The position numbers and the translations under genes are program-made. Below, in pieces: positions 1 through 51,125 of a stretch of 51,125 bases of DNA. This DNA comes from Chloroherpeton thalassium (GTDB lineage Bacteria; Bacteroidota; Ignavibacteria; Kapaibacteriales; UBA2268). Position 1 is the stretch's first letter, and every line of letters starts with the position of its first letter. The notes under the pieces are model-generated. The model made no database searches. It saw nothing but the letters and a program-made list of their open reading frames with translations, and was not told the DNA's origin. The DNA is taken from contig DYLM01000006.1 of NCBI GenBank assembly GCA_020722095.1, forward strand, positions 1 to 51,125, in the 5' to 3' direction.

Positions 1-21
1 GAACACAAAATAGAATAAATT

Positions 22-40
22 GACTTATGATGCAGCCTCT
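22..40. repeat. Terminal arm of MITE-like intergenic repeat (partial copy at window edge)
   Basis: GACTTATGATGCAGCCTCT matches the right arm of the complete element at 13674-13806 at 17 of 19 positions. The body of this copy would lie to the left of the window, so only this arm can be seen. Confidence 0.6.
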
Positions 41-56
41 GATAAATTTTCTTTTT

Positions 57-100
57 AACCTTCCGAAGGTTTCAAACCTTCGGAAGGTTTTTATTTTGTT
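57..100 (+). terminator. Perfect inverted repeat followed by a T-rich tract
   Basis: Two 16-base arms (57-72 and 74-89) are exact reverse complements around a single C, and a T-rich stretch follows on the plus strand. This fits a rho-independent terminator for a plus-strand gene left of the window. The minus-strand side has an A-rich flank, so it is a poor terminator for aconitase. Each arm is itself nearly palindromic (AACCTTC-C-GAAGGTT), so it may also be a REP-like repeat. Confidence 0.6.
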
Positions 101-111
101 TTTTATCATAT

Positions 112-154
112 CCTCCCCCTTTGTCCCCCTCAGTGAGGGGGATTTAGGGGGAGG
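112..154. repeat. G/C-run palindromic intergenic repeat
   Basis: CCTCCCCCT and CCCCCTC on the left pair perfectly with GAGGGGG and AGGGGGAGG on the right, with a 3-base loop and a 4/4 internal bulge. It is a strongly GC-rich island in an AT-rich intergenic region. Similar C/G-run palindromes occur at 43599-43615 and, less perfectly, near 49037-49060. Confidence 0.7.
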
Positions 155-196
155 CTTCAATTAAATATATATTCCTAATTCCCAGCAGCAAAAATA

Positions 197-2464
197 TTAT
201 GCTTGTTCTTTCATTTTGATTAGATTCAATGCAGAGCCTGCTTTGAACCATTCAATTTGCAAGTGATTATAAGTGTGATTTGCTAAAAATTCATCTGCAG
301 TGCCATCTTTATGATGCAATACAACTGTTAATGGCTTACCTTCGGTGAATTCAGTCAATCCAATAATATCAATAATATCATCTTCTTGCACTTTATTATA
401 ATCATCTTTATTTGCAAAAGTCAAGCCTAACATACCCTGTTTTTTCAAGTTTGTTTCGTGAATACGTGCAAATGATTTTACTAATATTACTTTTATTCCC
501 AAGAAACGAGGTTGCATAGCAGCGTGCTCGCGTGATGAACCTTCACCATAGTTTTCATCACCAACTACAACAGAGCTTATGCCTAATTTCTTATATTCAA
601 GCTGAACTTCCGGAACTCCACCATATTCACCAGTTAATTGATTTTTAACTGAATTTGGAGTATCATTAAAGAAGTTGATTGCACCAGTTAATGTATTTTG
701 AGCAATATTTTGCAAATGACCACGGAAACGCAACCAAGGACCCGCCATCGAAATATGGTCAGTTGTGCATTTGCCTTTTGCTTTCAATAATAATTTTAAT
801 CCCTTATAATCATTTCCGTCCCAAGCGGCAAATGGAGCCAATAATTGCAATCTCTCCGAATCAGGACTAACTGCAACTTGAACAGTAGAGCCGTCTATGG
901 CTGGTGCTTGGTAGCCTAAATCTTCAACAGCAAAGCCTCTTGGTGGCAATTCTTCACCAGTTGGTTCTGGGAATAGAATTTCTCTACCGTCAGCGGTCAT
1001 CACTTTGTCGGTTAATGGATTGAAATCCAATCTGCCCGAGAATGCCATTGCTGTCACTAATTCAGGAGAAGCAACAAAGGCGTGTGTATTTGGATTGCCA
1101 TCATTTCTCTTAGCAAAGTTACGGTTGAATGAAGTAACAATGGAGTTTGGCGTATTTTTTGGCATATTTGTTCTATCCCATTGACCAATACATTGACCAC
1201 AAGCATTAGCCAAAACTTGACCGCCAGCTTTTTCGAATAAATCAATAAAGCCATCGCGCTGAATAGTATAACGAATTTGCTCAGAACCAGGAGTAATATA
1301 GAAATCACCTTTCAATTTTATTCCATTATCCAAAGCAATTTTCACAATTGAAGCAGCACGCGAAATATCTTCATAAGATGAATTAGTACAAGAACCAATC
1401 AAGGCAGCAGAAACCTCTGGGGGCCAGTTGTTTTCTTTAATTGCAGGAGCAATTTCGCCAACAGCAAAAGCACGGTCAGGAGTGAAAGGTCCGTTTATGT
1501 GTGGTTTTAATTCAGAAAGATTAATTTCGATAACTTGATCGAAGTATTTCTCGGGATTTGCCCAAATTTCTGGATCATCAGTAAGATGTTCCTTTACTCC
1601 ATCAGCCAAGTCAGCAACTTCTGTTCTACCAGTTATACGTAAGTACTTACTAATTTTTTCATCATAAGTGAATAATGAATTAGTTGCTCCAATTTCAGCA
1701 CCCATATTACAAATAGTTGCTTTGCCTGTAGCGGAAATTGAATTTGCCCCTTCGCCAAAATATTCAACAATAAAGCCCGTTCCACCTTTAACAGTCAAAA
1801 TCCCCGCAACTTTTAAAATCACATCTTTTGCTGAAGTCCAACCGCTTAATTTGCCAGTTAATTTTACACCTAATAATTTTGGAAATTTCAATTCCCAAGG
1901 CATTCCTGCCATCACATCAACTGCATCTGCTCCACCAACACCAATAGAAACCATACCCAAGCCACCAGCATTAGGTGTGTGCGAGTCAGTTCCAATCATC
2001 ATTCCACCTGGGAAAGCGTAATTCTCAAGTACTACTTGGTGAATAATACCAGCGCCTGGTTTCCAGAAGCCAATACCGTATTTATTGGAAACGGAAGCAA
2101 GAAAATCATAAACTTCGCGATTTGTGATTTGAGCATCTGATAAATCAGCTTTTGCTCCGATTTTTGCTGTAATCAAGTGGTCGCAATGCACAGTGGAAGG
2201 CACTGCTACTTTGGATTTGCCTGCTTGCATAAATTGCAATAGTGCCATTTGAGCTGTTGCGTCCTGCATTGCTACTCTATCAGGGCGGAAATCTACATAA
2301 TCCACACCACGACCAAATTCTTTGGCAAATTCTTGCTCAAAAAGGTGGGTGTAGAGAATTTTTTCGGCATAAGTGAGTGGATGATTGATAACTTTGCGGA
2401 TTTTAGCAAGTTTATTAGGCAAACTTGCATAAAAAGACTTAATCATTTCGATATCGAAAACCAT
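197..2464 (-). CDS. acn: Aconitate hydratase (mitochondrial-type aconitase A)
   Basis: This enzyme interconverts citrate and isocitrate in the TCA cycle using a [4Fe-4S] cluster in the cytosol. The 755-residue product is full length for the mitochondrial-type family. The N-terminal part carries [19 protein letters not shown] and the substrate-region string [13 protein letters not shown]. Cluster cysteines are visible in SCTNSS (about residue 358) and CGQCIGQW (about residues 422 and 425). The C-terminal swivel domain has [15 protein letters not shown]. The start is an ATG at 2464, divergent from polA across a 107-base AT-rich gap. It is the last minus-strand gene before the left edge and appears monocistronic. 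Assignment to aconitase rather than a homologous isomerase (LeuC, homoaconitase) is secure from length and motif set. The cluster makes it a likely NO-sensitive enzyme, which is of interest given the NO locus at 10.9-17 kb, but no shared operator was seen upstream. Confidence 0.96.
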
Positions 2465-2571
2465 AATAAATCCTTAATTTAGTTTTTTAAAAAATTGAAA
2501 ATTAATAAATGCAAATTAATTATTTTTATATTTATATTAATATTGTAATCAAAATAAATACAAATTGACTT

Positions 2572-5292
2572 ATGGAAAAATTATATCTTATAGATGGGAT
2601 GTCTTTAGTATTCAGAGCTTACCACGCATTGATAAAATCAGGGTTTCGTTCCCCCGAAGGAGTGCCAACGGGCGCAGTTTTTGGATTTACGAATATCATT
2701 ACAAATTTTTTGACCAAAGAAAATCCCAAAAATATTGCTGTGGCATTCGACACTCAAGCTCCCACATTCCGCAAGGAGAAATTTGATTTTTACAAAGCTA
2801 ATCGTGCTGAATTCCCCGAAGAATTAGAGCCACAAGTGCCTTTAATCAAAGAATTATTGGATTTATTTGGCATCGCCAGAATTGAAATGCAAGGATTTGA
2901 GGCAGATGATATTATCGGGACAATCGCCAAGGAATATTCTGCTAAAAATTATCAAGTTTATTGCATTACAAGTGATAAGGATTTCTATCAATTAATAAAT
3001 GATAATACCTTTATTTTGAAGCCCGCTGGATTTAAAGGAGACGATTTGGAATTGGTTTCTTATTCAGGTGTTTATGATAAATTCGGTGTTGCACCTAATC
3101 AAGTTATAGATGTATTGGCATTAATTGGCGATTCGGTTGATAATATCCCCGGAGTGAAAGGAATTGGGGATAAGACTGCAATTCCACTAATTCAGCAATT
3201 TGGTAATATCGAAAATATTTACGAAAATTTGGATAAAATTGAAAAACAGTCAGTTTTAAATAAACTTATTTCAGATAAAGAAAGTGCATTTATTTCGAAA
3301 GAATTAGCTACAATTGATACTAATGTAAAAATTGACTTTTCCCAAGATATGTTCGCCAAAAAAAGCCCAAAATATAAGGAATTAGATGTTTTTTTCAAAA
3401 AATTAGGTTTTACAAAAATTAGGGAATTTTGGAGAAAGCAAAACCCCGAATTACTAACCACAAAGACTGAAGACAAAATTGAAGATGCGACAGATTTTTC
3501 ATTAAAGTATGAAATATTAGAGCAAGATGACACAAAGAAAATTAGCAAATTAATTGAGCAGATAAAAATTGAAAAAGAATTGATTTTCTCATTTTATTCT
3601 GAAGAATATTCTAAATTTGAATCTAATATTATTAGTTTTGCTTTTTTACTAAATAATACTTGCTACATAATAAATTTCCCCAAAAAAGAACAATCGCAAA
3701 ATTCATTGTTTGGTTCGACTGATGTAAAATCTAATAATTCAGTTCGTAAGGACTTTCAGGTTTTTGCAACCGAAATACTAAATAACAAATCTATTAAAAA
3801 AATATCCTACAATATTAAGCAACAAATTAAGTTAGCCCACAGCCATAATTACACACTCATTGGTGATTATTTTGATATTATGCTTGCCTCGTATTTGATT
3901 AATCCCGATGATAATCATAGCTTTGAAGGATTAATTTTAAAGTATTGCAGCAATCAAAAATTGGAATTAAGTCAGCTTCAAAATCAAAATGAAAAAATTG
4001 CTTCAGAACTTACTTTAATTAAATCAATTTATTCAAAACAGAAGAATTTGATTGAACAAAATAAATTAACAATCTTGGCTGAAACTATTGAATTTCCGTT
4101 ATTAGAAATACTTTCTGCAATGGAAATTCAAGGAGTAAGGATTGATTTACAAGAATTATCTCATATTTCTACCGATTTAGGTAAAGAACTTGACAAGCTC
4201 ACAGACCAAATTTATTATTATTCGGGAGAAAAATTTAACATTGAATCCCCAAAGCAGTTGGGAGTTATTTTATTTGAAAAACTGAAATTACCACCCACTA
4301 AAAAAATTAAGAGTGGCTATAGCACTGATATTTCTGTGCTTACTGATTTATTAGATGCTCATCCGATTATTGAAAATTTAATTGAATACAGACAATTAAC
4401 TAAATTGAAAAATACTTATATTGATAGTCTGCCAAAGATGATTAATCCAAAAACTAAAAATATCCACACAAATTATCAGCAAACAGTTGCTGTAACGGGC
4501 AGACTTTCTTCGATTGACCCGAATTTGCAGAATATTCCAATCAGAACTGATAAAGGAAAAGAAGTGCGAAAAGCATTTGTCTCGTGTTTCAGAAATGGTT
4601 TGGTGATGAGTGCAGATTATTCACAAATCGAGTTGCGTATTATGGCATATTATAGCAAAGATGCTACATTGATGGAAGCATTCCAAAGCAATCAAGATGT
4701 GCATACTCTTACCGCAGCTAGATTGTTCGATAAGAAGTTAGAAGAAGTTGATAGTGAATCCCGCAGAGTTGCAAAGACTGTGAATTTTGGCATTATGTAT
4801 GGGCTGGGAGCATTTGGATTAGCACAAAGATTGAGAATACCACGCAATACAGCTGCAAAAATTATTGATAATTACTTTTATAAATATCCTGGGATAAAAA
4901 AGTACATTAGCGACACAATACAATTTGCTCGCGACAACGGTTATGTGGAAACATTGTTAAATAGAAGAAGATATTTTCCGCAAATCAATCATTCCAATAA
5001 TAACATCAAAACTGCAATGGAAAGAGCAGCAATCAATCATCCAATTCAAGGAACTGCCGCAGATATGATGAAATTAGGAATGATAAATGTTTATAAAGAA
5101 ATGATAAATCATAAGCTACAAAGCAAGATGATTTTGCAAGTTCACGATGAAATTGTTATTGATTTAATCCCAGATGAGGAGCAAATAGTTCGTGAAATTT
5201 TAGAAAAAGAAATGATTAATGCACTTGTTTTGGAAAATGTGCCAATAAAAGTAGAAATTGGCATTGGCAAAAATTGGTTAGAAGCACATTAA
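2572..5292 (+). CDS. polA: DNA polymerase I
   Basis: This is the family A polymerase for Okazaki fragment maturation and repair synthesis. The 906 residues show three regions: an N-terminal 5'-3' exonuclease/flap domain (1 to about 300, with FEADDIIGT and GDSVDNIPGVKGIGDKTA), a degenerate 3'-5' exonuclease-like domain (about 315-500), and the polymerase domain. Polymerase motifs are motif A SADYSQIELR (about 680), the O-helix RRVAKTVNFGIMYG (about 731) and motif C QVHDEIV (about 856). The usual DxE metal-binding motif of the proofreading domain is replaced by FSFYSEEY near residue 338. The later conserved aspartates are also not recognisable (SYNIKQQIK near 411, IYSKQKNLIEQN near 487), so proofreading is probably absent. 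The start is an ATG at 2572, divergent from aconitase. The gene is followed by a 323-base gap with little content. Confidence 0.96.
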   Translation: MEKLYLIDGMSLVFRAYHALIKSGFRSPEGVPTGAVFGFTNIITNFLTKENPKNIAVAFDTQAPTFRKEKFDFYKANRAEFPEELEPQVPLIKELLDLFGIARIEMQGFEADDIIGTIAKEYSAKNYQVYCITSDKDFYQLINDNTFILKPAGFKGDDLELVSYSGVYDKFGVAPNQVIDVLALIGDSVDNIPGVKGIGDKTAIPLIQQFGNIENIYENLDKIEKQSVLNKLISDKESAFISKELATIDTNVKIDFSQDMFAKKSPKYKELDVFFKKLGFTKIREFWRKQNPELLTTKTEDKIEDATDFSLKYEILEQDDTKKISKLIEQIKIEKELIFSFYSEEYSKFESNIISFAFLLNNTCYIINFPKKEQSQNSLFGSTDVKSNNSVRKDFQVFATEILNNKSIKKISYNIKQQIKLAHSHNYTLIGDYFDIMLASYLINPDDNHSFEGLILKYCSNQKLELSQLQNQNEKIASELTLIKSIYSKQKNLIEQNKLTILAETIEFPLLEILSAMEIQGVRIDLQELSHISTDLGKELDKLTDQIYYYSGEKFNIESPKQLGVILFEKLKLPPTKKIKSGYSTDISVLTDLLDAHPIIENLIEYRQLTKLKNTYIDSLPKMINPKTKNIHTNYQQTVAVTGRLSSIDPNLQNIPIRTDKGKEVRKAFVSCFRNGLVMSADYSQIELRIMAYYSKDATLMEAFQSNQDVHTLTAARLFDKKLEEVDSESRRVAKTVNFGIMYGLGAFGLAQRLRIPRNTAAKIIDNYFYKYPGIKKYISDTIQFARDNGYVETLLNRRRYFPQINHSNNNIKTAMERAAINHPIQGTAADMMKLGMINVYKEMINHKLQSKMILQVHDEIVIDLIPDEEQIVREILEKEMINALVLENVPIKVEIGIGKNWLEAH

Positions 5293-5463
5293 TTTTTTGT
5301 TTATTGCAATAAAGTGAAAATTTATACAAAAAATTTACTCACAAAGCCAAAATATTGCATAAAATTATCAAATCTATTTATGAATTTTATTTTTTATTTT
5401 TAAAAATTATAATTATGATAAATTTAAAATAAACTCAATTAGCACTAAAACATCTTTGAATTA

Positions 5464-5583
5464 TTATGATGAAATCATATTCAGGATAGTTAAATTAATT
5501 ATTCCCGGTGGTAAAGCAAGTACAATACCCGAAATAATACCTGTTGATATAGTTATAATTGTAGCGTCCAAAAGCCACTTTTT
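5464..5583 (-). pseudogene. Possible remnant of a multi-pass membrane exporter (LysE-like string)
   Basis: Within the 323-base gap between polA and cdsA, the minus strand has an open stretch of 39 codons with no start codon. It is bounded by stops and encodes a hydrophobic segment containing GIVLALPPGIINLTIL. The small-residue/PPG/NL pattern resembles the first membrane helix of LysE/RhtB exporters. It is too short to be functional and could be chance. The rest of 5293-5615 is AT-rich with no gene or clear signal. Confidence 0.25.
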
Positions 5584-5615
5584 TTATAATTGTAAATACT
5601 AATATTTAAAATTGT

Positions 5616-6479
5616 TTATTCAATAAATGAAGTTAGCAATAAAATAAGTAGAATAATTGGTGCAGTAAACATAATGCTATCCATTCTATCCAAAATCCCG
5701 CCGTGTGCTGACAATAAATTTGAACTATCCTTTATGTTTGCCTCTCGCTTAAAACTTGATTCAATAAAATCACCAACTTGACTTAAAACCGAAATAGTAA
5801 AAATTAATAAAACTAAAATTATATTATGGAAATACAATCCCACAATTTGCAATCCAAAGTAAAAGGTAAGAGCAGCACCAATCATTCCAGCAATGCCACC
5901 TTCCCAGCTTTTTTGGGGGCTGATTGATGGAGCAATTTTATGTTTTCCAAATCTTTTACCGATAAAATATGCCATTGAATCGCCCACCCAAATAGATGCA
6001 AAATAAATTAGCATAAAATATCCAGCAAGGTTCTCAGGGATTATTCTTGCGTCATTATTTCTGATAAAAAAAAGCGAGACAAATGGAATACTAACAAAAA
6101 ACAAACTACCAGATAAAGTCAATATCGTATTAAGTTTGTTATCTTTGATAAAAAATATTATTAATAACAAAATAATAAAATAGTAAAATGGAATTAAAAA
6201 CGAAGAATAAAGAAATGCAAAACTGAAATCAATTAATTTAGGAAAATCAGTGACAAAAAGTAGCCAAGGAATAATAAATAATGAATTAGCAATTGCAATA
6301 AATTGTGTATTTGTAGTATTTTCATTTGGTTTTGCAAGTTTAGCAAATTCCAAAGTCGCTAAATAATTTAGAATAACAATTGCAAATAACAAATAATAAC
6401 TACCAAGCAAAATTAGTACAACTGCAACAGGTATTCCAAGTAATGCTACAAGCACCCTTTTTTGTAATTCAGAGCTCAT
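5616..6479 (-). CDS. cdsA: Phosphatidate cytidylyltransferase
   Basis: This integral membrane enzyme makes CDP-diacylglycerol from phosphatidate and CTP, the branch point of phospholipid synthesis. About eight hydrophobic segments are visible. The C-terminal half has the family signature: SPQKSWEGGIAG followed by SAHGGILDRMDSIMFTAP, the conserved GxxDRxDS region. Reading can extend upstream to a TTG at 6491. I prefer the ATG at 6479 (287 residues, MSSELQKR) because GAGG lies about seven bases before it. It sits 16 bases downstream of the thiamine pyrophosphokinase gene and is the last gene of the tamA-like/thiN/cdsA set. Length and signature are normal for the family. Confidence 0.95.
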   Translation of the reverse strand: MSSELQKRVLVALLGIPVAVVLILLGSYYLLFAIVILNYLATLEFAKLAKPNENTTNTQFIAIANSLFIIPWLLFVTDFPKLIDFSFAFLYSSFLIPFYYFIILLLIIFFIKDNKLNTILTLSGSLFFVSIPFVSLFFIRNNDARIIPENLAGYFMLIYFASIWVGDSMAYFIGKRFGKHKIAPSISPQKSWEGGIAGMIGAALTFYFGLQIVGLYFHNIILVLLIFTISVLSQVGDFIESSFKREANIKDSSNLLSAHGGILDRMDSIMFTAPIILLILLLTSFIE

Positions 6480-6495
6480 TTTAAACCTCAAATTT

Positions 6496-7194
6496 TTATA
6501 TACTTATCAAATTATTTTTCAATATTTTAGGAAATCGTGAATCTACAAACACAAATAATTCTCCTTGATGAATATCAATAATGCAATATTTATCCAAAGT
6601 TCTGTTTCTTGCACCTTCTCGCACACCTAATTCTAATATTTCATTATGCAAATTCCATTGCAAATTATTGGTTGATAATTTTGCTAAACCTTTTGGAATT
6701 AACGAAATTATCTCATCTTTCTCTAATGCAATCTTGGCAGATTTATCCAAACAAAAGCCATAACGATATTTATCAAAAACCAGAATATTTGCTAATTTGG
6801 AGAACTTACTAAGTACGCTCCAATTATTTAAAGAATGCTCGTATTCACCGCCGTGAATGCCAAATACAAGTATGTTTTGCATATTATTTGCAAGTGCATA
6901 TCTTATAGTTTTCTCAAAATCATTTGTTTCTTGTTCGGGTAAATGAATAAGTTTATCTTTTGGGAAATCGTCATAATAAATACTACTATTAAAAGAATCC
7001 AAATCGCCAATTATATAATCAGGTTCAATATTATGTTCAAGCAAATAAATAGCCGCACCATCTGCAGCCAGAATTGGCACATCTTTTAATTGTTTGATTA
7101 TTGATATTTCAGGAATTAATGTGTTTAAACAAATAATAGCATCAAATTTGCCATCTATAAATGATATTTCTTGTATATTTATTTTATCTTTCAT
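6496..7194 (-). CDS. thiN: Thiamine pyrophosphokinase
   Basis: This cytosolic enzyme transfers pyrophosphate from ATP to thiamine to make thiamine diphosphate. The 232 residues show the N-terminal catalytic domain with ADGAAIYLLEHNIEPDYIIGDLDSF, where the metal-binding acidic residues sit in the GDLDS pattern. This is followed by PEQETNDFEKTIRYAL, the D/E-x-x-TDxxK-like signature, and FGIHGGEYEHSLNN. The C-terminal part is the thiamine-binding beta region. The ATG at 7194 lies 11 bases after the stop of the outer-membrane gene, suggesting co-transcription. No TPP riboswitch is visible upstream. The family assignment is firm; the gene symbol follows Bacillus usage. Confidence 0.9.
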   Translation of the reverse strand: MKDKINIQEISFIDGKFDAIICLNTLIPEISIIKQLKDVPILAADGAAIYLLEHNIEPDYIIGDLDSFNSSIYYDDFPKDKLIHLPEQETNDFEKTIRYALANNMQNILVFGIHGGEYEHSLNNWSVLSKFSKLANILVFDKYRYGFCLDKSAKIALEKDEIISLIPKGLAKLSTNNLQWNLHNEILELGVREGARNRTLDKYCIIDIHQGELFVFVDSRFPKILKNNLISI

Positions 7195-7205
7195 CGCTAA
7201 ATCAA

Positions 7206-9473
7206 TTAAAATGAATGACCTAAGCCAAAGTTAAACGAGACTGAACCAAAGGGTTTTAACTTGCCCATTGGATCGTAAACTGGTGTTGCTAAATCAAATC
7301 GCACCGGACCAATTGGAGTCTCGTAACGCAAACCAACGCCTGTTCCAACTGCTAATTTGGTAATATAATCTGTGGCTTTTACTTGAATATCTTCATTATC
7401 CAAAAACCAGTGAAAAGCATTTCCAAAATCTAAAAATAATGTTGTTTTCAAACTCTCCACAATGCCTTTCATTGCTTTATTCAATCCACGCGGTTTGGCA
7501 AATCCGAACCTTAGCTCGGCGCTGCCTTCTACAAGAACACCATTTCCAATGAAATTCTGTAAAAATCTGTATGTGTTTTCGCTACCACCAACGCTATCAT
7601 AAGTATACTTTGTATATCTCAAGGTTCGAGGTGCCCAAGCACGAACACTATTTGCTCCGCCCGCAAAAAACTGCCTATCAATTGGCACATAACTATTGCC
7701 CTTTTCGAGCAATCCAATAGCACCGAACTTACCTTTCAAGGCAAGAGTTGTTGTGGGAGTGACTTTGACGAATTTATAATGAGTAAGCTGAAATCTTAAA
7801 AAGCGAGCTAATCCCGAAATTGAAGAATGGAAAAATAATGGATTCCAACCATCAAGCCCAACAAAAGTAAAATAACCACGAGTAGGCGAAAATGGATTAT
7901 TCCGCGAATCGCCCGTTAGTGAAAATCCAATAATATTCGAAGTATAGAAATGGAACACAGGCTGTTTTAAGTATGTATTTAAGTCAGAATATTGGATAAA
8001 TGCTTGTAAAATATTATTCGTATCAGTTGAATTAGAGGCATAGGAAAAAGCCTTTTCCAAAGCTGTCTCGAAATTCAATGGATTTTCCCTTAAAAATTGC
8101 AAATCAATACTTCCACGATTGAAATATGTAATTTTAGGAAACTTTATAATAAATGAAACTGGCACATTAAAAGTTGCAATCGTAAAGTAATTGTTCATTG
8201 ACCTTAACGAATATGTCAAACTTGTAAGCAAAGAAATTCTGCTATTATCAATCGTCCAAAGAAGTGGTTGATTGAATTTAAAACCAAGTTGAGTTTCGTA
8301 TTCGTAATTTCCTGTCATTATTGTAGTGGAAATATCTTTAAGATAAATGTTAGCAAAAGGAGAAAATTCCTGAGCCACATTTAGGAAATTTCGATGGCGA
8401 TAGTTCAATTCCACACCAAAATTAACCAAATTGTCGATTCGTGTTTGATTGAGTGAGAAACCAACTCCGTATTCTTGTTGCTTGCGATAAGATAAAAATA
8501 CTACAAAATTAAGTGTGGAGTCGGTTTGTGGAGCAAAACGTGAAGTTGTATCTATTGCGACAATATCAAATAATCCCAGCGACAAAAAGGCATCTTTTGT
8601 TTGGTTGATTTTATTGAGGCTTACCCACTCGCCTGTTTTAAATTGCATTTGCTCTGTTTTAAGTCCTATGCTAACAATTGGTTGATTGTTTGTGCTATCG
8701 ATGTAATCTATGTCTCCAACCTTAAATCTTTGTAATGAATGAAATTGCACTTCTATAACATCGATTGAATTAATAGTATCGTTTTGGACTGATGGAGTTG
8801 AATATTCAGCATAAAAATATCCATTATTCCTTAAATAATTCTGAATGGTAGAAAAATCAACAGAAAGTCTTGCTTCATCAAAATAATCACCTTTTTTCAC
8901 CTTTTTTCTGTTCTCAATTTGTTGTAAGATTTCTTTAGGTAATAATTCAAAGCCATAGTAAATCACAGAATCTATTCTGAATCTATTACCAGAATTTATC
9001 TCGAACTCCAATATATTTTCTTTTTTGTATGGATTTGGATAAAACTTGTAATTTACTATTGCTTGGTGATAACCATTTATTTGATAGAAATTTCGTATTG
9101 ATTCTACATCATTAGATGCTGTGTTTTTATCAAATATTGTTGAATTATCGTGCAAATCAGTTAAACCAATTTGAAATTCCTTCATTAGAAATTTGGGGGT
9201 AGATGTATTCTTTTCAAATTGGGAATACATCGCTGAGAAGAATCGATATGGAAAATTGCTTTCTGTTGGTTGCGACACAATTAAATCGGGCAAGTTTTGA
9301 ATAAGTTGCGAACTTGTATCAATAAAAATAATTTTGTTAATTTCAAAAATATCTGGATTAATTAAAGAAGGATATAAATTTTTAGAAATCAAATTTCCTT
9401 GACTTTTTAAATTCAAAAAAGACAAAAGGAAAATAAATAAACCCAAAAATAATATGTTAAATGTTCTAACCAA
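7206..9473 (-). CDS. Omp85-family outer-membrane assembly protein (TamA/BamA-like, surface antigen D15)
   Basis: The product is a predicted outer-membrane beta-barrel with periplasmic POTRA domains, the architecture that inserts or exports proteins at the outer membrane. The N-terminus is a hydrophobic signal segment (residues 2-25). POTRA-like units follow, with FEINSGNRFRIDSVIYYGF and the FSTIQNYLRNNGYFYAEYS helix-strand pattern. The C-terminal half is a barrel with QFFAGGANSVRAWAPRTL, equivalent to the family's L6 VRGF-type motif, and it ends in an aromatic residue (FGLGHSF), as is usual for outer-membrane barrels. At 755 residues it is closer to TamA than to a five-POTRA BamA. The start must be the TTG at 9473: an in-frame stop lies three codons upstream and a later start would remove the signal peptide. 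A promoter lies at 9511-9540. It is the first gene of the set with thiN and cdsA. Confidence 0.88.
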   Translation of the reverse strand: MVRTFNILFLGLFIFLLSFLNLKSQGNLISKNLYPSLINPDIFEINKIIFIDTSSQLIQNLPDLIVSQPTESNFPYRFFSAMYSQFEKNTSTPKFLMKEFQIGLTDLHDNSTIFDKNTASNDVESIRNFYQINGYHQAIVNYKFYPNPYKKENILEFEINSGNRFRIDSVIYYGFELLPKEILQQIENRKKVKKGDYFDEARLSVDFSTIQNYLRNNGYFYAEYSTPSVQNDTINSIDVIEVQFHSLQRFKVGDIDYIDSTNNQPIVSIGLKTEQMQFKTGEWVSLNKINQTKDAFLSLGLFDIVAIDTTSRFAPQTDSTLNFVVFLSYRKQQEYGVGFSLNQTRIDNLVNFGVELNYRHRNFLNVAQEFSPFANIYLKDISTTIMTGNYEYETQLGFKFNQPLLWTIDNSRISLLTSLTYSLRSMNNYFTIATFNVPVSFIIKFPKITYFNRGSIDLQFLRENPLNFETALEKAFSYASNSTDTNNILQAFIQYSDLNTYLKQPVFHFYTSNIIGFSLTGDSRNNPFSPTRGYFTFVGLDGWNPLFFHSSISGLARFLRFQLTHYKFVKVTPTTTLALKGKFGAIGLLEKGNSYVPIDRQFFAGGANSVRAWAPRTLRYTKYTYDSVGGSENTYRFLQNFIGNGVLVEGSAELRFGFAKPRGLNKAMKGIVESLKTTLFLDFGNAFHWFLDNEDIQVKATDYITKLAVGTGVGLRYETPIGPVRFDLATPVYDPMGKLKPFGSVSFNFGLGHSF

Positions 9474-9510
9474 AAATTCTAATAATCTACAAATAAAAAA
9501 TTCAAAAAAA

Positions 9511-9540
9511 CAAATTTATCAAAAAGTTATTTATTATCAA
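9511..9540 (-). promoter_or_regulatory. Bacteroidota-type promoter for the tamA-like/thiN/cdsA set
   Basis: On the minus strand TTG (9540-9538), a 19-base spacer and TAAATTTG (9518-9511) match the Bacteroidota primary sigma pattern TTG-N19-TAnnTTTG exactly. Transcription would start about 30 bases before the TTG start codon at 9473. Confidence 0.6.
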
Positions 9541-9652
9541 GAAAAATTCAACTAATTATTTTTAATAGTTATTATTTCTTTTACAAAATAATAAAAAAAA
9601 TAAAATTTCTAATCAATTTTTTGTAAATTGTATTTTCTAATATTTTAAATTA

Positions 9653-10426
9653 ATGAATAATAATTTATACTTTTTATTTTGTGTATTTCTGTTTAATACA
9701 CTTTTGAGCATACAAATTTGCAATGCAGGAAATGCTGACACATTGGATAAAAAGGAGAATTCGCTAACCTTATCGTTTAGCCAAGATCCGGCTTTTGGCT
9801 TTTATCCAAGTGTAAATGGCTATAACCAAATAAATGATACTTGGGCTTTTACTTATTATGGAGTATTTTGGACTCAAGATTTGCTGGGAGGAAATCAAGG
9901 TGGCTTGAATTTGCCCGTTGAGTTAGGCATTGGTATAGACTATTCACTCTTTGATGGCATAGTTAGCATCAATCCCGTGATAGGAGTTGGTCACGGGAAT
10001 TATCAATCTGGCGGCGGACGACCAGTAATTTTTGACGACATTGTCCCAGCGATTTTTGTAATACTATCTTCTAGAAAATCAACTTATGAATTTGGTTCGG
10101 TAAATTGGCTTTCACTTAGGAAGGAAAGCAATACAGAACCGCTAAGAAATCAATTTGAAAATTACTTGATTACCAACCATCAATTGACAAAATTATTCTC
10201 CTATGGACTATACATTGATTTATTCTCCACAAGTGATAAATATCCCAGCGGAAAAATTGAATCAGAAATTTCTGCTTTATGGATTGGACCCAGCTTTAGC
10301 TTCACATCAAATAGTTCTGCTAATCTATGGTTTTCTTTAGGTGCAGATTTAGTTGATTATGCAAAGAAAATAAACAATCCCAAAATCAAAGATTTTTATA
10401 AATTAGTTTTGAAATTTGAAATTTAA
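9653..10426 (+). CDS. Predicted outer-membrane beta-barrel protein of unknown function
   Basis: The 257-residue product starts with a signal peptide (residues 5-25, cut near CNAGNA). The remainder is alternating beta-type sequence rich in aromatic and glycine residues (GFYPSVNGY, TWAFTYYGVFW, GLNLPVELGIGIDYSLFDG, WIGPSFSFTSNSSANLWFSL). It ends in a strand with terminal hydrophobics (YKLVLKFEI). This suggests a small outer-membrane barrel, possibly in the Bacteroidota DUF6733-type group, though I recall that family only loosely. It is divergent from the tamA-like gene across a 179-base AT-rich gap, and an element of the repeat family follows 43 bases after its stop. No catalytic residues are recognisable. 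The ATG at 9653 is the natural start, placed directly before the signal peptide. Confidence 0.65.
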   Translation: MNNNLYFLFCVFLFNTLLSIQICNAGNADTLDKKENSLTLSFSQDPAFGFYPSVNGYNQINDTWAFTYYGVFWTQDLLGGNQGGLNLPVELGIGIDYSLFDGIVSINPVIGVGHGNYQSGGGRPVIFDDIVPAIFVILSSRKSTYEFGSVNWLSLRKESNTEPLRNQFENYLITNHQLTKLFSYGLYIDLFSTSDKYPSGKIESEISALWIGPSFSFTSNSSANLWFSLGADLVDYAKKINNPKIKDFYKLVLKFEI

Positions 10427-10468
10427 AAGGGCATTACTTATTCTTATTTTTATATTTCATTATCAATT

Positions 10469-10771
10469 AGTGGCTGTTTTATAATTAAGATTTTACAGAA
10501 CAATCTCCATCAATCAAGATATGGCTTAAAGTGAATTATATCTAATCAATAACCTTATTTTCATTATTAACCTTATTAGAAATAATTTCCATTTTGACCC
10601 CAAAATTTTATAACCTTATTTAATTTAAAAAGCAGGAAATAAGGTTTTTATGTTTAGTTTGGTTCATTTCTTTTTACTAAGGTTATTAGGTTAAATAAGG
10701 TTTTAAAATGTTTTTATTTAATATTTTTCTTTAATATTTTCCACAAAAAAAACAACTTATGTGATAGCCAA
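10469..10771. repeat. MITE-like intergenic element (about 300 bp) with AACCTTATT motifs
   Basis: This fills most of the 461-base gap before the Rrf2 gene. The left end (10469-10489, AGTGGCTGTTTTATAATTAAG) and the right end (about 10754-10771, AACTTATGTGATAGCC) are degenerate versions of the inverted ends of the element at 13674-13806. Inside are three AACCTTATT motifs (10551, 10569, 10612) and two inverted copies (10638, 10694). The pair at 10612-10646 forms a hairpin. Bases 10635-10770 are clearly homologous, in opposite orientation, to 43395-43531. No coding sequence is present. Confidence 0.6.
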
Positions 10772-10819
10772 TAAGAAATATTAATCATTGATTTATCATA
10801 ATCTTTGCTTTATTTTTAC

Positions 10820-10827
10820 TATTTTTG
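10820..10827 (+). promoter_or_regulatory. Possible -7 element upstream of the Rrf2 regulator
   Basis: TATTTTTG matches the Bacteroidota -7 consensus TAnnTTTG, but no TTG is found at the right spacing upstream. If it is used, transcription would begin near 10834, putting the operator at 10864-10883 inside the transcribed leader. Confidence 0.3.
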
Positions 10828-10863
10828 TAATTAATTCAATATTTATTTTAGTGAATCGTATAA

Positions 10864-10883
10864 ATACCACAACAAGGTAGTAT
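10864..10883. promoter_or_regulatory. Putative Rrf2/NsrR operator, autoregulatory copy
   Basis: ATACCAC-AACAAG-GTAGTAT is an inverted repeat with 7-base arms (one mismatch). It is nearly identical to the site at 11333-11352 and ends four bases before the regulator's ATG, overlapping its weak AAGG ribosome-binding site. Binding here could block initiation of transcription or its progress, giving autoregulation. It does not resemble the E. coli NsrR site, so the assignment rests on the shared position and sequence. Confidence 0.65.
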
Positions 10884-10887
10884 ATTA

Positions 10888-11316
10888 ATGAATTTATCAA
10901 ACACAGCAGAATACGCAATTAGAATTTTAACATTTATGGCGGTCAAAAAACTCGATATTTATACTGCTAAATACCTTATTGAACAGCTTAATATCTCGGA
11001 TAAGTACCTAAGAAGAATAATGACAAACCTTACAAAAGTCGGCTTAATTCGTAGTATTCAGGGGCGTGATGGTGGCTATGTTTTTAATGATAACCCCGAA
11101 AACATTAATTTAATGCAGATAATTGATGCAGTTGATGATATGGACAAATATATGGGTTGTGTTTTGGGATTTAAAGAATGTTCAGATTCAAATCCTTGCG
11201 TTTTACATTCGCAATGGGCAATAATAAGAAATCAAATATTCGATTTATTTAAAAAGACAAATTTATTAGAAGTGTCCGAAGATATGTTTTTAAAATTAGA
11301 GAAAATTAAATTTTAA
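10888..11316 (+). CDS. nsrR: Rrf2-family iron-sulfur transcriptional regulator, NsrR-like
   Basis: This is a predicted dimeric winged-helix repressor whose Fe-S cluster senses nitric oxide. The 142 residues begin with MNLSNTAEYAIRILTFMA, typical of Rrf2 proteins. A helix-turn-helix region follows (about 26-60: TAKYLIEQLNISDKYLRRIM) with the wing GRDGGYVF. Three cysteines in the cluster loop (CVLGFKECSDSNPC, C-x6-C-x5-C near residues 91-104) match the NsrR arrangement, with slightly different spacing from E. coli. It lies immediately upstream of the NO reductase gene, and the two share a near-identical inverted repeat. The specific name NsrR, rather than another Rrf2 member such as IscR, is inferred from the norZ context. 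Confidence 0.85.
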   Translation: MNLSNTAEYAIRILTFMAVKKLDIYTAKYLIEQLNISDKYLRRIMTNLTKVGLIRSIQGRDGGYVFNDNPENINLMQIIDAVDDMDKYMGCVLGFKECSDSNPCVLHSQWAIIRNQIFDLFKKTNLLEVSEDMFLKLEKIKF

Positions 11317-11332
11317 ATTTTTTTACAATAAA

Positions 11333-11352
11333 ATACTACAACAAAGTAGTAT
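11333..11352. promoter_or_regulatory. Putative Rrf2/NsrR operator upstream of norZ
   Basis: ATACTAC-AACAAA-GTAGTAT has perfect 7-base arms and matches the site at 10864-10883 in 18 of 20 positions. It lies in the 62-base gap between the regulator and the NO reductase, 26 bases before the reductase ATG. A separate site here suggests that norZ has its own regulated promoter as well as any read-through from nsrR. Confidence 0.7.
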
Positions 11353-11378
11353 TTAAATTAAATAAAAAAGGAGTATTT

Positions 11379-13598
11379 ATGAACAAAAGTTTACTCGACA
11401 AATTTATGAGCCATAAAGGCTTATACACAAGTTTCTGGATAATTGCATTGTTTATGGTGACGATGCTAATTTATTACACAGCAAACTTACAGAAAGAAGT
11501 TCCTCCAATTCCTAAAACTGTAACTTCAGTTAGCGGAGAAGTACTTTACACTTACGATGACGTAGTAGCAGGAAAAGGTTATTTCCAACAATTCGACCTT
11601 ATGGATTGGGGTACATTGCTTGGAATGGGAGCATATATGGGACCTGACTTTTCTACTGACTTTATGCACCACAGAACAGAATTTTTGTATGATTTTTATG
11701 CAAATGAATTATATGGAAAGACAAATAATGGTTTAACAAAAGTTGAACGCGCTGCAGTTAAAGAAAGAGTTAAGCAAGACATTAAGCAACAAACTAAATT
11801 ACTCGAAGAAACTACTACTTATACTGATGCATCTGCAGTTGCTTACCACAGAAATGTAGAGTACTTGGTTAAATTATTGGTAGAAGGCGACCCAAGTCGT
11901 GCTTTCCCAGGTGGAGTTATCCACCCAGATGAAGCTGAAAAGATCGCTTCATTTGTGGATTGGTCTCAATTAGTGGCTTCCTCACTTAGACCGGGAACAA
12001 ATAGAACTTGGTCGAATAACTGGCCCCCAGAACCTCTTTTAGACCAAGATGTTAGGTTTAATTCTCATAAAATTTCACTTTGGGAGTTTTTAATCCTTTG
12101 GACATTAACAATTTTTGTTATATTCCTTTCTTATGAATATTTATTAAAGAAAGATGACCCAAGTGAACTTCAACCTGCCATTAAAATTACAAGCTTATTC
12201 AAATCGCAAGCTAAATTACTGAAATATATTCCAATTGTAGCTGCACTATTTGTTGTTCAATTGATTATTGGTGGATATTTGGCTCACCTTTACACAGAAC
12301 CAACAAAAGATTTCTTGCTTTCGCAGAACTTATTACCATTTAACGTTTTAAGATCATTGCACACTCAAATCGCAATTTTATGGGTTGCAGTGGGTTGGTT
12401 AGTTGGTGGTTTATTGATTGCTCCTTGGGTAGCTAATAAAGACCACAAATACCCATGGCTTGTGGATGTATTGTGGGCAGCATTAGTTGTTGTAGCAGTT
12501 GGTAGTGTTATTGGTTTATATATGGGAGCAACTGGACAATTACGTGAAACTTGGTTCTGGTTGGGTAACGAAGGACGTGAATTAGTTAATTTAGGTAGAA
12601 TTTGGGATATTGGACTTGTCATCGGGCTTGTTTTCTGGTTCTTACTGATTATTTCCTTAATCAGAAAAGCTGCAACAAATAACCCAATTGTATCCACAAT
12701 TATTTGGTCTGCTTTTGCTATTGCAACTTTATACATTGCTGGTATGATGCCAATTCATAAAATTATGCCAAACTTTACAGTTGATGATTACTATCGTTGG
12801 TGGGTAATTCACTTATGGGTAGAATTAACATTCGAACTATTTGCAGCTGGCGTGATTGCATTCTTTACAGTATCGTTAGGATTAATTTCGCAAAAAACTG
12901 CAGTAAAAGTTATGCTTTTCGAATTATTCTTAATTATGTTGAGCGGAACTCTTGGAGTAGGGCACCATTACTGGTGGCAAGGTTTAGATGAATATTGGAT
13001 TGCTATTGGTGGAATTTTCTCTGCATTAGAACCACTTCCATTGGCATTAATGATTGTAGAAGCATGGAAAAACCATCGAGAAAAAGTACATAGTGGCGAC
13101 AATAACGAATTTGGTGTGCCATTTATGTGGATTGCAGGTTCTGCAGCTTTGAATTGGATAGGTGCAGGTTTCTTTGGTATGTTAATCAACACACCAACAA
13201 TTAGCTATTATTCACACGGAACATATTTGATTATGCCTCACGGACACGTTGCATTGTTAGGTGCATTTGGCTATATCTCAATTGCTTTCTTGTATATGAC
13301 TTCACGGGCAAACTCATTAGCTAAAGGCTTAGAATGGAACGCGAAACTTAGTAAGTATGGCTTTTGGTTATTAACAATTGGTGCTTTGTTATTTACAATT
13401 CCAACATATATTATTGGTATTGAACAAACAAGAATCGCACACGACTTGGGATATTATTACACTCGTTTAAGAGGTGCAGTTCAACCAATGTCGGGCTGGA
13501 TGTGGTTTAGAATATTACCTGACACATTGATGATTCTTGGTGGTATAGTTGTTCTTTACGATTTAGTACAAAAAACATTCTTAGCTAAAAAGAAATAA
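11379..13598 (+). CDS. norZ: Quinol-dependent nitric oxide reductase (qNOR)
   Basis: This is an inner-membrane enzyme that reduces two NO to N2O using quinol. The 739 residues are normal for single-subunit qNOR, with the NorC-like extension fused in front of the NorB core. An N-terminal membrane helix (about 14-36) precedes a periplasmic domain that lacks a CxxCH motif, as expected for qNOR. About twelve further helices follow. Haem and FeB ligand histidines are visible in RSLHTQIAILW, WWVIHLWVELTFE, GVGHHYWW and MPHGHVALLGAFGY, and the catalytic-region glutamates in HLWVELTFELFA and SALEPLPL. AAGGAG lies well placed before the ATG. The operator at 11333-11352 lies just upstream. The role could be detoxification or denitrification. 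No nitrite or nitrous-oxide reductase is present in the window, so detoxification is favoured. Confidence 0.95.
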   Translation: MNKSLLDKFMSHKGLYTSFWIIALFMVTMLIYYTANLQKEVPPIPKTVTSVSGEVLYTYDDVVAGKGYFQQFDLMDWGTLLGMGAYMGPDFSTDFMHHRTEFLYDFYANELYGKTNNGLTKVERAAVKERVKQDIKQQTKLLEETTTYTDASAVAYHRNVEYLVKLLVEGDPSRAFPGGVIHPDEAEKIASFVDWSQLVASSLRPGTNRTWSNNWPPEPLLDQDVRFNSHKISLWEFLILWTLTIFVIFLSYEYLLKKDDPSELQPAIKITSLFKSQAKLLKYIPIVAALFVVQLIIGGYLAHLYTEPTKDFLLSQNLLPFNVLRSLHTQIAILWVAVGWLVGGLLIAPWVANKDHKYPWLVDVLWAALVVVAVGSVIGLYMGATGQLRETWFWLGNEGRELVNLGRIWDIGLVIGLVFWFLLIISLIRKAATNNPIVSTIIWSAFAIATLYIAGMMPIHKIMPNFTVDDYYRWWVIHLWVELTFELFAAGVIAFFTVSLGLISQKTAVKVMLFELFLIMLSGTLGVGHHYWWQGLDEYWIAIGGIFSALEPLPLALMIVEAWKNHREKVHSGDNNEFGVPFMWIAGSAALNWIGAGFFGMLINTPTISYYSHGTYLIMPHGHVALLGAFGYISIAFLYMTSRANSLAKGLEWNAKLSKYGFWLLTIGALLFTIPTYIIGIEQTRIAHDLGYYYTRLRGAVQPMSGWMWFRILPDTLMILGGIVVLYDLVQKTFLAKKK

Positions 13599-13673
13599 TG
13601 TTTGAATAAAATTTATAAATTGCAGATTAGCAATTAAAATAAATTTTCGTTCTTAAACTTATATCAATTTTGG

Positions 13674-13806
13674 AGAGGCTGTCTCATAAGTCAGTTTTGC
13701 TGTCATTCCCACGAAAGTGGGAATCCATAAATCCTCTATAGTAGTTGATTCCCGTTTGCACGGGAATGACAATTTTGAAATATTTTGGACTTATGAGACA
13801 GCCTCT
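13674..13806. repeat. Complete MITE-like palindromic element (133 bp)
   Basis: AGAGGCTGTCTCATAAGTC (13674-13692) and its exact reverse complement (13788-13806) form 19-base terminal inverted repeats. Inside, TGTCATTCCC and GGGAATGACA also pair. Two perfect hairpins lie in the middle: ATTCCCAC-gaaa-GTGGGAAT (13705-13724) and ATTCCCGT-ttgc-ACGGGAAT (13748-13767). The folded form is a long stem with two arms. It fills most of the 318-base gap between norZ and the next gene. There is no coding content. Confidence 0.85.
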
Positions 13807-13916
13807 TCAAATTATTTTAGAATTAATAAAGTCTATAACAAATAAAATTTTCAATATTCAAATTTTGTTTTTAGATTTTATTAATCCTATAAATAAAAAA
13901 TAAAAGAGATTTTTTT

Positions 13917-15815
13917 ATGAAAAATATATATAAAGTAAACGAAGAATGTGTAGCTTGTAGAGCATGCGTAGAAGTCGCTCCCAATAATTTTGACATTGCT
14001 GATAATGGATTGGCTTTTGTTTACAAGCAACCAGAAAATGCCCAAGAAATCGCAAATTCAAACGAAGCAATGGAAGTATGTCCAGTTAGTGCAATTAGCA
14101 AAAAAGTTGTTGATAATTTATTAGAAAATATCAACTCTCCTATTTTTGCAAATTCAAATATCAAAGAAACCTTGGATAAACATCCAGAACTTAAGTCAGT
14201 TTTGGTAAATTATTCAGATAAGTTCAAAAAATTACTAAATCCAGTAATGTATAATACAGTTGCAAAATTTGCAACTTTCAATGATGCCGCAAGAGTTACT
14301 AAACTTTCGATTTGTGAAATTTTACATACTTTGAATGATTATTTGGGAACTACACAGGAATTATTACGCATCGCTCCTGATTGTATCCGTAGCAATCAAA
14401 TTGAAATACTTGTTGGCGAAACAATTAGTTGGGCAGAATCTCACGAAAGATATATTTACAATATCAACACAATGTCCGAAATTATACAAAAAATAACCGA
14501 ATTAAAGCCTCAAGAAAACATTGTATTAATTTCCACAGAATCGCCAGACGAAATAATCAACATCTGCAAAGGCTTAAATTTCAAATTCAATATTGAAAAT
14601 AATAGAGAATATCGAGTTAGTATATTCAATCCAAATAACGATAATGTATCTGATGATTGGCAAAGCAGAATGGAAGATTTTGAAGTATTAGACGTTCGGA
14701 CAATGAAAACAGATCCTTTCGACATCATAATTCAAAAGGCTTACCAATTGCAAGAAGGACAAGGCTTTAAACTAATTCAACGCTTTGAGCCAATCCCGAT
14801 TATGAATATGCTATCAGAAATGGGCTATGAATACGTATCAAAGAAAGTTGCTCAAAATGAATATCACGTTTATTTCCATAAAATTCCAGTCATTGAAGAT
14901 TCAATTGAGATATCAAACAAAACTGAACTTGTTATACAATCGGCAACTCCCGTTGCCTATCCTGTTATTATGCGATTACTTCAATCAGAAATTATTCGGA
15001 AATCAGTTAAAATAAAAGAATTAAAAGTTTGGGAAGAAACCGAAAAACACTTAGCTTGGATAAACAATGGAAAAGCAGATATTAGTTTTTCGGCATTAAT
15101 TACATCTGTAAAATTACAAAAAATCGACATAAAAATTCCTGCAATTTTTGTTTGGGATAATTTTGTTTTACTAACACGATATCCAATAAAAAGTTTAGAG
15201 GATATAAAAGGCAAAGTCATTCATACTCCTTTGTTCGAAGAAGCTCCACCTACAAAAATAACAAAGTATTTGATTAAAGCATTAGGAATGAATCCCGATG
15301 AATTTACATTTTCATACGGGAAACCTTTTGGAAGACCTGATGAAATTTTCAATGAATTTGTCACTGGTAAAGCAGATACAGTTATTCTTAGGGAGCCCGA
15401 AGCAAGTTATGCAATTAAATCACTTCGCGACAGAAAACTTCCTTTTTCCGCAATAAATTACAATGAGATTTGGAACGAAGTAAATCCTGGCTTCGGTAGT
15501 TTCCCAAATGCAGGTATTGTATTCAAAGGTGAATTTGTTCGTCAGAATCCCGAATTAGCAAGAGTATTTTTAGATGAATTAAAGAAAGCAATAGGATGGG
15601 TGAATACTAATAAAGATGAGTCTGCAAATCTTTCCTTTGATATGATGCGTCAAACCCCAGATAAAGTTCGCTTATTCTTGGATAGAGTTAATTTTACATA
15701 TTCCGAGGGAGCAGAATTAGTCGAAAAAGTGAAATCTTACTTTGAGGTTCTAACAGCACAAAATATTATTGATACAAAAATTGAAGATTCATTTTATAAT
15801 ATTTTTGAGTTATAA
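13917..15815 (+). CDS. Ferredoxin-DUF1858-DUF2249-substrate-binding-fold fusion protein
   Basis: This is a cytosolic 632-residue multidomain protein with no signal peptide. Residues 1-60 are a single-cluster ferredoxin domain with C11, C14, C17 and C55-P (CVACRAC...VCPVSAI). Residues about 82-145 match DUF1858, the fold also found at the N-terminus of ScdA-type iron-sulfur repair proteins (LDKHPELKSVLVNY, LNPVMYNTVAKFATFNDAA). Residues about 254-320 match DUF2249 (EVLDVRTMKTDPF, RFEPIPIMNMLSEMGYEY). Residues about 335-600 look like an NMT1/THI5-type periplasmic binding protein fold (PVAYPVIMRLL, GKADISFSALI, IKSLEDIKGKVI, FVTGKADTVILREPEA). Position behind nsrR-norZ suggests a role in NO stress, electron transfer or Fe-S repair. 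The ligand is unknown. The ATG at 13917 is the only sensible start. The PepSY-type gene follows after 14 bases. Confidence 0.75.
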   Translation: MKNIYKVNEECVACRACVEVAPNNFDIADNGLAFVYKQPENAQEIANSNEAMEVCPVSAISKKVVDNLLENINSPIFANSNIKETLDKHPELKSVLVNYSDKFKKLLNPVMYNTVAKFATFNDAARVTKLSICEILHTLNDYLGTTQELLRIAPDCIRSNQIEILVGETISWAESHERYIYNINTMSEIIQKITELKPQENIVLISTESPDEIINICKGLNFKFNIENNREYRVSIFNPNNDNVSDDWQSRMEDFEVLDVRTMKTDPFDIIIQKAYQLQEGQGFKLIQRFEPIPIMNMLSEMGYEYVSKKVAQNEYHVYFHKIPVIEDSIEISNKTELVIQSATPVAYPVIMRLLQSEIIRKSVKIKELKVWEETEKHLAWINNGKADISFSALITSVKLQKIDIKIPAIFVWDNFVLLTRYPIKSLEDIKGKVIHTPLFEEAPPTKITKYLIKALGMNPDEFTFSYGKPFGRPDEIFNEFVTGKADTVILREPEASYAIKSLRDRKLPFSAINYNEIWNEVNPGFGSFPNAGIVFKGEFVRQNPELARVFLDELKKAIGWVNTNKDESANLSFDMMRQTPDKVRLFLDRVNFTYSEGAELVEKVKSYFEVLTAQNIIDTKIEDSFYNIFEL

Positions 15816-15829
15816 ACAGATAATTACCT

Positions 15830-17344
15830 ATGTTAAAATTCCTTCGCAAATACCATAAATGGTTAAGTATTATTATTTCTTTTTTTGTAATTTTATTTGT
15901 AATTTCTGGAATAGTATTAAATCACCGTCAAACATTCTCATTTTGGGATATTAACCGCAATTTGCTCCCAAAAGATTATCGTTATAAAAATTGGAACAAT
16001 GCTTCGGTTAAATCCACTCTTAAATTATCTAATGATAGCATATTAATTTATGGAAATATTGGAATTTGGCTTACTGATTCAACCTTTTCCAAGTTTATTG
16101 ATTTCAATAAAGGTTTCAGAAATGGAATTGACAATAGAAAAATTTGTACAATGACTTTAACGAGCAAAAACCGTGTATTGGCAGGGACATTCTTTGGATT
16201 GTTTGAATTTATTCGCTATAAGCAAAAATGGACGAAAATCGACCTACCTACCAAAGAAAGCCGTGTAGTTGATTTGCTTAATATACAAGATACTACTTAT
16301 GTGATGACTCGATCTTTCTTGTTCCGAACAACTGACTTTGTGAAATTTGAAAAAGTTAATATCCCACCTCCAGTCAATTATGATAATAAAATTGGATTAT
16401 TCAAAACATTCTGGGTTATTCATAGCGGCGAAATTTATGGTTTGCCGGGTAAATTGATAGTTGATGCAGCAGGCTTGATATTTGCATTTCTAACGATAAC
16501 GGGAATAATTCTATTTATCAATAAATACTTAATCAAAAAGAAGGATTTAGTAGAAGAGAAAAAAAAGAAAATCGTAAAATCTTCCAAATGGCATTTAAAA
16601 TGGCATAATAAAATTGGCTGGATTACAGTTGCTTTGCTTATTATCAATACTTTTACGGGAATGTTCCTGCGTCCTCCGTTCTTGATTACCATTGCAAATT
16701 CGCGAGTAAATAAAATTCCATTTACCGAACTTGCTACCTCAAATCCATATTTTGATGCGTTAAGGCAAATTTCTTATGATGAAGGAAATAATGTCTTTCT
16801 TCTGGCAACAAATGACGGAATATTTTATTCTGATGATAATTTCCAAACTCCACTAAAAACATTTGCAAATCAGCCACCTATCAGTGTGATGGGAATAAAT
16901 GTGTTCAAACGAATCACAACCAATTTGTATTTGGTTGGCTCATTCGAAGGTTTGTATTTGTGGAATTATACAACAGGCGAAGTTTATGATTATATCCGCA
17001 ACGAAGTAGCAGTTAAGAAAACCGATAATGGCAGACCGATTGGGGAGTTTATGATAGGTGGTTTTACAGATGATTTTTTAAATCAAGAGATTGCTTTCGA
17101 GTATAATCAAGGCGCAGGAAATCTTACTTCTGACATACCTTTCCCAGAAATGCCAAAGGAAATAATTGAGAAATCGCCAATGTCAATGTGGAATTTTGCA
17201 TTAGAAGTGCATACAGGAAGAATATTCGAACCATTAATTGGTGATTTCTACATTTTAGTAGTACCAATCGTAGGAATATTTGTTTTATTCATTTTGATTT
17301 CAGGCTTTGTTGTGTGGTTTGTGCAATTCAGAAGAAAGCATTAG
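15830..17344 (+). CDS. PepSY-associated membrane protein with internal duplication
   Basis: The 504-residue inner-membrane protein has four predicted helices (about 12-34, 207-232, 260-282 and 475-500). This is the layout of PepSY_TM/ferric-reductase-like proteins. Histidines near helix ends (RKYHKWLS, LNHRQ, VIHSGEIYGLPGK, KWHNKIGW, EVHTGRIFEP) could bind haem. The two halves look duplicated: H-x-W-L/I plus helix, a large outer segment, then H-S/T-G-x-I plus helix. The outer segments contain blade-like strands (SILIYGNIGIWLTD, NVFLLATNDGIFYSDD, NLYLVGSFEGLYLWN) suggestive of beta-propeller pieces instead of typical PepSY domains. It follows the ferredoxin fusion by 14 bases and probably acts with it. 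Its stop overlaps the convergent helicase stop by four bases. The electron-transfer function is inferred. Confidence 0.75.
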   Translation: MLKFLRKYHKWLSIIISFFVILFVISGIVLNHRQTFSFWDINRNLLPKDYRYKNWNNASVKSTLKLSNDSILIYGNIGIWLTDSTFSKFIDFNKGFRNGIDNRKICTMTLTSKNRVLAGTFFGLFEFIRYKQKWTKIDLPTKESRVVDLLNIQDTTYVMTRSFLFRTTDFVKFEKVNIPPPVNYDNKIGLFKTFWVIHSGEIYGLPGKLIVDAAGLIFAFLTITGIILFINKYLIKKKDLVEEKKKKIVKSSKWHLKWHNKIGWITVALLIINTFTGMFLRPPFLITIANSRVNKIPFTELATSNPYFDALRQISYDEGNNVFLLATNDGIFYSDDNFQTPLKTFANQPPISVMGINVFKRITTNLYLVGSFEGLYLWNYTTGEVYDYIRNEVAVKKTDNGRPIGEFMIGGFTDDFLNQEIAFEYNQGAGNLTSDIPFPEMPKEIIEKSPMSMWNFALEVHTGRIFEPLIGDFYILVVPIVGIFVLFILISGFVVWFVQFRRKH

Positions 17345-19068
17345 GAAGATTCGTACATTTTCTTTATAATCTCAAAAAGTTTCTTGTTTTTTGATCCATA
17401 TTTTGCAATTGCTCGGAAAACGATGGAGCCTTCCTGATACATTTTTGCATATATTTTATGTTGTAATAACTTTTGAAATTCATCAAATTTGACTACAACT
17501 TTAGGATTATTAATGGGCAATGAAATGCTTTGAATATTCTTTTCTATTTGATAAGCAGCTTTTTCTGAACTTTCTTGGTCATTTGATATTTGCGTTCTCT
17601 CTCCTTCATTTTTTATGTTTGTTTTGAGAAATTTAAGTCTATTTTTTGTTCTTGTTACTGCCACATAAAGAATGTTTATCTCTTCGTTAATTTTAGCAAA
17701 ATTTACATTTTTTCTCTTATGAATGTCTTTTACATCGCTTTCTTTTATGAAATCATTTGCAAGTTCAACTGAATCATATTCCATACCTTTTGCCTTATGA
17801 AGTGTAGTAAATATCATAGAAGCATTATTTTTATGAGAAATGTCGGGAATACTTTTCTTTTTTAAAAAAGCAAGGATTTTATTTAAATGTTTTCCATATT
17901 TCTTAACCAAATCTGTAAAATTTGATAAATTTGTGTCGCTTGCCTTTTTATTATAATTTGCCAACTCACCGAAAGTACCAAAATTTCTTATAAAATTAGA
18001 TTTTATCAAATATCTTTTATCTGCATAAAGATTTTGAATATCATTAAGCAGGCTGTTCTCTTCCAGAAAGAAAGCATTACTATTGCCACCTTCAAAGAAA
18101 ATTCTAGTATCTTTTGAACTTTTTCTGGCAAATTCTAATGCATTATCAATCATTTCTAGATTTGTTCTTGCTATCAAAGCTTTTACTTTTGTAGATTTTG
18201 AATTTCCACTTCCAATTACAGATATTTTGTAATCGTTATTTATATACTTCTTCCAATTGATAATTCGTACCGCCAAATCCGCAATATCCTGATTAAACCT
18301 AAAACTTTGAGTTAAATAAAATTGTTGGAAATCAATATTCTGGAGCATATTTACTGCATATCTCCAACTATAAATTTGTTGATTAACATCTCCAGTAATT
18401 ATTTTGGTTGCTTTTTGATTATTGACAATATCCCAAATTACAGGCGATGCGTCCTGACCTTCGTCAAAACAAATAAAGTCATAATTTAGTTTTGGTTTAT
18501 GTAATTGATATTGTTTTAAATAAAAATCGTGAGTTATTTGAATTCCACCATCTTTCATTAATTGAAAAAATAAATCTGCTAAGTAATAAATATAATCGTA
18601 ATATTCATTTACAAAATTTAACGACTCATTTTCAAATATTATCTTTATTAGGTCTAAATCTTCAATCTTTTCTACATTGCTATTATAAAAATAATCTATT
18701 AGCTTTAATGTATAATGAGCAATTAGATATTTATCAATAACTTTATTTTTATTGCTTTCAATATTTAACAATTTTGGTAATTCATAAGGAGAATATGACT
18801 TTAATGTAGTATTGTAAATATTCTGACTATGATATGCTAACGAATGAGCAGTATGAACATCAACATTAGTTATGCCCTGCTTAATTAATTTGGCTTTGGC
18901 TTCTTCCTTTACAGATTTATTGTAAGCTAAATATAGTATTTTGCTTGATTTTGAGTGAGTTTTAATATATTCTAAGATAGTTGTTGTTTTTCCAGAACCA
19001 GCAACAGCATTAACTTTAATATTCCCTGAGGAATTTATGATATGCAGTTGCTCGTCTGTTAAGTTCAT
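17341..19068 (-). CDS. Superfamily I (UvrD/Rep-type) DNA helicase, Fbh1-like
   Basis: This is a predicted ATP-dependent 3'-5' DNA helicase. Motifs run in order: Q-motif and Walker A (NLTDEQLHIIN, VNAVAGSGKTTTI), Walker B FDEGQDASP (about residue 204), motif III GDVNQQIYSWRYA, motif V TTLHKAKGMEYDSV and motif VI LYVAVTRTKNRL. The AYNKSVKEEA and DVHTAHSLAY strings after Walker A resemble Fbh1-type helicases more than classical UvrD or PcrA. At about 575 residues it is compact and lacks large 1B/2B inserts and any nuclease domain. A TTG at 19095 is also in frame; I prefer the ATG at 19068, which puts the Q-motif at the N-terminus. It lies alone between convergent and same-strand neighbours with no partner gene. 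A repair or recombination role is likely, and defence is possible but unsupported. Confidence 0.88.
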   Translation of the reverse strand: MNLTDEQLHIINSSGNIKVNAVAGSGKTTTILEYIKTHSKSSKILYLAYNKSVKEEAKAKLIKQGITNVDVHTAHSLAYHSQNIYNTTLKSYSPYELPKLLNIESNKNKVIDKYLIAHYTLKLIDYFYNSNVEKIEDLDLIKIIFENESLNFVNEYYDYIYYLADLFFQLMKDGGIQITHDFYLKQYQLHKPKLNYDFICFDEGQDASPVIWDIVNNQKATKIITGDVNQQIYSWRYAVNMLQNIDFQQFYLTQSFRFNQDIADLAVRIINWKKYINNDYKISVIGSGNSKSTKVKALIARTNLEMIDNALEFARKSSKDTRIFFEGGNSNAFFLEENSLLNDIQNLYADKRYLIKSNFIRNFGTFGELANYNKKASDTNLSNFTDLVKKYGKHLNKILAFLKKKSIPDISHKNNASMIFTTLHKAKGMEYDSVELANDFIKESDVKDIHKRKNVNFAKINEEINILYVAVTRTKNRLKFLKTNIKNEGERTQISNDQESSEKAAYQIEKNIQSISLPINNPKVVVKFDEFQKLLQHKIYAKMYQEGSIVFRAIAKYGSKNKKLFEIIKKMYESS

Positions 19069-19114
19069 CGAATTATTTAAATTTGAAAAATTCAAAATTA
19101 TAAATAATTTCTCT

Positions 19115-22100
19115 TTATTCCACTATTATCATACTTTTTGTTTGATTAATATGATTTGTCCTTAAAATGTAATAATACATTCCTGTAGGAAGCCCTTCGT
19201 TGACCAATTTAATTGAATAATTGCCAATTTTAAATGGCTTATTAATGAAAATACTTTTTACTAACACCCCACTAATTGAATAAATTTCAAGTGTAGCATT
19301 TGTTTTTTCGGATATAGAGAATTTTATCTCAGTTTCATAATTCCAAGGATTTGGATTGTTCTGTCCTAAACTGGGCATCACTCCAGTATATTGCAATGTA
19401 GATAATCCACATTTTCCATTTGAAATTAAATATGTCGAATCCGATAGCGGAACCAAATCCAAAAACATCACCGAATCTGTTGAAAATTCATCAATTAGTA
19501 ATGAAATTTTACTGAAATTTGTATCAGGAATTGTTGATAGAAAATCAATTTCAAATAATTTGCCTTTTGCTAATTGTTTGGAATTGTCAAACTTAATACT
19601 TATACTTCCCGGTGTGTAAGTGTTGGTAAATTTAGCATCAACAAAATTACGCACATCCAACATTTCCAAAGCAAAAGCATTATAATAAAGATTCATTGAA
19701 AACGACAAATCTTCTAACCATATTGTTTGCCCTTGCAAAGTAGTGTTAATATCCTTATCCAAATAAATCGGTATTGTAATTGTATCTCCTAATTGAGTAA
19801 TGAGCGAGTCGGGTATTGTGAAAGAATTTTTCGTATCAAATCCAATTTCATATCTCGGTGCATATCCAATACCAGTAAGTAAGTTGGAATCAAGAACCTG
19901 ACAAGGACTTGCCGCAATCGTTTGAATAAATTGATTGAAAGTAGCAGATTTTCGTGGACAGAATTTAAGAGTAACTGATAATGTATCGCCAACCATAAGT
20001 GTATCTGTTAGATTTGGCACAGAACTAACATAGAATAATTCATTATTCAAATTAAGCAAAGAAAACAAACTTAATGGCACATCGCCAGTATTATGCAAAA
20101 ATACTGTTCGCTCTACGCAATCAAGTACTTTGACTGAATCAAAATCAGCCGAGGAAACAGCAGTGAGTTCAGGCTTCTGTATTATCACACGAGCAAAATC
20201 GTTTTCAGCAATGATATGGTACATTATTATTTCTTCTGTATCAAAATGTATGCTATCTAAAGTAATTACCAAAGAATCTCTATCATTTATTCTTGGTTTG
20301 AAATATGCAGTAAAAATTGGTCTTAGGGAATCCACATAGCAAGCATTTTTAAGTAAAAATTCACTCCCACCAAATTCGGAATAATTATGCTTCAAAAATG
20401 GTGTATAAGACTTACATTGTGGGATTAAATAATCACTTTCCGAATACAAATACTCTAATTTTGTAGTATCATAGCCAATTCTGCAATCAATATCCACAAT
20501 ATCAGCTGGAATTGCTCTACTTGTATAAATAGGAATGGCAAGTGTATCGCAAGGCACAATGCGGAATGTATCTAATGCACTTGTATTATTGAATGTAAAG
20601 CTCAAACCATAAGCCGGTGCAAAGCCCGAACCCGACAAAATAAGAGTTGTATCAATAAAATTACAAGGGTCAGAAATGGATATTTTCAATTTATTTTCGT
20701 AATATCTTACTGCTCTTGGCTTGAATTCCAATCGTAAAGTGAGAATATTATTGGTATCAACAAAGAGTGGTAAGTTGCCACCCAATGAATCATAAGCATA
20801 AAAAACTCTTTCATTCGGTTCAAAAGTGATGTCAGTAATTGTCACTTTTGCTTGTTGAGGATTGAACTCAAGTGCTGGAATACGGAGATGAATAAATTGA
20901 GGTGTTGAAACAGTATCCACCCGTGTTGGCGGAAATATAATTCTCTTTGCGTCATATTCATAAACCAATGTTTGTTTGCCTGCTAAATAAGAAGTGTAAG
21001 TATTTTCCCAGCCGCTTCCTTTTGCTTGAAGAAATAATCTGGCATCATTATCAATTATCGTAGCATCCATTTCATTTCTTGGGCAGAACTTTATATACAA
21101 AGTATCTGTGCTTCTTGGGGGAATTTTATAAGGCACAATACCATCTGGTGAGTAATGAGAATACCAAGAATAAAATTCAGGTTTGGGATTTGTAACATTG
21201 ATTGAATCAATCCAAACGCTATCAATATCCATATCAAAATAAAATGAATTATTGATTAGTGGAATTGACCGAACTTGGCAATCGCAAGGACGAACAAATC
21301 CGTAAGTAATAACTTTTAAAGGCACATCAAGAGGAACGATAATGCCATTTCCTGTCAAATATGATGATACACTGATTGGGCAAGGTGCTAATGAATTTAC
21401 AGTAAAATATCCCTTATACTCTTTGCTTTCAGTTGGTTTGAATGCAATTATTACTTGAATTGTGTCCTTTGGTTTTAACTTTATATTATTAAAATCAGTT
21501 GGATAAATTAATTCAAAGCCAGGAGAAATTGTATAATTATTTATTATAATGTCGTAATTAGAAATATTTTCTAAATGCAAAGTATCATAGAGAACGCCTC
21601 CAACTTCAATTGTTTCATAAGCAATTTCTGATGTTAAATATAATTTAGGAGTAATTGATGTTCCATAAATCTTTGCTGACCATAACTCGCCATCTTCTGT
21701 TTGAAACTCTAAATATGCCCTATCGGCACGGTCAGTTGTATTATCTGCGGGAGTGTATCTAAAACTAAATTGGGCTCGATGATTTGGTTCTAATGTGATT
21801 GAATTTGGCAATGAAGAAGGAGAAATAAGAGTAAATTTATTATTTGCTTGATTTAAAATAAAATTTGAATAAGTCTGTGGAACTGTAGTAATGTTTTCAA
21901 TTTCTAAACTACCATCTTTTGACTGACAACTAATAACATCATTTATTTCAAGAACTTCAGGCATAAATTGCACTCTTTGCACAATTGCTTTGCCTTTAAC
22001 ATAAATGCAATATGATTGCAGACAAGAATTTTCGTACAAACACACTTCGTCAAAAAATGTACCTGATGTAGTTGGCCGGAAAGTTAGCGGGAATGGCTTG

Positions 22101-24130
22101 GTTGCATTGCTTGCAATGGATAAATTCTTTGTTCCCGTCAAGTAAAATGGTTCACCTTTTCTTAAGTATAATGATGCAGTAAGTGATTGGTCGCTTGCAT
22201 TCTTAATATCTACATTCAAAGTTGCCTCTTGCCCAACAATCACAGTACCAAAATCAACTGTATCTACCACAAATTTTATGTCTGCCTCGTAAGAACGTGC
22301 TTTAATATAAATTGGATAATGAATAGTACAATTTTCGGATTTGGCAATAATTACAATGGAATCGTTGAACACACCTTTTTGCTTTGGGAAAAAACGGAAA
22401 TAACTTGGATTATAGCCTGTTTCGGGTTCTAAAATTATCGGAAATTTGAATGATTTTCCAAAGAAATTTGGCGGGATTGTAATGCTCTCAATTGTAATAT
22501 TCTTGTTAGACTTGTTCATCCATTCATACTCAACTGATTCATCGGGCATATCCACACAAGACTGACCAAAATTGAATGAATCCAATCTTTCTTCGCTTCC
22601 TCTTTTCCAAATTACGAGAACTTCATTTACTTTACCATAAATTGGAATTTTCACATCTCCAGCACATTTATCAGTTGATAAAATACGAAGAGTATCATAA
22701 TATGCCATTGTTGTATCACGTGAGTAAAATCTTATTTTTACATCTAAACATTCATTTGGCATTAGCACTTTTGGCAAAGTTGGATAAGTCAATTGAAATA
22801 CTTCGGGCATTTTTAGATTAATACTATTAACAGTGATAGAATTTTTTGAAGTATTGCAAATCTTTAAAGTAGAATCAATGAAAGGTTTTTCTATACATCT
22901 TGCTTTAAGTGAGTCAAACTTCATTTGTAGCGATGACATACTTAATTCTGACTTCCGAGTGATAGAAACTGGCACATTTAAGTGATAATAACCACAACTA
23001 TTATTATTTCTAAATAATAACCTCGTTTTTATTGTTCCAATAAAATCAAGTTTTGCTTTCACTCTAATGGTAACGGGTTGTCCTGGTTGTAAAGGTGTAT
23101 ATCTCCAAGACAATAGTGTTTCTTCCTTTGTCCCATTTAAAAAATAAAATATTGAATTTTTTGCTAAATATCCATCATAATCTAACATCGCAGTTGATGT
23201 TGGACAAAGAGCAGTATCAACAACAGTAAATTCGTATATTTTTTCGGTATCGCAATAAACAGTATCGGTAATAGCAGTGGGCATAACCACAACTTTTCCA
23301 TAATCTTTGCGGTCGGAAGTTACAGTTGATAAGCCAGCCCGCAAAAAACCACTATTATTGTTTGGAGTTGCATCACATAATTTATATATATAACTTGAAT
23401 CATTGCAGCGATAATAAGCATATAAATCCTTTTCTGTTCCTGCCAAAGCCCTATCCTTGTAGCAAATTAAATCATTTTGATTTAAAACTTTGCCCCAAAT
23501 GCGGATTTCATCCATATAACCTTTGTAAGTTCGATTAAGATTTGGGTCGTTGGACAAGGCATTTGTGCTTCCTAATTGCAGTGACAAATCAGGATTATTA
23601 ATTTGCTTGAATGCGTAGTAAGGATATCTGGAATTTCGTGCTGAATCGACAGGATAGGAATTTACATAAATATAAATCCATCCTGTCGAACCATCAGCAA
23701 CAAATGCAAAATGATTCCAATTATCATAATAATTACTAAATGGAATTGATAAACGAGTGTCATCAAGGTTCCCAAGAGTTTCATTTTGACCATTGATATG
23801 GAAAATAAGCGAGTCGTCTGGCGAGATATACACAACCCATGAGTCGTATTTTTCGGTTGCAGGTCCCCACATTCCACCAATATATTGCAGTTTCCCTGAC
23901 TGTCTCTCTGGCTTTAACCACATTTCCAATGTCATATTTTGATTGACTTTTTGACTTAAATTTGTGTTTAAAATATCAATATACTGCGCACCTCTACCTT
24001 GAGTAAGGGTAAATTTAAGCGTTTTGCCAACGCAAGTTCTAACGGTATCGCAAGGTTGATAAGCCTTGGTGGAATTGTAAAACGCAATCATTAAAATTGC
24101 TAATATCAATAGTCTTCTAATTAAAATCAT
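19115..24130 (-). CDS. Giant secreted protein: LamG-like lectin domain, ASH/choice-of-anchor repeats, cohesin-like domains, T9SS sorting domain
   Basis: The 1671-residue protein is predicted to be exported by Sec and then T9SS. A signal peptide occupies residues 1-24. A concanavalin A/LamG-like domain follows (about 45-245: LEMWLKPERQSG, YKGYMDEIRIWGKVL). Several Ig-like ASH/choice-of-anchor D repeats come next, recognisable from patterns such as VDFGTVIVGQEATLNVDIKN and LTLRLEFKPRAVRYYENKL. Two cohesin-like segments near the C-terminal third (from GLSFTFNNTSALDTF and from GFDTKNSFTIPD) follow. The last 85 residues are a type A sorting domain (LGQNNPNPWNYETEIKFSI, ATLEIYSISGVLVKS, GMYYYILRTN). 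It is last in the minus-strand set with DUF1501, DUF1800 and the OmpA protein. A surface or extracellular-matrix role is likely. Ligand and partners cannot be read from sequence. Confidence 0.85.
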   Translation of the reverse strand: MILIRRLLILAILMIAFYNSTKAYQPCDTVRTCVGKTLKFTLTQGRGAQYIDILNTNLSQKVNQNMTLEMWLKPERQSGKLQYIGGMWGPATEKYDSWVVYISPDDSLIFHINGQNETLGNLDDTRLSIPFSNYYDNWNHFAFVADGSTGWIYIYVNSYPVDSARNSRYPYYAFKQINNPDLSLQLGSTNALSNDPNLNRTYKGYMDEIRIWGKVLNQNDLICYKDRALAGTEKDLYAYYRCNDSSYIYKLCDATPNNNSGFLRAGLSTVTSDRKDYGKVVVMPTAITDTVYCDTEKIYEFTVVDTALCPTSTAMLDYDGYLAKNSIFYFLNGTKEETLLSWRYTPLQPGQPVTIRVKAKLDFIGTIKTRLLFRNNNSCGYYHLNVPVSITRKSELSMSSLQMKFDSLKARCIEKPFIDSTLKICNTSKNSITVNSINLKMPEVFQLTYPTLPKVLMPNECLDVKIRFYSRDTTMAYYDTLRILSTDKCAGDVKIPIYGKVNEVLVIWKRGSEERLDSFNFGQSCVDMPDESVEYEWMNKSNKNITIESITIPPNFFGKSFKFPIILEPETGYNPSYFRFFPKQKGVFNDSIVIIAKSENCTIHYPIYIKARSYEADIKFVVDTVDFGTVIVGQEATLNVDIKNASDQSLTASLYLRKGEPFYLTGTKNLSIASNATKPFPLTFRPTTSGTFFDEVCLYENSCLQSYCIYVKGKAIVQRVQFMPEVLEINDVISCQSKDGSLEIENITTVPQTYSNFILNQANNKFTLISPSSLPNSITLEPNHRAQFSFRYTPADNTTDRADRAYLEFQTEDGELWSAKIYGTSITPKLYLTSEIAYETIEVGGVLYDTLHLENISNYDIIINNYTISPGFELIYPTDFNNIKLKPKDTIQVIIAFKPTESKEYKGYFTVNSLAPCPISVSSYLTGNGIIVPLDVPLKVITYGFVRPCDCQVRSIPLINNSFYFDMDIDSVWIDSINVTNPKPEFYSWYSHYSPDGIVPYKIPPRSTDTLYIKFCPRNEMDATIIDNDARLFLQAKGSGWENTYTSYLAGKQTLVYEYDAKRIIFPPTRVDTVSTPQFIHLRIPALEFNPQQAKVTITDITFEPNERVFYAYDSLGGNLPLFVDTNNILTLRLEFKPRAVRYYENKLKISISDPCNFIDTTLILSGSGFAPAYGLSFTFNNTSALDTFRIVPCDTLAIPIYTSRAIPADIVDIDCRIGYDTTKLEYLYSESDYLIPQCKSYTPFLKHNYSEFGGSEFLLKNACYVDSLRPIFTAYFKPRINDRDSLVITLDSIHFDTEEIIMYHIIAENDFARVIIQKPELTAVSSADFDSVKVLDCVERTVFLHNTGDVPLSLFSLLNLNNELFYVSSVPNLTDTLMVGDTLSVTLKFCPRKSATFNQFIQTIAASPCQVLDSNLLTGIGYAPRYEIGFDTKNSFTIPDSLITQLGDTITIPIYLDKDINTTLQGQTIWLEDLSFSMNLYYNAFALEMLDVRNFVDAKFTNTYTPGSISIKFDNSKQLAKGKLFEIDFLSTIPDTNFSKISLLIDEFSTDSVMFLDLVPLSDSTYLISNGKCGLSTLQYTGVMPSLGQNNPNPWNYETEIKFSISEKTNATLEIYSISGVLVKSIFINKPFKIGNYSIKLVNEGLPTGMYYYILRTNHINQTKSMIIVE

Positions 24131-24151
24131 TTTTATTTGTTAAATTAAAGT

Positions 24152-25732
24152 TTATTTAAAAACTGTAAATTTTTCTGTAAATCTATTATTATCAGCAATA
24201 ACCGAAACAATATAAGTCCCATTTGAATTAACATTAAATGGAATTTTATAATAACCTTCGAATAAATAACTTCTTTGAATTACTTGATTTACTTTGCCAT
24301 TTAAATTAAAGATAGTAATATCAACAAAAGCAGGTTTTTTCAATTCAAATCTGATTTTTCCAACTCCGCTATTTGGATTAGGACTTACGAGTATTTTACC
24401 ATTCGCTATTTGTGCATTTTGATTAAATATTGAATTTACTCTTCTTTCCAATACATTTAATGGAAGGAAAGATTCGCCAAATACTTTTATAACATCTTCG
24501 GGTGTTGCTCCTAATCGTTTCTCCAGAATTTCAGTGAATATTACGCGATAATCTGTCTGGAATTTTACATTTCCATATTGGTCTAAATCATTCAAATTTG
24601 GTCGGTTATTCCAATATCCACCATTCACAAATTTATCGTGTCCCCAGATAAATTGCATAGAGGCGGCTCCGTGATCTGTGCCACGACTACCATTATCATA
24701 AGCACGGCGTCCAAATTCCGAAATTGTCATTCCTGTTATCCTTTCGGAATATCCATTTTCGAGAGCATCTTGCATAAATTCCGAAATTGCTTTTGCAGTT
24801 TCATTTAAGAGTACAAAATGCTGACCCGTAAATGCAGTATTCATCTGCTGTGCGTGAAAGTCAAAATTACTCAATTTTACAAAAAATACTTTTGTCTTCA
24901 AGCCACCAGCAATCAATGCTGAAATCATTTTAAATTTTTTGGATAAGTTGCTATCAGAATACAAATCGCCATTTATTATTGTCATTCCTTTATCATAAGC
25001 AGCTTTTACTGCTTGGGAATATAAATCAGATTGACGGGCGATTGTATGAACAAAATTATATTCATTATCGTAATAATTTTTCCCTGTCAGCAAGTCTTCT
25101 TTAGGTGTTAATCCCGCCCCAAGTTTGTAAAACTCATCGGGATCGGTTAAAGCAACGCCCATATCACCTTTTTCGCTCTTGAACATAAGCGAAATTGCTC
25201 CATCAATTGAAATTGATATTGGATGTTCGGGGATTTCCATTGGATAATTTGGTAATTTATGTGCAAAATATCTGCCCAGCCAACCTTCAAGCAATTTCTT
25301 ATTATTGTTTGATTTAGGATTGATGCCCGAAAGCCAAATATCTTCCGAACGGAAGTGGGATAAATTTGGCTGGTCGTACCCAATTCCTTCCACTATCGCC
25401 AATCGTCCATCTTCGAACATTCTCTTCATTCCACCATTGCTTACATCTTCCACTAACGCTTTGTTCATATATATGTCATTAACCTTAACAGCTTCTTCCA
25501 CAGGAATTCCAATATTTGGTCGGATTTTGTAATATTCGCTATCTTCGGCAGGAATAATTGTGTTCAATCCATCATTTCCACCAAAAAGTTCAAGAATAAT
25601 CACAACATTATCATTTTCAAGAAAATCATCTTGAACAATTTGCGGTTCGTCAAATCCTTTCAACAATTTAGGTGTTAATGTTATTCCAGCACCAACTGCT
25701 GCTGTTGTTTGAATAAATCTTCTCCTATTCAT
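24152..25732 (-). CDS. DUF1501 secreted protein with Tat-like signal and T9SS sorting domain
   Basis: The 526-residue protein belongs to the DUF1501 family, a sulfatase-like alkaline phosphatase superfamily group of uncertain function. The N-terminus MNRRRFIQTTAAVGAGITLT is a Tat-like signal with an R-R-R-F core followed by a hydrophobic stretch. Family features include LELFGGNDGLNTIIP, MTISEFGRRAYDNGSRGTDH and AASMQFIWG. The last 80 residues form a type A T9SS sorting domain (VSPNPNSGVGKIRFEL, VDITIFNLNGKVNQV, NGTYIVSVIADN). AGGAG sits well placed before the ATG. It is 15 bases from the upstream DUF1800 gene and 21 bases before the giant surface protein gene. A Tat-type leader together with a T9SS tail implies folding in the cytosol before outer-membrane transit, which is unusual. 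Confidence 0.85.
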   Translation of the reverse strand: MNRRRFIQTTAAVGAGITLTPKLLKGFDEPQIVQDDFLENDNVVIILELFGGNDGLNTIIPAEDSEYYKIRPNIGIPVEEAVKVNDIYMNKALVEDVSNGGMKRMFEDGRLAIVEGIGYDQPNLSHFRSEDIWLSGINPKSNNNKKLLEGWLGRYFAHKLPNYPMEIPEHPISISIDGAISLMFKSEKGDMGVALTDPDEFYKLGAGLTPKEDLLTGKNYYDNEYNFVHTIARQSDLYSQAVKAAYDKGMTIINGDLYSDSNLSKKFKMISALIAGGLKTKVFFVKLSNFDFHAQQMNTAFTGQHFVLLNETAKAISEFMQDALENGYSERITGMTISEFGRRAYDNGSRGTDHGAASMQFIWGHDKFVNGGYWNNRPNLNDLDQYGNVKFQTDYRVIFTEILEKRLGATPEDVIKVFGESFLPLNVLERRVNSIFNQNAQIANGKILVSPNPNSGVGKIRFELKKPAFVDITIFNLNGKVNQVIQRSYLFEGYYKIPFNVNSNGTYIVSVIADNNRFTEKFTVFK

Positions 25733-25747
25733 AATATTTCTCCTTTA

Positions 25748-27343
25748 TTAACATAATTGAAAATCTGGTGTTGCAAACATTCTTTTAACAAAATTTCGTA
25801 GTCCTTGTGCAACTTTTATATCGTTTGATTCGATGGCAGTTGCCCAATCAGCAGTAGAAATGCCATTGGCAAGTATTGTTTTGTATTCACTTTGCCTTTC
25901 TGTTGATATTTCAACGGGTAAAAAATATGAAATAAGATTGTCAAAAAGATTTTCAAAATTTGAATAATCCTCAAATTTCTTTGCAAAATCTATTAGTTCA
26001 TTATCAGTAAGAATTTCCAAATATTCATTTGCATATTGCACACGTAGCGGATAAGTATTTGTATTAATCCAAGTTCGGTATGCCTTCCAACTTCCAACAT
26101 TAGGCGGATCGTATAAAACTTGCTCTAATGTATTCATCATCTTACGAGTTTTGCCAGATTGCACTTTGTCTAAATCTTTTCCGAACATCTTTTGCAAACC
26201 GATTAGAAATTCAGGTGGAGTTTTGATTTGACATCCATAAAGTTCTTCGCTGAAAAAGAAATTACTCGTAAATAACTTTTTGTATAATTTCCCTAATTCA
26301 AAATTATTATCATAAAAGTATTGAGCAAGTTGATTTATAACATTAATATCTGAACCTGTCGGATTGCTATAGCAGAAATATCGCAAAATTTTATCGCTGA
26401 TAAAACGGGCAATAGACATTCCACGCTCTGTAAATAAAATATCCATCAATCCATCAACTTCTTTTGCTTTAACCAAGTCTTGGGTGTTCTCGTCATCAGT
26501 AATTGGGTCAATCTGACCAAATTGGAATAATTTTTTGCTACCCTTATCGTGCAAATCTCTAACGAAAAAAGTTTCGAATGGCTTGTTTGCGGGGGCTCCG
26601 GGTTGTCCCAAGTATGCAACTGTTCTCCAACCTGTCAATGCTTTGGAGCCTTCACGAATATCTGCTTCTGTGTAGTTACCCGCACCTGTATCAAGGTCGC
26701 CAATGCCCATTGTGAATAATTCCATAAGTTCACGCATATAATTTTCATTTGGAGCAGAACCGCCACTATAAAATAAACTTTGATAAAGCAACATTGCCCC
26801 ATCTAAAGTTATTGCAGAAGCAATGTCTTTGTATGATGAAAATCGTAATTTCCGTAATGTTGCATTATTTCTGTACAAAAGTGGTGCAGGAATTAAAGCT
26901 TCGGTATCGTAAGTAAATTCAATAGACCAAATTGTTGATAAAAACAATGTAAATTTTTCAACTTCGGGGAAGGTTGAGTTTTTCATTTGTGCTAACCACC
27001 AGTCCAATAATTCATTGTAATGTGCTTTTTGAATACCTTCTATCTGAAATCTTATATCAAGTGGCAAATCATCAAGTGGATTTTCCTCTAATTTATTTAG
27101 CCAATTGTTCATTGAATTTGTTGGTTGTGGTGCTGGATTAGTACCATCACCAAAAACAATATCAAAAGCTTCGGCAGGAGTTTTGCCGATTATTTGATTA
27201 ATTTGTTCGGGTGTTGGGTGGAAAGTAAGCCTTCGCAAAAAGTGTTGAGCTTGCTTTTTATTCATCTTTCCAGTAAACTCGCTCAAATCTCCAGCAAGAA
27301 TGGAAGGATAATTATTGTTTTTTAGTAAGTTAAGAAGTTTCAT
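25748..27343 (-). CDS. DUF1800 family protein
   Basis: The 531-residue protein matches DUF1800, usually encoded next to DUF1501 in Bacteroidota, Planctomycetes and related groups. Visible family features are KKQAQHFLRRLTFHPTPEQI near the start, WWLAQMKNSTFPEVEKFTLFLSTIW, the LYQSLFYSGGSAPNENYMRELMELFTMGIG block, and the C-terminal DPPNVGSWKAYRTWI. No clear signal peptide is present at the annotated start, although family members are usually exported, so export may depend on the DUF1501 partner. GAGG precedes the ATG. It sits 12 bases after the OmpA gene and 15 bases before DUF1501, indicating an operon. Biochemical function is unknown for the family. Confidence 0.85.
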   Translation of the reverse strand: MKLLNLLKNNNYPSILAGDLSEFTGKMNKKQAQHFLRRLTFHPTPEQINQIIGKTPAEAFDIVFGDGTNPAPQPTNSMNNWLNKLEENPLDDLPLDIRFQIEGIQKAHYNELLDWWLAQMKNSTFPEVEKFTLFLSTIWSIEFTYDTEALIPAPLLYRNNATLRKLRFSSYKDIASAITLDGAMLLYQSLFYSGGSAPNENYMRELMELFTMGIGDLDTGAGNYTEADIREGSKALTGWRTVAYLGQPGAPANKPFETFFVRDLHDKGSKKLFQFGQIDPITDDENTQDLVKAKEVDGLMDILFTERGMSIARFISDKILRYFCYSNPTGSDINVINQLAQYFYDNNFELGKLYKKLFTSNFFFSEELYGCQIKTPPEFLIGLQKMFGKDLDKVQSGKTRKMMNTLEQVLYDPPNVGSWKAYRTWINTNTYPLRVQYANEYLEILTDNELIDFAKKFEDYSNFENLFDNLISYFLPVEISTERQSEYKTILANGISTADWATAIESNDIKVAQGLRNFVKRMFATPDFQLC

Positions 27344-27355
27344 ATTACCTCTTTT

Positions 27356-29380
27356 TTATTTATTTATTGGTGTTTTAACTTCGATTAATACCGTACGGCT
27401 GTAAAAGCGTCCTTCGGGAGTGGAATTGTCGTATTTCAATTTGGTATCGCCAATTCCTTCCACTTGTGTGAATTTTGCATCCATATTTAATGATTGCAAG
27501 TATTTCTTTGTGGCCTCGGCTCTTTGTTGTGATAATTGCATATTATATTCAGGAGTTCCCAGAATATCAGTCGAACCGATAATTCTAATTTCTGAATTTT
27601 CTTGAATTGAATTTGCTACAAAATTTTTTAGAATTTTTTCATTGTTTTGGTTAATTTTAAATTTGTCAAAATCAAAAACAATTAAATTTAATCTTTGTAA
27701 TTCGTGTGTATTCTTCTGTTTATTTATCGGAATTGTTATTATTGTGTTCTGCGACTTCTCATAAGCAAGAAAATCAACCGAAAATTCAATATCTTGTCCG
27801 TTAGAAATTCGTTTGTTTATACTTTTAATTAAGTTAGAATCAATATTGATAATTTCTTTAGATTTATCACTTTTAAATTGATTTTTTTTAGAAACATTAA
27901 TTTGGTTCAAAGATTCATTTTGAATTGTTATAGAATCCAAATCTTTAGATGAAAATTTCATTTCCAAGGATTTAGAGAGAATTTCAAATTCTTTAAATTT
28001 GGTAAGTACAACGGGTTGGAAAATTTCAATATTATCGCTTTCAATTTCTACTCTGCGGTTTTCTTCTGAACCTTCATCATATTCGCTACTTGTCTTCAGC
28101 ATTGGCTCATCGCGCGCAATAACCTTGATTTGTTTTTTGTCAATTTTCCAATTTTTTATTAAATAATTAGCAATAGTATTTGCCCTTGCCCCAGCAAGTT
28201 TTAATCTTTCCTCATCATTTTCGATTTCCTCTCCATCAGTATATCCAATTACTCTAATTATAAAATTTTTATTCTTCGAAAGACGCGAGCCAATAATATT
28301 CAATACATTATGGTAAATTTCTATTGAATTATGCGATAGTTTTGTTTCGTCAAAATTTGTTTGTGAATTTTTAGAATAATCATATTTTAACACAGATGAT
28401 TCTTTGTCAAAAAATATGTAAGGTAAAATTGGATATGCTTCGGTTATTGTGGTTTCAAGTATTTCCAAAGGTGAAGACACAACAGATAATTTTGCGATCT
28501 TGGGTTCTTCCACTTTAGCAATTACCACTGGAACAATCGTAGTATCGGGAGGCGGAGGTGGTGGAATCACTTTTTCCTTTTTCTTTGCAAATAAATCATT
28601 AAAAGCATAAGTAATTGTTGCATTCACTCCAAATTGCGTAGTTTTCCAGTCATTATCGCTTGTTCGGGAGTTTAATGGATGTTGGTAATAAGCCTCACCC
28701 GCGATTTCAATCCGCTTATTTAACTTATGGCTGTATAATATTCCAGCTATGGCAGACATCGAAGTGCCAAGAGAGTTCATTTCACCATTCCAAATTGTAT
28801 GTTTTTGTGTTTCATCGGGGAAAACGTAATTTAGTGGCGAGGCAATTTCTTCTGTCACTTGATATTGTGGCAAACTCAAAGGATTTGAAAAATCCATTCC
28901 TAATCTTACTTTTACAGGAATTTTTGCCAACGGTTGCACAAGCAAAGCAGGCTGAAGCGAGAAATATGCAATATCGGAATGAAAATTATACTTCAATAGA
29001 ATATTCTGATATGAATTAATCTGAGGATTGAATACACGAAAATCATTTTTTTCGGTAGTGAAATCTGCCGAAAATGAAGAATACAAAATGCGAGTGTCCA
29101 TAGTTATAAGATGCGTGTAAATTGGATATTGAAATACCAAACCATAGCTTTGTCCAAAACTTGTACCATCTTGGAAAGTGCCACAATCAGGCAAATCCCA
29201 AATTATTGGCAATTTTGTTTTGTGCAAATTGTAATTTGAATTTAATACAATTCCTAATCTATATTTATAATTACTGGTTGTATCACTTTTCAATTTGGGT
29301 GCAAATGCAAAAAGTGAGGACAATACAATAAGATAGGACAATACAGTAAGATAGGACAATATTTTTTGAAAATTAATCAT
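27356..29380 (-). CDS. OmpA-family protein with N-terminal barrel and two OmpA-like domains
   Basis: This is a predicted outer-membrane/peptidoglycan-anchoring protein of about 674 residues. A long hydrophobic signal segment is followed by a beta-rich region (about 30-280) resembling a small outer-membrane barrel. A proline linker (IPPPPPPDTT) comes next. The first OmpA-like domain is near residues 340-460 (FIIRVIGYTDGEEIENDEER, SEENRRVEIESD) and the second is at the C-terminus (NSEIRIIGSTDILGTPEYN, SQQRAEATKKYL, RFYSRTVLIEV). A TTG at 29404 is in frame; the ATG at 29380 gives a normal signal peptide and is preferred. It is the first gene of the DUF1800/DUF1501/giant-protein set and may anchor or gate it at the envelope, which is an inference from order. 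An 18-base tandem duplication lies in the signal-peptide codons. Confidence 0.85.
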   Translation of the reverse strand: MINFQKILSYLTVLSYLIVLSSLFAFAPKLKSDTTSNYKYRLGIVLNSNYNLHKTKLPIIWDLPDCGTFQDGTSFGQSYGLVFQYPIYTHLITMDTRILYSSFSADFTTEKNDFRVFNPQINSYQNILLKYNFHSDIAYFSLQPALLVQPLAKIPVKVRLGMDFSNPLSLPQYQVTEEIASPLNYVFPDETQKHTIWNGEMNSLGTSMSAIAGILYSHKLNKRIEIAGEAYYQHPLNSRTSDNDWKTTQFGVNATITYAFNDLFAKKKEKVIPPPPPPDTTIVPVVIAKVEEPKIAKLSVVSSPLEILETTITEAYPILPYIFFDKESSVLKYDYSKNSQTNFDETKLSHNSIEIYHNVLNIIGSRLSKNKNFIIRVIGYTDGEEIENDEERLKLAGARANTIANYLIKNWKIDKKQIKVIARDEPMLKTSSEYDEGSEENRRVEIESDNIEIFQPVVLTKFKEFEILSKSLEMKFSSKDLDSITIQNESLNQINVSKKNQFKSDKSKEIINIDSNLIKSINKRISNGQDIEFSVDFLAYEKSQNTIITIPINKQKNTHELQRLNLIVFDFDKFKINQNNEKILKNFVANSIQENSEIRIIGSTDILGTPEYNMQLSQQRAEATKKYLQSLNMDAKFTQVEGIGDTKLKYDNSTPEGRFYSRTVLIEVKTPINK
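29318..29361. repeat. 18-bp in-frame tandem duplication in a signal-peptide coding region
   Basis: GGACAATACAATAAGATA (29318-29335) is followed by GGACAATACAGTAAGATA (29336-29353) and a third partial unit (GGACAATA, 29354-29361). In the encoded OmpA protein this gives the repeated hydrophobic unit SYLTVL-SYLIVL, lengthening the signal-peptide core by six residues. Confidence 0.85.
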
Positions 29381-29565
29381 CAATTCTAATTTATAATCAA
29401 ACAATAATTAGAATGATTATTCTAATAAATAGTTTAAACAAAAATACAAATAATAATTGGAAAAATGAATTTAATTCACAAAATTTATTAACCAAAAAAT
29501 TAATAATAATTAAAATTCAGTAAGAAAATTGATAAAAGTAAGGATTTTTTATAAAAAAACGATTT

Positions 29566-31365
29566 CTATCTTTCGGTTTGCAAATCCTCTAATAAAGCAG
29601 AAATTAGTAAACTTTTTTCGTTAAGTTCATTTAGAATATCGGATTTAGTATTAGCAAAATATTCAGTTACACCGTTAAATAGATTTTTATAATAATCAAT
29701 TCCACTTTGTAGATTTTTCCCGAACTTCTCTAATTGATTATTATTTTGATTAGATATTTGCTGTTTCTTTTCTTGCACTTGATTCTTTAAGTAGTTGAAA
29801 TATAATGATAATTCCTTGATAAATACATTTGGTCTGTCTTGGCGTTCAATTACATTTGTCCTACCATAGATGTGGTCTACCATTTCTTTAAGTGTAAGTT
29901 CCTTATTGAAATATGCCATATTTGGACCTGGACAAACCGATACTCCATCGCCTTCCACTTTGGTATCCAAACCATTTACAAGCAAAGCAGATGTTCCCAG
30001 CCCCACACAAATGCAAGATTTTTCAACAATTTTGTTGTATTGTGCTTGGAAATCAAGTTGTGGCAAGTTCATATTCTCCAATTCCTTAATTTTTAGATAT
30101 TGGTATTCCCGAGAAGCAGTACAAATACCATAATCTCCAAATTCTTTGTTTAAGGAAACATATCTTTTTGGGCAGGAACTTCCTGGTCGGTTTTTAGCGA
30201 TATACTCTTCTTTTTCAATATCTTTAGTATTACCTTTAAGACTATTGAATTGCACTCCAAGAGGAGAAATATTACTTAAATATAAATCATCTTCCTTGGA
30301 ATCTATAAGTTGCTGCAAAGTATGCTCATCAACATTCACAACATCGGGAACTAATAAAAATGGCGTCCCCCAGCCTACACTATCCAAATTATAATGCTCA
30401 AGCAAGAAATTATGTTCTTCACTTGTACCAACGCCACCTTGTGCAGTTATTCGAAGATTAGGTATTTTTTCGGGAACAATTCTATTTTGATTTGTAAGTG
30501 CTTTTGTGAGAATTGCAAACATTTCATTAGTTAAATCATTGATATTATTTTTGAATTCTTCTAAAATAGGTCCCATAAGCAGACCATCTGTTGGAAAAGC
30601 GTGTCCTCCGCAATTCAAACCAGACTCAATTCTAAATTCAGATACCCAAATCCCTTTTTTTGCAAGATACTTACCTTGAATTGAAGCAGAACGGAAATCG
30701 CTAACTTTAAGGATCACTGTCTTTTTAAATTCGCCTTTTTGATTTGGATAAAAATCCTCAAAATTAGGTAAATAATTGAAAAGAGATGGATTCATACCCG
30801 ATGAAAAAACAATCGAAGAGTTTAAATCGCTATTAGCAAATCCACGTAAAGCTGAATGTGCATCATTATATTCATAGCCGAGCTTTTCCTTATTAATATA
30901 ATTTTCTTTGTCGGCTTTGGTCATAATATTAACGCTAATGCTACCTAATTGTAATTTATCGGAAAGCATTTTGCCAATATCTTTTAAGTTAACTCCATTT
31001 TTTACAAAATTTTCAAATTCCAACTTTAAATCTGAATAATTTGGGAGCATATTGATATAATCAGTAAATTCTTTTTTTAAGCCATTTGTTGTATTCTTCA
31101 AATCTTGAAATTTTTCCTTTACCAAATCATTAATCATATTTAAATACGAAGTGATTCGAGTTGCTCTAAAATCCTCGTGTTTCTCGGTAATTTCTGAATA
31201 TGAAATGCCTTCTTTTTCGCAATGAAATTTGCGAATTTTCTCAATCAACATATCATCAACTAAGGATATTACTGAATCAATTCCAAAATGTGCTACTTTA
31301 AGCGGTGTATCTATTGTATATCCAATTCCCATAACAGGAATGTGAAAATTGTGTAAATTTCTCAT
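29566..31365 (-). CDS. Conserved protein of unknown function, possibly TIM-barrel/nitronate-monooxygenase-like
   Basis: The 599-residue cytosolic protein has no signal peptide or membrane helix. It begins IPVMGIGYTIDTPLKVAHFG and IDSVISLVDDMLIEKIRKF, reminiscent of the start of FMN-dependent TIM-barrel enzymes. Later strings are ESGLNCGGHAFPTDGLLMGP, ITAQGGVGTSEEHNFLLEHY and DSVGWGTPFLLVPDVVNVDE, which resemble the flavin-phosphate-binding part of nitronate monooxygenases. The C-terminal part has cysteines in GSSCPKR, GICTASREY, KSCICVGLG and VCPGPN, and a glutamine- and lysine-rich coiled-coil-like tail (about 520-595). I recognise it as a conserved bacterial family but cannot name a reaction. 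It is divergent from the phosphoesterase gene over 240 AT-rich bases and stands alone downstream. Confidence 0.6.
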   Translation of the reverse strand: MRNLHNFHIPVMGIGYTIDTPLKVAHFGIDSVISLVDDMLIEKIRKFHCEKEGISYSEITEKHEDFRATRITSYLNMINDLVKEKFQDLKNTTNGLKKEFTDYINMLPNYSDLKLEFENFVKNGVNLKDIGKMLSDKLQLGSISVNIMTKADKENYINKEKLGYEYNDAHSALRGFANSDLNSSIVFSSGMNPSLFNYLPNFEDFYPNQKGEFKKTVILKVSDFRSASIQGKYLAKKGIWVSEFRIESGLNCGGHAFPTDGLLMGPILEEFKNNINDLTNEMFAILTKALTNQNRIVPEKIPNLRITAQGGVGTSEEHNFLLEHYNLDSVGWGTPFLLVPDVVNVDEHTLQQLIDSKEDDLYLSNISPLGVQFNSLKGNTKDIEKEEYIAKNRPGSSCPKRYVSLNKEFGDYGICTASREYQYLKIKELENMNLPQLDFQAQYNKIVEKSCICVGLGTSALLVNGLDTKVEGDGVSVCPGPNMAYFNKELTLKEMVDHIYGRTNVIERQDRPNVFIKELSLYFNYLKNQVQEKKQQISNQNNNQLEKFGKNLQSGIDYYKNLFNGVTEYFANTKSDILNELNEKSLLISALLEDLQTER

Positions 31366-31605
31366 TTATATTTAATTTATAAATTTTGCAAAAAATTATC
31401 TTGCAAATTACAACACTTTATTGAATAAATCGGAATATTTTGAATATTCATTGATGAAAAATAATTATTGACGATTATAATTCTAATAAAATGAATTAAA
31501 TTCAGTTTTTGTTTTGTTAAATTAATGTTAAAATTATATTAAACTTGTAGGGTATTAAAATAGTAAAAATTCCACAACGTTTTAACAGAAAAAAATGGAC
31601 AAATT

Positions 31606-33174
31606 ATGAGAATTTTCCTTTCCGCTATAATAATCACTTTGATTTTATCAAGTAATTTATGGGCTGAAACCGCAAAAGGTATTTGCTTTGAGGATAAGAA
31701 CAACAATAATTTCTTTGACGATGACGAAGTTGGCATCGCTAATGTGTTAGTTTCTAATGGTCGCGATATTGTAAAAACCGATAAAGATGGTAATTATTCA
31801 ATTCCGTTGCAACCAAATGAAGTATTGTTTGTGATTAATCCCGCAGAATATGAATTTCCAAGAACTGAACTCGGGAATTTGAGTTTCTACTATAATTATT
31901 TCCCTGAAGGTTCACCAAAATTAAAATTTGGTGGCGTATCTCCAACTGGAAAATTTCCAGACTTTATTTATTTTGCTTTAAAAAAGAAAAAACTTCACCG
32001 CAATGATTTTACTATGTTGTTTTTTGGCGATTCACAAGTCCGAAATGAAACAGAAGTTGGCTACTTAGTGCATAGTTCACTCACCAAATCATTAGAAGAA
32101 AATGCAGATTTAGGAGTATTCCTTGGCGATGTTGGATTTGATGATTTACGATTTTATAAAAATCTAATTCAATCGGCAAGTGTGTCGGCTCATCCTTGGC
32201 ATTATTTGCCCGGCAATCACGATATTGATTATGATGCAGCAAACCAAAATGATGTTGATGATACTTGGAATAATTATTTCGGTCCTTCTTATTATTCATA
32301 CAATTACGGGAATGTTCACTTCATTTCTCTATTTGATGTTTGGTATGATGGTAACCATAAATATCACGCAAAACTTGGCGAGAAGCAATTGGAATTTATC
32401 AAAAATGATTTGAAATATGTGGACAAAAGCCAACTTGTAGTTCTGATGATGCATATCCCAATGGATGAATTAAAAGATAAGCAACAATTATTTGATATTC
32501 TCAAAGATTACCCAAAGACACTCTCGTTTGCGGGTCATACGCACACAAATCGCCAAATTTTCTTTGGCAAAAATGATGGTTGGCAAGGTACAAAAGAGCA
32601 TCATCATATTATTGCTGGGGCTACTTGCGGAAGTTGGTGGGACGGCAATTTGGATATTTACGGCATTCCACAATCATTAATGTCTGATGGCGGTTCGAAA
32701 GGTTATTGGGTGGTAAAGTTTGAAAATTACAAATATAGAATTAAATTTGTAGCAACCGAGCCTCAACATTCAGATAATTTTAGCTTGTGGAGTTATGAAA
32801 AAAATGATAGAATCCCCGAACTAAACGAGTATTTTGCAAGCAAGAAAGATTCTGTCTTCATCAACGTTTTTGGTGGTGGAAAACTAACAAATGTACGTGT
32901 AAAAATTGATGATGGCGAATGGTTCAAAATTCAACAGATAAGAGCATTAGATCCATTTTATGACCAAATTATTTTTATTCAAAAGAATTATGCCAAAGAA
33001 GAAAACAAGGCTGTCTTGAATTATTGGTTGAGCGATTATGATAGAAGTACTGAACATATTTGGGCATTTAAATTGCCAAGCAATTTATCCAAAGGACCAC
33101 ATACGATAGAAGTAGAAGTGCGTGACCCAAATGGCATTTCCGAAATGGGCAAAAGAATAATTAGAGTAGAATAA
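31606..33174 (+). CDS. Secreted calcineurin-like phosphoesterase with N- and C-terminal accessory domains
   Basis: The 522-residue product has a signal peptide (1-20, cut after NLWAE). Next is an SdrD/B-like or MetallophosN-type domain (about 22-125) with the acidic stretch EDKNNNNFFDDDEVG, a possible calcium site. The metallophosphoesterase core lies at about 140-385: FFGDSQVRN, FLGDVGFDD, LPGNHDIDYD, MMHIPMDEL and SFAGHTHTNRQ, which supply the two-metal ligands. The region from about 400 to the end matches the C-terminal accessory domain seen in these proteins (VFGGGKLTNVRVKIDDGEW, GPHTIEVEVRDPNGI). It probably hydrolyses a phosphoester in the periplasm or outside the cell; the substrate is unknown. 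The usual GDxxxD reads GDVGFDD, so the spacing is kept. It is divergent from the 599-residue unknown gene. Confidence 0.88.
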   Translation: MRIFLSAIIITLILSSNLWAETAKGICFEDKNNNNFFDDDEVGIANVLVSNGRDIVKTDKDGNYSIPLQPNEVLFVINPAEYEFPRTELGNLSFYYNYFPEGSPKLKFGGVSPTGKFPDFIYFALKKKKLHRNDFTMLFFGDSQVRNETEVGYLVHSSLTKSLEENADLGVFLGDVGFDDLRFYKNLIQSASVSAHPWHYLPGNHDIDYDAANQNDVDDTWNNYFGPSYYSYNYGNVHFISLFDVWYDGNHKYHAKLGEKQLEFIKNDLKYVDKSQLVVLMMHIPMDELKDKQQLFDILKDYPKTLSFAGHTHTNRQIFFGKNDGWQGTKEHHHIIAGATCGSWWDGNLDIYGIPQSLMSDGGSKGYWVVKFENYKYRIKFVATEPQHSDNFSLWSYEKNDRIPELNEYFASKKDSVFINVFGGGKLTNVRVKIDDGEWFKIQQIRALDPFYDQIIFIQKNYAKEENKAVLNYWLSDYDRSTEHIWAFKLPSNLSKGPHTIEVEVRDPNGISEMGKRIIRVE

Positions 33175-33306
33175 TCTTAATTTGGCGTTTGGCGTTGGGT
33201 AATTTTGTAGAATGTTTATTTTGCATAGTATGAAACATCTATTTTATCCAAAATTATTTTTTATATAAATTGGGAATTTTAAAACAACAAATTGCCAAAG
33301 ATGTAA

Positions 33307-33594
33307 TTTTGGAATCGAGTTATCGAGCAAGTTGGTATAAAAAGTGAAATAATAATTCGGAAGCGTAAAGTTTCATTTATTGACCAAACAGGCATTTACA
33401 ACCTTAAATCAACACTAAAAATGCTCAAAAAACATAATGTGTACATCTTGTTTTTTGGTGTAAATCAAGATGTTCGAAATGATTTTGAAAGATGTAAAAT
33501 CACTGATTTAATACCTAATGAAAATATTTATGCATTATTTTATGATGCAATAAAATTTTCAATTGATAAAGTTAATATAAATAATAACAAGTAA
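33307..33594 (+). pseudogene. Remnant of a SulP-type anion transporter (C-terminal STAS domain)
   Basis: In the 427-base gap after the phosphoesterase there is an open stretch of 95 codons beginning right after a stop, with no plausible start. It reads through EIIIRKRKVSFIDQTGIYNL, LKKHNVYILFFGVNQDVR and KITDLIPNENIYALFYDAI. This is the typical C-terminal STAS domain of SulP sulfate/bicarbonate permeases (the FIDQTG and DLIP-E-I patterns). The upstream membrane domain is absent: 33175-33306 shows only AT-rich sequence and a small TTTGGCGTTTGGCGTTGGG repeat. It is most likely the decayed 3' end of a deleted transporter gene. Confidence 0.7.
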
Positions 33595-33601
33595 GGATAT
33601 T

Positions 33602-33961
33602 ATGAATTATGCCATCCATTTAGTAATTGTGATTGATGGAATTGAAGATAACAATGAAATCGATTTAATTGAAAAAGAAATTTCAAGTATTTTCGGTTCA
33701 CTGGAATCCTATAAATACGAAAACTATACAAAATTTGACAATTCTTATAAGCTTAGTTTTACTTTTAATGATGATGTGGCAACTAACATTATGGAGCATT
33801 GTATAATCAAATCTGATTTGATTTGTTCTCCTTGGTTAGTTTATTATTTACCTGATGAAAATAAGATGGAGTTGATATACAATCGTGATCACAATTCACA
33901 AGTTGGTAAAGAAATATTTTATAAAATTAAATGGGCAAATTTATTTTATCTTAAAGTTTAA
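33602..33961 (+). CDS. Hypothetical protein, 119 residues
   Basis: I do not recognise this family. The product is small, soluble and acidic, starting MNYAIHLVIVIDGIEDNNEI. Alternating strands and helices and a tryptophan-rich core (ICSPWLVYYLPDE, YKIKWANLFYLKV) suggest a compact alpha/beta fold. An AAGGA ribosome-binding site lies about six bases before the ATG, and the open frame is much longer than expected for this AT-rich sequence. It starts seven bases after the SulP/STAS remnant, so it may once have been co-transcribed with that transporter. No signal peptide or catalytic motif is seen. Confidence 0.6.
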   Translation: MNYAIHLVIVIDGIEDNNEIDLIEKEISSIFGSLESYKYENYTKFDNSYKLSFTFNDDVATNIMEHCIIKSDLICSPWLVYYLPDENKMELIYNRDHNSQVGKEIFYKIKWANLFYLKV

Positions 33962-34033
33962 TAATTAAAGAAAATTTATTAATTTTGTTTTGCCTAAATA
34001 TATTTTTCAAACAAATAAAATTAATGAGGTTTT

Positions 34034-34465
34034 ATGTTAGGTCTAACAGTTTATTTAACTTACAATGGAAACACATTAGAAGCATTTGAATTTTACAAAT
34101 CAATTTTGGGTGGCGAATTTTTGGATATTAATTATTTCAAAGAAATGCCTGCAAGCGAAGGTTACGAAGTTCCCGAAGCAGATTTAGAGAAAATTTTGCA
34201 CATTACATATAAAATCAATGAAACAAGTTACTTGATGGCAAGTGATAGCTCAACATTTAGTGGCGATGCTACATTTGGTAACAATTTCAGTTTGTCAATT
34301 TCTCCTGAATCAAAAGAAGAAGCAGACAAAATCTATAATGAACTTTCTGCTGGCGGAAATATCATTATGCCAATTCAAGATACTTTCTGGGGAGCATACT
34401 ATGGTATGTTTACAGATAAATTCGGTATAAATTGGGCAATTAATTTTGCATATCCTCAAGCATAA
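34034..34465 (+). CDS. VOC-superfamily (PhnB/glyoxalase-like) protein
   Basis: The 143-residue protein matches the vicinal-oxygen-chelate fold as found in PhnB-like proteins. It has the N-terminal TVYLTYNGNTLEAFEFYKSI and LGGEFLD, the central LHITYKINETSYLMASD and the C-terminal WGAYYGMFTDKFGINWAIN. Members bind metal ions and small substrates or confer antibiotic resistance, but PhnB-type proteins mostly have no assigned reaction. A TGAGG motif precedes the ATG by about six bases. It is 25 bases upstream of the alkylation-repair gene, suggesting a two-gene unit that could deal with electrophile or alkylation damage (inference). Confidence 0.82.
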   Translation: MLGLTVYLTYNGNTLEAFEFYKSILGGEFLDINYFKEMPASEGYEVPEADLEKILHITYKINETSYLMASDSSTFSGDATFGNNFSLSISPESKEEADKIYNELSAGGNIIMPIQDTFWGAYYGMFTDKFGINWAINFAYPQA

Positions 34466-34490
34466 TCCATAAGCATAATTCAAAAAGAAT

Positions 34491-35198
34491 ATGAACGAAA
34501 TCGAAATATTACGAAACAATTTAGAAAAAGCAGGCTTCGAAAAGGGTCGCCAAGCTTCATTGCGGTTTTTCAAGGAAGCTGTTAATCCTTATGGTATTTT
34601 CTCGAAAGATTTAAAGGTAATTTCTTCAGACTTTTACCAAAGCATCAAAGCAAAAAGCAAAGAAGAAAAGTTTGAAATTTGCGACCAACTTTGGCAATCT
34701 GGTATGCTCGAGGAATCCTTTATTGCATGTAGCGTTTCGCATAAATTGGAAAATGAGTATGAAAAATCAGATTTCGTTATTTTTGAGCGTTGGGTAAAAG
34801 AATATATAAATAATTGGGCATCGTGTGATACTTTTTGTAATCACACGATTGGCTCATTTATGATGAAATTTCCTGAATATTTATCGAAATTATTGGAATG
34901 GAGCAAGTCTGATAATCGCTGGGTGAAACGAGCAAGTGCGGTTTCCTTAATTGTTCCTGCTCGGAAAGGACTATTTTCTGACACTATATTTCAGATAGCA
35001 GATACATTGCTATTGGACAAAGATGATATGGTTCAAAAAGGCTATGGCTGGATGCTTAAGGTTTATTCACAATTTGATTTACAATCAGTTAATCGCTATA
35101 TCACAAAGCATAAAGAGATTATGCCTCGCACTGCCTTCCGCTATGCTATCGAGAAATTTCCACCAGAATTGAGAAAACTTGCAATGCAGAAAAGTTAA
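34491..35198 (+). CDS. DNA alkylation repair protein, AlkD-like
   Basis: This is a 235-residue HEAT-repeat-like helical DNA glycosylase that removes alkylated purines. Family features are FFKEAVNPYGIFSKDLKVIS near the N-terminus, the catalytic-region WASCDTFCNHTIGSFM with its aspartate, and SKSDNRWVKRASAVSLIVPA, the signature arginine/lysine- and alanine-rich helix. The length is normal for AlkD. It follows the VOC gene by 25 bases and converges on mfd with about 100 bases between the stops. No regulatory site (for example an Ada box) was recognised. The substrate spectrum cannot be read from sequence. Confidence 0.88.
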   Translation: MNEIEILRNNLEKAGFEKGRQASLRFFKEAVNPYGIFSKDLKVISSDFYQSIKAKSKEEKFEICDQLWQSGMLEESFIACSVSHKLENEYEKSDFVIFERWVKEYINNWASCDTFCNHTIGSFMMKFPEYLSKLLEWSKSDNRWVKRASAVSLIVPARKGLFSDTIFQIADTLLLDKDDMVQKGYGWMLKVYSQFDLQSVNRYITKHKEIMPRTAFRYAIEKFPPELRKLAMQKS

Positions 35199-35299
35199 AG
35201 TAAAGAAATTTTGCTTTTTGGATTGAACACAATTGGCAATCTTTTTTCACAAAATGATTTGGAAAAAGTAATATTCACTCCAATTACTCTAATTTAATT

Positions 35300-38200
35300 C
35301 TACATCTGCAATTCTAAATGTTTCTTTAATTTCCAGAGCAATTCGATAATCTCGGTTTGCTCTATTTCATTTATTTGAACAAAAATTTTAGTTAGAGTTT
35401 GTTTAATCTCGTATTTATAATTTATCGTACCAAAATAATCAAGTAAAATAGGGAATACTTGTTGGAAATATTCATTTGATTCCATTGGAAGTTCAATTTT
35501 GAGAATATTTTTATTGATAGAAATCCTTTTGAAGCCCGTATTTAAACCCAATACTCTTAATCTTAAAATGAAAATTAGATTTTGAGTCTCTTCGGGAATT
35601 TTTCCAAATCTATCAACTAATTCATTTTCGATATTTTTAATTTCCTCTAATTTAGTGAAATCATACATTTTTCTATAAAGCACAAATCTTTCAGTCTCGC
35701 TTTCTATATAATTGTGATTAAGGAAAGAATTTTTGTCAAAATCAATTTCTAAATCCTTATTATGCAGAAGTTTATTACTTATCGACGTCTTATCTTTGAA
35801 CAATTCGGAAAATTCTTCTTCTTTCAATTCCTGAACCGCTTCGTCTAATATTTTGGAGTAAAGCTCATAGCCAATATCGTCAATATAGCCGCTTTGCTCT
35901 GCACCAAGTAGATTACCGGCACCACGAATTTCCATATCTCGCATTGCTAATTTCAAGCCACTACCAAGAGTGGAAAACTCCTCCAGAGCTTGTAGTCTTT
36001 TTATGCTTTTTTCAGAAATTTTTGTGTCATTTGGTACAATTAAATATGAATATGCTTGAATATTGCTACGTCCAACCCTTCCACGAAGTTGGTACAATTC
36101 AGCAAGACCAAAATTTTGTGCCCGATTGATAAATATGGTATTTGCTGACGGAATGTCTAATCCACTTTCCACAATTTTAGTTGTCACAAGTATATCGAAT
36201 TGTTTAGCAACAAATTTTTCCATAATTTTTTCCAAGTCAGAAGATTTCATTTGTCCGTGAGCAATTCCGATTTTTGCATTTGGTAAAATTGTTTGTATTT
36301 CTCCTGCAATTTTATTCAAGTCATAAACTTTGTCAGAAACAAAAAATATTTGACCATTTCTATTTAATTCCTTAGTTGCTGCTTTCTTAAAGTGTTCTTT
36401 GTCCCAACGCATAATCTCGGTATAAACGGGCATTCGATTGGGTGGGGGAGTTTCGATTATACTAATATCACGCACTCCTAAAAGAGAAAAGTTCAATGTT
36501 CGTGGTATAGGAGTTGCAGTCATAGTCAGTGTATCCACATTAGCCTTAATTTGCCTGAGTTTTTCCTTTGCTGACACTCCAAAACGATGTTCCTCATCAA
36601 TTATTAGCAACCCTAAATCTTTGAAATTAACATCTTTACTTAATATCCTATGAGTGCCGATAACTATATCAACTTTGCCCATCTGAATTCGTTCTAAGTC
36701 TTCCTTAATTTCTGCAGAAGTACGGAAGCGACTTAAAAGCGCAATCTTAATTGGATATTTCTCCATTCTATCTTTGAACGACATATAATGTTGCTTAGCA
36801 AGAATTGTTGTAGGTACTAAAACAGCTACTTGTTTTCCATTAATTGCTGCTTTGAATGCAGCTCGAATAGCAATTTCGGTCTTTCCAAATCCAACATCAC
36901 CACAAACTAATCTATCCATAGGAGCAGTTTGTTCCATATCATCTTTTACGTCATCTGTTGCTTTTGCTTGGTCAATAGTATCCTCGAACATAAATGACGC
37001 CTCAAATTCTTTCTGCCATAGAGTATCTGTAGGATACGCAAAGCCATCTGATGTCTTTCGTTTGGCATATAATTTCATCAGTTCACGGGAAATGTCTTTT
37101 AATTTTTTCTTTAATTTACTTTTGCGTCTTTCCCACTCCGATGAACCAAGCTTGCTTAGCTTTGGTGGAGTATCCTCTGACGAAGAATATTTGTCAATTT
37201 TATGAATCAAATTCATATAAACATACAGAATGTCACCATCTTGATATTTAACTCTGACGCAATCCTGCATCACATCACCAACTTTGATAGTCTGAAAGCC
37301 ATCAAATTGCCCAATTCCTTTATCTTCATGAACGACATAATCGCCAACTTGTAAATTTTCCAGCTCTTTTAAAGTTAGACTTGTTTTGGAAGATGAGCTT
37401 TTTTGTTTAACTTTATTTATTCTATCAAAAATTTGATGCTCAGTTAAAATTGCAAATCTTAAATCTTTGGTAATAAATCCAGCTGAAAGTGTCGACTCAA
37501 TCCATTTAATTTTGCGATAATAATTCAAAAAGCTGATATCATTGTAATCATTTTCATCAAAATAACGCTGAACCAAAATCTTCAATCTATCTAAATAATT
37601 TTTATTATCCGATACAATATGAAGCAATGTTTTATTTTGATGAAATTCTTTTAGTTGTTCAACAAATTCATTTAGTGAATTTTTATAATTCTGCTGCTGA
37701 TTTACAAGTATTTGATATTTTGATTTTTCTAATGGATTTAAATAAACTTTTTTGAAATTACCAAAATAGTCAAGCAAGTTAACTTCTTGATTTATATTAA
37801 CTTGCTCGTCAATAATAATTATTGTATTACTTGGAATTAATTTATTGATTTTGGTTGTTGTTTCGATTTGTGATGAATCAAATAAATTTGATAAAAAGCT
37901 AATTTGATTAATGTTATTTATACTTCGCTGCGAGATAGAATCAAATTCGCGGATAGATTCAATCTCGTTTCCCCAAAATTCAATGCGATATGGGTTGGTT
38001 GCACCCAGAGGGAAAATATCGATTATGCTACCACGAACTGCAATTTCACCTTCTGTTGCCACATAATCAGTCTTGAAAAAGCCCTTCAACACCAAATCCA
38101 TTATAAAATCATCGTAATTTAATTTGTCGCCAACAGAAATTGTGAGCAAACTATCCGTTATATTTTCTTTTGTTGGAAAATCAATTGTCAACATATCGAT

Positions 38201-38569
38201 ATTTCCAATCAACACACTTTTTTCTTCCTGCGAAAATTGTTCAATTTTTTGAATAAAATGACCAAGTGGTTCGGAAGTGCCATATAATTCTGGTTGGAAC
38301 GAAACAGATTCTAACAGACCATAACATTTTATTTCATTATCAAAAAATTTTATGTCGTTGATAAATTCTTGTTGAGTATAAAAATCTTTAGTTAAAATTA
38401 GAATATTTTTCTGGTTATTTTCAATTAAATAATTGACAAGAAATGATTTAAGAGAAAAACTTGATAGATAAATATTGCTTGAAAGCGAAGATTCTAACTC
38501 ATCATAGAAATTTCTACCTAAAGTTTTTTCAAAAGTTTGATTTAAATATTCTGTAATTCTATTGCTCAT
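35300..38569 (-). CDS. mfd: Transcription-repair coupling factor
   Basis: Mfd is an ATP-dependent translocase that removes RNA polymerase stalled at lesions and recruits UvrA. The 1089 residues include a UvrB-like N-terminal region, the RNA-polymerase-interacting domain (LQVGDYVVHEDKGIGQFDG near 405) and the RecG-like motor. The motor has Walker A CGDVGFGKTEIAIRA (about 558), DEEH (about 656) and TMTATPIPRTL. Translocase motifs follow (LVTTKIVESGLDIPSANT, QLRGRVGRS, GAGNLLGAEQSG), then the C-terminal D7 domain. Its start overlaps the MFS gene by 11 bases, so it is the last gene of the rseP-surE-mfd operon. The length is slightly short for the family (about 1100-1150), with no missing domain evident. 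Confidence 0.96.
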   Translation of the reverse strand: MSNRITEYLNQTFEKTLGRNFYDELESSLSSNIYLSSFSLKSFLVNYLIENNQKNILILTKDFYTQQEFINDIKFFDNEIKCYGLLESVSFQPELYGTSEPLGHFIQKIEQFSQEEKSVLIGNIDMLTIDFPTKENITDSLLTISVGDKLNYDDFIMDLVLKGFFKTDYVATEGEIAVRGSIIDIFPLGATNPYRIEFWGNEIESIREFDSISQRSINNINQISFLSNLFDSSQIETTTKINKLIPSNTIIIIDEQVNINQEVNLLDYFGNFKKVYLNPLEKSKYQILVNQQQNYKNSLNEFVEQLKEFHQNKTLLHIVSDNKNYLDRLKILVQRYFDENDYNDISFLNYYRKIKWIESTLSAGFITKDLRFAILTEHQIFDRINKVKQKSSSSKTSLTLKELENLQVGDYVVHEDKGIGQFDGFQTIKVGDVMQDCVRVKYQDGDILYVYMNLIHKIDKYSSSEDTPPKLSKLGSSEWERRKSKLKKKLKDISRELMKLYAKRKTSDGFAYPTDTLWQKEFEASFMFEDTIDQAKATDDVKDDMEQTAPMDRLVCGDVGFGKTEIAIRAAFKAAINGKQVAVLVPTTILAKQHYMSFKDRMEKYPIKIALLSRFRTSAEIKEDLERIQMGKVDIVIGTHRILSKDVNFKDLGLLIIDEEHRFGVSAKEKLRQIKANVDTLTMTATPIPRTLNFSLLGVRDISIIETPPPNRMPVYTEIMRWDKEHFKKAATKELNRNGQIFFVSDKVYDLNKIAGEIQTILPNAKIGIAHGQMKSSDLEKIMEKFVAKQFDILVTTKIVESGLDIPSANTIFINRAQNFGLAELYQLRGRVGRSNIQAYSYLIVPNDTKISEKSIKRLQALEEFSTLGSGLKLAMRDMEIRGAGNLLGAEQSGYIDDIGYELYSKILDEAVQELKEEEFSELFKDKTSISNKLLHNKDLEIDFDKNSFLNHNYIESETERFVLYRKMYDFTKLEEIKNIENELVDRFGKIPEETQNLIFILRLRVLGLNTGFKRISINKNILKIELPMESNEYFQQVFPILLDYFGTINYKYEIKQTLTKIFVQINEIEQTEIIELLWKLKKHLELQM

Positions 38570-39872
38570 TTTGTACTATCTGAGATTTTTTGTGATTTTC
38601 AAATTTTGTGAAGATTAATATTGTTCCACCAATTATGAAGAAAATGATTAATGATAAAATTGCGTACCTGTATGAATGTGTGATTTGGTATGTTAAACCA
38701 AACAAGAAAGGTCCCATCCAGCTTGTGCCCTTTTCACTAATTTCGTAGAGCGAAAAATACTCTGCTTCTTTATCTTTTGGTATGAGTTTGGAATAAGCCG
38801 AGCGCGAAATTGATTGTATTCCACCCAAAACTAATGCAATAAAAATAGCAAGAGTAAAAAAATCGTAGGCATTTTTAAGAATAAAAAAAGCATATAAAAG
38901 AATGAGTAACCAAATAAATATTGAAAATAAAAGAGATTTCTTCTCCCCAATTCTATTTGCAATTTTATCAAAAGCTATTGCTCCAAATGCTGCAAAGAAT
39001 TGGACAACTAAAATTATCATCGTAAGAAAAGACATTTCTAAACCTAATTCCTCTTGTCCAAAGAGTGAGGATAATGAAATTACTGCTTGCACACCATCAT
39101 TGTAAAACAAATATGCTACTAAAAACCATACTGCAATTTTGTGATTTTTAGCATCTTTGATTGTGTTTCTAAGTTGAGCAAAAGTTTGACTAAAAATTTT
39201 TGATGTTTTAATTTTATTAGAATTATTTTTAAACTTTAAGAAATTAAATGACGGAATTGCAAATAGTAGCCACCAGATACCAGCTAAAGTTATATTTATT
39301 TTTATTGATGTATTTGTTGAAATGTGCAAAAATTCACTATTCTGAAAAATTAATAAATTTATTATCAAGAGCAATCCGCCGCCAATATATCCAAAAGCCC
39401 ACCCATTCGAGGAGACTTTCTGTCGGTTCTCTTCTGTGGAAATTTGATTTAAATATGAATTATAAATCACTATTGCAGCACCAAATGACACATTTGAAAT
39501 TACCAAAAGTAAAGCAGCAATGACATAATTAACATCAAATAAGAAAAGAATAGTTGTTACTGAGCCTAAAATTGTAAAAAAGGCAAGCAAATAATTTTTG
39601 TGTTTATATATGTCAGATAATGAACCTATGATTGGTAAAAGAAGTGCTTGCAAGATTACAGAAAGTGAGATAGAATAGGGGAAAAGTGAACCAACAGGAA
39701 TATCAATTCCCGCAATATTCACAAGTCCATTGATTGCACTTTGCTTGGCTAAAATTGATAAGTAAGGTCCAAGAAATAATGTAATTACAGTAGTTGAGTA
39801 TGCCGAATTAGCCCAATCGTAAAGATACCAAGATAGTAGTTGTTTGGATTCAAAATTTTTGAGCCATTTCAT
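38559..39872 (-). CDS. MFS transporter, UMF1/Atg22-like
   Basis: The 437-residue inner-membrane protein has about twelve hydrophobic segments. The N-terminus LSWYLYDWANSAYSTTVITLFLGPYLS is the diagnostic opening of the UMF1/Atg22-like branch of the major facilitator superfamily. The loop after the second helix (IGSLSDIYKHKNYLLAF) carries the MFS motif, and the C-terminal half has LGGIQSISRSAYSKLIPKD. The substrate is unknown; relatives export amino acids from vacuoles or act as general effluxers. The ATG at 39872 is ten bases after the HDOD gene, and the 3' end overlaps the mfd start by 11 bases. Confidence 0.9.
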   Translation of the reverse strand: MKWLKNFESKQLLSWYLYDWANSAYSTTVITLFLGPYLSILAKQSAINGLVNIAGIDIPVGSLFPYSISLSVILQALLLPIIGSLSDIYKHKNYLLAFFTILGSVTTILFLFDVNYVIAALLLVISNVSFGAAIVIYNSYLNQISTEENRQKVSSNGWAFGYIGGGLLLIINLLIFQNSEFLHISTNTSIKINITLAGIWWLLFAIPSFNFLKFKNNSNKIKTSKIFSQTFAQLRNTIKDAKNHKIAVWFLVAYLFYNDGVQAVISLSSLFGQEELGLEMSFLTMIILVVQFFAAFGAIAFDKIANRIGEKKSLLFSIFIWLLILLYAFFILKNAYDFFTLAIFIALVLGGIQSISRSAYSKLIPKDKEAEYFSLYEISEKGTSWMGPFLFGLTYQITHSYRYAILSLIIFFIIGGTILIFTKFENHKKSQIVQNEQ

Positions 39873-39882
39873 AATACTTTAT

Positions 39883-40737
39883 TTAATCAGAACCCAATAT
39901 TATTGAGATATGATCTTGAATTTCTGACGCAAATTTATTTATATTTGATGTAAAAAATTCTTCATTCAAGTTTAATTGTTCCCAAACTATTTTATTCGGT
40001 TGCTGAACAAATTTTCTTCCATCAGAACCAAAACCTAAAAGGATCGCAACAATATCAGCAATATGGACAGCAGCTACATTTAGATTAATTTTATCATTTG
40101 AAGTGCCGTGATTGTGATATTTGATAATATCAATTAGCTGAATAGGTAGTTTCCATTTTTGAGCAAGCATTTCGCCTGCTATCGGACTTGATATTCCAAA
40201 AACTTTTCTTTCTGCATCATTTAATGAATATTTTTCATTAATGTGAAGTTCAATCACCTTCCCGTATTCATTCTGTAGAGTTATGTAAAACATCAATCTG
40301 CCAATATTATGCAAAATTCCACCTAAAAAAAGAGTTCCCGAATTAGATATACCAATGCTTGAACCAATAAAGCGAGCAATTACCCCAGTTGCTATTGAGT
40401 GTTCCCAAAAGTCCTTTGGTGTGATAAGATTAATGTTTGTGGTATGATTATGGAAAACACTAATTATTTTAAGCGACAACAATAAATTCTTTACTTCTTC
40501 TATTCCTAAATATATTATTGATTGGTGAACTGAGGAAACTCTGTTTCTGAATCCAAAAATTGGTGAGTTAGCAAGTTTTAGCAATTTACTTACAGATGCT
40601 GTATCATTTTCAATTATTTTTGTAATATAATTAATATTTACATCTGGATTAGACATAGCTTCGTTAAGCTGCAAATATATTGAAGGTAAAGTAGGAAACT
40701 CACGTATAGAATCAACAATTGTGTCTAATGTTTTCAT
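39883..40737 (-). CDS. HDOD-domain signalling protein
   Basis: The 284-residue cytosolic protein is built of one HDOD domain, a catalytically degenerate relative of HD-GYP phosphodiesterases used in stress, motility and second-messenger signalling. It has FPTLPSIYLQLNEAMSNPDV at the start, SKLLKLANSPIFGFRNRVSS, LGIEEVKNLLLSL, FWEHSIATGVIARF and LGGILHNIGRLMFY. The metal-binding HD reads HN (LHNIG), consistent with loss of phosphodiesterase activity. Its ATG overlaps the stop of the small upstream gene (ATGA), implying translational coupling with that GMIL-type protein. Partner signals are unknown. Confidence 0.88.
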   Translation of the reverse strand: MKTLDTIVDSIREFPTLPSIYLQLNEAMSNPDVNINYITKIIENDTASVSKLLKLANSPIFGFRNRVSSVHQSIIYLGIEEVKNLLLSLKIISVFHNHTTNINLITPKDFWEHSIATGVIARFIGSSIGISNSGTLFLGGILHNIGRLMFYITLQNEYGKVIELHINEKYSLNDAERKVFGISSPIAGEMLAQKWKLPIQLIDIIKYHNHGTSNDKINLNVAAVHIADIVAILLGFGSDGRKFVQQPNKIVWEQLNLNEEFFTSNINKFASEIQDHISIILGSD

Positions 40738-41099
40738 TTTTCCTCCTTAACCAAATTTAATAATTCTTTTAATTCAGGAAACTTATTTTTATTATTTAGA
40801 TAATATATTGTCGTAGCTTTAAGCAAATCATTCTCTATTGCAAAGGAAGGAACCCAAAGTAATTTTGATAAAACATAATTATATGCAATTTGATAATCGT
40901 CCTCGCTATAAGCACTTACTTCATCGCTATCTTCTATAATCACACTTACATAAGTAATATGCCAACGAGCAAGCATAGTTTTATGAAAATCAGTTAAAAG
41001 CACCCCACTTGGAATTAGTATCTGCGAAAACTGATTTAAAATTGGCTCGGATAATATCATCCCTTCTTCAATTTTTCCTATTGGAATTATTTTATTCAT
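40734..41099 (-). CDS. Small DUF3391-like protein, probable partner of the HDOD protein
   Basis: The 121-residue protein has the pattern IPIGKIEEGMILSEPILNQF and LIPSGVLLTDFHKTMLARWH, followed by ITYVSVI. This is the module usually found at the N-terminus of HD-GYP phosphodiesterases (DUF3391-like, V..L..GM.L...V...G..L...G). Here it is a separate gene coupled to an HDOD protein by an ATGA overlap, and it overlaps the surE stop by ATGA at its own start. It could be a split version of a single-chain signalling protein. The C-terminal helical part (AYNYVLSKLLWVP) is not recognised. Confidence 0.65.
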   Translation of the reverse strand: MNKIIPIGKIEEGMILSEPILNQFSQILIPSGVLLTDFHKTMLARWHITYVSVIIEDSDEVSAYSEDDYQIAYNYVLSKLLWVPSFAIENDLLKATTIYYLNNKNKFPELKELLNLVKEEK

Positions 41100-41863
41100 T
41101 TGCCTTCAAAGTTTTTAAATTCGTCAAAACTATCAAAATTTGTCAATTGGTATTTTATTGGTGTAATCGCCACATAACCATTTTTTACTGCAATATCATC
41201 ATTTATCAATTCATCTTCAGATTGGAAATACTCTCCCGAAAACCAATAATATTCCTTATTAAATGGATCTTTGCGTTTTTCGTAAAAATCTTTCCAATAT
41301 CCGCTTCCTACTTGTGTTAGCTTAATACCTTTTATCTCGTTTGAAGGAATTGCAGGAATATTGACATTTAAAAATGTATGTTCGGGAAACTTTTGGTTCA
41401 ATGCTTTTTTTATTATTTGCAACGCATATTCAGCAGCAGTTTCCGTCTCAAATTCCCAACTATGACTACATACCGAGAAAGCAATTGAATTAATACCAAA
41501 TAACATACCTTCTGTACTAGCAGATACCGTGCCAGAATATAAAATGTTGATAGCAGTATTTTGACCGTGATTTATACCCGAAATAACCAAATCGGGCGTT
41601 CTATCCAAAAGTGAAGTCAATGCAATTTTCACACAATCCGATGGAGTGCCGTTAACGGCATATCCAAGAAATTCTCCGTTTTTCGTAAATTTTGTTACTC
41701 TCAAAGGTTGATTAATTGTAAGTGAATGTCCAACTGCACTTTGTTCTCTATCTGGCGCCACAACCACAACTTCAGCAACTTGCCTTGCTGCCATTGTTAG
41801 TGCATATAGCCCGGGGGAGTTTATCCCATCGTCATTTGAAACTAAAATTAGTGGCTTTTGCAT
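41096..41863 (-). CDS. surE: 5'/3'-nucleotidase SurE
   Basis: SurE is a metal-dependent nucleoside monophosphate phosphatase linked to stationary-phase survival. The 255 residues show the signature LVSNDDGINSPGLYALTMAA with the paired aspartates, APDREQSAVGHSLT, NGTPSDCVKIAL and SGINHGQNTAINILYSGTV. The length is typical. Its stop overlaps the following start by four bases (ATGA). It lies 29 bases after rseP in a minus-strand operon whose other members are envelope proteolysis, signalling, transport and transcription-coupled repair genes. Confidence 0.95.
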   Translation of the reverse strand: MQKPLILVSNDDGINSPGLYALTMAARQVAEVVVVAPDREQSAVGHSLTINQPLRVTKFTKNGEFLGYAVNGTPSDCVKIALTSLLDRTPDLVISGINHGQNTAINILYSGTVSASTEGMLFGINSIAFSVCSHSWEFETETAAEYALQIIKKALNQKFPEHTFLNVNIPAIPSNEIKGIKLTQVGSGYWKDFYEKRKDPFNKEYYWFSGEYFQSEDELINDDIAVKNGYVAITPIKYQLTNFDSFDEFKNFEGK

Positions 41864-41892
41864 ATATTTTTCAAATTTTATTAGAATTTATT

Positions 41893-43260
41893 TTATCTTG
41901 TAATGTCATTATAAATTACAAATACCATAAGAAGAAGCAACAATACAACTCCACTTTGTTGAATTGCCATTTTAATTTTTGGCGATACTTCTCGGCGTAA
42001 AAATGCTTCTATTATTACAAAAACCAAATGACCGCCATCTAATGCTGGCAATGGAAATATATTGATTACAGCCAATGTAACCGATAATAATGCAATGAAG
42101 TTAAGAAAACTAAGCAGTCCCATCTCGGCTTGTTGAGTGGCTTGCTTTGCAATCATAATTGGTCCGCCAACGGATTCCTTGAATGACAAATTACCATTAA
42201 AGATTTGTCCCATCGAACCCAAAAACACGTAAATTGAATTCATAGATTCATCAAATCCGATAGCAATTGATTGAAATATATTATATTTAATAGTTTCCAT
42301 CTTGCCAATTATTGCCGAGCCTAAGGCAACTCCGATTTTTCCATCATTATTTGGAGTGGTTGCAATGCTCAATATGGAATCTTGCCTTTTAACTTTAATT
42401 ACAATTTCTTTACCTTTATTCTCTTTGATTAACGAAGAAAATTGAGTAGGTCCATAAACTTTTTCGTCATTCACATAAAGCACTGAGTCGTATTTTTTTA
42501 AACCAGATTTGCCAGCTGGTTTTAGAGTTTCAACCATTTGGAATACTACACGAATCCCATCAGGCTCCATTCCAAGTGGTTTTTGGTCGGCAATAGCACG
42601 GATAATCTTCTTGCCATCACCATTTAAAGTAACAATTTCTCCGGCTCTTTGCACTTGGATTTCCTTCACTTTTCCCATCTGCTTGAAAGTTAAGTATTCC
42701 ATTGCTTGATTCCACGAACCAATTTCGGTGTAGTTTATTCGTAATATTTTATCTTGTGCTTGAAAACCTATATCGGCAGCAATCGATTTGGGAGCTACCC
42801 AACCAATTTCAGTTGTTTTTAGAAATGATTTACCTTGAGTGAATGCCATTATTCCAAAAATTGCTATCGCCAAAACAAAATTCATCACTACGCCAGCAAT
42901 TAGAACAATAAACTTTTGCCAAGCTTTTTTAGAACGAAATTCATAGGGTTGAGGTGGCTTGTTGATATAATCTTTGTCCATACTTTCGTCAATCATACCA
43001 GCAATTTTCACATATCCACCGATTGGTAAAATTGAAAGTCTGTATTCTGTATCGTCATCGTATTCATAATCTTCGGGTAATTTACCAAAAGTAAAACCAG
43101 ATCTTTTGTGATAGCCAAATAGTCGTGGTCCCATACCAATAGAAAAAACTTCTGCTCTCATTCCCATCAATTTGGCAGCAATAAAATGCCCCCACTCGTG
43201 AACCAAAACTAAAATTCCAAGAACTACAATAAAGTAAAATGTGCTTAATAAAAAATCCAT
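41893..43260 (-). CDS. rseP: Site-2 metalloprotease RseP
   Basis: This is an intramembrane zinc protease that cleaves anti-sigma factors and leftover signal peptides. The 455 residues include the first-helix HExxH motif (LVHEWGHFIAAKLMG, residues about 19-33), a second helix after YEFRSKKAWQKFIVLIAG and PDZ-like segments in the periplasm. The first PDZ is degenerate (IAADIGFQAQDKILRI) and the second is GLKKYDSVLYVNDEKVYG. The C-terminal helix has FPLPALDGGHL (LDG motif near 409). It is probably the first gene of the operon with surE. A copy of the MITE-like element lies about 135-305 bases upstream. A sigma-E-type target is not visible in the window. Confidence 0.94.
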   Translation of the reverse strand: MDFLLSTFYFIVVLGILVLVHEWGHFIAAKLMGMRAEVFSIGMGPRLFGYHKRSGFTFGKLPEDYEYDDDTEYRLSILPIGGYVKIAGMIDESMDKDYINKPPQPYEFRSKKAWQKFIVLIAGVVMNFVLAIAIFGIMAFTQGKSFLKTTEIGWVAPKSIAADIGFQAQDKILRINYTEIGSWNQAMEYLTFKQMGKVKEIQVQRAGEIVTLNGDGKKIIRAIADQKPLGMEPDGIRVVFQMVETLKPAGKSGLKKYDSVLYVNDEKVYGPTQFSSLIKENKGKEIVIKVKRQDSILSIATTPNNDGKIGVALGSAIIGKMETIKYNIFQSIAIGFDESMNSIYVFLGSMGQIFNGNLSFKESVGGPIMIAKQATQQAEMGLLSFLNFIALLSVTLAVINIFPLPALDGGHLVFVIIEAFLRREVSPKIKMAIQQSGVVLLLLLMVFVIYNDITR

Positions 43261-43394
43261 ATAAGTAATGCTATTTTGCTTAAAAAAAATATTTAAAGAT
43301 AAACGAATTAATTAAATAAAAAGTATAATTATAAATAAACTTTTTAAATTAATTAGAATTTGAAAATTTGAGAATTTGAGAATTGCTGATTGTC

Positions 43395-43565
43395 AGAGAC
43401 TATCTCATAATTTGATTCTTTGGAAATTATTAAAGATAAAATTATTTAATAAAAATTATTTGAAAACCTTATTGAACCTAATAACCTTAGTAGAAAAAAA
43501 TGAACCAAACCAAACCAATAACCTTATTTCCTAATTTTTTGAATTAAATAAATGGTTAATATATG
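43395..43565. repeat. Second copy of the AACCTTATT-type MITE-like element (opposite orientation to 10469-10771)
   Basis: Read on the minus strand, 43531-43395 aligns with 10635-10770 over about 136 bases, including GGAAATAAGG, TTTGGTTCATTT, ACTAAGGTTATTAGGTT and the end ATTATGAGATAGTCTC. Homology runs on weakly to about 43565. The end at 43395-43410 (AGAGACTATCTCATAA) is a variant of the 19-base terminal arm at 13674-13692. The other terminus is not recognisable. It occupies much of the 427-base gap between rseP and the ribonuclease gene. Confidence 0.6.
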
Positions 43566-43598
43566 TGGTGTAATATTTTTATTAGAACCTCTCCCTAA

Positions 43599-43615
43599 CC
43601 CTCTCACCGAGAGGG
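43599..43615. repeat. CCCTCTC/GAGAGGG palindrome
   Basis: CCCTCTC-acc-GAGAGGG is a perfect 7-base hairpin with a 3-base loop, in a C-rich stretch (43588-43680) that also holds CCCAACGCCCAGCACCCAAC. It may act as a terminator-like hairpin at the 3' end of the ribonuclease gene (minus strand), but a T-run is lacking. Confidence 0.55.
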
Positions 43616-43687
43616 ATTTTGCATTGCAGAGCAATCTATGCCCCTACAAATTCACCCAACGCCCAGCACCCAACTCCCGACATAGAC

Positions 43688-45355
43688 TTACAAATAGTCA
43701 CTTGTGATGTCTTTCTGTTGTCGGATTGAATAAAATTTAAACTTGTTTGAAGTTAATTTGGTAGTTATCCTCAAGTTTATCTTGACTCCATATTTAATCA
43801 TCAATTTGTTCAAGTTTGTTATGTCGTCCCCATAAGTAATATATTCTGCCAAACTTGGATTAACAAACAACACAAGTCGGTTTTCTTGATTTGAAATTTT
43901 AAATTTCTTTATCCAATTTTCAATAGTATTGAAAGTAATAAATTTTGATTGTATCTTGCCAGTGCCTTCGCATACAGGACATAAGTCCATTGTTTTTTCT
44001 TCGGCATTCTGATTTACTCTTTGCCGAGTTATTTGCATCAAACAGAGTTGAGTGAGCGGGAAAACGACAACTTTAGCTTTATCAAGAGCCATTTCGCGCT
44101 TCATTTCGTAATAAATCCTACGGCGATGTGCATCATTTTGCATATCAATAAAGTCAATTAATATAATTCCACCGATATCACGCAATCTAATTTGCTTGGC
44201 AATTTCTCGGGCAGCTTCGCTATTGGTCATAAATGAAAGATTTTCTTGCTCTTTTTCTTTGGTACGTCCGCTATTAACATCAACTACAGTCATTGCTTCA
44301 GTTCTATCAAATATTATGTAGCCTCCATTCTTTAGGCTTACTCGACTTTGATAGATTCTATCAATTTCCTTTTGGATGCCAAAAAACTCAAAAATTGGTA
44401 AATTGCCTTGATAAAGTTCAACTTGTTCTGCTAATTTTTTAGAATTTTTTGATAAATAATGAGTAATTTCTTTGTAAAGTTTGTTGGAATTAGTAACAAG
44501 CCTTGAAATACTTGAATTGAAATGATCCCGAACCACACTTTTTGCCAATTCCATATCTTGATAAACTAATTTGGGCGAAGTAGCGTTGGAAATCTTCTGT
44601 TTAATCTCATTCCAAATACTAATAATTTCATTGCAATCATTTGTGATATCCTCGTCACTTTTATTTTCGGATTCTGTCCTGATTATAAATCCAAAATCTT
44701 TAGGAAAATGGCTACGGGCAATCTTCTTTAAACGCACTCTTTCTTTGGAATTGATTATTTTTTTGGATATTCCAATATTTTTGGAGAATGGGAATAAAAC
44801 GATATATCGTCCTGGAATACCAATTTTGGTTGTTACACGCACACCTTTATTAGAGTATGCTTCGCGTATAATTTGAACTAAAATAAATTGTCCTTCGGAT
44901 AAGTTTAACGATATTTCACCTGATGATTTAGTATGGAAACTTGCTTCCGACTTGATAATTGTTGCTTTCCCTTGAATTCGTAGTGCTTCGTTACTTATTT
45001 CATTTTCTACATCATCGTCAGTATCAGATTCGTCACTAATTGTTTCTTCGGGTTCAATTTTCTGATTCTTACTTTGTTTTTTGCCTTTTGGGTCATTTTT
45101 TGGATTTTGTTGGTGCTTGGTCTCAAGAGTTTCGTCAATATCGGAAAAGTGTAAAAAAGCATCTTGTTCTGTGCCGATGTCCACAAAAGCCGCATTTATA
45201 CCTGGTAAAATTTTTGTTACTTTGCCCAGATAAATATTTCCAAGAGATTTTTCTTTTTCGGGATTTTCAAAATATATTTCGGAAAGAGAACCATCAGTAG
45301 TAACAGCAATTTGAATATCATTCAACCGATGGTAAATAATTATTTCTTTATTCAT
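43688..45355 (-). CDS. rng: Ribonuclease G/E family endoribonuclease
   Basis: This is a single-strand endoribonuclease for rRNA and mRNA processing. The 555 residues start with an S1 domain (LGNIYLGKVTKILPGINAAF and EQDAFLHFSDID). That domain is interrupted by a charged insert near 82-130 (PKGKKQSKNQK, EETISDESDTDDD) before it resumes with EGQFILVQIIREAYSNKG. The catalytic region has MTVVDVNSGRTKEKEQENLS and IGGIILIDFIDMQ (about residue 400), and the zinc-link CPVCEGTGKI sits near 460. The RNase E C-terminal scaffold is absent, as expected for RNase G. A TTG at 45361 is also in frame; the ATG at 45355 is preferred. The gene reads away from the SRP RNA gene, about 94 bases downstream of the RNA's U-tract. 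Confidence 0.93.
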   Translation of the reverse strand: MNKEIIIYHRLNDIQIAVTTDGSLSEIYFENPEKEKSLGNIYLGKVTKILPGINAAFVDIGTEQDAFLHFSDIDETLETKHQQNPKNDPKGKKQSKNQKIEPEETISDESDTDDDVENEISNEALRIQGKATIIKSEASFHTKSSGEISLNLSEGQFILVQIIREAYSNKGVRVTTKIGIPGRYIVLFPFSKNIGISKKIINSKERVRLKKIARSHFPKDFGFIIRTESENKSDEDITNDCNEIISIWNEIKQKISNATSPKLVYQDMELAKSVVRDHFNSSISRLVTNSNKLYKEITHYLSKNSKKLAEQVELYQGNLPIFEFFGIQKEIDRIYQSRVSLKNGGYIIFDRTEAMTVVDVNSGRTKEKEQENLSFMTNSEAAREIAKQIRLRDIGGIILIDFIDMQNDAHRRRIYYEMKREMALDKAKVVVFPLTQLCLMQITRQRVNQNAEEKTMDLCPVCEGTGKIQSKFITFNTIENWIKKFKISNQENRLVLFVNPSLAEYITYGDDITNLNKLMIKYGVKINLRITTKLTSNKFKFYSIRQQKDITSDYL

Positions 45356-45456
45356 TTGCAAATATTTAAAATCTTAATACTAAATGAAAATATTGAATTT
45401 TACAATTTTCAATAATGCAAAATACACATTTAGAATTACAAATCAGTCAAAAAAAA

Positions 45457-45551
45457 GGCCAAGTTTGCCATATACATTAAATTAGAACTGACCGTTGCTT
45501 CCTTCCAGACCTGGCGGGGTTGGGTTAAATTTAATTATATGGGACTTGACC
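45457..45551 (-). ncRNA. ffs: Signal recognition particle RNA (small bacterial 4.5S type)
   Basis: On the minus strand the 95-base RNA carries the invariant SRP domain IV sequence: CCAGGTCTGGAAGGAAGCA followed by ACGG, the Ffh-binding and GGAA tetraloop region. The 5' GGTCAAGT pairs with the 3' ACTTGGCC over eight positions, and an inner stem (CCATATA/TATATGG and flanking A/T pairs) closes the hairpin. Eight U residues follow at 45456-45449, giving an intrinsic terminator. No Alu domain is present, as in Gram-negative bacteria. The promoter at 45557-45587 fits a start at 45550 or 45551. Confidence 0.95.
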
Positions 45552-45556
45552 GAATT

Positions 45557-45587
45557 CAAAATTACGGAAAAAATCATAAATAACAAT
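45557..45587 (-). promoter_or_regulatory. Bacteroidota-type promoter for the SRP RNA
   Basis: On the minus strand ATTG (45587-45584), a 19-base spacer and TAATTTTG (45564-45557) match the TTG-N19-TAnnTTTG pattern. The distance to the predicted 5' end of the SRP RNA is about six bases, which is the expected spacing. Confidence 0.7.
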
Positions 45588-45689
45588 AATAAACAGAAAA
45601 TTAACTTAACAATTTATTAATTCATAAGAAAAATTTAGTTAGTTTTTTGGAAAGAGGAGGTAGTCAAATAAGTTAGATTTTTGATTTTT

Positions 45690-45794
45690 TCACATCATTT
45701 TATGTACATTCGTAGGCGTTGAATCTCCAACCTCTTTGATAAGGGATTCAATTTTAGTGCAAAAGACGAATGCCATTTTTAGCTTCTCACCCAT
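45690..45794 (-). CDS. Possible small open reading frame (34 residues), uncertain
   Basis: Within the 350-base gap between the SRP RNA and secD, the minus strand encodes MGEKLKMAFVFCTKIESLIK followed by EVGDSTPTNVHKMM. The composition is protein-like, but there is no clear ribosome-binding site and no homology I recognise. It could be a decayed fragment or chance. The rest of 45588-45819 shows no other feature. Confidence 0.2.
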   Translation of the reverse strand: MGEKLKMAFVFCTKIESLIKEVGDSTPTNVHKMM

Positions 45795-45819
45795 TTTTTA
45801 TCCTTAATTATTAAATAAA

Positions 45820-45850
45820 TTTGTTATTTGATAGAAAAAAGTTAAATTTG
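45820..45850 (+). promoter_or_regulatory. Bacteroidota-type promoter for secDF
   Basis: TTTG (45820-45823), a 19-base spacer and TAAATTTG (45843-45850) match the consensus exactly. Transcription would begin near 45857, leaving a leader of about 45 bases before the SecD start. Confidence 0.65.
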
Positions 45851-45901
45851 TAGTTCGTAAAAAAATGAAAATTAATTTTTAGGATATATTGGAGGTACTC
45901 T

Positions 45902-48010
45902 TTGAAAAAGGTATTAGGCAAAATTATATTGGTTGCGATAACGCTGATAGCTGCACTTGCTATGCTGTATCCAACTTATAAAGCCAACAATTTAGAAAAA
46001 ATCCAAAAAGAATACTTGGCAAAAGCAAAACAAGCCAAGAATTCTTCCGATTCGCTTGCTGTTATTGAAGCATTCCAAAAGCAATATGGCGAAGCTTTGA
46101 TGAAAGCAAAAAATTCACAATTGAAGTTAGGCTTGGATTTACGCGGTGGTATGTACGTTACTTTAGAAGTGGATGTAGCAAAGTTAATCGAAGAAACTGC
46201 AACAAAACAATATGTTGACGACACTTTTATGCAAGTTGTTGAGAAAACAGCTGCCGAAGCTCGCAACACAGAAGATGATGTTATCGACATTTTCTTGAAA
46301 AATTTCAACGCTATTGCTCGTCCAAAAGGCAAATCACTTATTTCTTACTTTGACTTTGGTAATGTTCGTGATTTGAGTGAAGAAAAAATCATCGAGAAAT
46401 TACGCAACGACCAAAAACAAGCAATCGACCAAGCATTAGAAGTATTGCGTCAACGTATTGACCAATATGGTGTTGCAGAACCAAACATTCAAAAGCAAGG
46501 TGCAACTCGTATTGTTATGGAATTGCCAGGTGTTTCAAATGTTGCAGATATGAGAAGTTTGCTCTCTACTACTGCTCGTTTGGAGTTCAAATTAGTTAAA
46601 AACAATCGTCAAATTGTAGAATTTTTCTACCGCGTGGATAATTTACTTAAAGGTAAATTAGAGCCAGTTGTCGCTGCTACTGATACAGCAAAAGTAGATA
46701 CAAACAAAGTAGCAAAAGCTGACAAAACAAAAACTACAGCAAAAGTAGATACAACAAAGAAAAAAACTGATTCAACAAAAGTAGCAGCTGATACAACTAA
46801 AAAATCAGATACTACAGACCCTTATGCTGGCTTGCCAAAAGAAGAAGCTGCAAAGAAGTACTTATCTGACCATCCTTTTACAAGATTATTTACAACATAT
46901 TATATGCCTCCACAGAAGAATGCTAATGTAGTGCCTATTTACTACACAGTAAATCAGTTCCCAGAAGGCGAATATATGTTTAAAATTATGGAAGATTCAT
47001 TACCACGCTTCAAAGAAATTATGAATCGTCCCGAAGTAAAAGCTTTGATGCCCGCTGAGTTGGCTATTGCATTTGATGCTAAACCAGACCCAAGATTTGT
47101 GGAACAAAATATCAATGTATTTGATTTTTATTCATTAAAGAAAGAGCCAGAATTAACTGGTGAAGTAATTGTAGATGCTTTGGCTACTTACGATCCATCA
47201 AGCAATTTGCCTGTTGTTACAATGGCAATGAATGCTGATGGTGCCGAAAGATGGAGCAAGATTACTGGTGCTAATTTAAACAAGAGAATTGCAATTGTAT
47301 TGGACGATAGAGTTTATTCAGCTCCAAATGTACAAAGCAAGATAACGGGCGGTAATTCGCAAATTTCTGGTATGAGTAGTCCCGAAGAAGCAAGATTATT
47401 AGAAATCGTATTAAAAGCGGGTGCATTAAAAGCTCCAGTAGAAATTATAGAAGAGAGAATAGTTGGTCCATCACTTGGTGAAGACTCAATCCGCAATGGT
47501 ATAACCGCAAGTGTAATCGCAGTGATTTTAGTTGTTCTTTATATGGCAATGTATTATTCCACTGGTGGTGTTTATGCAGACATCGCAGTTGTTTTAAACA
47601 TTGTATTAATATTAGGCATTTTAGCTTCGCTTGGCGGAACTTTAAGTTTGCCTGGTATAGCTGGTATCATCTTAACGCTCGGTATGGCGGTGGATGCCAA
47701 CGTGCTTATTTACGAGCGTATTAGAGAAGAGTTGCACAAAGGACGCAGCTTCAAGTCGGCTTTAGATGAAGGTTTCAGTAAAGCATTAAGCGCCATTTTG
47801 GACTCCAACATCACAACCTTCATCACTGGTTTGATTTTATTCTATTTGGGTAGCGGACCTATTCAAGGTTTTGCTTTAACTTTGATGATTGGTATTTTGA
47901 TGACTTTATTCACAGCGATATTAATTACAAGAGCATTGATAGATATTACTTTAAATGCAGGTAAGGACACAATTAGCTTTGGCGAAAAGAAAATTAAAAC
48001 AATTAAATAA
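45902..48010 (+). CDS. secD: Protein translocase subunit SecD
   Basis: SecD is an inner-membrane component that uses the proton gradient to help protein export through SecYEG. The 702 residues have one N-terminal helix (about 8-26), the periplasmic P1 domain (LKLGLDLRGGMYVTLEVDV, LRQRIDQYGVAEPNIQKQG) and five C-terminal helices. The C-terminal part holds GPSLGEDSIRNGITASV, LTLGMAVDANVLIYERIREE and FITGLILFYLGSGPIQGFA. Residues about 257-313 form an unusual low-complexity K/T/A/D insert (TAKVDTNKVAK, TTKKKTDSTK) inside the P1 region. The start is a TTG with a strong GGAGG six bases upstream (45891-45895), and no ATG exists before the first helix. SecF follows 12 bases later. Confidence 0.96.
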   Translation: MKKVLGKIILVAITLIAALAMLYPTYKANNLEKIQKEYLAKAKQAKNSSDSLAVIEAFQKQYGEALMKAKNSQLKLGLDLRGGMYVTLEVDVAKLIEETATKQYVDDTFMQVVEKTAAEARNTEDDVIDIFLKNFNAIARPKGKSLISYFDFGNVRDLSEEKIIEKLRNDQKQAIDQALEVLRQRIDQYGVAEPNIQKQGATRIVMELPGVSNVADMRSLLSTTARLEFKLVKNNRQIVEFFYRVDNLLKGKLEPVVAATDTAKVDTNKVAKADKTKTTAKVDTTKKKTDSTKVAADTTKKSDTTDPYAGLPKEEAAKKYLSDHPFTRLFTTYYMPPQKNANVVPIYYTVNQFPEGEYMFKIMEDSLPRFKEIMNRPEVKALMPAELAIAFDAKPDPRFVEQNINVFDFYSLKKEPELTGEVIVDALATYDPSSNLPVVTMAMNADGAERWSKITGANLNKRIAIVLDDRVYSAPNVQSKITGGNSQISGMSSPEEARLLEIVLKAGALKAPVEIIEERIVGPSLGEDSIRNGITASVIAVILVVLYMAMYYSTGGVYADIAVVLNIVLILGILASLGGTLSLPGIAGIILTLGMAVDANVLIYERIREELHKGRSFKSALDEGFSKALSAILDSNITTFITGLILFYLGSGPIQGFALTLMIGILMTLFTAILITRALIDITLNAGKDTISFGEKKIKTIK

Positions 48011-48022
48011 GGAAAGAAAGAT

Positions 48023-48967
48023 ATGCAATTATTCGATAAAACAAATATAGATTTCGTATCACTCCGTAAAGTATTCATTAATATTTCAGGGTTAATTTTA
48101 ATCTTGGGTGTTGTTGTTGCTTTTATCTTCCCTCCAGAATTCGGTATCGATTATACTGGTGGTTCGGAAGTGGCTGTTAAATTCAGCAAAAATGTATCAA
48201 CAGATGAGTTGAGAAATGTTATTTCTAATGCTGGATTGAAAAATGCAGAAATTAAATCCTTCGGCGAGGATAATCAATACTTGATTCGTGTTAAAGAATT
48301 TGGTGATGTTCAAATTAAAATTGAATCTGCATTAAGCAAAATTACCAATAATACATTCACAATTCTGAAAGTAGATAAAATTGGAGCAAAAATCGGTGGC
48401 GAAATGCGTATGCAAGCCTTTTTTGCAATCATTTTAGCAATCATAGCTATGCTTATTTACATTGGTTTCCGCTTTGAGTTTGCCTTCGGTTTGGGTGCTA
48501 TGATTGCGTTAGTTCACGATGTTTTCGTAGCCATCACATTCATTATGGTATTCAATGCTTTAGGAATAATGGACTTGGAAATTAATCAATCATTGCTCGC
48601 TGCATTGCTGACCGTTGTGGGTTATTCTGTGAATGATACCGTGATTGTGTTTGACCGCGTTCGTGAAAATCGCGAACTGCACAAAGGTATGAACTTTATT
48701 AAATTGATAAATTTAAGCATCAACGAAACACTCAGCAGAACCGTAAATACGGTGATGACGGTGGTTATCACTTTGGTTGTATTGTTGATATTTGGTGGTC
48801 CAGTTCTTATGGGATTTGCCTTCACTTTATTAGTTGGTATCTTGGTTGGAACATATTCATCAGTTTATATTGCAAGTAATTTCGTAATTTGGTATTTTGA
48901 GAAAATCAAAAAACAAGATTTAGAAACAGGCTGGATTAACGAAAAAAATAAAGTTAAAACAGCATAA
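48023..48967 (+). CDS. secF: Protein translocase subunit SecF
   Basis: SecF partners SecD in proton-driven protein export. The 314 residues carry six predicted helices, the periplasmic P4 domain (GIDYTGGSEVAVKFS near the start) and the conserved stretch LTVVGYSVNDTVIVFDRVRE. The latter is followed by SINETLSRTVNTVMTVVI and FGGPVLMGFAFTLLVGI. AGGAAAG precedes the ATG. Encoding SecD and SecF as two genes differs from the fused SecDF of many Bacteroidota. Directly after the stop lies a diverged copy of the MITE-like repeat. Confidence 0.96.
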   Translation: MQLFDKTNIDFVSLRKVFINISGLILILGVVVAFIFPPEFGIDYTGGSEVAVKFSKNVSTDELRNVISNAGLKNAEIKSFGEDNQYLIRVKEFGDVQIKIESALSKITNNTFTILKVDKIGAKIGGEMRMQAFFAIILAIIAMLIYIGFRFEFAFGLGAMIALVHDVFVAITFIMVFNALGIMDLEINQSLLAALLTVVGYSVNDTVIVFDRVRENRELHKGMNFIKLINLSINETLSRTVNTVMTVVITLVVLLIFGGPVLMGFAFTLLVGILVGTYSSVYIASNFVIWYFEKIKKQDLETGWINEKNKVKTA

Positions 48968-49114
48968 AAAAGACTATCTTATAAATCAGTTAAATGAGAG
49001 AATTGTCATTCCTATGAAAACGAGTTATGATACTTGCCCCTTCTAACAAGAGGGGGGCAGGGGGTGTGTTAAGTGGGAATGCCAACCAATTTGACTATAA
49101 GTTTCTCGTAGTTT
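48967..49114. repeat. Diverged copy of MITE-like element
   Basis: The left end GACTATCTTATAAATCAG and TGTCATTCC (near 49003) parallel the left half of the element at 13674-13806. GGGAATG and TTTGACTATAAG parallel its right half. A C/G-rich insertion (about 49020-49070, with CCCCTTCT-aac-AAGAGGGG) separates them. Similarity is partial, so the copy appears old or chimeric. Confidence 0.5.
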
Positions 49115-49119
49115 ATTTG
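49090..49119 (+). promoter_or_regulatory. Possible promoter for the STAS gene, overlapping the repeat arm
   Basis: TTTG (49090-49093), an 18-base spacer and TTTATTTG (49112-49119) fit the Bacteroidota pattern with one mismatch in the -7 element. The -33 element lies inside the right end of the repeat copy. Confidence 0.35.
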
Positions 49120-49140
49120 TTCATAATTTAAATAGTCCAA

Positions 49141-49503
49141 ATGGAAAATACAAATATTAAATACGAAATATTAGATAATTCTCGGGGCATAGCATTAGTT
49201 TATGCTCCCGAGAAACTTATCGGTGGACGCGAGGCATTTGACTTTGCATCTATCACAAATTTACACGCCCAATTGAATCCTCATTCCGAATTCACTCTTC
49301 AACAACTAATTCTCGACTTAAGTAAAGTAATTGCTTTGAATAGTAGTGGCTTGGGTTCATTAGTAGCACTCCACCGTGAATTAACTGCCAAAAATATTGA
49401 TTTTGCAATATTTAATCCATCAGCAAAAGTGCAAGAAATCTTGAAAATCACTCGATTAGACCAGGTGTTTAAAATTGTAGATAGTCTCGATAATCTAAAA
49501 TAA
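49141..49503 (+). CDS. STAS-domain protein (anti-sigma factor antagonist-like)
   Basis: The 120-residue single-domain cytosolic protein resembles SpoIIAA/RsbV-type partner-switch proteins. The hallmark LILDLSKVIALNSSGLGSLV contains the DLS...NSSGLG loop, where the serine in the SSG position is the usual phosphorylation site. It is followed by an amphipathic helix (ALHRELTAKNIDFAIFN) and KVQEILKITRLDQVFKI. No cognate anti-sigma kinase or phosphatase is encoded nearby, so its partner is elsewhere. It is unrelated at sequence level to the SulP-type STAS remnant at 33307-33594. The ATG is at 49141, downstream of a possible promoter. Confidence 0.87.
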   Translation: MENTNIKYEILDNSRGIALVYAPEKLIGGREAFDFASITNLHAQLNPHSEFTLQQLILDLSKVIALNSSGLGSLVALHRELTAKNIDFAIFNPSAKVQEILKITRLDQVFKIVDSLDNLK

Positions 49504-49570
49504 ATTTTTCAATCTTTTTAAGAATTGCAAATTTTAAAGTCCTTAAAAGATAGTAAAAAATATTAAAAAA

Positions 49571-49586
49571 TACCTAAAATTAGGTA
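49571..49586. promoter_or_regulatory. 16-bp palindrome next to a promoter (possible operator)
   Basis: TACCTAA-AA-TTAGGTA has perfect 7-base arms. It ends one base before the -33 element at 49588, a position suited to a regulator of the membrane-protein gene. The binding protein is unknown. Confidence 0.4.
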
Positions 49587-49587
49587 A

Positions 49588-49617
49588 TTTGTTGTTTATA
49601 TAATTATGGTATTTTTG
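49588..49617 (+). promoter_or_regulatory. Bacteroidota-type promoter for the 290-residue membrane protein
   Basis: TTTG (49588-49591), an 18-base spacer and TATTTTTG (49610-49617) fit the consensus. Transcription would start near 49624. This makes the upstream GTG at 49617 unusable and supports the ATG at 49653. Confidence 0.55.
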
Positions 49618-49652
49618 TGTTTGATAATTTTAATAAAACAAAAATATATAAA

Positions 49653-50522
49653 ATGAAAATTTCTCTAAAAAAGCCGCTTTTGGGAATATTTGCTTTTCTA
49701 ATTGTATTATTTACAATGCCATTAGGACACGCCGCAATGATTGTTATGGAAAATGTCTTTGGCAAAGAAAATGTTTTTTTCGCTGCAGCAATAGTTGGAT
49801 TTTTGGGAGTAATTCTATTAATATTAGGCATTATGTCGAAAAAAAACACACTTGCGACTTTACTTGGTTTGTTTGGAGGTCTGTTTGTATGGACGGGCTG
49901 GATAGAATTTGCTTTTGTATATTACGCAAATAGGTTCGGTGTTGCTCCGCTAATGCTAAACGGAGAAATAGTCACTAAACCAGAGTACCTAATAATGCCC
50001 TCCTCGGTTGGCTTTTGGTCTATCTTTATGATATTTTACTTTTTTGGAAGTAAGTCGGGCTGTAGGTTCTTCAATTGGTTTCAGAAAAAATTGAAATTGT
50101 CAAATATCTTTGAACTGCAACTAACAATAAAGAACAATGCTTTAACAACATTTATGGAAATAATCCTAATTTTATGGACATTTTATTTGGTATTACTATT
50201 TGCTTATGATAATAATTTTTTTGGTGATCGACACCCTATAACTTATATAGTTGCTTATGGTTCGCTTCTTTGGTCGATAATCTTGTTTGTAAAATTGATA
50301 CGAATTCAAACATTTGATTATGCCATTAAATACTCCATTCCTACGGTTATAATATTTTGGAATTTTGTTGAAGTTATGGGTAGGTGGAATTTCTTTAGTG
50401 AATTCTGGATTGAACCTCATAAATATGGATTTGAGTTACTTCTTTTAACTGTAACTTTGATAATTTTAGCATTTATTGGGATATTTTCTACCCGACATAG
50501 AAAACAATTAAGCAGAAATTAA
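49653..50522 (+). CDS. Integral membrane protein of unknown function
   Basis: The product is about 289 residues with seven or eight hydrophobic segments, starting MKISLKKPLLGIFAFLIVLF. Recognisable segments are FFAAAIVGFLGVILLILGIM, TLLGLFGGLFVWTGWIEFAF, SVGFWSIFMIFYFFG, EIILILWTFYLVLLFAY and ELLLLTVTLIILAFIGIFS. Polar residues inside the helices (WTGWIEFAFVYYANR, a C-G-C-R-like loop SKSGCRFF) could be functional, but I do not recognise the family. A GTG start at 49617 is rejected because it overlaps the -7 promoter element. The promoter is adjacent to a 16-bp palindrome, so regulated expression is likely. It is followed by a hairpin-rich stretch and the convergent hicA gene. Confidence 0.7.
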   Translation: MKISLKKPLLGIFAFLIVLFTMPLGHAAMIVMENVFGKENVFFAAAIVGFLGVILLILGIMSKKNTLATLLGLFGGLFVWTGWIEFAFVYYANRFGVAPLMLNGEIVTKPEYLIMPSSVGFWSIFMIFYFFGSKSGCRFFNWFQKKLKLSNIFELQLTIKNNALTTFMEIILILWTFYLVLLFAYDNNFFGDRHPITYIVAYGSLLWSIILFVKLIRIQTFDYAIKYSIPTVIIFWNFVEVMGRWNFFSEFWIEPHKYGFELLLLTVTLIILAFIGIFSTRHRKQLSRN

Positions 50523-50581
50523 ATCAGCGGTTTTTATATCTTTCCTGCTCGTCCCCCTGTGGCGACCCGTAGGAGTCGTAA

Positions 50582-50776
50582 TTATTTTATCTTAATAATA
50601 GGAATTTCTAAATCTTTGCAAATTCCTCTTGCGGTATAGGTATTTATCTCTGTATGACGAGGTATTGTTGATGATTTTCGGCTTTCGGGATTAAAATAAA
50701 CCGAATGTCGGCTGCCTTCTCGTTCTAAAATACAGTTATGTAAGACTAACCAAGCAATTAATTCCTTACGTTTCAT
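50582..50776 (-). CDS. hicA: HicA toxin (mRNA interferase)
   Basis: The 64-residue double-stranded-RNA-binding-fold toxin cleaves mRNA during translation stress. It shows the family pattern MKRKELIAWLVLHNCILERE, then GSRHSVYFNPE with the catalytic histidine, STIPRHTEI near 37-45, and a C-terminal helix (GICKDLEIPI). Its ATG overlaps the HicB stop by four bases (ATGA). Antitoxin-first order is found in many HicBA loci. It converges on the membrane-protein gene upstream; the 59 bases between the stops include a short CGAC/GTCG hairpin (about 50560-50577). Confidence 0.9.
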   Translation of the reverse strand: MKRKELIAWLVLHNCILEREGSRHSVYFNPESRKSSTIPRHTEINTYTARGICKDLEIPIIKIK

Positions 50777-50985
50777 ATATTTACGAGAATGCTTTCTTCT
50801 ATATATTCAGTACCAAGCTCACGGAAATGATGTTCATTCGACTCAACAATCAGCTGAATTGCCTCTTTCAAATTTTCTCGCACTTCCTCAAGTGTTCTTC
50901 CTTGAGTATTAACACCTGACAATTCCTTGACAGTAGCAGCGTACCATCCGTCTATTTTAACTATTTCTGCAGTGAATTTTTTCAT
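50773..50985 (-). CDS. hicB: HicB antitoxin (short form)
   Basis: The 70-residue antitoxin has the partial RNase-H-like HicB fold: FTAEIVKIDGWYAATVKEL and SGVNTQGRTLEEVRENLKEA, with the usual GxxTQG-type turn, then a short acidic tail. It has no C-terminal helix-turn-helix or ribbon-helix-helix DNA-binding domain, so it probably cannot autoregulate by itself. A TTG at 50991 is in frame; the ATG at 50985 is preferred because AGGA lies about eight bases upstream. Coupling to HicA by an ATGA overlap supports a functional pair. Nothing else is visible from 50986 to the window end. Confidence 0.88.
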   Translation of the reverse strand: MKKFTAEIVKIDGWYAATVKELSGVNTQGRTLEEVRENLKEAIQLIVESNEHHFRELGTEYIEESILVNI

Positions 50986-51125
50986 CGACAAATCCTATAT
51001 ATATTTAAGTAAGACTAATTTAGTGAAAAATTATTTTACCTTTTCAGCTCTCGCTTGCGGTGGGCTTTGGATCTTCGCCCCACTAATTGAGTTCAATTAT
51101 AATTCCTAACTCCCAATTCGTAATT

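Follow-up and report, generated by a model that had tools for sequence, protein, structure and literature searches.

A candidate nitric oxide-responsive Rrf2 regulon that joins qNOR to a putative ferredoxin-to-heme electron-transfer module in an uncultured bacterium

Why would a bacterium keep genes for a ferredoxin-containing fusion protein and a PepSY_TM-type membrane protein behind those for a nitric oxide (NO) reductase and its regulator? The question is posed by an uncultured organism with Bacteroidota/Chlorobiota-like relatives. A 51,125-nucleotide stretch of its DNA (the window) carries on the plus strand, in this order, genes for an Rrf2-family regulator (10888..11316), a 739-aa quinol-dependent NO reductase, qNOR or NorZ (11379..13598), a 632-aa fusion protein (13917..15815) and a 504-aa PepSY_TM-type protein (15830..17344). 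All four open reading frames, and the 14 bases separating the last two, lie where a first-pass annotation of this DNA had placed them. We found no published description of this gene combination in an incomplete literature search. Sequence comparison gives good support to an NO regulon under Rrf2 control, and we consider the chances about even that it is an NO-responsive one joining qNOR to a ferredoxin-to-heme transmembrane electron-transfer module.

What ties these genes together? The palindrome ATACTAC-N6-GTAGTAT, already reported in that annotation, occurs as ATACCACAACAAGGTAGTAT, with one mismatch, 4 nt ahead of the start codon of rrf2 (10864..10883, no strand) and as a perfect copy, ATACTACAACAAAGTAGTAT, that begins 46 nt before qNOR (11333..11352, no strand). 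With at most one mismatch allowed, no further site occurs anywhere in the 2.46-Mb assembly, the reversed pattern used as control has 0 matches there, and a negative control of 64 loci without rrf2, qNOR or PepSY genes (679 kb) yielded one site of at least 15 bits. Genome uniqueness, zero control matches and the negative control rule out a chance palindrome. Sites with two mismatches at 18793 and 20450 fall inside coding sequence and are taken as chance. Scans for sigma-70 promoters and terminators gave no signal above shuffled sequences.

Is the palindrome kept in relatives? A weight matrix built from six sites was applied to other loci; matrix-independent test sites came from G001, G130, L093, L102 (rrf2), L057 (qNOR) and L089. 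The sister species (G001) has ATACTACAGCAAGGTAGCAT at -24 of rrf2 and ATACTACAACTAAGTAGTAT at -46 of qNOR, and G130, from another family of the class, has ATACTACAAACAAGTAGCAT at rrf2 and ATACTACAACATCGTAGTAT at qNOR; across these two the operator stands at -24 relative to rrf2 and, for qNOR, at -46 or about -65. The sequence AATACTACA-N6-GTAGTAT is invariant 5' of qNOR in five genomes, with variable flanking bases, and in a genome where qNOR is absent from the rrf2 locus and located on another contig (that of L045), two perfect tandem operators precede the unlinked qNOR. Conservation of the palindrome upstream of rrf2 and norZ orthologues, on which the earlier reading depended, is thus borne out. 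Interpretation of the genome-wide scan was limited to perfect sites; with a degenerate pattern and one mismatch, overall forward counts were not above control counts, and wider regulons are therefore not defined by the scan.

The operator also reaches the membrane protein. Three Bacteroidales loci (L057, L068 and L073) have divergent rrf2 and PepSY genes with ATACTACTTTTGTATCGTAT or a similar site 36-42 nt from the PepSY start, linking the PepSY-fusion operon, too, to this regulator. Within the window the fusion gene has no operator immediately in front of it, and the case for its co-regulation here thus depends on read-through or on how orthologous loci are arranged. Of 47 ferredoxin-type fusion homologues, 3 are preceded by a candidate operator: these weak sites lie 56-101 nt ahead of the stand-alone fusion genes of L097, L075 and L071, against a null expectation of about 0.1% at the same threshold.

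What would the regulator sense? Its predicted three-cysteine cluster loop is present as Cys91-X6-Cys98-X5-Cys104; these cysteines are invariant among orthologues, His107 is nearly so, and almost every orthologue has Glu at position 8, as does this protein. In NsrR, Asp8 serves as a cluster ligand (PMC9338935), and by analogy Glu8 is a possible ligand in this protein. The proposal of an NsrR-type NO sensor stands as regards the loop and is weakened by Glu8 in place of Asp8 and by a score of 31 bits against the 182-bit cut-off of the NCBIfam NsrR equivalog model. The regulator falls under every NCBIfam equivalog cut-off, and in profile comparison it is nearer to CymR, RsrR and IscR than to S. 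coelicolor NsrR. Because its score is so far below the NsrR cut-off, we call it NsrR-like in role, not NsrR; its target gene, qNOR, and its family suggest that it senses NO. As in the NsrR regulon (hmp, hcp, norB), an Rrf2 protein with a three-cysteine loop has a palindromic operator at its own gene and an NO reductase as target. The two differ in the operator itself, gATGyAT-N5-ATrCATc for NsrR (PMC1274295) versus ATACTAC-N6-GTAGTAT, and in the fusion/PepSY pair, which belongs to the regulon described here and not to that of NsrR.

The reductase was correctly recognized from the start. Its N-terminal cytochrome-c-like domain, in which CXXCH is absent, is fused to a COX1-type NOR core, as in qNOR (NorZ); Pfam matches NorB_cytochrome_c-like and COX1, and PDB entry 3ayf is matched at E=5e-132. 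Behind it, the spacer to the fusion gene is split by a 134-bp MITE-like insertion (13673..13806, no strand) with terminal inverted repeats GAGGCTGTCTCATAAGTC, which the first-pass annotation had overlooked and which lies outside the system and has 61 BLAST matches in its own genome, partial and reverse-strand ones included. A regulatory role for these repeats is excluded, as they are part of a mobile element that is matched dozens of times across the genome. The element is not present in the sister species, which has an identical gene order and a shorter qNOR-fusion spacer.

Do the last two genes belong to the regulon? Eighty loci were fetched for a survey of gene context, in which MAG labels may carry binning errors. 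PepSY and fusion genes occur together beside rrf2 or qNOR in the orders qNOR-fusion-PepSY, qNOR-PepSY-fusion and rrf2<>PepSY-fusion, and in five MAGs the C-terminus of PepSY continues in one reading frame into the fusion, giving a single protein of 1143-1164 aa. Both genes are rare in the phylum (fusion in 2 of 396 sampled genomes, PepSY homologue in 6), and the qNOR-linked copies occupy several separate positions in the tree. The linkage of the pair to NO genes, claimed from one locus in the first-pass annotation, therefore persists across several arrangements and natural fusions. Together with the operators in relatives, it supports membership of the PepSY-fusion pair in the regulon. Most of the 47 ferredoxin-type homologues analysed lie away from rrf2, qNOR and PepSY, many of the genes standing alone, and the fusion would accordingly work also without qNOR or PepSY. 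PepSY relatives without the fusion occur in G002 and G265. In G002, of the same genus, a diverged Rrf2 gene adjoins the PepSY homologue (C16:303652-305828; L163 5647-7853), and this locus has neither a fusion gene nor an operator match.

The fusion protein is richer than first described: beyond the ferredoxin already noted, it contains DUF2249 and an NMT1/SsuA-type substrate-binding (SBP) fold. All its domains are encoded on the plus strand. A ferredoxin domain for a single [4Fe-4S] cluster (residues 7-61; 13935..14099) is followed by DUF1858 (79-135; 14151..14321), a first SirA/DUF2249-like fold taken from the structure model (178-237; 14448..14627), DUF2249 (257-322; 14685..14882) and the SBP-fold domain, predicted to be cytosolic (336-632; 14922..15812). 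Fer4_13, DUF1858, DUF2249 and NMT1 pass Pfam cut-offs, and the model (mean pLDDT 85, 46 sequences) has two SirA-type folds and the SBP fold. The four ferredoxin cysteines are conserved in homologues. The closest precedent for the middle part is DrpB of Thermus thermophilus, which has the same three domains, DUF1858 and then two DUF2249-like ones, and a similar nitrogen-oxide context; DrpA and DrpB act in Thermus nitrate respiration and are proposed nitrate sensors (PMC6282519). Unlike DrpB, the fusion has an additional ferredoxin at the N-terminus and the SBP-fold domain at the C-terminus. DUF2249 genes are also induced during haloarchaeal denitrification (PMC11218638).

Is the C-terminal domain part of an importer? 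Foldseek places it nearest to the solved folds of Thi5, SsuA and MqnA-type enzymes (E about 1e-13 to 1e-10), the last being entries 7an5-9, which we take to be MqnA. With these cytosolic or periplasmic proteins it has a fold in common at about 15% identity. The SBP of an ABC importer is defined by export and a cognate transporter, a definition that does not cover the fusion: its N-terminus is a ferredoxin, no signal peptide was seen in it, and ABC transporter families are absent among the 25 commonest neighbour families of its homologues. The domain is the most conserved part of the protein, with motifs QSATP, KVWEETEKH, PLF-EAPP, PFGRP and LREPEAS, and this conservation appears to exceed what is expected of an importer subunit.

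The membrane protein scores 71 bits against PF03929 (PepSY_TM), for which the curated cut-off is 28.8. His9, His32, His198, His259 and His461 are invariant in 13 homologues, and equivalents of all five are visible in homologues at 30% identity. These conserved histidines, of the heme-ligand type and at both membrane faces, are predicted heme sites; in the FoxB/CrpH proteins, a four-helix PepSY_TM core likewise carries two-heme histidines at both faces, and such histidines are used for heme (PMC13038864). In sequence the resemblance to FoxB is weak (E=0.04), and the likeness is limited in other ways: the outer part here is propeller-like, matching a beta-propeller of two-component sensor kinases, and the protein is linked to qNOR and in some genomes continues into a cytosolic ferredoxin protein. 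The loop that joins helices 2 and 3 is basic, which places the C-terminus, and with it the junction to the fusion, on the predicted cytosolic side. In a structure search with the model of the fused PepSY-fusion protein, the SBP domain dominated the matches.

How might such a system work? We propose that the Fe-S Rrf2 repressor would bind ATACTAC-N6-GTAGTAT both at the rrf2 promoter and in front of qNOR, and that NO, the signal expected from the family, would damage or nitrosylate its cluster and so lift repression. The reductase would then reduce NO with quinol, and the cell would make a two-part electron-transfer module alongside it. Within this module, the [4Fe-4S] ferredoxin domain of the fusion may pass electrons to a heme on the cytosolic face of the PepSY_TM protein; this protein would carry them across the membrane via two bis-histidine hemes, the heme content and the direction of flow being those we infer. 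Electrons could end in the quinone pool or on an extracytoplasmic acceptor held by the propeller-like domain. A presumed stress-related ligand may be sensed or bound by the fusion's DUF1858/SirA part and SBP-fold domain, which would thereby gate the transfer or else act on that ligand.

The recurrence of the pair in distant bacteria, at times as a single protein, suggests an electron-transfer route against NO that has not been described before. Its most specific form, an NO-induced transmembrane oxidoreductase with a low-potential ferredoxin, a di-heme conduit and gating by an SBP-fold sensor, we hold only tentatively, as somewhat short of an even prospect. If true, a ferredoxin-driven route would sustain NO detoxification when the usual electron supply is poisoned. 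The electron donor of FoxB-type proteins is unknown (PMC13038864; PMC11334425), and a concrete candidate for it is suggested by the naturally fused PepSY-ferredoxin proteins. Genome evidence here connects three poorly understood domains, DUF1858, DUF2249 and PepSY_TM, to NO, and provides, for the many uncultured Bacteroidota and Chlorobiota-like bacteria of sulfidic habitats that make up a large group, an operator and regulon of the NO response that can be tested.

Could the fusion instead be mainly a cytosolic protein for Fe-S or cofactor protection, repair or sulfur transfer under nitrosative stress? The ferredoxin would then power a reaction at a Cys/His site of DUF1858, the SBP fold would bind a small substrate, and the membrane protein would merely recycle electrons. 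Such a site is plausible, as Cys133, His137 and Cys156 (the last just past DUF1858) are invariant in 46 homologues of long and short forms, and SirA/TusA-like folds have known roles in sulfur transfer. The company kept by the homologues also fits: a short form without ferredoxin lies beside Hcp at L100, L101, L105, L106 and L107, with an HcpR-like Crp/Fnr regulator in four of the five, and other neighbours of the fusion are hemerythrin-PAS proteins, MinD/ferredoxin ATPases with FeMo-Co family proteins, and flavin disulfide reductases. In contrast to those Hcp/HcpR loci, the window genome uses Rrf2/qNOR, and Hcp was not found in it. The first-pass annotation had raised "electron transfer or repair", the latter from DUF1858 in ScdA. 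Electron transfer agrees with the ferredoxin cluster and with histidines of the FoxB type; repair as in ScdA/RIC has lost ground, since a Pfam search gave no hemerythrin match in the fusion, whose middle part is arranged as in DrpB. The PepSY fusions that occur naturally in five MAGs further argue for direct membrane electron transfer, and we regard the cytosolic alternative as doubtful.

Still less probable, and in our view unlikely, is that PepSY is a periplasmic metal (iron) reductase that assembles or repairs the heme b3-FeB center of qNOR, with the fusion as cytosolic electron donor. qNOR belongs to the heme-copper oxidoreductase superfamily and has a non-heme iron, and the PepSY and qNOR genes are linked and have a common operator. 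A parallel exists in CrpH, a PepSY_TM protein with essential heme-type histidines that supports heme-copper oxidoreductases and is proposed to act with copper for heme-copper oxidases; CrpH, however, rarely co-occurs with nitrogen-oxide respiration genes (PMC13038864). Against a metal reductase also stand the extracytoplasmic part, which is propeller-like and gave no Pfam match to PepSY domains, and three loci (L084, L102 and G130) where qNOR adjoins the fusion and no PepSY gene was seen. That fusion and PepSY are chance neighbours unconnected to NO, as the lack of an operator of their own in the window and the mobile element behind qNOR might suggest, is very improbable and disfavoured, given linkage that recurs in distant lineages in varied arrangements, the operator upstream of PepSY-fusion in three loci, and the same order without the element in the sister species.

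Two observations lie beside this argument. Downstream of the locus (17341-24130), genes for a UvrD-type helicase and a 1671-aa secreted-type protein, unrelated to it, lie on the opposite strand. A second palindrome, ATACCWAnATnTWGGTAT, is not part of the window, as its counts in the window's own genome equal those of the control. In relatives it occurs 70-95 nt upstream of fusion or PepSY genes (L067, L085, L061, L081, L073, L086 and L055) and also upstream of DUF2249 or DUF1858-DUF2249 (DrpB-like) genes (L187 and L190), and over ten genomes it has 36 sites versus 7 in controls.

Follow-up and report, generated by a model that had tools for sequence, protein, structure and literature searches.

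DUF1858 and DUF2249 are small domains found repeatedly, in bacteria as in archaea, around genes for denitrification and NO. Both occur in DrpB of Thermus thermophilus, a DUF1858-DUF2249-DUF2249 protein that affects nitrate-dependent expression, is reported as membrane-bound and has the periplasmic DrpA as its proposed partner (PMC6282519), and DUF2249 genes are induced in haloarchaeal denitrification (PMC11218638). A cytoplasmic domain resembling a binding protein is found in CmpC and NrtC, from the cyanobacterial bicarbonate and nitrate ABC transporters, and the C-terminal domain of CmpC is regarded as a regulatory domain that binds a solute (PMC11349869). The PepSY_TM protein CrpH supports the function of haem-copper oxidoreductases, the superfamily that includes NorB (PMC13038864).

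The gene analysed here lies in a 51,125-nucleotide stretch of DNA (the window) and joins elements of the DrpB and CmpC types in one reading frame, which starts with ATG, is uninterrupted by stops and encodes 632 residues. Its product has the three small domains of DrpB in the same order, shares the link with N-oxide respiration and likewise carries no output domain, but adds ferredoxin and binding-protein domains that DrpB lacks. In CmpC and NrtC the binding-protein-like domain is fused to an ABC ATPase, whereas here it is fused to a ferredoxin and a DrpB-like module. The gene and its domains are as follows:

13917..15815, plus strand: 632-aa protein, ferredoxin–DUF1858–DUF2249–DUF2249–binding-protein fold (ORF, Pfam, relatives, AlphaFold).
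13935..14099, plus strand: Fer4_13 ferredoxin domain, residues 7-61, with C11, C14, C17 and C55 as putative [4Fe-4S] ligands (Pfam, alignment).
14151..14321, plus strand: DUF1858, residues 79-135, helical, with the invariant C133 and, just past the domain end, the invariant H137 (Pfam; 68/68 rows).
14439..14636, plus strand: first, diverged DUF2249-like domain, residues ~175-240 (predicted secondary structure; homologue L122).
14685..14882, plus strand: second DUF2249, residues 257-322, predicted to have the TusA/SirA fold; D266-P267 occupies the TusA Cys-Pro position (Pfam; PDB comparison).
14913..15812, plus strand: bilobed binding-protein domain of the NMT1/SsuA/Thi5 type, residues 333-632 (Pfam, PDB comparison of the model, invariant cleft loops).

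The Pfam matches all exceeded the gathering cut-offs (Fer4_13, residues 7-61, E 1e-14; DUF1858, 79-135, 2e-13; second DUF2249, 257-322, 3e-8; NMT1, 374-567, 1e-7) and bore out the four segments named in an earlier, sequence-only reading of this DNA, which had overlooked one DUF2249-like domain, along with the likeness to DrpB, the PepSY_TM partner and its fusions, the Rrf2 operators and the spread of this domain order among relatives. Pfam detected a single DUF2249 in the window protein and two such stretches in the relative L122; since the predicted model also contained two units of this kind, the first a beta-alpha-beta-alpha-beta-beta unit at residues 178-237 and the second at 256-322, the order was read as Fd–DUF1858–DUF2249–DUF2249–SBP. 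The AlphaFold model, built from a 68-row alignment, had a mean pLDDT of 86.6 and a pTM of 0.60; its domains are confident, and their mutual arrangement is less so at that pTM.

The four cysteines that had been proposed as Fe-S ligands were found at the positions claimed. They form the CxxCxxC and distant Cys-Pro pattern of a single-cluster [4Fe-4S] ferredoxin (Fer4_13), align with the ligand cysteines of Desulfovibrio Fd I and Fd II, and are present in 62/68 aligned rows, the remaining rows having gaps (ferredoxin-less or truncated rows) bar one Ala at column 11. A [4Fe-4S] site in the N-terminal domain is plausible on this pattern. Further along the protein, C133, H137 and C156 were invariant in all of the aligned rows (n = 68/68). 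The same reading had placed the protein in the cytosol, in agreement with an N-terminus occupied by the ferredoxin domain and with fusions to PepSY_TM in some relatives (see below), in which it is preceded by a last TM segment ending in a basic tail, so that by the positive-inside rule the attached homologue should face the cytoplasm. An exported ABC binding protein was rejected, because the N-terminus is the ferredoxin domain, with neither signal peptide nor lipobox, and no ABC permease/ATPase pair was present among the annotated neighbours.

When a separate model of the middle region was compared with the PDB, the best matches of residues ~250-324 were TusA/SirA proteins (Z 9.9 to 8.1; TsuB 9.9, SirA-like protein 8.6, TusA 8.5), which gives the second DUF2249 a predicted TusA fold. 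The invariant D266-P267 stands where TusA has its sulfur-carrier Cys-Pro, an equivalence established by motif inspection; as Asp replaces the carrier Cys, a TusA-like sulfur relay was rejected, and sulfur transfer by this domain seems unlikely.

For the C-terminal half, a bilobed binding fold had been proposed and structure prediction suggested as the check. The predicted model of residues 333-632 has the bilobed type II fold of the NMT1/SsuA/Thi5 superfamily (PF09084), with Z scores of 25.6 to both 3hn0 and PqqT, 23.5 to SsuA and 22.8 to Thi5 (Z up to 25.6 over 269-284 residues), followed by 21.6 to the CmpC regulatory domain (9uai), 20.7 to NrtA and 20.0 to 8wm7_C, a further structure of the CmpC/NrtC type. 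Sequence searches of the PDB with this domain gave short, weak matches at most, an insufficient basis for transferring ligand contacts from solved complexes. The most conserved motifs of the domain (QSATP, WEETEKH, WDNF, PLF..APP, PFGRP, LREPE and PNAG), nearly all of them invariant, appear from the secondary structure of the model to sit at the loops by which this fold lines its cleft; such conservation is expected if one specific ligand is bound. The protein differs from other superfamily members in lacking an export signal, in having these invariant motifs of its own, and in carrying the fold C-terminal to a DrpB-like module in the loci seen.

Searching GTDB genomes yielded 95 confirmed relatives, for which 80 loci were kept. 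A chance or misassembled fusion was rejected on the retrieval of these loci, most of which match over nearly the whole length, and at least 60 relatives share the complete domain order. The loci are labelled Bacteroidota, Chlorobiota, Ignavibacteriota, Spirochaetota, Fermentibacterota, Campylobacterota, Bacillota, Myxococcota and others; the relatives are MAGs, and some taxon labels are perhaps wrong, one 'archaeal' row, for example, falling within a Bacteroidales group in the tree. The distribution is patchy, with only two full-length members, apart from that of the window, in some 450 genomes from the phylum. In the tree a group without the ferredoxin domain (L116, L117, L120-L122), several members of which adjoin Hcp, arises once, as do the PepSY fusion and a setting among MinD/ORP genes. 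A plasmid search returned matches to the binding-protein part and one to DUF2249, all of them at 35% identity or less. No description of the complete fusion was found in the open-access papers searched, and the protein represents a real, widely shared, cytoplasmic family of anaerobic bacteria, itself unstudied.

In the window the gene order is rrf2, norB, the 632-aa gene and a PepSY_TM gene, with these further features:

10863..10884, plus strand: candidate operator AATACCACAACAAGGTAGTATA 5' of rrf2 (sequence).
10888..11316, plus strand: Rrf2-family regulator (NsrR/IscR-like) with C91, C98 and C104 (Pfam; cysteines read from the translation).
11332..11353, plus strand: candidate operator AATACTACAACAAAGTAGTATT 5' of norB, a perfect half-site pair (sequence; equivalents in genomes G001 and G068).
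11379..13598, plus strand: quinol-type nitric oxide reductase NorB, combining COX1 with a NorB cytochrome c-like domain (Pfam).
13669..13811, no strand assigned: MITE-like palindromic element of 143 bp, bounded by terminal inverted repeats of 24 bp and lying between norB and the 632-aa gene (sequence).
15830..17344, plus strand: PepSY_TM membrane protein with four predicted TM segments and invariant H9, H32, H198, H259 and H461 (Pfam, alignment).

The suggestion that the small domains are connected with NO and Fe-S stress gains from this position beside a qNor-type norB and an Rrf2 regulator. Within three genes of the homologue, norB was found in 11/80 loci and rrf2 in 10/80, and a PepSY_TM gene adjoined or was fused in 11/80; the norB adjacency occurs on three separate lineages of the tree (window/L043/L044; L095/L098; a Bacteroidales group). 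Neighbours of the hemerythrin-PAS type, which match RIC weakly, were present in seven of the 80 loci, Hcp in three, and MinD- or ORP-type genes in 11. Altogether norB, hcp, hemerythrin-PAS, haem-copper oxidase or multihaem cytochrome genes lay within three genes in 22/80 loci, a lower bound given that many contigs are short; by our estimate, a single-copy gene of a ~4-Mb genome would be a chance neighbour in well under one locus. In five relatives, judging by length, PepSY_TM and the homologue form one polypeptide, as Pfam confirmed for L045 and L055; these fusions are 1143-1164 aa long and have PepSY_TM N-terminal to the ferredoxin domain. The NorB/PepSY setting is not universal, since in most of the 80 loci no PepSY gene is visible and both a ferredoxin-less clade and a MinD/ORP clade exist. 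In the latter (L068, L072, L081, L082 and L106) the homologues lie within a cluster of two Fer4-bearing MinD-type ATPases and a NifX/ORP-like protein, which we take to resemble the orange-protein cluster of Desulfovibrio.

The window Rrf2 protein scored below the NCBIfam NsrR equivalog cut-off. The palindrome AATACTAC-N6-GTAGTATT matched at 14/16 positions before rrf2 and 16/16 before norB, and equivalents occur at both positions in G001 and G068. The next match in the genome is a weak copy 66 bp 5' of nrfH:

L129 (G000 contig 85), 3646-3667, complement: weak Rrf2-operator copy 66 bp 5' of nrfH-nrfA (sequence).

This copy matches at 14/16 positions (12/16 at the corresponding site in G001) and is suggestive only of control of the ammonium-forming nitrite reductase nrfHA by the same regulator. 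A genome scan for the 22-bp operator allowing two mismatches gave five matches against six in the control; as loose-match counts do not exceed the control, the case for a regulon rests on position (rrf2, norB, nrfH) and conservation. The site scan found no Rrf2-type operator directly 5' of the 632-aa gene, and the MITE, with about 60 BLAST matches in the 2.46-Mb genome (some being opposite-strand matches of one copy), lies within the 318-bp gap that separates the gene from norB, so that co-transcription of the two in the window is assumed; in G068 the homologue begins 51 bp 3' of norB. The window genome encodes NrfA, and neither NosZ nor Hcp was found in it at 94.65% completeness, a combination that fits NO detoxification.

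Taken with the neighbourhood, a role of the protein in nitrosative or N-oxide stress is likely, and the protein probably serves NO defence as a redox helper or sensor. Our preferred reading, put forward tentatively and at slightly below an even chance, is a redox accessory: a cytoplasmic component of a nitric-oxide stress regulon whose N-terminal [4Fe-4S] domain would trade electrons with haem in the membrane by way of the PepSY_TM protein encoded next to it, while the DrpB-like middle and the binding-protein fold would take up one conserved small ligand and, once it is bound, gate or tune that flow. The conservation of the ferredoxin cysteines, the PepSY_TM adjacency and fusion, the norB neighbours and the CrpH precedent all count for it, as do the candidate operators, a gene content with NrfA and neither NosZ nor Hcp found, and the cleft-loop motifs; the limited spread of the NorB/PepSY setting, the lack of an operator before the 632-aa gene and the MITE between it and norB count against it. 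The partner in the window has the PepSY_TM domain and invariant His as in the reductases FoxB and CrpH; it differs from them in having a ferredoxin–DrpB-like–binding-protein polypeptide as its partner on the cytoplasmic side, fused to it in five relatives. Cytosolic electrons would most likely pass outward, supporting the NO reductase or its metal supply, on the precedent of the known PepSY_TM proteins, whose substrates are reduced in the periplasm (PMC13038864). A more specific version, in which the cytosolic binding-protein domain reads a nitrosative-stress metabolite and switches flow between the [4Fe-4S] ferredoxin and a PepSY haem protein that serves NorB, the whole forming a single polypeptide in some bacteria, is rather unlikely in that full form.

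The family ties DUF1858 and DUF2249 to a ferredoxin, a membrane protein of haem type and a ligand-binding fold, sometimes in one polypeptide, and such linkage makes the function of these domains directly testable. A redox accessory of this kind would add a component to the NO defence of anaerobic, ammonium-producing bacteria in which NosZ was not found.

The sequence-only reading had suggested that the binding-protein domain may detect or scavenge a cytosolic ligand and report to the cluster. Spelled out as a cytosolic sensor, the domain would respond to an N-oxyanion or a stress metabolite and the cluster to NO or redox state, with partners carrying the signal. Partner signalling has been proposed for DrpA and DrpB, the latter sharing the middle of the 632-aa protein, and nar expression becomes nitrate-independent when both Drp proteins are absent (PMC6282519); cytosolic binding-protein-like domains such as that of CmpC (PMC11349869) and the nearly invariant cleft residues agree with it as well. 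We nevertheless give this sensor only about one chance in four, since the protein has no output domain, the three-Cys Rrf2 regulator of the same operon can already supply NO/Fe-S sensing, and the ferredoxin domain and the PepSY fusion point to electron transfer and not to signalling alone.

An oxidoreductase, in which quinol or PepSY haem would feed electrons into the ferredoxin domain for the reduction of a substrate held in the cleft, is fairly improbable. The enzymes Thi5, DszB, MqnA and MqnD are among the fold matches, so a binding fold turned enzyme has precedents; the charged or aromatic cleft residues W372, E374, K377, H378, D414, R473, R492 and E493 are very strongly conserved, and the invariant C133, H137 and C156 could participate. 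Yet the protein lacks a domain for flavin or any other organic redox cofactor, one clade does without the ferredoxin domain, and the Thi5 active-site residues K62 and H66 align with S392 and T396 (in a weak but consistent alignment), the absence of which residues led us to reject a Thi5-type enzyme (HMP-P synthase). Maintenance of Fe-S or metal cofactors, with a metal or cofactor bound or delivered so that proteins damaged by NO, NorB among them, can be repaired or assembled, would suit the MinD-type ATPases and NifX/ORP-like proteins around one clade, the weak RIC match of the hemerythrin-PAS neighbours and the invariant C133/H137/C156, but is quite unlikely, as the MinD/ORP setting is confined to that single clade and the protein lacks any metal-transfer domain whose function is known.

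In other lineages a different 20-bp palindrome, AATACC-N8-GGTATT, was located mostly 68-100 bp 5' of the homologous gene, as in many Bacteroidales loci (L062, L071, L078, L092, L096, L097 and others), and in L079 and L084 between rrf2-norB and PepSY. It was about 27-fold enriched before homologues in the fetched loci and barely above the control in the window genome (15 against 12). In L104 (5265-7467) and L110 (5306-7517) an Rrf2 gene is followed, shortly 5' of the homologue, by CuA-type and COX1-type subunits of the haem-copper superfamily, a pair that may constitute an unusual kind of NO reductase, or else an oxidase.
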